This document shows positions 1 through 31,384 of a stretch of 31,384 bases of DNA, one piece after another (position 1 is the first letter of the stretch; the number at the start of each line of letters is the position of its first letter). This DNA is from a virus, in the IMG/VR virus record IMGVR_UViG_3300033148_007231, positions 1 through 31,384 of that record; one strand, 5' to 3'. A program made the position numbers and the translations under genes. The notes below the pieces were generated by a model that was not told the origin of the DNA, ran no database searches, and worked only from the letters and a program-made list of their open reading frames with translations.

Positions 1-375
1 CTCTACACCCGCATAGACCTCCATGGCGCAGAGGATAGCGAAGCGGACACGCTGCTCGGTGGTGATCTGCGGCACGTCGATCTCGCGGAGGAGCGTCAAT
101 GAAGTACAGCCGATCTTGAGGCCGTGGTCGTCTCGTCCGGCAGTGCCTTCGCACTCGAAGAGCCGTGGGGCTGCGATGTCTGCGTGAATGGGATTCAGGA
201 GCACCGCCAGCAGCGGATCGGTGTACGCGTGGAGCCAGCCCGGCCCGCACAGGTCGCCCTCGCCGGATGCCGTTTCCTCTCGCCCGAGCTCCCATTGGAA
301 GCCCCGGCGCGTCCGCATGTTCTCGTCAGTGAGCTTGTAGAGCGTGCAGTCCTCCGAACGTTCGGTCACTATCAT
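1..375 (-). CDS. DUF7666-like phage protein, 3' end cut by window edge
   Basis: The frame is open from the ATG at 375 down to base 1 (125 codons) without a stop, so the C-terminus lies outside the window. The start follows AAGGAAGGGCGGTGACGGC, the extended ribosome-binding pattern used by its neighbours. The protein reads RGFQWELG near residue 25, then an LCGPGWLHAYTDPL block near residue 43, FECEGTAG near residue 87, and a LKIGCTSLTLL strand followed by a helix. That order resembles the DUF7666 family of small phage and bacterial proteins (CRGFQYE, CxxGFHA, KIxx pattern), whose function is unknown. Family assignment is from memory of the pattern. Its first 13 codons are nearly identical to those of the gene at 2120-2305. 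Confidence 0.7.
   Translation of the reverse strand, partial: MIVTERSEDCTLYKLTDENMRTRRGFQWELGREETASGEGDLCGPGWLHAYTDPLLAVLLNPIHADIAAPRLFECEGTAGRDDHGLKIGCTSLTLLREIDVPQITTEQRVRFAILCAMEVYAGVE
337..375. repeat. 39-bp duplicated gene start containing a 12-bp palindrome, copy 1
   Basis: It differs from 2267-2305 at a single base. It covers the first 13 codons of the gene at 1-375 and includes the perfect palindrome CCGAACGTTCGG at 354-365. The duplication may be recent gene-start shuffling, or the palindrome may be a binding site. Confidence 0.8.
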
Positions 376-432
376 GCCGTCACCGCCCTTCCTTGCCCGA
401 AGGCATCCCGTGCGGCCCTCTCGTCCCGCCCT

Positions 433-648
433 TCACGCAATCAGCCCATAGACCCTGACCCGATAGCGGGCGTTCGGATATTCGAGCGCCAACACGGCCA
501 CCCCGGCCCCGTTGACGTATGTCTCGCACCAGCCCGAATCCCCGGAATTGGCCGCGCACGCTACTCGGGCACGACGTATGATCCAGTTGCCCGAGTTATA
601 CTTGTCCAGCAAAGCTAGTGCGGCGCGCCGGTTCAGTCGCTTCTTCAT
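433..648 (-). CDS. Small hypothetical protein (71 aa)
   Basis: I take the ATG at 648 as the start because GAGGAAAGGTGGGGACGG stands just before it; a longer upstream reading would run through the repeated intergenic element. The product starts with a basic helix (MKKRLNRRAALALLDKYNSG) and continues with a short beta-rich half containing a WCETYVNGAG segment. No known family is recognised. It belongs to the leftward block of small genes. It may be a small DNA- or protein-binding accessory factor, but nothing in the sequence proves that. Confidence 0.6.
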   Translation of the reverse strand: MKKRLNRRAALALLDKYNSGNWIIRRARVACAANSGDSGWCETYVNGAGVAVLALEYPNARYRVRVYGLIA

Positions 649-657
649 CCGTCCCCA

Positions 658-726
658 CCTTTCCTCGCCCGAGGGCGTTCCGCGCGGCCCCGTCATGCGG
701 ACGGGGACCGGCGGGACGTGCTCAGG
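658..726. repeat. 69-bp intergenic direct repeat, copy 1
   Basis: This stretch matches 2317-2385 at about 64 of 69 positions. Read on the minus strand it runs from the stop of the gene at 722-976 to the ribosome-binding site of the next gene. It holds two hairpins: CCCCGTC/GACGGGG with loop CGCAT, and a CGCC-TTCG-type hairpin beside the AGGAAAGG Shine-Dalgarno. It could be an attenuator, a processing site or a duplicated translation-initiation module. Confidence 0.8.
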
Positions 727-976
727 TGTCGATGTGCGTTCGCACGCCAGACTGCAGGACTACCTCAACGGGAGCATCGAACACCAAACGTGAGGCGGTC
801 ATGGCACACGACACGCCATCCTGCCTACTACGCGCGTGCGCCTGAATGCACGCCTGGGCCTCCTCCAGCGTGGGTATTACGCGCGGCTGGCCATAGCAGA
901 GGTACCCACGCTGCGTAGGCAACCAGCAATGCGGCTCGTCGTCCAACCAGCCACCAGCGATCAATGCAAGCTCCAT
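722..976 (-). CDS. Hypothetical protein (84 aa)
   Basis: The ATG at 976 follows ACAAGAAAGGCAGGTGACG, an almost full-length match to the 16S rRNA 3' end with one extra base. The protein begins MELALIAGGWLDDEPHCW, has a GYLCYGQPRVIPTLEEAQACI segment (short strand then amphipathic helix), and ends with a predicted strand-rich tail. I do not recognise a family. It lies between two genes of the same strand. The stop codon falls within the 69-bp repeat. Coding status rests on the ribosome-binding site and the tight fit in the leftward block. Confidence 0.6.
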   Translation of the reverse strand: MELALIAGGWLDDEPHCWLPTQRGYLCYGQPRVIPTLEEAQACIQAHARSRQDGVSCAMTASRLVFDAPVEVVLQSGVRTHIDT

Positions 977-1004
977 TCGTCACCTGCCTTTCTTGTCCGG
1001 CAGT

Positions 1005-1042
1005 CCACGCCCCCCTCCCGCGTGGGGCAGGGAGGGGCGTGG
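1005..1042. terminator. GC-rich hairpin, candidate attenuator
   Basis: CCACGCCCCCCTCCC (1005-1019) pairs with GGGAGGGGCGTGG (1030-1042), giving about 13 base pairs with a two-base bulge and a 10-base loop. It lies between the stop of the 1051-1731 gene and the start of the 722-976 gene. There is no T-run on the minus strand, so it is more likely an attenuator or RNA-stability hairpin than a full intrinsic terminator. Confidence 0.5.
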
Positions 1043-1050
1043 AGCGTCGG

Positions 1051-1731
1051 TCAGTCGTCCACGGCCGCCCGTGCTGCCGTCACCGCGGCCACGATCTCGT
1101 CCCCGAGCGGTAGGCGCGCGTTGTAGCTGCACCACGCAACCCAGTCCGTGTCGCTCGGCATGGCCTCTACGTAGCGCGTCGCCGCGTCGTCCACGCCATC
1201 CCGGGCCACGGCACCGTGGCGCTGCATCGTCGGGTGCGACTCGCGGCCCTCGGCAAATTTCGCCTGCCCATGACGTGCACGGATGGCCGCGCCGAGCGCG
1301 TCAAACGCGTCCTGTAGTGTCTGTTGTTGCGGCGTGCGCCGCCGGGTCTGGTCCTCGACGATCCGGGGCGCGGGCTCGCGCGAGCCGTCCCACGCCATGT
1401 CATACATCCGCGCCACGCGCATGCACGCGGCCCATGCGATATCCAGCCACTCGTCCGAGGGCTCGTCGGGCATGACGATGTAGGCAATCCCGTAACCCCG
1501 CATGACCGCGCCGACGGCATCGGGCGCCCCGTCGCCCACCGCTACGTCCGGCGACGGCATAATCCACTGACCGCGCGCTCCGCCGACGTGCAGCCACAGC
1601 ACCTCGTGGGGGCGTCGCGCGGCCTGCAACAGTGCGAGGCGCGCCCCGGTCCGGAACGACGATTTCCCGCTGGCCTGAAACTCGACGGCCCTGCTCGACC
1701 CGTCCGACCACCGACACGTGAGGGTATCCAT
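1051..1731 (-). CDS. Hypothetical protein (226 aa)
   Basis: A longer open frame extends to 1980, but its upstream part is compositionally unlike a protein and overlaps the next gene. The ATG at 1731 is preceded by GAGAGGTGGTCGAG, so I use that start. The product begins MDTLTCRWSDGSSRAVEFQASG. It has a hydrophobic GIAYIVMPDEPSDEWLDIAWAA region near residues 83-105, a glutamine/arginine-rich linker (TRRRTPQQQTLQDAF) and a C-terminal helical segment. No family is recognised. It is the largest gene of the leftward block and probably an accessory (early) phage protein; this is inferred from position only. Confidence 0.6.
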   Translation of the reverse strand: MDTLTCRWSDGSSRAVEFQASGKSSFRTGARLALLQAARRPHEVLWLHVGGARGQWIMPSPDVAVGDGAPDAVGAVMRGYGIAYIVMPDEPSDEWLDIAWAACMRVARMYDMAWDGSREPAPRIVEDQTRRRTPQQQTLQDAFDALGAAIRARHGQAKFAEGRESHPTMQRHGAVARDGVDDAATRYVEAMPSDTDWVAWCSYNARLPLGDEIVAAVTAARAAVDD

Positions 1732-1808
1732 CTCGACCACCTCTCCAGCCCTCTCGGGCTCCGGCATTCCCGGATGCCCCTCCGGAGAGGGGACACCGGG
1801 AGCGTCGG

Positions 1809-2096
1809 CTACTCCTGCGGTTCGACGTAGTCTGTTGAGCCGACCTCCCCGTCTGCGGTTATCAGGACGCTTTGACCCGTGAGGTTTGCCCTGTCCTGCG
1901 CTTCCGAGCGCGCGAGGTTGTATGCTTCGCCGGGCGTCACATCGTCTACGCCCGGAGCGTTGGTGATCGTGACCAGCCATTCCTCGTGTGAGTGGCGCGT
2001 CTTGAGTGTGAAATGGTACTCAGGCGCGACCGTTCCGCTCGGCAGTATGCGCAGTTCCGGCACGTCCCGGTCACATCCGCCATCACATCCGATCAT
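1809..2096 (-). CDS. Small hypothetical protein (95 aa)
   Basis: The ATG at 2096 follows GACAAGAAAGACGGGGACTA and gives MIGCDGGCDRDVPELRILPSG. The protein has a beta-rich core (EYHFTLKTRHSHEEWLVTITNAPG), then a helix rich in alanine and arginine (PGEAYNLARSEAQDRANL), then a final strand (GQSVLITADGEVG). No domain is recognised. An ATG at 2144 would add 16 residues but would overlap the upstream gene and lacks a good ribosome-binding site. Confidence 0.55.
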   Translation of the reverse strand: MIGCDGGCDRDVPELRILPSGTVAPEYHFTLKTRHSHEEWLVTITNAPGVDDVTPGEAYNLARSEAQDRANLTGQSVLITADGEVGSTDYVEPQE

Positions 2097-2119
2097 TAGT
2101 CCCCGTCTTTCTTGTCCGG

Positions 2120-2305
2120 CTACTCGACCCAACCCTGATCGCACTCAGGGCAGTAGTGCACATCACCATCGGTCCTGAACCCGCAATCGGTTGCGGCGAG
2201 CTCAGCGTTTTCCCTGGACGTCCCCGCTGCCTCAGAGGGCGCCCCGCACTCGTCGCACTCGACCCTGTAGAGCGTGCAGTCCCCCGAACGTTCGGTCACT
2301 ATCAT
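2120..2305 (-). CDS. Small zinc-ribbon protein (61 aa)
   Basis: The ATG at 2305 follows AGGAAAGGCAGGTGGCGGC. Cysteines at residues 17/20 (CDEC) and 52/55 (CPEC), with one more at 41, form a typical treble-clef or zinc-ribbon spacing, so a structural Zn(II) site is likely. The first 13 residues are almost identical to those of the gene at 1-375 (MIVTERSxDCTLY). The two genes therefore share a duplicated 5' end including the ribosome-binding site. The function is unknown; such phage micro-zinc-ribbons often act as nucleic-acid or protein adaptors, which is inference here. Confidence 0.7.
   Translation of the reverse strand: MIVTERSGDCTLYRVECDECGAPSEAAGTSRENAELAATDCGFRTDGDVHYCPECDQGWVE
2267..2305. 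repeat. 39-bp duplicated gene start containing a 12-bp palindrome, copy 2
   Basis: It is the partner of 337-375, with the palindrome CCGAACGTTCGG at 2284-2295, and covers the first 13 codons of the zinc-ribbon gene. The similarity continues upstream into the ribosome-binding region. Confidence 0.8.
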
Positions 2306-2316
2306 GCCGCCACCTG

Positions 2317-2385
2317 CCTTTCCTCGCCCGAAGGCGACCCGCGCGGCCCCGTCATGCGGACGGGGACCGGCGGGACGTGCTCTGG
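2317..2385. repeat. 69-bp intergenic direct repeat, copy 2
   Basis: Partner of 658-726. On the minus strand it spans the gap between the stop of the 2387-2635 gene and the ribosome-binding site of the zinc-ribbon gene, with the same GACGGGG hairpin and the same Shine-Dalgarno context. Confidence 0.8.
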
Positions 2386-2386
2386 G

Positions 2387-2635
2387 CTACGCGCGCATCT
2401 CGGCCAACACCTCTCCCGCGCGACTGAATCCGTAGTTCGGTGACCGGCCCCAGCCAGAGAACCAAACGGGTGCGTCGCCGATTTCCCCGCCACGCACCGT
2501 CTCGGTCACGATCACGCACCCATAGAGGGACCCACCGCGTGTGCCCTCCGTACAGACGTTGCGTCGCTCCACCTCCATGGCGTTCCGTACTACTCCGATC
2601 GGATATACTCGGTACTCGTCTCGGAGTTCGGTCAT
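2387..2635 (-). CDS. Small hypothetical protein (82 aa), first gene of leftward block
   Basis: The ATG at 2635 is chosen because AGAGAAAGGTGGTGGCAA precedes it; a start at 2692 would overlap the promoter and encode an odd basic extension. The product is MTELRDEYRVYPIGVVRNAMEVERRNVC and onward, with a C-terminal WFSGWGRSPNYGFSRAGEVLAEM segment. Short alternating strands suggest a small beta protein. No family is recognised. It is the first gene transcribed from the promoter at 2660-2687. Confidence 0.6.
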   Translation of the reverse strand: MTELRDEYRVYPIGVVRNAMEVERRNVCTEGTRGGSLYGCVIVTETVRGGEIGDAPVWFSGWGRSPNYGFSRAGEVLAEMRA

Positions 2636-2659
2636 TTGCCACCACCTTTCTCTATTCAT

Positions 2660-2687
2660 ATAATACCGTTTGCTGAGGTTTTGTAAA
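2660..2687 (-). promoter_or_regulatory. Candidate sigma70-type promoter for leftward block
   Basis: On the minus strand, TTTACA (2687-2682) and TATTAT (2665-2660) are separated by 16 bases in an AT-rich stretch that contrasts with the flanking GC-rich DNA. Transcription would begin near 2653, about 18 bases before the first start codon. This fits a host-RNA-polymerase early promoter. Confidence 0.55.
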
Positions 2688-2775
2688 CTCAATTATGAGG
2701 TCGGTACGTACTACTAGGGGATTGGGTGCCGAATTCGTCGTAGAACGGGCGATTCGGGGTGGTTTAGGAGGGTAA

Positions 2776-2793
2776 AATTTTCGGAAGAAAATT
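2776..2793. other. AT-rich hairpin in the divergent region
   Basis: AATTTTC (2776-2782) and GAAAATT (2787-2793) are perfect complements around a GGAA loop. It lies just upstream of the conserved element at 2803-2830 and could be an operator or an RNA hairpin in the leader. Confidence 0.4.
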
Positions 2794-2802
2794 CCGGATT
2801 TT

Positions 2803-2830
2803 CCTTTATGGGGGAGACGTTCCCCGATAC
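2803..2830 (+). promoter_or_regulatory. Conserved phage promoter-like element, copy 1
   Basis: CCTTTATG, 9 bases, then TTCCCCGATAC, 22 bases before the first plus-strand gene. The same two blocks with 10 bases between them recur at 20533-20561 upstream of the protease-capsid genes. The spacing from TTTATG to GATAC (15 and 16 bases) is like a -35/-10 pair. No standard sigma70 promoter is evident here, and the phage encodes its own sigma factor at 15221-15730. Confidence 0.55.
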
Positions 2831-2851
2831 TTTTTGGTGGAGGGGAAATTG

Positions 2852-3409
2852 ATGATTCGCCCGAAGGCTAAATCCGACCAGCCAATCGAAAACCTGCTCG
2901 GTCCGGTAGGTGAACTCTCGCCCGGCGCGCCGAAGCGCCCGAAGCTATCTCTACGAAGTCTATTAAGGAAAGCGCTCAACAAATATCGCAACGAACGTGA
3001 AGCCAAGGTCGGTCGGCGCAAAGCAGACGTTCTCATGGACATGATCGTCGACGCGGCCCTGCGCGAAGATGAGAAGTTCCCGACCCGGCTGTATCAGTTG
3101 CTGCTTGAAACCGTCGACGGTAAACCGACGCAGACGATCATGACAAACCCCGACGAACGGGACGGGCTCAACAAACTCGGTGACGACGAGCTGCTCGCGC
3201 TTATTCCCGGGGTCCACCTTGCTACCCCGGAGGAGGTGATCGCGCTGGCCAAAATTGCGAAAACAAAGGAGCGCGAACGTCTGCGCGGGGGGTCTAAGAA
3301 ATCTCAGGGAAAAGTCTATGCGAAGAAAACGAGAAAGCCCAAGAAGCCTCGGAAGAAAGCGAAGGCGAAGCCGGCCGATCCCGACCGTGATCTTTCCGAA
3401 GTTGGTTGA
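2852..3409 (+). CDS. DUF5681-like protein, candidate terminase small subunit
   Basis: The ATG at 2852 follows GGTGGAGGGGAAATTG. The protein (185 aa) opens with a basic disordered stretch. It then has a helical block (SLRSLLRKALNKYRNE, KADVLMDMIVDAALREDEKF, RLYQLLLETVDGKPTQTI) that matches the layout of DUF5681/terminase-small-subunit-like phage proteins, where helices end in an xGKPxQ motif. The C-terminal 45 residues are lysine-rich (KKTRKPKKPRKKAK), suited to DNA binding. It heads the rightward block far from the large terminase at 15723, so packaging is only one option. The DUF5681 resemblance is by pattern, not by search. Confidence 0.6.
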   Translation: MIRPKAKSDQPIENLLGPVGELSPGAPKRPKLSLRSLLRKALNKYRNEREAKVGRRKADVLMDMIVDAALREDEKFPTRLYQLLLETVDGKPTQTIMTNPDERDGLNKLGDDELLALIPGVHLATPEEVIALAKIAKTKERERLRGGSKKSQGKVYAKKTRKPKKPRKKAKAKPADPDRDLSEVG

Positions 3410-3458
3410 TCCTCGGGTGCTCTCGGGACAAGCCGTCGTCGCGGAGGTGAAGGAAAAA

Positions 3459-3599
3459 ATGAACCTGATTGGAAATCCGGTTCGGGAGCAAAATGAAAGA
3501 GACCCATTCATTCACGAGGCGCCGGTTGGCGTATCGGACTTGCCGGTACCTCTGATGCTGTTCGTTGGGTTGTCGGAGATGGAAGGGAACGACGCGTGA
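3459..3599 (+). CDS. Small hypothetical protein (46 aa)
   Basis: The frame is open well upstream into the previous gene. The ATG at 3459 has an excellent ribosome-binding site (GGAGGTGAAGGAAAAA), so the gene is probably only 46 residues: MNLIGNPVREQNERDPFIHE and onward. A GTG at 3387 would give about 70 residues. No domain is recognised; the middle (VGVSDLPVPLMLFVGLSE) is hydrophobic but too short to call a membrane segment safely. Its stop overlaps the GTG of the next gene (GTGA), which implies coupled translation. Confidence 0.55.
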   Translation: MNLIGNPVREQNERDPFIHEAPVGVSDLPVPLMLFVGLSEMEGNDA

Positions 3600-3979
3600 C
3601 CAATGTGATGGACTTGGCGGAGCGAGGACCGGAAGCCTGGGCCGTGCGCATTGGTCAAGAATTGCGTCTCGCCGCGACCGAAGCCGACGCCAAGGCCCTG
3701 GCCCCACCGGGAACTGAGGCCAATGTCAGGAAGGTTGTTCCGTATAAACTAGTCTTGCAAATCCAAATGCTCCTAGACCCAGCGGCCAGGTCGGACCCGG
3801 ATCGGGAGCGCCGGACCTTGGCGGGTAGCGTAATCCAAAACTTGCTGACGACCGTGAAGAACATCGACGCCTTCGAACAGGCGAACGCGCCGATGGTTGT
3901 CCCGGCCAGCAACGTTCCACGGCCTGGCGGTCCTGGTAATCCGGGTAATCCCGGTAGGCTGCGCTTGGTAAAGCGGTGA
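3596..3979 (+). CDS. Hypothetical helical protein (127 aa)
   Basis: The GTG at 3596 overlaps the preceding stop and follows GGAAGGGAACGACGC; an ATG at 3608 is the alternative. The protein is mainly helical (AWAVRIGQELRLAATEADAKAL, VPYKLVLQIQMLLDPAAR, LAGSVIQNLLTTVKNIDAF) and ends in a glycine/proline/asparagine-rich tail with GNPGNPG. No family is recognised. Together with the gene at 2852 it could form a DNA-packaging or regulatory unit, but only position supports that. Confidence 0.6.
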   Translation: MTNVMDLAERGPEAWAVRIGQELRLAATEADAKALAPPGTEANVRKVVPYKLVLQIQMLLDPAARSDPDRERRTLAGSVIQNLLTTVKNIDAFEQANAPMVVPASNVPRPGGPGNPGNPGRLRLVKR

Positions 3980-3990
3980 TGGTGACGTGG

Positions 3991-4018
3991 CTTTGTAGGC
4001 AGGCAGGCAGGCAGGCAG
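3991..4018. repeat. GCAG tetranucleotide array / left arm of inverted repeat
   Basis: CTTTGTAGGC is followed by four or five tandem AGGC units. The reverse complement of 4451-4470 (CTTGTAGGAGGCAGGCAGGG) matches it with small gaps, so the single gene at 4044-4448 is bracketed by imperfect inverted repeats. The tandem array could also vary in copy number by slippage. Confidence 0.7.
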
Positions 4019-4043
4019 TGACGTACAGAAAGGACGGTGTCGC

Positions 4044-4448
4044 ATGATTTTGAAGTTTTACAACAAGCGTGGTGGATGTTGGGTGCTCGAAGATGGCATC
4101 GAGCAAGTAAAGCATGGATTTTGCAAATTCGTAAAACCAGAGAGCATCGACATGCCCATAGAAGTTCTTGACGTAACGGGCAAAGTGGAAACGGATGGCA
4201 AGGCTGTACTGGTAGCCGTACGCTGTGGGGCTACCGAATGTCACGACAAAACCTGTACCAGTATGGAATGGGATTGGATTGTCGACGAAGTCCATGAGCA
4301 AGGCCCCGCCGATCCAGGACATTTCAAATGGGTAAAGGCTGAGTACCAACAAGGGCGGGGTAACCCACCCGAGAAGACGTTCATTTTCGACAACGGCACA
4401 CGTGTATACGTACTCAACAATGAAGGCAAGACGATAGAAAGGCTTTAA
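4044..4448 (+). CDS. Hypothetical protein (134 aa) flanked by inverted repeats
   Basis: The ATG follows AGAAAGGACGGTGTCGC. The product is MILKFYNKRGGCWVLEDGIEQVKHG and onward, with a beta-rich central part, a cysteine pair (CHDKTC near residues 71-76) and a WDWIVDEVHEQG segment. No family is recognised. Its codon use (more AAA, GAT, TTT) looks more AT-rich than that of its neighbours. Inverted repeats bracket it at 3991-4018 and 4451-4470. These two signs suggest a recently acquired single-gene cassette (inference). Confidence 0.65.
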   Translation: MILKFYNKRGGCWVLEDGIEQVKHGFCKFVKPESIDMPIEVLDVTGKVETDGKAVLVAVRCGATECHDKTCTSMEWDWIVDEVHEQGPADPGHFKWVKAEYQQGRGNPPEKTFIFDNGTRVYVLNNEGKTIERL

Positions 4449-4450
4449 GA

Positions 4451-4470
4451 CCCTGCCTGCCTCCTACAAG
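4451..4470. repeat. Right arm of the inverted repeat around 4044-4448
   Basis: CCCTGCCTGCCTCCTACAAG is the reverse complement, with one or two gaps, of the left end of 3991-4018. It starts two bases after the gene's stop codon. Confidence 0.65.
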
Positions 4471-4502
4471 TCGTCGACGTTTGGTGAAGGGATGGCGACG
4501 GC

Positions 4503-4670
4503 ATGACTATCGTCGGTTATCTGCTCATCGCTCTCGGCCTGGTGTGGGGAGTGCGGATGTGGGTCGAAGCGCGGGAGCGGGAGCGGGTACACCGCGAGCT
4601 GAAGCGAATGCGCTCTTACCAAGAAAGTTTAAGCCGGAAGTTGACCCGCCTTTGGAAAGGTCGTGACTGA
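4503..4670 (+). CDS. Small single-pass membrane protein (55 aa)
   Basis: The ATG at 4503 follows GAAGGGATGGCGACGGC. The N-terminus carries one clear transmembrane helix (TIVGYLLIALGLVWGVRMWV, residues 2-21). A highly charged helical tail (ARERERVHRELKRMRSYQESL) with coiled-coil character follows. Such N-in membrane plus cytoplasmic or periplasmic coiled-coil micro-proteins occur among spanin-like and holin-accessory proteins, but the sequence alone does not decide this. The stop TGA shares its A with the ATG of the next gene. Confidence 0.75.
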   Translation: MTIVGYLLIALGLVWGVRMWVEARERERVHRELKRMRSYQESLSRKLTRLWKGRD

Positions 4671-4987
4671 TGCACGCGGAAAACCAGATTCGTGCCGTGG
4701 AGTTGGCGACGGCGTGGGTGGACGCGCTGGCCAAAAAGAACGCGGCGGCCGCCGCTACGACCGCCGCGGAGGAAGTCGCAACCGCCGCGATCAACAAACT
4801 TGACGAGGCCAAGAAAGCCTTGACCAGCCACGTCCCGACCGGCGCGAGTATACCAAGGGTGATTATCCGCGCGCCGAATTCGGAGTCCGGCTTCGTGATC
4901 GTCGAAATGGGGGCGGTCCGAGAGTTACGCCCCCAGGAAGTATGTATAGGCGAAAAACCCGTAACTCCAAACGAGGCAACGAGATAA
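4670..4987 (+). CDS. Alanine-rich hypothetical protein (105 aa)
   Basis: The ATG at 4670 overlaps the upstream stop (TGATG) and follows GGAAAGGTCGTGACTG. Residues 1-52 form a long alanine-rich helix (AVELATAWVDALAKKNAAAAATTAAEE), a likely coiled coil. The second half (VIIRAPNSESGFVIVEMGAVRELRPQEV) is beta-rich and could be a small oligomerising or binding domain. No family is recognised. Translational coupling to the small membrane protein suggests the two act together. Confidence 0.65.
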   Translation: MHAENQIRAVELATAWVDALAKKNAAAAATTAAEEVATAAINKLDEAKKALTSHVPTGASIPRVIIRAPNSESGFVIVEMGAVRELRPQEVCIGEKPVTPNEATR

Positions 4988-5034
4988 TGATAGGCTCGGT
5001 GAACGTAGTGTTTCGGCGAAAGTTACAGAAACCA

Positions 5035-5123
5035 CCCCCATCTACTAAGGGGATATTATTTATAAGTATATATACTCTAGTGTGTATTTGAGTAACTCTT
5101 CCCCTTATATGTAGGGGGTTTTT
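5035..5123. other. AT-rich intergenic segment with long-range inverted repeat
   Basis: CCCCC...TAAGGGG (5035-5052) can pair with CCCCTTA...GGGGG (5101-5118), giving 12 pairs with an internal loop and closing off a 48-base AT-rich stretch rich in TAT steps. The right arm is followed by TTTTT (5119-5123), so it may act as a terminator or an antitermination switch before the next gene. I see no convincing -35/-10 pair. Confidence 0.45.
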
Positions 5124-5124
5124 G

Positions 5125-5418
5125 GTGGGGGTAGGCTTGGCAAATAATCCTTTGGTAGTAGAAATTACCTGTCCGGTTTGCTCCGAGCCCCTTCGGTTTT
5201 CCAAACTTTGGGCGGAGGTGGACTTGCCCGTGACGTGCCCGGTATGTCTGCGCGGCGTGTGGCTGCTCAGAAAGCCCGACGGAAACTTCTCGGTGGTTCC
5301 CACGAGCGGTCCCGCCGAAGAGTTTGCGAGCGGGCTTCGGGCCGAAAAGGAAACCGTGCGTCGAATGCTCAAGCCCCGACGCGAGTTGATGAGTATCCGC
5401 GAATGGGAAATCAATTGA
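5125..5418 (+). CDS. Zinc-ribbon protein (about 97 aa)
   Basis: The frame opens with non-ATG codons: GTG 5125 sits 6 bases after GGGGG, and TTG 5137 follows GGTGGGGGTAGGC, so the exact start is uncertain. Near the N-terminus a CPVC pair (after VVEIT) and a second CPVC pair about 28 residues on form a zinc ribbon of the kind seen in small phage and archaeal adaptor proteins. The C-terminal part is charged and helical (EFASGLRAEKETVRRMLKPRREL). It sits directly before the gene with NrdD-tail similarity, whose own zinc cysteines are absent. Confidence 0.65.
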   Translation: MGVGLANNPLVVEITCPVCSEPLRFSKLWAEVDLPVTCPVCLRGVWLLRKPDGNFSVVPTSGPAEEFASGLRAEKETVRRMLKPRRELMSIREWEIN

Positions 5419-5436
5419 TCGGTAAGGATGGTGACC

Positions 5437-5859
5437 ATGTTAGGACGTGACTTTTTTGACCGTGTTACCGCGGACGAACGTTTCGAGTGGTTGGGCGTTC
5501 GTGAGGGCCGCACCCCAGTGGAGGACGAGGTTCTCGTCGGCTACAAAAAGACGGGCCTCATGCACATCGTAACCACAGCAAGCGTTTTGGAGCAGCCTTG
5601 GGAAGAACTCGAAGCGTTCTTCTTGGGTATGCGCGAGCCGTACATAATGATTCACATGGGGAGGATAGTTGGATACTACGGTCAAATTCGAAACTGGAAC
5701 AAGAGCAAGCTCGCCGAGCTACGGGATCGGGGCCGGGGGAACTACGGGGTGTCGGCCCAAACCCCGAACCTCAAGGCAAACCTTCCGAACGAAATAACCA
5801 CGATGGTCGCGGCCGGGCACGCCGACCGAATGACGTGCGAAGTGGGGAGCAAGTCGTGA
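5437..5859 (+). CDS. Protein with NrdD C-terminal-like motif (140 aa)
   Basis: ATG 5437 follows GTAAGGATGGTGACC; an in-frame ATG at 5428 lacks that spacing. Residues 70-105 (MIHMGRIVGYYGQIRNWNKS, then KLAELRDRGRGNYGV) strongly recall the C-terminal segment of anaerobic ribonucleotide reductase (R-I-x-GY-...-NWNxxK..E..xR). The catalytic ten-stranded barrel and the CxxC zinc site of real NrdD are absent, so it cannot be a reductase. It may use this small fold as a binding module, possibly with the neighbouring zinc ribbon. Residues 1-65 have no recognised family. The stop is three bases before the tRNA-Gln. Confidence 0.65.
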   Translation: MLGRDFFDRVTADERFEWLGVREGRTPVEDEVLVGYKKTGLMHIVTTASVLEQPWEELEAFFLGMREPYIMIHMGRIVGYYGQIRNWNKSKLAELRDRGRGNYGVSAQTPNLKANLPNEITTMVAAGHADRMTCEVGSKS

Positions 5860-5862
5860 GGA

Positions 5863-5936
5863 CGCCCCGTGGTGAAGCGGTATCACGCTTGGCCTTGAAC
5901 CAAGTAGCCCAGGTTCGAACCCTGGCGGGGCAACCA
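5863..5936 (+). tRNA. tRNA-Gln (anticodon TTG) with unusual features
   Basis: A full cloverleaf is drawn: acceptor with 6 pairs (GCCCCG with CGGGGC), D-arm GTGA/TCAC, anticodon stem CTTGG/CCAAG, T-arm CCAGG-TTCGAAC-CCTGG and an encoded CCA at 5934-5936. The anticodon loop CCTTGAA gives TTG at 5895-5897, decoding CAA. Two oddities: base 33 is C rather than the near-universal U, and the 1:72 pair is a C-A mismatch. Confidence 0.8.
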
Positions 5937-5967
5937 GAAGTTACCACGGAGGAAAGGACGGTGACCG

Positions 5968-6069
5968 ATGCCGAACAGGGACGGGACCGGACCGCGCGGC
6001 AAGGGTCCGCGCACGGGTCGCGGCTTGGGGCCGTGCAAGCCCAAGCCCAAGCGGAGAAGGCGGAAGTAG
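5968..6069 (+). CDS. DUF5320-like micro-protein (33 aa)
   Basis: The ATG at 5968 follows GGAGGAAAGGACGGTGACCG. The peptide begins MPNRDGTGPRGKGPRTGRGL, then GPCKPKPKRRRRK. This is the DUF5320 signature (MPxxDGTGPxGxGPxTGRGxGxC), otherwise seen as the N-terminus of small proteins in anaerobic bacteria, archaea and some phages. Here only the signature and a basic tail remain. The function of the family is unknown; the basic, glycine-rich character suits nucleic-acid contact. It lies in the frame gap between tRNA-Gln and the structured RNA. Confidence 0.7.
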   Translation: MPNRDGTGPRGKGPRTGRGLGPCKPKPKRRRRK

Positions 6070-6082
6070 TCGCGGTCGTCCG

Positions 6083-6162
6083 GGGGGTTGGTGACCGGTG
6101 TGGGAGAGAGGTTGGGCAACGCCTGACGCTCCACGACCCCACTTCGGTATTCACCAGCCCCC
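6083..6162. ncRNA. Strong stem-loop RNA structure of unknown class
   Basis: GGGGGTTGGTGA (6083-6094) pairs over all 12 positions (one G-T wobble) with TCACCAGCCCCC (6151-6162). Inside, ACCG/CGGT or GTGGG/CCCAC can extend the stem, and a further GTGGGAG/CTCCAC hairpin is possible. The whole lies in a gene-free gap of the tRNA/small-gene block. It may be a structured RNA, a processing signal or an attenuator; no known RNA family is recognised. Confidence 0.5.
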
Positions 6163-6221
6163 TCGATTGGGCGGGTAGCGCAACGGACGAGGCTTAGGTT
6201 CGTACAGGCGGGAGGAGGGGC

Positions 6222-6284
6222 ATGAACGGGTTTGAATTACATGATGTGATTGAGGCTACGGTAGATAGGTTGGTGACGACATGA
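6222..6284 (+). CDS. Micro-ORF (20 aa) coupled to the next gene
   Basis: ATG 6222 follows a very strong ribosome-binding site (GGGAGGAGGGGC). It encodes MNGFELHDVIEATVDRLVTT, a short amphipathic helix, and ends in TGA at 6282-6284, which overlaps the ATG at 6281. It is either a genuine micro-peptide or a translated leader controlling the following zinc-binding protein. Coding status is inferred from the ribosome-binding site and the exact ATGA overlap. Confidence 0.5.
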   Translation: MNGFELHDVIEATVDRLVTT

Positions 6285-6619
6285 CCACCAAGGTCGCCGC
6301 ATCTAGAGCAAAACCAAAAGGCAAGCGTAAGCCGGCGGGCCGAGCCCGCACCGTGTCCGTGAAGGCCAAATGCAACGCGTGCGGAGGCACCGGGCTCTAT
6401 TCCGGCTTCGCCGAGCCGAGGGGTACGGCGGTCGTTTGCAACCGCTGTGGGGGCACCGGCTGCGCCACGATCACGTATACCCCGTTCGTGAAACGCAGAA
6501 AGCGAACGGACATCAAGACCGTTTGGAATTCGAACGGGGCGTGCATCGTCACCGGGGTTGGTCCGACCGGCGGTAGTATTACGTATAAGGAATTCAGCGA
6601 GGGGGCGATGCCGAAATGA
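6281..6619 (+). CDS. DnaJ-type zinc-finger protein (112 aa)
   Basis: The ATG at 6281 follows ATAGGTTGGTGACGAC and overlaps the micro-ORF stop. After a basic N-terminus (KPKGKRKPAGRAR) come two CxxCxGTG motifs at residues 31-38 and 53-60, the hallmark of one zinc site of the DnaJ cysteine-rich domain. Chaperone function needs two such sites plus a J-domain, which are missing here. A role as a small RNA- or protein-binding adaptor is more likely. It is followed directly by tRNA-Thr. Confidence 0.7.
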   Translation: MTTKVAASRAKPKGKRKPAGRARTVSVKAKCNACGGTGLYSGFAEPRGTAVVCNRCGGTGCATITYTPFVKRRKRTDIKTVWNSNGACIVTGVGPTGGSITYKEFSEGAMPK

Positions 6620-6624
6620 TGGTT

Positions 6625-6700
6625 GGCTCCGTAGCTCAATTGGTAGAGCAGTGGTTTTGTAAACCGCAGGTCGTGGGTTCGACTCCCACCGGGGCCTCCA
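6625..6700 (+). tRNA. tRNA-Thr (anticodon TGT)
   Basis: A canonical cloverleaf: acceptor GGCTCCG/CGGGGCC, D-arm GCTC/GAGC, anticodon stem GTGGT/ACCGC with loop TTTGTAA giving TGT (decodes ACA), T-arm GTGGG-TTCGACT-CCCAC, discriminator T and an encoded CCA at 6698-6700. It lies five bases after the preceding stop and 13 before the next start codon, so it must be cut from a polycistronic transcript. Confidence 0.95.
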
Positions 6701-6713
6701 TGAGGATTGTAAC

Positions 6714-6917
6714 ATGTTGACGATCATAACATTTTTCATTCTCGGTTTGCTCGGATTGATAACAGCCATGATCGGGGCGTGGCTTTTGTGGCGAGTGTTC
6801 GTGACTGTCGCGCGCGCGGTGATATACATCTTGGGGATGAACGTTACCGCTCCCCCGCGTCGGGCTGGGGTCCGGCGTCGTCGGCGAGTTAAGACGTTTA
6901 CGATAAGAAAGGGATGA
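6714..6917 (+). CDS. Small membrane protein (67 aa)
   Basis: ATG 6714 follows GAGGATTGTAAC. Residues 2-41 are a long hydrophobic stretch (LTIITFFILGLLGLITAMIG then AWLLWRVFVTVARAVIYILG), enough for one or two transmembrane helices. A short basic tail (RRAGVRRRRRVKTF) would stay in the cytoplasm by the positive-inside rule. Its layout resembles small phage holins, but no lysis genes are next to it and the class is not proven. The stop overlaps the next ATG (ATGA). Confidence 0.7.
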   Translation: MLTIITFFILGLLGLITAMIGAWLLWRVFVTVARAVIYILGMNVTAPPRRAGVRRRRRVKTFTIRKG

Positions 6918-7291
6918 AATTGATAGCTGTAGTTACCGTCCTGTTGGTTTTTTCAAGCGCCGCGATTGCTATCTCAGCTATCGAAGGCGATTGGGTTCCG
7001 TTCATTATTGCTGTATCACTGACTGGAGTTTCTGCGCTTTTTCTTTTGTTCCGAGGGGCCATGTTGGTGTTGAAGCTGTGCCAAGCTTACCGTACTCACC
7101 GTAAGCTATACCAGGACGTGGAGGTACTGAAGGCGGCTGTGGGAGAGACTGGCTATTCTTGGGACGAAGCCCGTAACCGCGTCTACGCTTTTCCTAAACT
7201 TGTAGCATCAACGCACGGTGAAAAGTGTCCGATTGTTAATCGGAGGGTCGCAGGTTCGACCCCTGCCCGCGCAGGCATGGAGGCAACATGA
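6914..7291 (+). CDS. Two-helix membrane protein whose 3' end runs through a tRNA-like sequence
   Basis: ATG 6914 overlaps the upstream stop and follows AGAAAGGG. Two transmembrane helices are seen at residues 3-22 (LIAVVTVLLVFSSAAIAISA) and 28-50, then a charged soluble part (YRTHRKLYQDVEVLKAAVGE). The last 28 residues (from STHGEKCPIVNRRVAGSTPARAG on) are encoded by the tRNA-Asn-like sequence and have the look of translated tRNA. The ancestral C-terminus was therefore replaced or extended. The stop overlaps the next ATG, so translation through this region does fit the operon. Function unknown. Confidence 0.65.
   Translation: MKLIAVVTVLLVFSSAAIAISAIEGDWVPFIIAVSLTGVSALFLLFRGAMLVLKLCQAYRTHRKLYQDVEVLKAAVGETGYSWDEARNRVYAFPKLVASTHGEKCPIVNRRVAGSTPARAGMEAT
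7212..7274 (+). tRNA. Degenerate tRNA-Asn-like sequence (anticodon GTT) lacking a normal D-arm
   Basis: The anticodon arm TCCGA-TTGTTAA-TCGGA (anticodon GTT at 7235-7237), variable loop GGGTC and T-arm GCAGG-TTCGACC-CCTGC are intact. The 5' side is not: CGCACGG can pair with CCGCGCA only with A-C and C-A mismatches, and just nine bases remain before the anticodon stem, too few for a D-arm. No CCA is encoded. It is either a D-armless tRNA or the 3' part of a broken tRNA gene. Confidence 0.5.
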
Positions 7292-7644
7292 AGCCCACAA
7301 GGCTGACGCTAGAGGATCGGATAGCCCTCGTCGTGATCGCCATCATTATATTCTTGCCGATGGCTGTCGTCGGGGTCGTGATGAGCATTGAAACCTGCAT
7401 GATGAGTCCAGAAGAGGATGGAATCAATTCTACGTGGTGGTTTCTGTATCTAACCTATGGTCCACTTGTAGCATTCGTGTCTGCGGGTATAGGGGTGGAA
7501 CTTGTCTTAGCTGCGATCCGTGGTTTGGATCGTTACGTGATGGTTTCAACTCGGCTCGTAGCTCAGGGGGCAGAGCACCCGCCTGATACGCGGGAAGTCG
7601 GTGGTTCAAATCCATCCGAGCCGACCATGTTCGGAGGAGAGTAG
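7288..7644 (+). CDS. Membrane protein (118 aa) whose 3' end overlaps tRNA-Ile
   Basis: ATG 7288 overlaps the preceding stop and follows GGAGGCAAC. Two transmembrane helices are visible: residues 13-33 (ALVVIAIIIFLPMAVVGVVM) and about 50-76 (WWFLYLTYGPLVAFVSAGIG). The final 30 residues (STRLVAQGAEHPPDTREVGG then SNPSEPT) are translated tRNA-Ile sequence. This gene and the preceding one both end inside a tRNA. Such ends suggest tRNA genes inserted at, or recombined into, the 3' ends of a tandem pair of small membrane-protein genes. No family is recognised. Confidence 0.65.
   Translation: MKPTRLTLEDRIALVVIAIIIFLPMAVVGVVMSIETCMMSPEEDGINSTWWFLYLTYGPLVAFVSAGIGVELVLAAIRGLDRYVMVSTRLVAQGAEHPPDTREVGGSNPSEPTMFGGE
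7552..7627 (+). tRNA. tRNA-Ile (anticodon GAT)
   Basis: Perfect 7-bp acceptor CGGCTCG/CGAGCCG, D-arm GCTC/GAGC, anticodon stem CCCGC/GCGGG with loop CTGATAC giving GAT (decodes ATC/ATT), T-arm GGTGG-TTCAAAT-CCATC, discriminator A and an encoded CCA at 7625-7627. It lies completely inside the open frame of 7288-7644 and 17 bases before the next start codon. Confidence 0.95.
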
Positions 7645-7824
7645 ATGCCCACCTATGAGTATCGCTGCCCGAACGGGCACGTCCAGGACGACTTCCAGCC
7701 GATGCCCGGTCAGCGAAGGCAACGTTGTCGGATTTGCGGCGAGTGGGCTCGGAAGAAGATCGGCCCCGGGGCAGGCATCATCTTCAAGGGCGACGGCTGG
7801 TGCAAGCCGGGAAGGGCAACGTGA
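7645..7824 (+). CDS. FmdB-type zinc-ribbon protein (59 aa)
   Basis: ATG 7645 directly follows the previous stop, with GGAGGAGAGTAG as ribosome-binding site. The start MPTYEYRCPNGH, with cysteines at residues 8, 28 and 31 plus His12, and the tail GPGAGIIFKGDGWCKPG are the signature of the FmdB regulatory zinc-ribbon family (the tail is the FKGxGWY/F motif of these proteins). Family members are small proteins of unclear role, often near unrelated operons and common in phages. The stop overlaps the GTG of the GDP-mannose dehydratase gene, so it is translationally coupled to the sugar pathway. Confidence 0.85.
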   Translation: MPTYEYRCPNGHVQDDFQPMPGQRRQRCRICGEWARKKIGPGAGIIFKGDGWCKPGRAT

Positions 7825-8828
7825 GCCGTCGAGCATTCATCACCGGCATTACCGGTCAGGACGGCAGCTACCTGGCAGAGCTACTTCTGTCGAAGGGTTA
7901 CGAGGTTTGGGGACTCGTGCGTCGGTCGAGTTCTTTCAATACCGGGCGCCTCGATTCCATTTATCACGACCCGCACGAGAAGGGTAATCGTCTCCACTTG
8001 GTTTACGGGGACGTCCTGGATTACGTTTCCGTTGCGGATGCGCTGCGGGATGCTTCCCCACATGAGGTATACAACCTTGCCGCCCAATCTCACGTAGCCG
8101 TGTCCTTTGGGCAGCCGATATACTCGGCCGACGTCGCCGGGCTCGGGGCCCTTCGTGTGCTGGAGGCCGTGCGGCGGGAGTGCGACGCCCACGTGAGAGT
8201 TTACCAGGCGTCGACCTCCGAAATGTACGGCAACTCCCCACCGCCCCAGAACGAAACCACGGCGTTCCAACCGCGCAGCCCGTACGCGTGCGCCAAGCTC
8301 ATGGCGCATCAGGCCGCCAGAACTTATCGCGAGGCGTATGACATGCACGTGTCCTGCGGCATCCTTTTCAACCACGAGTCGCCGCGCCGGGGCGAGACCT
8401 TCGTCACGCGGAAGATCACACGCGCCGCGACCCGTATCAAGGTCGGGCTTCAAAAGACGTTATACCTAGGAAACCTACATTCATATCGGGATTGGGGCTG
8501 GGCCCCCGATTATGTCGAAGCGATGTGGTTGATGTTGCAGCAACAGAAGCCCAACGACTACGTCGTGGCGACCGGAACCAAGAGGAGCGTGTTTGATTTC
8601 TTGATTGACGCTTTCGATGCCGTCGGTCTCAATTGGCAAAGCCATGTGATAACGGGAGAGCGCCGATACGAACGCCCGTGCGAGGTCGATTCCTTGTGCG
8701 GGGACGCGTCCAAGGCCCGCGATATTTTGGGTTGGTCCCCGAGCGTAGACTACGCGGGGATCGTCGCCCGCATGGTAGACGCGGATTTGAAGTTGGCTGA
8801 GGGAGAGCGTGATGTCGCGGCTAAGTGA
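7821..8828 (+). CDS. gmd: GDP-mannose 4,6-dehydratase
   Basis: GTG 7821 (overlapping the FmdB stop as GTGA) starts MSRRAFITGITGQDGSYLAE; the open frame continues upstream but only as shadow of the FmdB gene. It converts GDP-mannose to GDP-4-keto-6-deoxymannose in the cytoplasm. A short-chain dehydrogenase/reductase fold is shown by the NADP-binding GITGQDG (residues 9-15), RRSSSFNTGR (34-43), STSEMYG (131-137) and catalytic Tyr155/Lys159 (SPYACAK). A second family mark is LFNHESPRRGETFVTRKI. At 335 residues it is near the short end of the family. The next gene encodes the enzyme for the following step, so the pair makes GDP-L-fucose. Confidence 0.95.
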   Translation: MSRRAFITGITGQDGSYLAELLLSKGYEVWGLVRRSSSFNTGRLDSIYHDPHEKGNRLHLVYGDVLDYVSVADALRDASPHEVYNLAAQSHVAVSFGQPIYSADVAGLGALRVLEAVRRECDAHVRVYQASTSEMYGNSPPPQNETTAFQPRSPYACAKLMAHQAARTYREAYDMHVSCGILFNHESPRRGETFVTRKITRAATRIKVGLQKTLYLGNLHSYRDWGWAPDYVEAMWLMLQQQKPNDYVVATGTKRSVFDFLIDAFDAVGLNWQSHVITGERRYERPCEVDSLCGDASKARDILGWSPSVDYAGIVARMVDADLKLAEGERDVAAK

Positions 8829-9753
8829 TTCACGGGTGTTGGTGACGGGGGCTTCTGGGTTCCTCGGTCGTCGGGTCGTCCAACGTTTGAGTCGCGTGAC
8901 CCGAGAACCCGTAATCAGCCCCGAGCATTCGGCGTACGATCTCACGACTCCTATCGACGTCGCCTGCATGATGGCGCGTTATCGTCCCGACGTCGTGATC
9001 CACTTGGCCGCGACCTGCGGGGGCATTGGGGCTAACCGGGCCGAACCGGGGCGCTTCTTCTACGACAACATGATGATGGGAATGAACGTGATTCACTCCG
9101 CGTGGGAACACGGGGTGAAGAAGGTCGTGACCGTCGGTACCGTGTGCGCCTACCCGGAGAACACCGAGGTACCGTTCCGAGAGGATACCATCTGGGACGG
9201 ATATCCGGAGTCGACGAACGCCCCTTACGGAGTGGCGAAGCGGGCTCTGCTTACCATGGGGCAGGCGTATCGGAAGCAGTACGGGCTAAACACGATTTTT
9301 CTCCTCCCGGCCAACCTATACGGGCCGGGAGATAACTTCGACCTCAAGACGAGTCACGTCATCCCGGCGTTGATCCGCAAGTTCGTCGAGGCGAAGCGCT
9401 CCGGCGCCGAGGAGGTCGTCCTCTGGGGCGACGGCTCGCCCACGCGCGAGTTCCTCTACGTGGACGACGCTGCGGCCGGCATTGTCGTCGCGGCCGAAGA
9501 CTACAACTCTCCCGATCCGGTGAACCTCGGGACCGGGCGCGAGACTTCCATATGCGACCTCACAGCATTGATCGCCACGTTCGTTGGTTATGAGGGACGT
9601 TTTCGTTGGGACATGACACAACCGAACGGGCAACGCAGACGCCGTTTGGATGTAAGGCGAGCTAAAGCTTTGTTTGCGTGGACCGCGACGACTTCCTTCG
9701 AAACGGGACTTCGCCGCACAATCGACTGGTACGTGAAGGAGAGAGGAGTTTGA
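8812..9753 (+). CDS. fcl: GDP-L-fucose synthase (epimerase/reductase)
   Basis: ATG 8812 follows GAGGGAGAGCGTG and overlaps the gmd stop by 17 bases. The 313-residue enzyme epimerises and reduces GDP-4-keto-6-deoxymannose to GDP-L-fucose with NADPH. Visible are the cofactor site GASGFLG (13-19), the CAYP block with the conserved Cys112, catalytic Tyr139/Lys143 (NAPYGVAK), the NLYGPGDNFD segment with SHVIPALIRKF, and REFLYVDDAA. All are standard for Fcl/WcaG. It is the second step after gmd and the only obvious use of its product. GDP-fucose would be consumed by glycosyltransferases such as those at 23363-29614. Confidence 0.95.
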   Translation: MSRLSDSRVLVTGASGFLGRRVVQRLSRVTREPVISPEHSAYDLTTPIDVACMMARYRPDVVIHLAATCGGIGANRAEPGRFFYDNMMMGMNVIHSAWEHGVKKVVTVGTVCAYPENTEVPFREDTIWDGYPESTNAPYGVAKRALLTMGQAYRKQYGLNTIFLLPANLYGPGDNFDLKTSHVIPALIRKFVEAKRSGAEEVVLWGDGSPTREFLYVDDAAAGIVVAAEDYNSPDPVNLGTGRETSICDLTALIATFVGYEGRFRWDMTQPNGQRRRRLDVRRAKALFAWTATTSFETGLRRTIDWYVKERGV

Positions 9754-9754
9754 C

Positions 9755-10534
9755 ATGCCGAAAGCACCAACGCCCCCGTGGGATCAGGTAGTACCATCTT
9801 CAGGAAAGCTGGTGGGGGCTGACGGGGTCGAGGTTGACTTCGTCGCTTTGCTGCAATCAATCGCGGCGGGGGTCGGCGGTACCGGGGACATCGACGCTAT
9901 CCGCGTCCTCGCGGCAGCGCAGCTCGTTCAGTTGGAACAGATTCGAGCGACCAACACAACGATCAATACATCCAACGCCGCGATCCAAGCCGCCACGGAA
10001 ATACTCGACAACATCGTCGGGGTGATCGACTCCGCCCACGGCACCGGCATCGCGGTCATCGGCGGTAAGGCCGAATCTACCGTTCCGACCGAGGTCGCCG
10101 ACGGGGACGCGGTTGCTTTGAACGTGGATACCCTCGGGCGCCTCGTGCAGTTGGCCACGGACCTCGCCCAGAACGCGTTATCCGTGTCGGACATAGCTCC
10201 CGCCCAGATGCAGAAGGCGGCTTGGGTGGATTGGGCGACGCTTACTTCGCCCGACGATGAGACCCCAGAGGCGGTCATACTCGATTATGAGAACCTGACC
10301 GTCCAGTATATCATCGCCAGGATTGACACGTCCGTGGACCTCATCGTCTGGGGCAGTATCGACGGCGGCACGACATGGTTCCAGATGTGGGCCGACACAA
10401 TCGACAGCACAGAACAGCAAATCGACACGGTCACGTTTTCCGGGATCGCCGTTGAACGAATCAAGTGTGAGTTCGACGGCGAAGACGGTGGGACCGCGGC
10501 GGAAGTGACGTTCAAGGTCGTGGCGGGTAACTAA
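9755..10534 (+). CDS. Probable virion/tail structural protein (259 aa)
   Basis: ATG 9755 follows GGAGAGAGGAGTTTGAC. Residues 25-90 are helical (FVALLQSIAAGVGG, AAQLVQLEQIRATNTTINTS). A linker with VPTEVADGDAVALNVDTLGR follows, a phrase common in phage tail-associated proteins. The C-terminal half is beta-rich (YIIARIDTSVDLIVWGSIDG, VTFSGIAVERIKCEF) and reads like a jelly-roll or lectin-like domain. No catalytic motif is seen. Position just before the LamG genes supports a tail-tip or fibre-associated component; this is inference. Confidence 0.65.
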   Translation: MPKAPTPPWDQVVPSSGKLVGADGVEVDFVALLQSIAAGVGGTGDIDAIRVLAAAQLVQLEQIRATNTTINTSNAAIQAATEILDNIVGVIDSAHGTGIAVIGGKAESTVPTEVADGDAVALNVDTLGRLVQLATDLAQNALSVSDIAPAQMQKAAWVDWATLTSPDDETPEAVILDYENLTVQYIIARIDTSVDLIVWGSIDGGTTWFQMWADTIDSTEQQIDTVTFSGIAVERIKCEFDGEDGGTAAEVTFKVVAGN

Positions 10535-10560
10535 AAGTATATGCGGAGAGGACTATACCG

Positions 10561-11145
10561 ATGATGCGCGATGCCCTTTTTGGTGCGAGTTACAAGCACG
10601 CGCGTTCACTTGCCGGAGCTGAGACGTGGGAATCCGGTTCTCCGGATTGCTTCGATTCCAGGAACCCCGGCAAGCAGAAATCCAAGCTCGTCACGCTCAC
10701 GGCGGCAGGTGATCCGGTTGCCGTGAATCTATTTTCATTTACCGGTTTGATTCGGTTGAACGAAATTTCGGGCACCTTCGTGGATGTTACGAACGTTGCC
10801 GACATTGAGGAGGTCCGCCTTGACGTGTGGGATGGCGCGAACTCGGTCCCTATCACCTTGGCCTCCGGGGTTGTTTGTGACGGCGCGACCATCAATTCCT
10901 CCATAGTCAAGATTGATGACGCGACGGGCGCGCTTGTTTTCCTCGATGCCGACCAAATTAGGATTGATGAAACGAACAAACGGTCCAACCTCGATCCAGT
11001 CTTGCTCAACGGGAAGGACGGGGTCACGAACTACATCCGTATGCTTTACAAGAATGTGGACACGAACCTCAATTGTCAGATCATGTGGCGGGCATCCTAC
11101 CGAAGCTACGCCGGTCAGTGCGGTGGGACATTTGAACCTGTATAA
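10561..11145 (+). CDS. Probable virion protein of unknown fold (194 aa)
   Basis: ATG 10561 (or the adjacent ATG at 10564) follows GGAGAGGACTATACCG. The protein is beta-rich throughout (LVTLTAAGDPVAVNLFSFTG, IEEVRLDVWDGANSVPITLA, DADQIRIDETNKRSNLDPVL) and ends in a short tail with cysteine and aromatic residues. There are no signal or membrane segments. Its place between the preceding structural candidate and the LamG run suggests a tail or decoration protein; no family is recognised. Confidence 0.6.
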   Translation: MMRDALFGASYKHARSLAGAETWESGSPDCFDSRNPGKQKSKLVTLTAAGDPVAVNLFSFTGLIRLNEISGTFVDVTNVADIEEVRLDVWDGANSVPITLASGVVCDGATINSSIVKIDDATGALVFLDADQIRIDETNKRSNLDPVLLNGKDGVTNYIRMLYKNVDTNLNCQIMWRASYRSYAGQCGGTFEPV

Positions 11146-11248
11146 GGATAGAGGGCACGCACCGAATTGGATTCGGTTAGAATTTCGCCACGGACGACCT
11201 TGTGCTCGCGGTCGGCGTGGATGTTGTGAATAGATAGGGGTCGTGACG

Positions 11249-11848
11249 ATGAACGTTCGGAGATTTCTCCAGGATGGCGCCATCTGGGGGTGGCCGATGT
11301 TGGACAATCCCCTGACGGAGGCGCGCTCCAGGTATGTCGTTGCCGGAACTCCGTCTTTGGTGGACTCTCCTTGGGGGAAGGCGATTAGTCTAGGTGATGC
11401 GATTACGCTCACTTCGGAGGAGGAATTTTCCCTTCGTTTCGATGGTGGTGCCCAGGATTTCAGTATCGTGGTTTGGGCCCGGAGAACCGCGGCTAACTTC
11501 TATGTGATTAGAAAACTTGAGAGTGCTGGGGATGGGTGGTACTTCCTCGTCTCGTCGAGTAATTTCTTTCTTGGTATCAACTTCCTATTCACCGATGGCG
11601 GGGCACAGGATACTGATTGGCATTGTTTCATTGGCACGGCAGACCGGGATGGTAACTTGATAGTCTACCTTGATGGGGTTCCGGTTGGGACACCAACGGC
11701 GCTCGGCGGTGAGGTACTTGCTACTTCTATCGTTCCTGCAATTGGGGTGGGTGGTGGTGGTGGAGACGTCGCCGGCATCGTCGTCTTCGACCGCGTCTTG
11801 ACGACCGCCGAATGTCTCGCGCTCGCACAGCCTGGAAGGGCATTCTGA
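11249..11848 (+). CDS. LamG/concanavalin A-like protein 1 (199 aa)
   Basis: ATG 11249 has AGGGG eight bases ahead; the GTG at 11243 is less likely. The first 40 residues (DGAIWGWPMLDNPLTEARSR) set up the typical LamG opening. Then come FSLRFDGGAQDFSIVVWARR and NFYVIRKLESAGDGWYFLVS, followed by a CFIGTADRDGNLIVYLDGVP stretch and the closing AGIVVFDRVLTTAECLAL. These are the successive strands of the laminin-G/concanavalin jelly roll, used in phage fibres to bind sugars or other ligands. The first in a series of four related genes. Confidence 0.8.
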   Translation: MNVRRFLQDGAIWGWPMLDNPLTEARSRYVVAGTPSLVDSPWGKAISLGDAITLTSEEEFSLRFDGGAQDFSIVVWARRTAANFYVIRKLESAGDGWYFLVSSSNFFLGINFLFTDGGAQDTDWHCFIGTADRDGNLIVYLDGVPVGTPTALGGEVLATSIVPAIGVGGGGGDVAGIVVFDRVLTTAECLALAQPGRAF

Positions 11849-11849
11849 T

Positions 11850-12485
11850 ATGGATTACGAACGGCATCTTGAAATGCATCTCGATATGTCGACTATTGAT
11901 CCGCCCGACCTCGGGTGGAAGGACAGCGGAAACGACGGCACCGGCGTGAACCTGGTCGCGGCCACGGACATAGTTCGGGGCATCGCGGGGGGTGTGGGGA
12001 CCGAATATGATGGTGTCAATGAACGTACCGTTGTGCTCTCGGTACCATTCCACATTAGCAACTCTTATTCGCTTTGGATCAAACCCGGCCAAACGGGCGT
12101 GCTGGAAACCGTCCTTGCGCACTGGGACAACCCTACAATCAAGATCGACTTCGACGCCGCCGACAAGATTGTCGTTTCGGATGGTACCGGCTGGGCGTTA
12201 ACTTCGAATGGCGTCCTGAACGTCGGTCAATGGTATCACGTTACCATTACCATGTCACAGTCGGGCGCGGACCGCACCACTTCAATTTTCATCAATGGTG
12301 ATTTTGATAACTCCATGACCCATCCGTTTGCGGCCGTTAATCCTGACGGCCAATTGGACTTCGCTAACTTCGCGGGCATTCAATTCTTCGCTGGTATCAT
12401 AGACGAAGTCCGCATCTATAGCGCCGCATTGACCCCGCTCCAGGTAGCTGATCTTCATGTAGCGACCCGGCAGGGACGAAAGTAA
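11850..12485 (+). CDS. LamG/concanavalin A-like protein 2 (211 aa)
   Basis: ATG 11850 follows GGAAGGGCATTCTGAT. The family pattern is clear: DGVNERTVVLSVPFHISNSY then SLWIKPGQTG (strand, then W-x-K/R-P), LNVGQWYHVTITMSQSGADR and IFINGDFDN, ending in FAGIIDEVRIYSAALTPLQV. The DEVRIYSAAL ending is the usual last strand of LamG domains. It is the closest in layout to the next gene. The role is probably a virion surface lectin or decoration; the ligand is unknown. Confidence 0.85.
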   Translation: MDYERHLEMHLDMSTIDPPDLGWKDSGNDGTGVNLVAATDIVRGIAGGVGTEYDGVNERTVVLSVPFHISNSYSLWIKPGQTGVLETVLAHWDNPTIKIDFDAADKIVVSDGTGWALTSNGVLNVGQWYHVTITMSQSGADRTTSIFINGDFDNSMTHPFAAVNPDGQLDFANFAGIQFFAGIIDEVRIYSAALTPLQVADLHVATRQGRK

Positions 12486-12494
12486 GGGGATCGT

Positions 12495-13121
12495 ATGAGT
12501 TGGCGATTGCGAAGCCCGAAGACGCTCGTCGGTTACTGGCCGCTTAACGGTCACGCCGAGGACGTATCCGGCCACGGTCTACACGGTGAGTGGTTCGGGG
12601 CCGAAGCGTACGCGCCATTCCTCAAAAACTCGAGGCAAGCTGGGGATTTTGATGGGGCAGACACGTACGTCCAACTCCCGCTCGCGGCGGCGAACTTCAT
12701 GAACGGGCAGACGGCGTTTTCGGTGGCGTTCTGGTTTTTCGCGGATGCGCTACAGGGATCGTTATTTTCTTTCCGGGATGGTATCGACGACGGCGTTTTC
12801 ATTGACAACCTGGACGCCGTCGCGTTTCAAGTTAACGCCGTTGAATCCGCCTCCGGGTCGGTATCTATCGGGTCATGGAACCACGTTGCGGCAGTTAAGT
12901 TGGCTGCCGGAGTTCAATCGTTATACTTAAATGGTGACTTAGTTGACACCGATGACAGTAGCGCTGAGGTATTAGCCGTCGAGGGGGCTCCACGGATTGG
13001 AACCGACTACGACGGGAGCGGCGACTTCAATGGTCGCTTGGGTGACTTCCGCCTCTACAACGTCGCCCTTACCCAGGATGAAATCCTCACCCTGATGCGC
13101 GCACCCGTACCGACGTACTAG
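12495..13121 (+). CDS. LamG/concanavalin A-like protein 3 (208 aa)
   Basis: ATG 12495 follows AAGTAAGGGGATCGT. It opens with LVGYWPLNGHAEDVSGHGLH, a textbook LamG start (W-x-L-x-x-x-x-D-x-S-x-x-x-x-G). It continues with DFDGADTYVQLPLAA, FSVAFWFFADAL and GSWNHVAAVKLAAGVQSLYL, and closes with GRLGDFRLYNVALTQDEI. The domain fills the whole protein, so it is a stand-alone LamG unit, probably an adhesin-like virion decoration or a piece of a fibre complex. Confidence 0.9.
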   Translation: MSWRLRSPKTLVGYWPLNGHAEDVSGHGLHGEWFGAEAYAPFLKNSRQAGDFDGADTYVQLPLAAANFMNGQTAFSVAFWFFADALQGSLFSFRDGIDDGVFIDNLDAVAFQVNAVESASGSVSIGSWNHVAAVKLAAGVQSLYLNGDLVDTDDSSAEVLAVEGAPRIGTDYDGSGDFNGRLGDFRLYNVALTQDEILTLMRAPVPTY

Positions 13122-13136
13122 AAAGGCGTATGTTAC

Positions 13137-15221
13137 ATGATCGCACAGCAACCGCTCCTCACCCGACCGCACCTCACCGACGCCAGCCTCGTGTTGTCTG
13201 TCTTGAGTCCCCTTTCCGTGGGCGGTGTTCGGGACGCCTCCCCGGCCGGGAACGACGGCACGCTTCACGGTACCCCCACCTTCGAGCGCGGGGGTGGACT
13301 CACTCTTGATGGCGTCAGTGACCGGGTTGACTTCGGCGATATCGGCAACATCCAGGAAGTTTCGATGTGGGTGAAGCCGGCGACTGTGGCGGAACAACTC
13401 TTCCAGATTGACAACACCGTGTACATCCATCTAGTCGCTGGAACGATCACTTATAACAATCTGAATGAAGTGGCTACGTTCGTCAACGGCCAGCCGAGCA
13501 AGACGCTGGTCCCGGGCGAGTGGCAGCATGTGGTTTTCCAATTTGAGGTGGACGACGCCAACAACTTCGAGCTTGCATATGACGGTGCGAACTACGGGGC
13601 CTTGGGTGTCCGCGATCTCAGGGTTCGGACATCATGGTCGACGGCCGATGAAGTCTACCAGAATGCAGCACAACTCATGGTTGGGGTGCTGTTTTCATTC
13701 AACGGCTACGTCTATGCCGGCGTTTGCGACAACGTTGCGAACATCGGCAAGATATACCGCTCGGGGAATGGCGCGACGTGGACGCTCGTGTATTCCGCTC
13801 CGGCAGGCCACGAAGCTATCGAATCGGCATTCGTCTGGAACCACGAACTGTATATACCTGTCCATTCGTGGTCCGGCTCGGATTGCTTCCTCGCCCACAG
13901 CGCCGACGGTGTTACGTGGACCGAGGACGCCCCGCTCACGGATGAGCGGTACATCCGCGCCGGGACGATGTTCGGCGGGTATATGTATATGGTCGTGCGC
14001 AACCAGGACACCACACATCGGATCGTCCGAACGACCGACATGTCAACGCTCGAAACGGTCTACAACTCGACCGGCGGTTCGTGGGGAATTCACGCCTGGA
14101 CTGACGGCTACATCTACTGCGGTGATGAAGACAACGTGATTCGTTCGGCGGATGGGACGACGTGGGCCATCGTGGATGCCAACTATGGTATCGATAACGA
14201 CGATGTGCCGATGACGTTTGCCACGTTCAAGGGAAAACTCTACGCTGGTACGACCCACCACGGCCATATACTGAGCACGCCGGACGGGACGACATGGACA
14301 ACCGAAGCCGTCTATGCCTGGAACGATTCCATTCTCGACTTGGTCCCCATGGGCGACGTGCTGGTCGCCGCGTGCTACGGTTCGGTCGTGGGGGTGACGA
14401 ATGGTCTGCGGGGTTCAACAGACGGTTCGACGTGGAACCAGTACCTGGACGTCAATGGGGCTGGGATATTCTGCTGCTGCGATCACGGCGGGACGCTCTT
14501 CGCCGGAGCGCGGCTTGCCTCGGGCGCCACGATATACCGATGCAATTTGTCCCGACCCGTGTATGATTTCAATGCGGGCGTCCCGGATGGTAGTCTTGCA
14601 CTTCACCTCTTGAAGCATCAGAACGACCTCTCGCGCTTCGCGGTTACGTTCGGCAATGTGAACGGGGTCGTCCTGGGGCGCCAAATGGAATTCGACGGAA
14701 TCACGAACTACCTCCCCATGACGGTGGCGGACTGGCGGGGCTCCGACGAGGTCGGGACTATCTGCGCCTGGGTCACCCTCGACGCCATCGGGGCGTACCG
14801 GACCATCTTCGGTTCGTGCGATGAGGCCGCGGACATCAACAAGTTGCTTTTCTGGGTGACCGATGGGGGCTTGATCGCCGTTCAATCCGAGTCCGGGGGT
14901 GGGGGCCACAACAACATTCTGGGCTCGACCGTGTTGGGGGCGAACCGCTGGTACCATGTCGCGGTCGTCTCGGACGGTACGCAATACCTTCTCTACGTGA
15001 ACGGCGTTGCCGAGACACTGACCGTCAGTTCCGGAGACAACAATGGGTGCTGGCTGGCTGACGCCGCCAACAGAGATAGCGTCACGGTGGGGGTGCGCAG
15101 CAAGAACGCCGGACAAGATTACTACTTCAATGGTTCCATCAAAGACCTCCGCTACTACTCCGAGGCCAAGTCGGCGGATTGGATCGCCGATCTCTATAGG
15201 AAGACGAGGATTTTCTTCTGA
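13137..15221 (+). CDS. LamG - beta-propeller - LamG protein (694 aa), likely fibre/receptor-binding
   Basis: ATG 13137 follows AGAAAGGCGTATGTTAC. Residues about 15-190 are a LamG domain (LTLDGVSDRVDFGDIGNIQE, WQHVVFQF, LGVRDLRVRTSWSTADEVY). Residues about 190-510 hold several repeats ending in Asp-box-like strings (HSADGVTW, RSADGTTW, STPDGTTW, GSTDGSTW), which mark a sialidase/BNR-type beta-propeller. Residues 520-694 are a second LamG (MEFDGITNYLPM, NRWYHVAVVSDGTQYLLYVN, SIKDLRYYSEAKSADW). No sialidase Arg triad is evident, so binding is likelier than hydrolysis. It is the last and largest of the LamG series and the best candidate for a receptor-binding or glycan-binding virion protein. Confidence 0.85.
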   Translation: MIAQQPLLTRPHLTDASLVLSVLSPLSVGGVRDASPAGNDGTLHGTPTFERGGGLTLDGVSDRVDFGDIGNIQEVSMWVKPATVAEQLFQIDNTVYIHLVAGTITYNNLNEVATFVNGQPSKTLVPGEWQHVVFQFEVDDANNFELAYDGANYGALGVRDLRVRTSWSTADEVYQNAAQLMVGVLFSFNGYVYAGVCDNVANIGKIYRSGNGATWTLVYSAPAGHEAIESAFVWNHELYIPVHSWSGSDCFLAHSADGVTWTEDAPLTDERYIRAGTMFGGYMYMVVRNQDTTHRIVRTTDMSTLETVYNSTGGSWGIHAWTDGYIYCGDEDNVIRSADGTTWAIVDANYGIDNDDVPMTFATFKGKLYAGTTHHGHILSTPDGTTWTTEAVYAWNDSILDLVPMGDVLVAACYGSVVGVTNGLRGSTDGSTWNQYLDVNGAGIFCCCDHGGTLFAGARLASGATIYRCNLSRPVYDFNAGVPDGSLALHLLKHQNDLSRFAVTFGNVNGVVLGRQMEFDGITNYLPMTVADWRGSDEVGTICAWVTLDAIGAYRTIFGSCDEAADINKLLFWVTDGGLIAVQSESGGGGHNNILGSTVLGANRWYHVAVVSDGTQYLLYVNGVAETLTVSSGDNNGCWLADAANRDSVTVGVRSKNAGQDYYFNGSIKDLRYYSEAKSADWIADLYRKTRIFF

Positions 15222-15730
15222 TGGCGTATACGGTCACCGACTCCGACTGTCGTAAGATCGAGCGTGCTGTTCGCGCGCGCGCGTGGAAGATGAGAATTCC
15301 AAATCGATACCACGATGACATGGTTCAAGACGTGTTTTTACGAACGCTTGTGTGGGCGCAAGGACACGACGTATCCGTTAGTCCATTTCTTGGGCGGGTA
15401 TTCAAGTTTCTCGACTATCTGATTTGGCAAACAATTAGAGGGCGAACCAAGAGTTATCGAAAGAGTTCGATTCGGGTTTCGTATGTAGACGAGATGTCTT
15501 GGGTAGCGGGCGAAAAAAACAACTGCACCCAGGTTGAAGTGATTGACACATTGAACCGAGTGCTTCCGCTCCTTTCTTCAAGACAACGCAGAGTCATGCG
15601 TTTGTGGTCGTCGGGAATGACCACTACGTCGATTGGAGCAGCCATCGGCGTTACGAGACAACGGGCTCATCAAATTATTCAAGAATCCCAAGAACGCGTT
15701 TACGTTCGTTTGGGGGGCGCGGTTGTCTAA
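15221..15730 (+). CDS. Phage RNA polymerase sigma factor (sigma70/ECF-like, 169 aa)
   Basis: ATG 15221 overlaps the stop of the propeller gene (TGATG). Residues 29-47 (RYHDDMVQDVFLRTLVWAQG) are region 2.1-2.2 of sigma70-family factors. Residues 118-165 (LSSRQRRVMRLWSSGMTTTS then IGAAIGVTRQRAHQI) are region 4 with a helix-turn-helix. Regions 1 and 3 are absent, giving an ECF-like two-domain layout. It would redirect host RNA polymerase to phage promoters. Candidate targets are the two conserved elements at 2803-2830 and 20533-20561. Its codon use is more AT-rich than that of its neighbours. Confidence 0.85.
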   Translation: MAYTVTDSDCRKIERAVRARAWKMRIPNRYHDDMVQDVFLRTLVWAQGHDVSVSPFLGRVFKFLDYLIWQTIRGRTKSYRKSSIRVSYVDEMSWVAGEKNNCTQVEVIDTLNRVLPLLSSRQRRVMRLWSSGMTTTSIGAAIGVTRQRAHQIIQESQERVYVRLGGAVV

Positions 15731-17201
15731 GAAACGACTTCTAGTCGTAGACCCAAACGCTGATCATGGAACCAAGCGCAAGGCTGTTCTGCGGCTCATT
15801 CGTGCGCGCGCGGCTCGTAACCTGGAGGTGTTTACCCGGGCGTATCCCCCGGCCATGAACTACATCTTCGGAAACCATACCCTCAATATGATTCACACGC
15901 TGCAGAAGGTTAGCGAAGATGTTCAGCGTGGGATAAGTCGGTTTGTTTGCCTATGCATTCCGTTCCGACACGGCAAGAGCGATATAGCGAGCCGGACGTG
16001 GCCTGTATGGCACCTGGGGAATAACCCGGAGCACGAGTTCATGCAGGTGTCTTATAACCACGACCTCTCATCCGGGTTCAGTCGGTTCGTGCGCGGGCGT
16101 TTTCGGCAGACCGGTAACCTATGGGGGTTGGACATCGACCCCGAAAACAACCAGATCGACTCTTGGAGGATCGCCGACCACGCCGGGGCCTACCACGCCA
16201 CGAGCTTCGGGGGCACCGTGGCGGGTCGTGGTGCGCATGTGCTGGGTCTCGACGATTATTTCAAGGACCGCGAGACCGCGGAAAGCCGTCATATGCGCGA
16301 GAAGACTTGGGAAAGCTTCACGAACGACTTCATGACGCGTCGCGCCCCGGTGAGCGCGACGGTGATCACCGCGAACCGATGGCACGAAGACGATGTCGTC
16401 GGTCGAATCATTCAACTCAATGACCCGGCCTCCCCGAAGTATGACCCGCGATTTCCGAAGTTCGAAATCTTGCGTTACCCAGCGCAAAACGAAGACGGGT
16501 CGTGGCTGTTCTCTGAGCGATTCAGCGATCAATGGTATGAGTCGATGCAAACGACTCTTGGAACCTACGCTTGGGGGGCCATGGGGCAACAAGACCCGAA
16601 GCCGCGTCACGGCAAGCTCCTCCGCACCGATATGGTTCAAGTCGTGGACCCGTCGGAGTGGATTCGAATGCCTCTCGTGCAGAAGGCACGATGGAACAGG
16701 GGCTGGGACTTGGCGAGCACTCAGAAGGAAATCGCGCGCGACGACCCGGACGCGTCCGTGGGCACGCGCGCAGCCGTTGTAGACGACGAAAACGGGAATC
16801 AATGCATTCTCGTCGACGACGTCATACACGGACATTGGCGCGGGGACAAACGCAATCAAATCATCGTCGCATCCTCGACCAGGGACGGGGCGTCCACCGG
16901 AGTGATCATCGAAACTGTAGCCGGATATACTGACGCGTATGATATCGTGAGCAACGCGATTGCCGGGGCAGCAATCGTGAAGAAATTCGTACCGAAGAAC
17001 GACAAGGTCGCTCGGTCCGCGTACATCGAGCCGATATTCGAGGCCGGGCGCGTATTCATTAAACAAGCTGAGTGGAACGACGCTTGGCTAGATGAACTGA
17101 CTCGGTTCCCGGAAGGGACTCACGACGACCGCTACGACAGCCTCATAGCGGCGGTTCATGAGGCGTTGGCCCGAAAGGGCCAGATGTTCTTTAGTTTCTG
17201 A
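15723..17201 (+). CDS. terL: Terminase large subunit (492 aa)
   Basis: I choose the TTG at 15723, which overlaps the sigma-factor stop and follows GGGGGGCGCGG; the longer frame upstream is shadow of the sigma gene. The motor ATPase has Walker A PFRHGKS (80-86), Walker B VLGLDD (173-178) after AGRGAH, and the coupling block TVITANRWHEDDVVGRI. The C-terminal RNase H-like nuclease has WNRGWDLAST and the terminal HDDRYDSLIAAV acidic block. It packages DNA into the procapsid through the portal, encoded next. Size and motifs fit the common Terminase_6N/6C architecture. The start codon is the least certain part. Confidence 0.93.
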   Translation: MSKKRLLVVDPNADHGTKRKAVLRLIRARAARNLEVFTRAYPPAMNYIFGNHTLNMIHTLQKVSEDVQRGISRFVCLCIPFRHGKSDIASRTWPVWHLGNNPEHEFMQVSYNHDLSSGFSRFVRGRFRQTGNLWGLDIDPENNQIDSWRIADHAGAYHATSFGGTVAGRGAHVLGLDDYFKDRETAESRHMREKTWESFTNDFMTRRAPVSATVITANRWHEDDVVGRIIQLNDPASPKYDPRFPKFEILRYPAQNEDGSWLFSERFSDQWYESMQTTLGTYAWGAMGQQDPKPRHGKLLRTDMVQVVDPSEWIRMPLVQKARWNRGWDLASTQKEIARDDPDASVGTRAAVVDDENGNQCILVDDVIHGHWRGDKRNQIIVASSTRDGASTGVIIETVAGYTDAYDIVSNAIAGAAIVKKFVPKNDKVARSAYIEPIFEAGRVFIKQAEWNDAWLDELTRFPEGTHDDRYDSLIAAVHEALARKGQMFFSF

Positions 17202-17213
17202 GAGGAGCACGGG

Positions 17214-18626
17214 ATGGGTCTTCGTAACTGGTTGAAGCGCCGCAAGCAGATGAAATTTCAAACGGCGCTTCAAGAGTTCTTGGGTAAGGCGTCTGAAGAC
17301 CTCGCGGCTGAAGGTGGATGGAGCGTGGCCGGGAGTCTACTCAATACACGGGGCGATAGCCCGTGGACTACGTATAGCACGAGCGAGGCCGAAAACCTCT
17401 TTAACACTATGTCAATTATCTTTGCGTGCGTGAAGAAAATCGGGGACACGGCCCCGACCATCCCGTATACTGTAGTTTCCTACGACGCTGCCGGGGAACG
17501 CGTCGAACGCGCTGATCACCCATACCTCAAGGTCTTCGAGCGTCCCAACCAAGCCATGTCTTACTCAGAATTTCTCTACAACGTCGTCACCCACCTAGAA
17601 CTGACGGCCGAGAGCTACATTTGGAAGACTCGAAACCGGGCTGGGTTCGTGGACGGTCTATGGCCGTTCCCAACGAGTTGGATCACGATGGAGGTTGATC
17701 GCCAAGGTATACGGTCGCACTACCTCGTCCAGCGTGGGGACTACCGACAGGAAATTCCGCTCGATGATATGATCTACATTCATTACCCCGACCCGGCTAA
17801 CCCATACGCATCGGCCGGACCGACGCAAGCGTGCATCAGAGATACTCAGATAGATGAGGCTCGGGCCGAATACCTTATCGAGCTGCTCAACAACATGCAC
17901 ATCCCAGGGCCGATTCTTACGCAGAAGACGGGATGGACCGAACCCCAGATGGCGCAAGTTCGCCGTCTTCTCCGCGACAAGATCGGAAAAGGTAAGCGCG
18001 GTAGCCCGCTATTCATCGGCGGGGAAGGCGTGAGCGCAGATTACAAAAATCCGCTCGCAGACCTCGACTGGCCTGGGACAGCAGGTCTCGCTGAGACTCG
18101 GATTTGCTCTACGTTTGAGGTGCCACCGATCCTCATTCACCTTCGGTCCGGTCTTGAACGAGCGACGTATTCCAATTATGAAACGGCAAAAAAGACGTTC
18201 TACTCAGGCAAGATGACTTCGGTATCGCAGAAGGTCGCCGACGGGTTTAGCCTCGGTCTCCTCCACGCGGAGGGGGAAGAAGAGTTCTGGCTTGAGCCGG
18301 TTTTTGACGACGTTGCTGAAATGCAGGAGGATCAGGATTCCATTCACGAACGCGCCCGCGCCGACTGGCAGGTGGGTGGGTTGACGCTTGACGAGTTCCT
18401 TGAAAAAATCGGGACCGAGGTTGTTGGTGGGGAGGCCGGGAAGGTCCGCGTTCGTCCCGCGAACCTCGTAGAGTTTACCCCCGGGGAAGAACCCGATATT
18501 CCAGATACCATGCCCGAGGACGAAGACGTTGAGGACGTTGAAGACAATGAGCCCGCGCCGGAAGATGAAATCGATACCGAAGAAACCGTGGAGGACGAGG
18601 AGGTTGAAGATGGCGAGGGAAAGTAA
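17214..18626 (+). CDS. Portal protein, HK97 family (470 aa)
   Basis: ATG 17214 follows GAGAGGAGCACGGG, 12 bases after terL. The portal forms the dodecameric ring at the capsid vertex. Family marks are NTMSIIFACVKKIGDTAPTI, DHPYLKVFERPNQAMSYSEF, HLELTAESYIWKTRN, then the GGEGVSADYKNPLADLD region, TRICSTFEVPPILIHL and TYSNYETAKKTFY. The last 60 residues are a strongly acidic tail (PEDEDVEDVEDNEPAPEDEI), longer and more acidic than usual. Its end overlaps the next gene. Confidence 0.93.
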   Translation: MGLRNWLKRRKQMKFQTALQEFLGKASEDLAAEGGWSVAGSLLNTRGDSPWTTYSTSEAENLFNTMSIIFACVKKIGDTAPTIPYTVVSYDAAGERVERADHPYLKVFERPNQAMSYSEFLYNVVTHLELTAESYIWKTRNRAGFVDGLWPFPTSWITMEVDRQGIRSHYLVQRGDYRQEIPLDDMIYIHYPDPANPYASAGPTQACIRDTQIDEARAEYLIELLNNMHIPGPILTQKTGWTEPQMAQVRRLLRDKIGKGKRGSPLFIGGEGVSADYKNPLADLDWPGTAGLAETRICSTFEVPPILIHLRSGLERATYSNYETAKKTFYSGKMTSVSQKVADGFSLGLLHAEGEEEFWLEPVFDDVAEMQEDQDSIHERARADWQVGGLTLDEFLEKIGTEVVGGEAGKVRVRPANLVEFTPGEEPDIPDTMPEDEDVEDVEDNEPAPEDEIDTEETVEDEEVEDGEGK

Positions 18627-19443
18627 GATACAAGATCACATCGCCGTTTTTGGAATGGGGGTCGTTGGCGGCGCGTTTGTCAACACGCTCAAGCGACGGG
18701 AGTACGCCGGTCCCATTCTGATCCACGACCCGAAGAAGGGATATGAAATACGTCCGGAAGAACTCGCTCCGGTCAAAATCGCATTCGTGTGCGTTCCGAC
18801 CCCAACGGGTGTCGACGGGCGCCAAGACCTCTCGGTAGTTCAAGATGTGTTTAGGTTTCTCTGCGAAGCCAAGTGCGTGGGGTTCGCCGGGGTGGTTTGC
18901 ATTCGATCTACGGTAACGCCACTGAACGTTCGTATGCTTGAGCGTGGATACCCATTGGCATTTACGACGCTGCCTGAGTTCCTTACCGAACGCGACGCCT
19001 ATGAGGAATCCTTCGCTAGCCCGTTTCTCATCGTCGGGAGTTGTGGGAAGTACGCGGAGGTGCTTGCCCCATTCATCAACACTGTCTGGCCGGACTCAAA
19101 GGTGTTTTGGGTCACGCCAGCCGGGGCAATGATGATTAAGTACGCGATCAACGTCAATCTCGCCGTGCGAGTATCGACCATGAACGAACTCAAGGCTTAC
19201 TGGGATACTCACGGGGACGAACCGTGGGATCGAGTGGTGCCACCTGGGATTCGGCTGGATTGTAAGCGTCTTGGGGATAGTCACTTTGACGTTCCTGGGC
19301 CGGATGGAAAACGCGGCTTCGGTGGTAAATGCTTACCGAAGGACGTGCAAGCAATTGCTGTCGATAGTTTTCTTGAGGGTGTGCTGTGCGGGGCGCTCAG
19401 GGTAAACGCTTTCGTGAGGGAGGAAGACGATGCCAAACGGTGA
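18610..19443 (+). CDS. Short UDP-sugar (UDP-glucose/GDP-mannose-type) dehydrogenase
   Basis: ATG 18610 follows GACGAGGAGGTTGAAG and overlaps the portal stop by 17 bases; a longer frame upstream is portal shadow. NAD-binding GMGVVG (15-20), VPTPTGVDGRQDLSVVQ (63-79), IRSTVTPLN, TTLPEFLTERDAYE (119-132), Lys177 in the central helix (MMIKYAINVN) and the nucleophile GFGGKCLPKD (Cys241) are all present. This is the chemistry of UDP-glucose to UDP-glucuronate or of similar sugar-nucleotide oxidations. At 277 residues it stops soon after the catalytic cysteine and lacks most of the C-terminal UDP-binding domain of ordinary enzymes (roughly 390-440). It sits oddly between portal and MuF genes. Confidence 0.85.
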   Translation: MARESKIQDHIAVFGMGVVGGAFVNTLKRREYAGPILIHDPKKGYEIRPEELAPVKIAFVCVPTPTGVDGRQDLSVVQDVFRFLCEAKCVGFAGVVCIRSTVTPLNVRMLERGYPLAFTTLPEFLTERDAYEESFASPFLIVGSCGKYAEVLAPFINTVWPDSKVFWVTPAGAMMIKYAINVNLAVRVSTMNELKAYWDTHGDEPWDRVVPPGIRLDCKRLGDSHFDVPGPDGKRGFGGKCLPKDVQAIAVDSFLEGVLCGALRVNAFVREEDDAKR

Positions 19444-19600
19444 GGTCGAGGTAAAGACCGGGGAGATCAAGCACGCCGAGACCGCCGCGTGTCGCGCGTG
19501 TAAGGAACGGCATCCAATCAAGGAAATGACTGCAATTATGCGCGTCGGGAAGACGTGCTACTACCTCTGTCAAAAGTGCTCGCCGTGGAGTCAAGTCTAA
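19430..19600 (+). CDS. Small zinc-finger protein (56 aa)
   Basis: ATG 19430 has an excellent site (AGGGAGGAAGACG) and overlaps the dehydrogenase stop. The protein has CRAC at residues 21-24 and CYYLCQKC at 43-50, a likely four-cysteine zinc site (21, 24, 47, 50), with an acidic/basic N-terminus. Its stop directly precedes the start of the MuF gene (TAAATG). It resembles the small zinc ribbons of phage head modules of unknown role; an adaptor function in morphogenesis is inferred from location. Confidence 0.75.
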   Translation: MPNGEVEVKTGEIKHAETAACRACKERHPIKEMTAIMRVGKTCYYLCQKCSPWSQV

Positions 19601-20488
19601 ATGCCCGTCGCAGCCACGCAAACGGTTCAACGCCACCGCGCTAGGGCGGCAGACGCTTATCGCCCGGCGTATGAACGTGACCTTCGCCGTGTACTACGTA
19701 CCCAAACTAAGCGCACGGCCATGCGGGTAGCTGCTGGGGGGGCGGTTGACTTTCTCGCGAGCGCGTCGTCGCGCTGGGCTGGGGAACTCGCCCGCGTGAA
19801 GCGCAATCACATCTACGCCATGGTTCAAGCCGGATACGCGTGGGCGGGGCAGGAGTTTTGGAAGCCGCCCCCCAGCAAAGCGCTCAACCCTGGACCCGAA
19901 AAACCAATGAGCGCTACCGTCGGTGAAGGTGAAGAGTTTCTAATCACCGGGAGGTTCAAGGACATTGACCGATGGGTTGAGACGACTTCAGTATCGGAGA
20001 GCAAGACAAAGGCAAAGAAGTTAGAAAAACTTTTTGACAAGGCTTCAAAGAAACGTATTCGAATAACTCGTAAGGTATTCCAACCGACCGTTGGTATGGT
20101 ATCTGTGACATATACACGGGGAGTAACACCAGTTGAAATCGCTAAACAAATACTCAAGGGTGGTTACGCTTCGGATAAGGCCCGTTCCAAAATGCTCGCC
20201 CGCACCGGAGTCATTTGGGCGTTCAACGAAGGTGCGCAGCAGCGTTATCGAGCCGAAGGCGTCCAGGTTGAGGAGTGGCTCGTCACGAGTGACGACGCCC
20301 TCTGCCCGTACTGCGCGCAGTTTGATGGGGTGCGGGTTCCAATCGATAAATCGTTTGCCAGCGCGGGGGATCGCATCGAGGCCGAAAACCCCAGTACGGG
20401 TAAGCCGCAAGCGCTCAACGTCAAGTTTGAAGTTCAACATCCGCCGCTCCATCCGAACTGCAGGTGTAGCCTCATACCCGTTTTCTGA
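19601..20488 (+). CDS. MuF-like head morphogenesis protein (SPP1 gp7 type, 295 aa)
   Basis: ATG 19601 directly follows the previous stop. The C-terminal third (residues 203-295) has the MuF module: ARTGVIWAFNEGAQQRYRAE, then EEWLVTSDDALCPYCAQFDG and HPPLHPNCRCSLIPVF, with the conserved CPYC and final CRC cysteines. MuF proteins are minor head proteins ejected with DNA or acting at the portal; some carry toxins, but no extra toxin domain is seen here. The first 200 residues are helical with no recognised family. Order terL-portal-MuF-protease-capsid is typical. Confidence 0.88.
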   Translation: MPVAATQTVQRHRARAADAYRPAYERDLRRVLRTQTKRTAMRVAAGGAVDFLASASSRWAGELARVKRNHIYAMVQAGYAWAGQEFWKPPPSKALNPGPEKPMSATVGEGEEFLITGRFKDIDRWVETTSVSESKTKAKKLEKLFDKASKKRIRITRKVFQPTVGMVSVTYTRGVTPVEIAKQILKGGYASDKARSKMLARTGVIWAFNEGAQQRYRAEGVQVEEWLVTSDDALCPYCAQFDGVRVPIDKSFASAGDRIEAENPSTGKPQALNVKFEVQHPPLHPNCRCSLIPVF

Positions 20489-20532
20489 CTTGTCGGTCTA
20501 GGATCAGGAGGAAAAAAAAAACCTAAGAAATA

Positions 20533-20561
20533 CCTTTATGCCGTCCACCATTCCCCGATAC
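20533..20561 (+). promoter_or_regulatory. Conserved phage promoter-like element, copy 2
   Basis: CCTTTATG, 10 bases, then TTCCCCGATAC, followed by similar TTT/TTG/GGGG spacing to copy 1 at 2803-2830. Upstream of both copies lies AGGAGG followed by A-rich DNA. It is 48 bases before the protease start. The two tiny peptide frames opening at each ATG differ in register, so the conservation is at DNA or RNA level. Confidence 0.55.
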
Positions 20562-20609
20562 GTTTATTGAAGGGGTTTTTTCGAAGGGTTTGGGTTAGGG
20601 GTTATACTA

Positions 20610-21830
20610 ATGGGGTTTAGTCATAACAGCAAGCTCAAAACCGGAGCCCCTCGGTGGGGCAGCGTCGATAAGACGAAGCTCCCACGGATTGCCCACGCCG
20701 ATACAGGCAAGGCTGGAAAAAAGTCGACGTGGCTCTATCCTCATCATTGGATCAGTGGAGGAGGTGACCTGAATGACGACGAGGTATACACAACGGGTAC
20801 GATGTTCCTTCACGAAGGGGGTCTCAACGCCGCTTGGTCCGCCGCCCAAGGCGGGCGTTCCGGTCGCCGAGCGACACGCGCTGTACGGGATCACCTCCAG
20901 GCGCATCGAAGGGCTCTAGGAAAGAAGGAGAATACGATGGGCGACGAGACTAAGGGCGCGACGGGGCTTATGGACGCTCCAACGATCAACCGCGAGGGTG
21001 AACGGCCGGTCAGCCGAGATGCCACGTATCACCGAAGCCTTGCCGAAAACTACATCGACTCGAAGGGGAAGGCTCCCGGCGCTCCGTTTGGCTTCATCAC
21101 GGGCTACGCCTCACAGTTCGATGTGGTCGACCTCGCCGGGGATGTCGTGCGGCCTGGAGCATTCACGAAGACCATCGCCGAGCAGGGCGGCAAGGTCGTG
21201 TTGATGGCCAAGCACGCTGCGCTCGGTGGGGGTCTTGAGGACGTCGTCGCGACGGTGGTCGAACTCAATGAAGATGAGTATGGGCTTCGTTTCCGCGCCC
21301 ATTACCACGACGACGATGTTGCCCAAGCCGTCCGCGCCAAGATCGGTCAGCTCATGGCCGACGGTATTAAAATCGGGGCGAGCATCGGTTACCGCATCCT
21401 CAAATGGGGTTACCTCAAGGACGAGACAAACGGAATGATGATTCGAGAGCTAAACGAACTCGCGCTCAAGGAAATCACCATCACCCTCATCCCCGCAAAC
21501 GAGGGCGCGTTCGTTCTTGAATCCAAGGAAGACCAAACCGCAGCCGGGAGTTCCGGCAGCGATTCCGGCGACGGCGCTACTAAGCCGCCCGCCGCAGCGG
21601 AGGCAGCCGGATCGACCGAGGGAACACGCAATTCGACGGACGGCGGAGAAGATACTGCCGACACCGACGAAGATGCGTCCGACGCCCGGTCCACTGCCGA
21701 CGGTGCCGACGAGCACTCGGGAAAGGCCGATGCCAAGGCAGTGCGTGCCAGGATTCAAGCTCTTGAGCGAAAGGGCTTGATACTTCACGCAGACATTGTT
21801 ACCGCTGAAAACGCGGACGAACAGGAGTAG
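20610..21830 (+). CDS. Prohead protease (U35 family) with extra N-terminal domain (406 aa)
   Basis: ATG 20610 follows TTAGGGGTTATACTA. Residues 30-105 (YPHHWISGG, MFLHEGGLNAAWSAAQGG, TRAVRDHLQAHRRALG) form a small helical domain also seen beside head proteases in some phages. The protease follows: FGFITGYASQFDVVDLAGDV, VVRPGAFTKTI, the His of AKHAALGG near residue 200 and the Ser of KIGASIGYRI near 257, then ALKEITITLIPANEGA. The C-terminal 90 residues are low-complexity (Gly/Ser/Asp/Ala). It matures the capsid. An in-frame ATG at 20937 with a very strong ribosome-binding site (AAGAAGGAGAATACG) would give a 297-residue form without the N-terminal domain. Confidence 0.9.
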   Translation: MGFSHNSKLKTGAPRWGSVDKTKLPRIAHADTGKAGKKSTWLYPHHWISGGGDLNDDEVYTTGTMFLHEGGLNAAWSAAQGGRSGRRATRAVRDHLQAHRRALGKKENTMGDETKGATGLMDAPTINREGERPVSRDATYHRSLAENYIDSKGKAPGAPFGFITGYASQFDVVDLAGDVVRPGAFTKTIAEQGGKVVLMAKHAALGGGLEDVVATVVELNEDEYGLRFRAHYHDDDVAQAVRAKIGQLMADGIKIGASIGYRILKWGYLKDETNGMMIRELNELALKEITITLIPANEGAFVLESKEDQTAAGSSGSDSGDGATKPPAAAEAAGSTEGTRNSTDGGEDTADTDEDASDARSTADGADEHSGKADAKAVRARIQALERKGLILHADIVTAENADEQE

Positions 21831-21833
21831 GCT

Positions 21834-23270
21834 ATGACCCCCGTTTCCAAGATCGTGGACATGAAGGGCCTTCGGGCAAAGCTCGAAGCGAAGATGGCCG
21901 AAATCTCGGCATGCAAGACGGTCCTTGAAGAGGCCGAGAAGGCTGAGGACGCCGAGGCGATTCAAGCGGCGGCCGAACAGCTCGATCAGTTCGGGAAGGA
22001 CTTCGACGAGATTGCAACACAGCTGGACACAGCCAAGGCCGACGTCAACCGGAAGAATGTTCTCGCTCGGGTCCGTGAGCTTTCGCAACCGGCGCCCGCG
22101 CAACCGAACATCGCAGATCAGACCGTTCCGGCGAAGCCGAAGAACCACGACGAAGAGACGCAGACGAAGCGCGACCTCTTCTTCAAGTTCATGGGCGCGA
22201 AGGGCAGCGCCGCCGGACTTTCCGGCCAGGAGCTTGAACTTCTGACGCCAAAGAGCGAGAAGCTTCGTGAGCACGGCAAGGCAGACGCGCCGTGCGTGGT
22301 TATCCCTAGGAGTATGACGGCAAAGTTCCTCGGCCGGAACTACGCAAGAGCGTTCGGTATCGAATCCAAGGACATTCTCAGCGTCAATGATGCCGACACG
22401 AACCCTTCCCGCGCGAACTTCCTTTTCGCTGCGGAGTTCATGGCGTCAATGCAAGACCTCCCCGGTCCCGCTCCTGTGATGCTCAACCGGGTTAACATCG
22501 TCCCGTCGGCTACTGGAACGATCACGTGGCCGTCGCTCACCCAAACCGATACCGCGACCGGGGCCGGTGAGTTCGGTGGGGTCTCGATGACGTGGATAAC
22601 CGAGGGCGCGAAGAAGCAAGAGACCGAGCCGGAATTCGAACAGATCACGATCCAGACGTACGAAGTCGCCGGGTATACGGAGGTCTCGGAACGGGCCCTT
22701 AGCCGGAGTCAAATCCAGCTTGAGGCGTACCTCAACAAGCTCTTCAGCGACGCGATGAAGTACGAGCTTGACCGGGTCATCCTTCGTGGTACTGGTGTTG
22801 CCCAACCGGCCGGGATCATTGGCGGCGCTGGCGTCCGTACTGTGCCGCGAGCAACCGCTGGCGCCGTGGGTTACGCCGACTTCGTCGCGTTGAAGCACGA
22901 GGTTCGCTCCTACCATCGTTCTGGCGCGATCTTCGTCCTTCACGATGACGTTGAAGAGGCGAACGAGCAGGCGACCGATACGCTCGGCCGACCGCTCTTT
23001 ACCGCGGCCGTCTCCGGCGGGGCTTACGACCGAATCACTGGTGTCCCGTACGAGGTGTCTTACAACTGTCCGGCCCTCGGTGTGTCTGGTGACGTTGTTT
23101 ACGGCAACCCGCGCAACTACACGCTCGCGATGGAGGAGGAGATCGTTCTTGCGCGGAGCGACCACTACAGATTCCAGAGCGATCTTGTCGCGTTCCGTAT
23201 TTACGCCGTTGCTGGCGGAAGGCCGATGCAGCCCAGGGCATTTGCTTACCTGGACGACGTAGAGAGCTAG
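21834..23270 (+). CDS. Major capsid protein, HK97 fold (478 aa)
   Basis: ATG 21834 follows ACAGGAGTAGGCT. Residues 1-90 are a coiled-coil scaffolding (delta) region (LRAKLEAKMAEISACKTVLE), normally removed by the protease encoded just upstream. The core shows the HK97 pattern: NRVNIVPSATGTITWPSLTQ, then SMTWITEGAKKQETEPEFEQ, VAGYTEVSERALSRSQIQLE with YLNKLFSDAMKYELDRVILR, GTGVAQPAGI, and the closing LAMEEEIVLARSDHYRFQSD with FRIYAVAGGRPMQPRAFAYL. It forms the icosahedral shell. A strong hairpin terminator follows at 23285-23333. Confidence 0.93.
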   Translation: MTPVSKIVDMKGLRAKLEAKMAEISACKTVLEEAEKAEDAEAIQAAAEQLDQFGKDFDEIATQLDTAKADVNRKNVLARVRELSQPAPAQPNIADQTVPAKPKNHDEETQTKRDLFFKFMGAKGSAAGLSGQELELLTPKSEKLREHGKADAPCVVIPRSMTAKFLGRNYARAFGIESKDILSVNDADTNPSRANFLFAAEFMASMQDLPGPAPVMLNRVNIVPSATGTITWPSLTQTDTATGAGEFGGVSMTWITEGAKKQETEPEFEQITIQTYEVAGYTEVSERALSRSQIQLEAYLNKLFSDAMKYELDRVILRGTGVAQPAGIIGGAGVRTVPRATAGAVGYADFVALKHEVRSYHRSGAIFVLHDDVEEANEQATDTLGRPLFTAAVSGGAYDRITGVPYEVSYNCPALGVSGDVVYGNPRNYTLAMEEEIVLARSDHYRFQSDLVAFRIYAVAGGRPMQPRAFAYLDDVES

Positions 23271-23284
23271 ACGTAACATAGCTT

Positions 23285-23333
23285 AACGGTTTGGGGCTCC
23301 CCGCCCCCTCGCCCGCGGGGAGCCCCAGCCGTT
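23285..23333 (+). terminator. Strong hairpin downstream of capsid gene
   Basis: GGGGCTCCCCGC (23293-23304) pairs perfectly with GCGGGGAGCCCC (23315-23326), 12 pairs with a 10-base loop. AACGG (23285-23289) with CCGTT (23329-23333) extend it across small bulges. Only a short T-run follows, so termination may be partial, setting a step-down between abundant capsid mRNA and the glycosylation genes. Confidence 0.7.
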
Positions 23334-23362
23334 TCCCCTTGGGGCAAGGGAGGGGCCTTCCG

Positions 23363-25399
23363 ATGATGTATCGAGTCGTTAGACCTTTTGAGTATACAGG
23401 TCCAACCGGACAGCGAACCGCTGCCCAAACCGGTAGTCTCGTCGACATCCAAATGCAGAAGCACGTCGACGATCTTATGCGGGAAGGAAAGGTCGCACCA
23501 CACGTAGCACGTAGTCTCTCTTGCAACAACGTACTACCGGTAGCTGGAAAGTGGGCGCGTACACTTCGAGTTGGAATATGGTTAAAAACGAGCGTACACT
23601 ACTCTGGCGGACGCATTCATATGTATCAGTATGCGTGGTCCTTAGCGAATGCCGGGGCTGAGGTATACTTTGTTACCAACGCCGTTCCGAAGTGGTCCCA
23701 CGACTACCCAGCGAACAAAAATCTGACGCTGCTCATTGATGGGGAAGATTCCCAACCCCCGGAAGACCTCGACCTCGTTGTCACGGACAGTAAGAGCTCC
23801 TTCGGGTTTAGGGCGTTCGATTGGCACAAGCATCATCCGTGGGTTCCCTTCGTGTGCATGAACTTTGAAACGCCAAATTGGGTCATGGAATTCGACGCCG
23901 GTAAGGGACGTTCACTTATGGGAGATCAAACGGTCTTCGAGCACGCAGACCTGCTCATGGCCAACTCCCGTGAATCCCTAGTATATCTTAAGAAGTGGAT
24001 GAACGCCGACGGGAAGCACACGGCCGTTATGACTCCAGCCATCAACAACACCGCAATTGTGAAAGCCAACAACGTTATACCGCAGTGGCTCCAAAAAGTG
24101 GAGCGTCCGTTTGCCGTATGGTGCGCGCGAGGCCAAGCGTATAAAGGTTTTGATGTTGCCGTGAAATCGGTGTTCGATCTCGATACACCGTTTGATCTCG
24201 TGATCTTCGGTTCATGTTCTAGTGGTATTCCTGACGAGACCGATAAGCACGCGGTCGTCAACAAGAACGGACTACCCGACGTCGATAAATTTGCGGCAAT
24301 GCGTTTAGCCAGGATGGTTCTCGCCCCATCGCTCTTCGAGGGTTTTGGTATGATTCCGAGTGAGGCCTTGGCTTGCGGAACTCCCGTGATAGCCTACGAC
24401 CTTCCCGTTCTTCGTCAAGAGTATGGCGACACCCCCGGCCTACAACTCATCAAGCATAACGATGCAAAGGCCTTCGCCCAGGCTGTCCGGGAAGCGGCTA
24501 CCGCCCCCAAGCCAACGCTCGACCCGAAACCGATCATCCAACGCTTTGGGCTCAACGCGATGGCAGAACAGATAGACCACATCCCATACCACACAATCAA
24601 GCGTCCAACAATTACGGCCCAGCTCGTGGCCTACTGGGGATTCCTTCCCGAAGCCGTCGAATCAATCTATAATCTGGTCGACCAAATCGTCATTGCCTAC
24701 GGTAGGGTGAACCACGCTCCGGTGCTCGACGATGGCAGTTTAGCGCTCATAAAATCGCTGCCCGACCCAGATGGAAAAATCACGCTTCGGGTAGAAGAGC
24801 GGTGGCCGGATAAGCGCGAAATGCGGGTTTGGTGCTCTTCGCAGGCCGTTGGTAATAGGATGTTGATACTCGATGGCGACGAAATATGGGATGGCCTTGA
24901 TGAGTGGATACTATCTGGTAATATCTGGGGGTCTCCCCGTTGGGTAAACCTTTGGCATGGTCCAGGCCATTGGGTACACGACGCTAAGATCGGAACGTCT
25001 CCCCGCTGGGGAGGACCGTTGAAACCCTTCGGGAGTCCGTGCCCGCATTATCGTTGGTCTCAATGGCGACGATCTTATGGGTGGAAGAAGCATCATAGCC
25101 CGGTCGACCAGGACGGGAATAACCTCACAGCCCGAAATGAGGGCCCGGCCGTAAGCGTCCCGGCCTGTACGATATATCATCTCGGCCATGCTCTACCTAC
25201 TGCAGTTATGAAGGCGAAGCATCGTTTCTACCTTGAGCGTGACGGAAACGATGCCCAGCGGCAGAGGCGACAAACCGCTTGGCATAATTGGGATGGAAAT
25301 CTGGGGGATTGTGGTGATGGTGTCGTCTCACCCGTAGCGTGGGAGCTACCGCCGTTGGTGCGGAAGGCGTTCGAACGAATGGACCAAGCAAACAAATGA
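23363..25399 (+). CDS. Bifunctional glycosyltransferase (GT4-like + GT2-like) with fused N-terminal domain (678 aa)
   Basis: ATG 23363 (or ATG 23366) follows GGGAGGGGCCTTCCG. Residues 1-50 (YRVVRPFEYTGPTGQRTAAQ then VDDLMREGKVAP) resemble the small stand-alone proteins often encoded just after phage capsid genes. Residues about 68-410 are a GT-B transferase: SVHYSGGRIHMYQYAWSLAN, then LAPSLFEGFGMIPSEALACG with the ExxxxxxxE pair of GT4. Residues about 435-600 look like a GT-A/GT2 domain (ITAQLVAYWGFLPEAVESIY, LILDGDEIWDG with the DxD metal site). It probably adds two sugars in sequence. Coupled to the following genes by overlaps. Acceptor unknown. Confidence 0.85.
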   Translation: MMYRVVRPFEYTGPTGQRTAAQTGSLVDIQMQKHVDDLMREGKVAPHVARSLSCNNVLPVAGKWARTLRVGIWLKTSVHYSGGRIHMYQYAWSLANAGAEVYFVTNAVPKWSHDYPANKNLTLLIDGEDSQPPEDLDLVVTDSKSSFGFRAFDWHKHHPWVPFVCMNFETPNWVMEFDAGKGRSLMGDQTVFEHADLLMANSRESLVYLKKWMNADGKHTAVMTPAINNTAIVKANNVIPQWLQKVERPFAVWCARGQAYKGFDVAVKSVFDLDTPFDLVIFGSCSSGIPDETDKHAVVNKNGLPDVDKFAAMRLARMVLAPSLFEGFGMIPSEALACGTPVIAYDLPVLRQEYGDTPGLQLIKHNDAKAFAQAVREAATAPKPTLDPKPIIQRFGLNAMAEQIDHIPYHTIKRPTITAQLVAYWGFLPEAVESIYNLVDQIVIAYGRVNHAPVLDDGSLALIKSLPDPDGKITLRVEERWPDKREMRVWCSSQAVGNRMLILDGDEIWDGLDEWILSGNIWGSPRWVNLWHGPGHWVHDAKIGTSPRWGGPLKPFGSPCPHYRWSQWRRSYGWKKHHSPVDQDGNNLTARNEGPAVSVPACTIYHLGHALPTAVMKAKHRFYLERDGNDAQRQRRQTAWHNWDGNLGDCGDGVVSPVAWELPPLVRKAFERMDQANK

Positions 25400-26337
25400 A
25401 GGTAACGGTCACTGGTGGCGCTGGCTTCATCGGAAGCCACCTCACGGAAGCGCTCTTTCGTGCTGGGCATCAGGTCCGAGTAGTAGACGACCTGTCGACA
25501 GGGAACGTAGAAAATCTTAAGGCCATCTACGGGGTGATCAACTTTGTCAAGGGCGACGTTTCTACCCCGAGAGGAGCCGCGCAAGCGTGTAGCGGAGTCG
25601 ATGTTGTGTATCACTTGGCTGCGGCTCCTAGCGTGCCGCTCTCGTTGAAGAACCCGAAGGCGGCTCGGCGAGCCTGCCTCGGAGGAACATTTGAGGTAAT
25701 CAAAGCAGCAGACGTGCTTCACGTGAAGCGCCTCGTCTTCGCTTCAACCTGCGCGGTATACGGAACTCCGACGACCGGGATCGCGGCCGAAAGCGACTGT
25801 GTCAATCCGTTGAGCCCGTATGCCGAAAGTAAGTTTGCCGGCGAGCAGTTACTGAAGGTCGTTGGCGAGGTTCGTGGTGGGCTTGATACGGTTTCCCTAC
25901 GGTTGTTCAACGTGTACGGACCGCGTCAACGCACGAGCGGTGGATACGCCGCGGCCATTCCAGCGTTTGCAGACGCTTATCGTTCGGGGTGCGTTCCTAC
26001 GATTTTTGGGGACGGGGAACAAACAAGGGACTTCGTTTTTGTGGGCGACGTCGCACGGGCGTTCGTCGAAGCGGGACAACACAGAGAGCCGTTCTGCGGG
26101 GACACGATCAACATCGGCAGTGGGGTAGAACGAAGTATCTTATCGGTTTGCGACGCGGTTCGTTTCTGGACCGCGGGGGTTGGCGAGCCAAACTACAGTG
26201 ACCCGGTCCCAAGAGAGACAAGGAGGATCGTCGCAAACACGGAGAAGGCGAGTAGCGTCCTAGGATTCAATACCTCAGTGAAGTTAGCGACCGGTATTGA
26301 ATCGTACGTCGCTTGGCGCCGGGAGAACCAAAAGTGA
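25396..26337 (+). CDS. NAD-dependent sugar-nucleotide epimerase/dehydratase (313 aa)
   Basis: ATG 25396 overlaps the glycosyltransferase stop (ATGA). Extended SDR: GGAGFIG (7-13), DDLSTGN (31-37), STCAVYG (117-123), Tyr142/Lys146 (SPYAESK), LRLFNVYGPRQ and DFVFVGDVARAF are GalE-type landmarks. At 313 residues it fits UDP-glucose 4-epimerase or UDP-GlcNAc epimerase-like enzymes; it could also be a dehydratase, and the substrate cannot be read from the sequence. It would supply the third nucleotide sugar for the cassette, alongside GDP-fucose and the product of the 18610 dehydrogenase. Confidence 0.9.
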   Translation: MKVTVTGGAGFIGSHLTEALFRAGHQVRVVDDLSTGNVENLKAIYGVINFVKGDVSTPRGAAQACSGVDVVYHLAAAPSVPLSLKNPKAARRACLGGTFEVIKAADVLHVKRLVFASTCAVYGTPTTGIAAESDCVNPLSPYAESKFAGEQLLKVVGEVRGGLDTVSLRLFNVYGPRQRTSGGYAAAIPAFADAYRSGCVPTIFGDGEQTRDFVFVGDVARAFVEAGQHREPFCGDTINIGSGVERSILSVCDAVRFWTAGVGEPNYSDPVPRETRRIVANTEKASSVLGFNTSVKLATGIESYVAWRRENQK

Positions 26338-27029
26338 GTGCTTGGGTTTTGGTCACCGTTCGGGGGCGACAGGAGCTCACCAGACGGTGCCTTGATAGTC
26401 TCATCGAGACGACGCCGAGTTTGAAGCTCATCGTCATAGATAACGGGAGCCGGGATGAAACGCTCAACGATCTATACAAGAGATTCCGTCTCGGACAGAT
26501 TCACCGTCTAGTATGCAACAAGGTCAATACCGTTCCACAATGGGAGAAGGGTTACGCGATCCGGCAGGCCGCGCGACTCCTCAAAGATGAGACGGCTGAC
26601 CTGTTTGCGTGGGTCGACAACGACATTATCGTGAAGCCCGGATGGATCGCGGCCGCTCAGTTTGTTCTTCAACATCTTCAGAACGTCGAGGTTTGCTCGA
26701 TGCACAACGACCCCGTCCAAGAGAAGCGCCACAAAACTGTGTCGATAACCGAGGTTGGACCGTACAGCGCTCGAATGAAGAAAACGGCTAACGGGGCGAT
26801 ATGGGTCATGCGCTGGGAATTTTTTGAGAAGAACGGTCTACCCCCGGTTGGTAAGGGAATTAACCGGGAAGGGACCGAAGACTGGTTTTATAGTGACAAG
26901 TTCCAACAGGGAGGTAACCTCAGGTTCGCTGTCGTCGATGGGTTCTCCGAACATCTTGGGTATCAAACAAGCCTCAAGCGGCAAGCAATTGCGGCGACCA
27001 AAGGTTACCCGGTGGGGGTAGATAAATGA
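26334..27029 (+). CDS. Family 2-like glycosyltransferase (231 aa)
   Basis: GTG 26334 overlaps the epimerase stop (GTGA). SAWVLVTVRGRQELTRRCLD with LKLIVIDNGSRDET is the nucleotide-binding start of GT2 enzymes. LFAWVDNDIIVKPGW (near 88-102) contains the metal-binding DxD (DND), and GAIWVMRWEFFEKNG then EGTEDWFYSDKFQQGG form the acceptor/catalytic end with an ED pair. It transfers one sugar; donor and acceptor are unknown. Overlaps by four bases with the next gene. Confidence 0.88.
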   Translation: MSAWVLVTVRGRQELTRRCLDSLIETTPSLKLIVIDNGSRDETLNDLYKRFRLGQIHRLVCNKVNTVPQWEKGYAIRQAARLLKDETADLFAWVDNDIIVKPGWIAAAQFVLQHLQNVEVCSMHNDPVQEKRHKTVSITEVGPYSARMKKTANGAIWVMRWEFFEKNGLPPVGKGINREGTEDWFYSDKFQQGGNLRFAVVDGFSEHLGYQTSLKRQAIAATKGYPVGVDK

Positions 27030-27730
27030 AACTCTTAATCAAATTCCCCACGCGTGGCCGCCCAGCGAAGGCCATGGACGTTCTTCGTCGATATCGCAAC
27101 CAACTCTCCGGGGCACACGACGTTTTCTTTCTCGTCACGTCTGACCAAGACGATCCGACGATGAACACCGCGTCTATGCGGCAACAAATGACAGATTTCT
27201 TCCGAAGCGTCCCACGGGGTGATGGGGTCTTCGCGGTTGGAAAAAGTAGAACGAAAGTCCAGGCGATCAACGCAGACATGAACCGCGCGCCCGACGATTG
27301 GAACGTGGTGCTGCTCGCCTCCGATGACATGATTCCAATCGTTCCCCATTACGACGCTATCATCGACAAGCACATGCAAGCGCACTTCCCCGATTTTGAT
27401 GGGTGCCTTTGGTTCTACGATGGCTATACCAAGAAAATTTGTACGCTCGTCGTGATGGGACGGACGTACTTCGCTCGGTTCAACTATATCTACCACCCGG
27501 ATTATCATTCGTTATGGTGCGATAATGAATGGACCGCGGTGGCACAAATCAACGGCAGGTTGCCGTTCATTGATCAAACAATCATACGCCACGATCATTT
27601 CGCCAATACCGGAGCGGTCAAGATAGATGCGGTTTACCGCAGGAACGAGACGTTCAATACAAAAGACCACACCCTTTTCAACGTACGTAAAGCCCAAGGC
27701 TTCTTCCTCGGGACGGGGCTCTCGCAATGA
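27026..27730 (+). CDS. Probable GT-A-type glycosyltransferase (234 aa)
   Basis: ATG 27026 overlaps the preceding stop (ATGA). It begins KLLIKFPTRGRPAKAMDVLR, like phage GT2-related proteins. The segment VVLLASDDMIPIVPHYDAII holds a DD in the DxD position, and the later YHPDYHSLWCDNEWTAVAQI and IIRHDHF supply a second acidic/histidine site. No transmembrane segment is seen. Compared with the neighbouring GT2s the donor-site motif is less typical, so a non-catalytic homologue remains possible. The stop overlaps the next gene. Confidence 0.75.
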   Translation: MKLLIKFPTRGRPAKAMDVLRRYRNQLSGAHDVFFLVTSDQDDPTMNTASMRQQMTDFFRSVPRGDGVFAVGKSRTKVQAINADMNRAPDDWNVVLLASDDMIPIVPHYDAIIDKHMQAHFPDFDGCLWFYDGYTKKICTLVVMGRTYFARFNYIYHPDYHSLWCDNEWTAVAQINGRLPFIDQTIIRHDHFANTGAVKIDAVYRRNETFNTKDHTLFNVRKAQGFFLGTGLSQ

Positions 27731-28314
27731 TGTTAAGTATTCTCATCTGTTCGCTAACCAGCCGGGCGACCCTTCTCAGTCGGGTTATGCGGCAGCTCAA
27801 TTCCCAGATTGCTGCGGGTAAACGGCAAAGTACGGTTGAGGTACTTCCTTATATAGACGGTGGGGAGTTAACCGTTGGTGCGAAGCGAAACGCTTTGCTC
27901 GACCGGGCTGGGGGGGAGTGGGTTTGCTTCATCGACGACGATGACTACGTTTCTGATTCTTACGTTCAGCTCATCACGGAGGCCATCGAGCAGCATCAGC
28001 CGGACTGTGTAGGAATCACCGGGCAAATACTCTGGAAGGGTACGTGGTGCCGCTTCGAACACTCGTTGCGCTATTCTACGTACGCAACCATTTCAGGTCC
28101 GGTTTTCATTCGGCCCCCGAATCACCTTAATCCGATTCGAACAAGATTCTCCCGAGAGATTCGCTTCCCCGAACAAAACCGTGGGGAGGACACGGCTTTT
28201 GCGATGGCCCTACAGAATTCCGGAAGGCTCCAACGCGAGCATTTCATTTCGGACATTGTCTATTTCTACGTACCGTCGAGGGCGGAAGACCGGGAAACCC
28301 CACGAGTAGGCTAG
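27727..28314 (+). CDS. Family 2 glycosyltransferase (195 aa)
   Basis: ATG 27727 overlaps the previous stop. MLSILICSLTSRATLLSRVM opens a short GT2. TVGAKRNALLDRAGGEWVCF leads into IDDDDYVSDSYVQLI (near 75-90) with the DDDD donor-metal site; RGEDTAFAMAL (near 155) is the catalytic ED block. It transfers one sugar; specificity is unknown. Third transferase in the coupled run of overlapping genes; after it a 15-base gap leads to the methyltransferase. Confidence 0.88.
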   Translation: MMLSILICSLTSRATLLSRVMRQLNSQIAAGKRQSTVEVLPYIDGGELTVGAKRNALLDRAGGEWVCFIDDDDYVSDSYVQLITEAIEQHQPDCVGITGQILWKGTWCRFEHSLRYSTYATISGPVFIRPPNHLNPIRTRFSREIRFPEQNRGEDTAFAMALQNSGRLQREHFISDIVYFYVPSRAEDRETPRVG

Positions 28315-28329
28315 AAGGGTAAGAAACAC

Positions 28330-28932
28330 ATGTACTCACAACGTAACGAAGAGCAAACAATACTCGCCTGGTTTGCGAATCATCCACCCGCCGGGCCGGG
28401 AAGGTTCCTCGATATCGGGGCATACAACGCCATAGTCTTTTCTAATACCAGGAAGTTATTTGAACTCGGCTGGTCCGGGGTACTCGTTGAACCAGCCCCG
28501 GTTCAGGTTGTTAAGCTCGCTGAGGACTACAGGGGGGAAGACCGAATTACCATCGTTAACTGCGCCCTCGCGGAAGCCACGAAGTTTCAAGAATTTGGAA
28601 TCTGTCCCGACGCCTTGTCTTCCCTTGACAAGAAACATCAGCAGCTGTGGACGAAGAATTACAAGACCCACTTCGATCAGGTTCAGATATTCACCGTCGC
28701 TATTCAACCGTTCCTTGAGCGATTTGGTCCGCACTTTGATTTTGTCGACATCGACGTTGAGGGGGAAGCTAACTGGAATCTCATTCGAACAATCGACTTC
28801 GGGATGATCGGGGCGTCCCTGCTTTGTCTTGAATACGGTAAGCACCGGGATGACGTCTTGAAATACGTTACCGGGTGGGGATATCGGTTGGAGTCTGATA
28901 CAGGTGAAAACCTACTCGTCGGAAAGGGCTAG
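28330..28932 (+). CDS. FkbM-type SAM methyltransferase (200 aa)
   Basis: ATG 28330 follows AGAAGGGTAAGAAACAC. FLDIGAYNAIVFSNTRKLFE (26-45) is the SAM-binding motif I, GVLVEPAPVQVVKLAEDY the second strand, and DFVDIDVEGEANWNLIRTID the FkbM-defining DxxGxE region. These enzymes usually O-methylate sugars or hydroxylated products; here the likely target is a sugar added by the neighbouring transferases. It is one of three methyltransferases in the cassette. Confidence 0.88.
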   Translation: MYSQRNEEQTILAWFANHPPAGPGRFLDIGAYNAIVFSNTRKLFELGWSGVLVEPAPVQVVKLAEDYRGEDRITIVNCALAEATKFQEFGICPDALSSLDKKHQQLWTKNYKTHFDQVQIFTVAIQPFLERFGPHFDFVDIDVEGEANWNLIRTIDFGMIGASLLCLEYGKHRDDVLKYVTGWGYRLESDTGENLLVGKG

Positions 28933-28936
28933 CTTC

Positions 28937-29614
28937 GTGAAGAAGCATTGCATAGTCAACGTTGCTACCGGGTCGAACAACGTACGGGGGCAGAAGCGGC
29001 TCGGACAGAGTCTTCGCAAACATGGTTACCAAGGGGACTTTTTGAAATGGACTGACAGCTATCCGGCTCGGAGCCCGACGCATCAGCAAGTCCCGTATGC
29101 TTTCAAGTTCTACGCGTTGATGGAAGCGATACGGCGAGGGTATGATACGATCCTTTGGCTCGATGCTTCCTTCTGGGCGGTGAAAGACCCAATGGAAGTT
29201 CTTCGCGTGATCGACGCCAGGGGTTACGCGCTTTGGCTCTGCGGGTTTTCGGTCGGTCAATGGACGAAGGACGCCGCGCTTCCAAAGTTGGGCATCACGC
29301 GGGAAGAGGCCTTCAACATTCCGCTCATTATGGGCGGGGCAATCGGGATAAGCATCCGGGATCGCCGAGCGTTAGATTTCACGACCGATATGTTTCGGTA
29401 CGCAACCGACGGGGTGACCTTCCCCGGAGCTTGGGATAACAAGAACCAACAAGTATCCACCGACCCCAGGGTTCGGGGACATCGGCACGATCAACCCCCG
29501 ATCAGCGTCGCTGCAATGCGCCGGGGCATGGAACCGTTCGGGTGCCCATACCTGATTGCGTATTGGACAGAAAAGATCGCGGACGAAACCGTGTTCGTCT
29601 GCAAGGGAATGTGA
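28937..29614 (+). CDS. Putative glycosyltransferase-fold protein (225 aa)
   Basis: The GTG at 28937 with GGAAAGGGCTAGCTTC ahead is preferred over the GTG at 28904, which lies inside the methyltransferase. KKHCIVNVATGSNNVRGQKR, then VPYAFKFYALMEAIRRGYDT and ILWLDASFWAVKDP (near 82-95) have the look of a GT-A fold with a D-A-S/D-x-x metal motif. IPLIMGGAIGISIRDRRAL resembles the acceptor loop of capsular or galactosyl transferases. The family is not certain, but co-location with clear transferases supports sugar transfer. Confidence 0.7.
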   Translation: MKKHCIVNVATGSNNVRGQKRLGQSLRKHGYQGDFLKWTDSYPARSPTHQQVPYAFKFYALMEAIRRGYDTILWLDASFWAVKDPMEVLRVIDARGYALWLCGFSVGQWTKDAALPKLGITREEAFNIPLIMGGAIGISIRDRRALDFTTDMFRYATDGVTFPGAWDNKNQQVSTDPRVRGHRHDQPPISVAAMRRGMEPFGCPYLIAYWTEKIADETVFVCKGM

Positions 29615-30342
29615 TGAATAAATTCGTTGAACGTTTCGGTTCCCGTTCTGGTAAACCGGCGTTGATTGTGGCGTCCGGACCGTCCGTGCAAGGCCTTGAC
29701 CCGAACCGGGCGAAGCGCTGCGTCGTAATCGCAGTCAACGCTGGAATCCTCTCGGTACCGGAGGCAGACTTCTTTTTCTCGTGCGACATTGGCGTGCTGT
29801 CTTTTGAATACTGGAATGAGGTTTGCAAAGGCGCGTACCCGGTTCTCTTGGACCCGCAGGGGTGCGCGGTCGAATCGTTTTATCGACCCGGACTGACAGA
29901 GGAGCGGTTTTTTCCATTCTCTCGGGCCAAGACTCGAAGCTTCAACGGTGAGACGTTGATCTGGGGAATCAACTCGGCCCACGCCGCCACGCACTTCGCG
30001 CATCTCTTGGGTTGTGAACCAATATACCTAATTGGTTGTGACTGCAAGTACAAGAACGGCAATAAGTACGGCTGGGAATTAAACAACGACGAGCGGGGGC
30101 GGCACAAATCTGGCGCCCGGTCCTTGTGGATCGGATCAAATCGGAAAATCGGTCGGCCTATGGGAGACCGCGAATATGCCGTCGGGGCTAACGGAATCAA
30201 GGATGGGATATTGGCAAGCGGGGTAAACGAATGGAGACGAATCGTTGAGGTAAACCCGCACGTTGATATCCGTGATGCGTCGAACGGAGCCCTTGCTGAG
30301 TTTGTAAAGCAGGTTAGTCTAGAGGAGGTCTACGGTGAGTGA
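29614..30342 (+). CDS. DUF115-like / 6-hydroxymethylpterin-kinase-like protein (242 aa)
   Basis: ATG 29614 overlaps the preceding stop (TGATG). SRSGKPALIVASGPSVQGLD (10-29) and RCVVIAVNAGILSVPEADFF are the start of the DUF115 (MAF/glycosyltransferase-like) family, and FAHLLGCEPIYLIGCDCKYK is its second conserved block. Family members include motility-accessory and sialyltransferase-like proteins that act on sugars. Exact activity cannot be stated; a sugar transferase or glycan-linking role in the cassette is inferred. Confidence 0.8.
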   Translation: MNKFVERFGSRSGKPALIVASGPSVQGLDPNRAKRCVVIAVNAGILSVPEADFFFSCDIGVLSFEYWNEVCKGAYPVLLDPQGCAVESFYRPGLTEERFFPFSRAKTRSFNGETLIWGINSAHAATHFAHLLGCEPIYLIGCDCKYKNGNKYGWELNNDERGRHKSGARSLWIGSNRKIGRPMGDREYAVGANGIKDGILASGVNEWRRIVEVNPHVDIRDASNGALAEFVKQVSLEEVYGE

Positions 30343-30910
30343 CCTTCTTGCGGCCGAAAAGGCTAAGTACGACCAGATATGGCGTAAGTCCAGGGGGGCA
30401 TACTCAGCTTCATGTCCGGAGGTCATTTTCCTCAGCACTCGTCTCCCGAACGAACATTTGGTCGTGGGTGATTGGCTGATAGTCGGGAGCGGCGACGGAA
30501 CTGGATATCGCTGGTTGCAGAACAAGCAAAAGCGAAAGCTTTGGGCCTGCGACCTCAGTAGCGTCGTGGGTAGTTTTTACCCACGGAACTACTTCGTTGC
30601 CTGTCCAGCCCACGCCATTCCACACCCAACGAATCGGTTCGACGCCGTGCTCTGTATAGACGTCATCGAGCACATCCCACCGGACCTCGTACGACCGTCG
30701 ATTGCCGAAATGATGCGTGTTCTACGTCCGGGAGGTTCCCTCTTCATACAGGCGCGTTGTGCCCCAAGCGTCTTTGCCCCCGGGCTTCACCTTACGGTCG
30801 AAAATCACATCTGGTGGAGGGGAGTTTTTTCTGAAGTCGGAAAAATCCAGTGGGGGTTGCGAACCTCGCTTGATGAGGCCGCACAAATACGAAAGGATAA
30901 TGTCGCGTGA
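30335..30910 (+). CDS. Class I SAM-dependent methyltransferase (191 aa)
   Basis: GTG 30335 follows TAGAGGAGGTCTACG and overlaps the end of the preceding gene. VGDWLIVGSGDGTGYRWLQN (44-63) is motif I. FDAVLCIDVIEHIPPD (102-117) and VLRPGGSLFIQAR (129-141) are the Methyltransf_11 signatures. The substrate is probably a sugar hydroxyl, given context; other small molecules are possible. The stop overlaps the GTG of the next gene. Confidence 0.88.
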   Translation: MSDLLAAEKAKYDQIWRKSRGAYSASCPEVIFLSTRLPNEHLVVGDWLIVGSGDGTGYRWLQNKQKRKLWACDLSSVVGSFYPRNYFVACPAHAIPHPTNRFDAVLCIDVIEHIPPDLVRPSIAEMMRVLRPGGSLFIQARCAPSVFAPGLHLTVENHIWWRGVFSEVGKIQWGLRTSLDEAAQIRKDNVA

Positions 30911-31384
30911 AAACCCGAACGACGTTACCCCACGAAGAGGTTCCGGCCGGGGAGATGGATTGGCTTCGAAAGGTGTTGAAATTTGGGCTCTGCCGACCGA
31001 ATACGTTACTGACAACGTATGGCATCACCCGCCGGGTGGTCGAAGACAAAATCCCGGGCGACCTTGTTGAGTGCGGGGTGTTTGCTGGCGCCCAGGCCGC
31101 GGTCATGGCGCACGTGTGCTGTGGATTCGAAGATACCCGGCGGAACGTTCATCTTTTCGATTCCTTCCTAGGAATTCCCCACGCCGGAGCGCGCGATACG
31201 GACAACATCGACAATACCCTTTTCAATCACGGCCGAGACGGGGTGCTCAAAACTACTGGGATAGCAGCTTGTTCAATGAGGCAAGTCATTACAAACATGG
31301 CCGCGTGGCAAGTCAATCCGAACATGCTCGTCTATCATGCTGGGTGGTTTCAGGATACCATCTCGCAGTCTGTGCCGGCGCTCG
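30907..31384 (+). CDS. TylF/MycF-type O-methyltransferase, 3' end cut by window edge
   Basis: GTG 30907 overlaps the upstream stop (GTGA). The reading frame stays open to the last base (159 codons). GDLVECGVFAGAQAAVMAHV (51-70) with HLFDSFLGIPHAG (82-94) match the TylF macrocin-O-methyltransferase family, whose members methylate deoxysugars using SAM and a metal ion. The later VYHAGWFQDTISQSVP is also typical. Methylation of a fucose or other deoxysugar fits the GDP-fucose pathway at 7821-9753. The C-terminus lies outside the window. Confidence 0.88.
   Translation, partial: MKTRTTLPHEEVPAGEMDWLRKVLKFGLCRPNTLLTTYGITRRVVEDKIPGDLVECGVFAGAQAAVMAHVCCGFEDTRRNVHLFDSFLGIPHAGARDTDNIDNTLFNHGRDGVLKTTGIAACSMRQVITNMAAWQVNPNMLVYHAGWFQDTISQSVPAL

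Follow-up and report, generated by a model that had tools for sequence, protein, structure and literature searches.

The window analysed here covers a virus record in full (31,384 bases), and its right half is the head block of a tailed phage, with genes for a large terminase, a portal, a UDP-glucose dehydrogenase-like protein, a Mu-F-like protein, an S78 protease and an HK97-type major capsid protein (MCP). From position 23363 to the end of the record there is a sugar-gene island, which opens with a gene that fuses a small N-terminal module (N-module) to two glycosyltransferase (GT) domains. The relevant features are:

18529-19443, + strand: UDP-glucose dehydrogenase-like gene in the head block, start uncertain (PF00984, PF03721; phrog_9148)
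21834-23270, + strand: HK97-type MCP, ending in ...YLDDVES (PF05065, E 8.8e-42)
23265-23267, + strand: codon of the MCP C-terminal serine, the proposed sugar acceptor
23285-23333, + strand: strong hairpin between the MCP and GT genes (92-nt gap, -47.2 kcal/mol, z -2.0)
23363-25399, + strand: fusion gene, N-module + GT4 + GT-A (GT2-like); 25 family members aligned
23363-23494, + strand: N-module, residues 1-44, related to small proteins whose genes lie between those of the MCP and the head-tail connector
23495-23557, + strand: low-confidence linker, residues 45-65 (pLDDT blocks of 65 and 54, below 50 at 48-54)
23558-24595, + strand: GT4/GT-B domain, residues 66-411, with E-x7-E at residues 326/334
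24611-25396, + strand: GT-A domain, residues 417-678, with D-x-D-E at residues 504-507
25396-26337, + strand: NAD-dependent nucleotide-sugar epimerase/dehydratase (PF01370, E 1.4e-56)
26313-27029, + strand: GT2 glycosyltransferase (PF00535, E 2.8e-9)
27026-27730, + strand: glycosyltransferase (phrog_14945, E 1e-15)
27727-28314, + strand: GT2 glycosyltransferase, homologue of Che8 gp108 (PF00535; blastp)
28330-28932, + strand: FkbM-type methyltransferase (PF05050, E 6.3e-9)
28904-29614, + strand: conserved island gene, with homologues in the loci L002 and L069 and no Pfam or PHROG matches
29542-30342, + strand: MptE-like/sialyltransferase-like protein (PF01973, phrog_4603)
30335-30910, + strand: SAM methyltransferase (PF08241, E 1.1e-12)
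30907-31384, + strand: TylF-like O-methyltransferase, cut by the end of the record (PF05711, E 2.2e-14)

The UDP-glucose dehydrogenase-like gene lies between the portal and the Mu-F genes, a place that it also has in L002. On the 5′ side of the terminase gene, 13137-15221 encodes a LamG/concanavalin-like protein (PF13385) and 12495-13121 a look-alike of it, as judged by eye; both products are candidate receptor-binding or surface proteins.

Regarding the fusion gene, its frame starts with the ATG at 23363, 92 bases 3′ of the end of the MCP gene, and runs without internal stops to the stop codon at 25397-25399, for a product of 678 amino acids. A sequence-only reading of this DNA had described a triple fusion in one chain, and the 678 residues do divide into a module of about 44 residues, a flexible linker, a GT4 domain of the GT-B type and a GT-A domain. 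The GT4 assignment was confirmed at two levels: the Pfam scan placed this half above the cut-off (PF00534, E 5.9e-14, 52.4 bits vs 26.4), and the GT-B part of the predicted model, which starts at about residues 65-69 and ends at 411, matches GT4 enzymes with a VIA Z of up to 30.6 (6kih). E-x7-E, the motif of the GT4 family, is kept in all 25 aligned members. The GT4 enzymes MshA, BshA and sucrose-phosphate synthase share with this half both the GT-B fold and E-x7-E; unlike them, with their small-molecule substrates, the enzyme of the window carries a second GT and a head module in the same chain.

As for the second transferase, proposed earlier to be a GT2, its fold is of the GT-A type with a D-x-D motif and agrees with GT2; in the Pfam scan, residues 417-678 had no match (for example to PF00535) up to E 0.1. 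The model of this half has a pLDDT of 90.6 and D-x-D-E is present in 25/25 aligned members; its best fold matches are ThuS/SunS (Foldseek E 1.8e-9; VIA Z 13.6), and polypeptide GalNAc-transferases are among the next ones. A comparison of the GT-A domain with the sequences of solved structures gave as its best match only GmaR, at E 0.34. SunS and ThuS are peptide S-glycosyltransferases that modify a cysteine of bacteriocins; among solved folds, theirs come closest to the GT-A domain, but the identity is 12-15% and the acceptor in the window would be a serine. From sequence and model, the product of the fusion gene is predicted to be a bifunctional glycosyltransferase, and this prediction shares the good confidence placed in the whole explanation set out below.

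The first 60 residues are not a part of the GT domain: the module takes up residues 1-44, pLDDT falls below 50 at 48-54, and the GT-B fold begins after that. In the model, the module has four strands and a helix (E-E-E-E-H) with a pLDDT of ~78; in a fold search with the full-length protein against viral models, glycosyltransferases filled the list, which left it without information on the module. Single-sequence Pfam and PHROG scans of the module gave no result, the best PHROG match (E 0.0026) being short of the usual threshold, and among the sequences of solved structures nothing was below E 0.25. A profile of 25 modules aligned end to end with eight phrog_2322 proteins (hhalign prob 96, score 40.4), and none of 200 column shuffles, the best of which scored 16.5, reached this score. 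The phrog_2322 gene lies between the MCP and the head-to-tail adaptor/connector in all eight phage regions read. The similarity of residues 1-44 to proteins of the head region, as first proposed, is borne out. By tblastn, the module of a relative found three matches at E 6-7 in 50,697 phage records, and two of them are the gene immediately 3′ of the MCP in Gordonia phages, that is, phrog_2322; a second module found no match, and a single-sequence scan with the MCP found no relative. A match in phage Stella (H7) lies on the strand opposite an annotated gene and was discarded as chance.

Phages chosen without reference to the module were compared as well. RavenCo17, chosen on its MCP alone, has phrog_9538 in the post-MCP place, and this gene was the best of 182 against the module; among 12 phages chosen by MCP similarity only, the top two of the 182 genes by hhalign lie directly after the MCP, and the same two rank first and third by hmmsearch. 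Taken together, the 12 post-MCP genes did not score higher than the remaining ones (Mann-Whitney p 0.19). The phrog_2322 and phrog_9538 proteins, such as gp8 of the Gordonia phage RayTheFireFly and RavenCo17 gp7, have the same N-terminal pattern of ~48 residues and the same post-MCP place; they differ in being standalone proteins of about 110-125 aa, with no enzyme fused. The "head-tail connector" label of these PHROGs appears to rest on position.

Standalone copies also occur closer to the family. In L112, which lacks the enzyme, the MCP gene is followed by a gene for 138 aa, a standalone module gene for 73 aa and then the connector; in L104 and L106, the place of this standalone gene is taken by the fusion of module and GT pair, and L106 has in addition a separate module gene 3′ of its MCP (hhalign prob 97 for the standalone copy of L106 and 79 for that of L112). 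Another small relative of the module is found just 5′ of the connector in 12 of the 14 loci read, L015 being a repeat of L003; these pre-connector proteins (11 sequences) match the module profile, with 0/200 shuffles reaching the score, while their match to phrog_2322 is weak (1/200). The resemblance to a small protein encoded after the capsid genes is therefore real, as judged by the profile-profile alignments and the standalone copies, although to call it "usually encoded separately", as the first description did, was too strong. Overall, a separate module of head-gene origin at residues 1-44, outside the GT domains, is supported by sequence and by model. A related observation concerns L034, where the gene at 6874-7179 (Pseudomonas phage PPpW-3 gp6; phrog_3281) is annotated as endonuclease VII and resembles a post-MCP small module with a helical end; this label may be wrong.

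Regarding the family, a Phage_capsid-type MCP is upstream in 33 of the 34 records that show the start of the fusion gene, sometimes with one gene between. The main model of the module matches in 26 of the 34, with the weakest match in L054 (domain E 0.17); 12 of these 26 had supplied rows to that same model. Records without such a match are L047, L050, L057, L058, L059, L060, L068 and L069. By hhalign, the modules of L057, L060 and L069 do match (0/100 shuffles) and L059 does not; those of L047 and L050 do not match the main profile (12/100 and 25/100 shuffles reach the score), and match instead a second post-MCP profile made of PPpW-3, M29 and CRP-811 (0/100 shuffles each; prob 90 for L047, weak for L050). 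The architecture varies as well: L004 has two modules in tandem; L047 (4984-7893) and L050 (4909-7782) encode single chains of ~950 aa, which, read by eye, have an extra GT2-like domain between module and GT4; and L059, where the coat gene could not be recognised as one of the same type, has the GT pair but no module. The module is present in nearly all members across 40-50% protein identity. In L007-L009, its dN of 0.04-0.07 vs a dS of 0.74-0.84 indicates purifying selection; between the window and L002, dS is saturated and the module has a dN twice as high as the GT domains. Two further genes were seen by eye in the relatives: in L003 (7259-8011) a kinase + nucleotidyltransferase look-alike placed after the MCP gene and before the fusion gene, and in L004 (1-3543) a Mu-F-like head protein frame of 1,180 codons with two intein-like insertions.

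The gap between the MCP and GT genes contains a long hairpin in all nine cases folded (the window, L002, L004, L007, L008, L011, L040, L046 and L051), with z from -0.6 to -5.0, at -2 or lower in six of them, and with a run of T after some; it may be an attenuator that holds the output of the enzyme below that of the capsid protein. Downstream, the islands of the relatives vary in content, and the ten proteins scanned include a sulfotransferase (L049), a polysaccharide pyruvyl transferase (L056), a sialyltransferase-like GT29 (L012) and methyltransferases. A GT pair that stays constant while its modifiers change would fit a surface glycan with a fixed core and variable ends.

As for the acceptor, the evidence comes from the C-termini of the virion proteins. 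In a first reading, all 19 MCPs ended in serine, and the residues before it differed. When the closed MCP frames in the enzyme loci were counted, 30 of 32 ended in serine, vs 1 of the 18 control MCPs, which come from other phages and are distant relatives; the exceptions are L050, which has the enzyme and an MCP ending in valine, and L057, in which the frame ends early and whose twin L058 has the serine. A scan of the 19 protein families found in at least 4 of 32 non-redundant loci, from which the near-identical loci L005, L014, L057 and L068 and the repeats of one contig were excluded, showed that only two families of the enzyme loci are nearly invariant for a terminal serine, the MCP (27/28) and the tail tube (9/9); the standalone pre-connector small gene came next (5/8), and the 16 remaining families had 13/210. 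The tail-tube gene of the window itself was not found within the record.

A search based on the MCP only returned 80 loci, in which the serine end was present in 30 of 31 with the enzyme and in 12 of 49 without it, some flanks being too short to rule out an enzyme farther away. After clustering at 90% (60 clusters), the counts were 23/24 with the GT and 8/36 without it (Fisher 6.8e-9), and, among the nearest relatives, 23/24 and 0/10; this near set is enriched for enzyme loci because the rows of the MCP query came from enzyme-bearing loci, and the counts are not independent events because the MCPs are homologous to each other. Tail-tube relatives in loci without the enzyme end in serine in one case out of five (L163), and the tail proteins of the control phages, as annotated, in one out of eight (Fayden). 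In L163, whose flank showed no member of this enzyme family, both the MCP (...ADRS) and the tail tube (...YYAS) have the serine, and another virion GT may be present. A different pattern is seen in L134, L135, L136 and L142, which lack the enzyme and whose MCPs have 7-9 serines in a row at the end, and in L134 (5984-6580) and L142 (5427-5906) the product of the next gene has a long serine-rich tail; these runs and tails are possibly another modified or displayed C-terminus.

Virion glycosylation in phages has been reported for a few mycobacteriophages, and it affects antibody recognition; that of mycobacteriophage Che8 was reportedly described by Freeman et al. in 2023. Passages of three papers (PMC11256854, PMC12619734, PMC12363180) report glycans on the capsid of Che8 and, for mycobacteriophages, on the capsid and the tail tube, in both cases at the C-terminus. 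In Che8, the MCP ends in ...NKTGS and the major tail protein in ...YSDGS, and the same end occurs in none of the seven other Che8 proteins read. Che8 resembles the system of the window in having a phage-encoded GT cluster and serine at the end of these two proteins, and its gp108 has a homologue in the island (27727-28314; blastp E 6e-23, 31% over 193 aa). It differs in that gp108-110 are encoded far from the head genes, at the opposite genome end, and showed no homology to the GT4/GT-A pair at the level tested; a module gene between the MCP and the adaptor is absent from Che8. Che8 and the family of the window, whose main enzymes differ, thus agree in the last residue of both proteins. No report of such a fusion or of the C-terminal serine sign was found in the open-licence literature.

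The explanation that we favour, with good though not full confidence, is that the fusion gene encodes a virion glycosyltransferase that would act on the C-terminal serines of the capsid and tail-tube proteins and start their glycans. The GT-A half would place the first sugar on the serine of the MCP and of the tail tube, and the GT4 half would add the next one; this order is suggested by the folds, because the nearest solved folds of the GT-A half act on peptides. The epimerase, the further GTs and the methyltransferases of the island, with sulfo- and pyruvyltransferases in the relatives, would then vary the glycan. That glycosylation occurs on the virion itself, as the sequence-only reading had suggested, is supported indirectly by the serine signature on the two proteins, by Che8 and by the sugar-modifying islands.

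The serine could instead be a structural trait of this MCP lineage with no relation to the enzyme, and indeed the MCPs are homologous and eight clusters without the GT have the same end; yet the tail tubes of the same phages have it in nine cases out of nine, both Che8 proteins have it, and the nearest MCPs without the GT never do (0/10), which makes this account unlikely. The serines also weigh against the two readings that move the sugar away from the virion, as neither explains them. Modification of host surface glycans by the island, for superinfection exclusion or serotype conversion, is within the reach of GTs of temperate phages according to passages of PMC12619734; against it, the fusion gene is located in the head block and, of the island genes that were scanned, none was recognisable as a flippase-type gene, so that this reading is given only a slight chance. 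Glycosylation of phage DNA, a role known for other phage GTs from excerpts of the literature, appears very improbable, since the island genes scanned included no recognisable base-modification gene and the GT-A fold is nearest to that of peptide GTs.

If glycosylation of the virion is accepted, the role of the module is still finely balanced. The module, derived from a protein encoded between the capsid and neck genes, might dock the enzyme on the head during assembly, in line with the tether to capsid or procapsid put forward by the sequence-only reading; where the module comes from, how widely it is kept and its low dN/dS suggest so, and we hold this to be a serious option, a little short of an even call. 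Almost as likely, the virion is glycosylated and the module is a passenger, fused by recombination at a hot spot between the MCP and the connector, with no targeting role: L112 has an unfused module gene in the same place, two sub-types of module are fused in different members (that of L047 being the PPpW-3/M29/CRP-811 type and not the main profile), and L059 and Che8 do without it. Against a passenger stand its retention in nearly all members over the 40-50% range of protein identity, its duplication in L004 and the low dN/dS in L007-L009. Docking is not required for virion glycosylation in general, because Che8 lacks the module and its GTs are distant from the head genes.

In conclusion, the fusion-gene system would be a form of phage virion glycosylation for which an acceptor can be proposed from sequence. 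A broader proposal, which we advance tentatively and regard as rather doubtful in its entirety, is that this phage family marks its MCP and tail tube, the shell proteins it makes most of, with a C-terminal serine, that the captured head module is a docking tag coupling glycosylation to head building, and that mycobacteriophages use the same mark with other enzymes, which would make a serine-ended MCP together with a serine-ended tail tube the genomic sign of a glycosylated virion. If this is true, glycosylation of the virion would be spread through diverse uncultured phages and would be readable from genomes by a one-residue sequence sign on the capsid and the tail tube; the design of the enzyme in this family may let it travel on the head, and the acceptor site, like the targeting step, would be directly testable.
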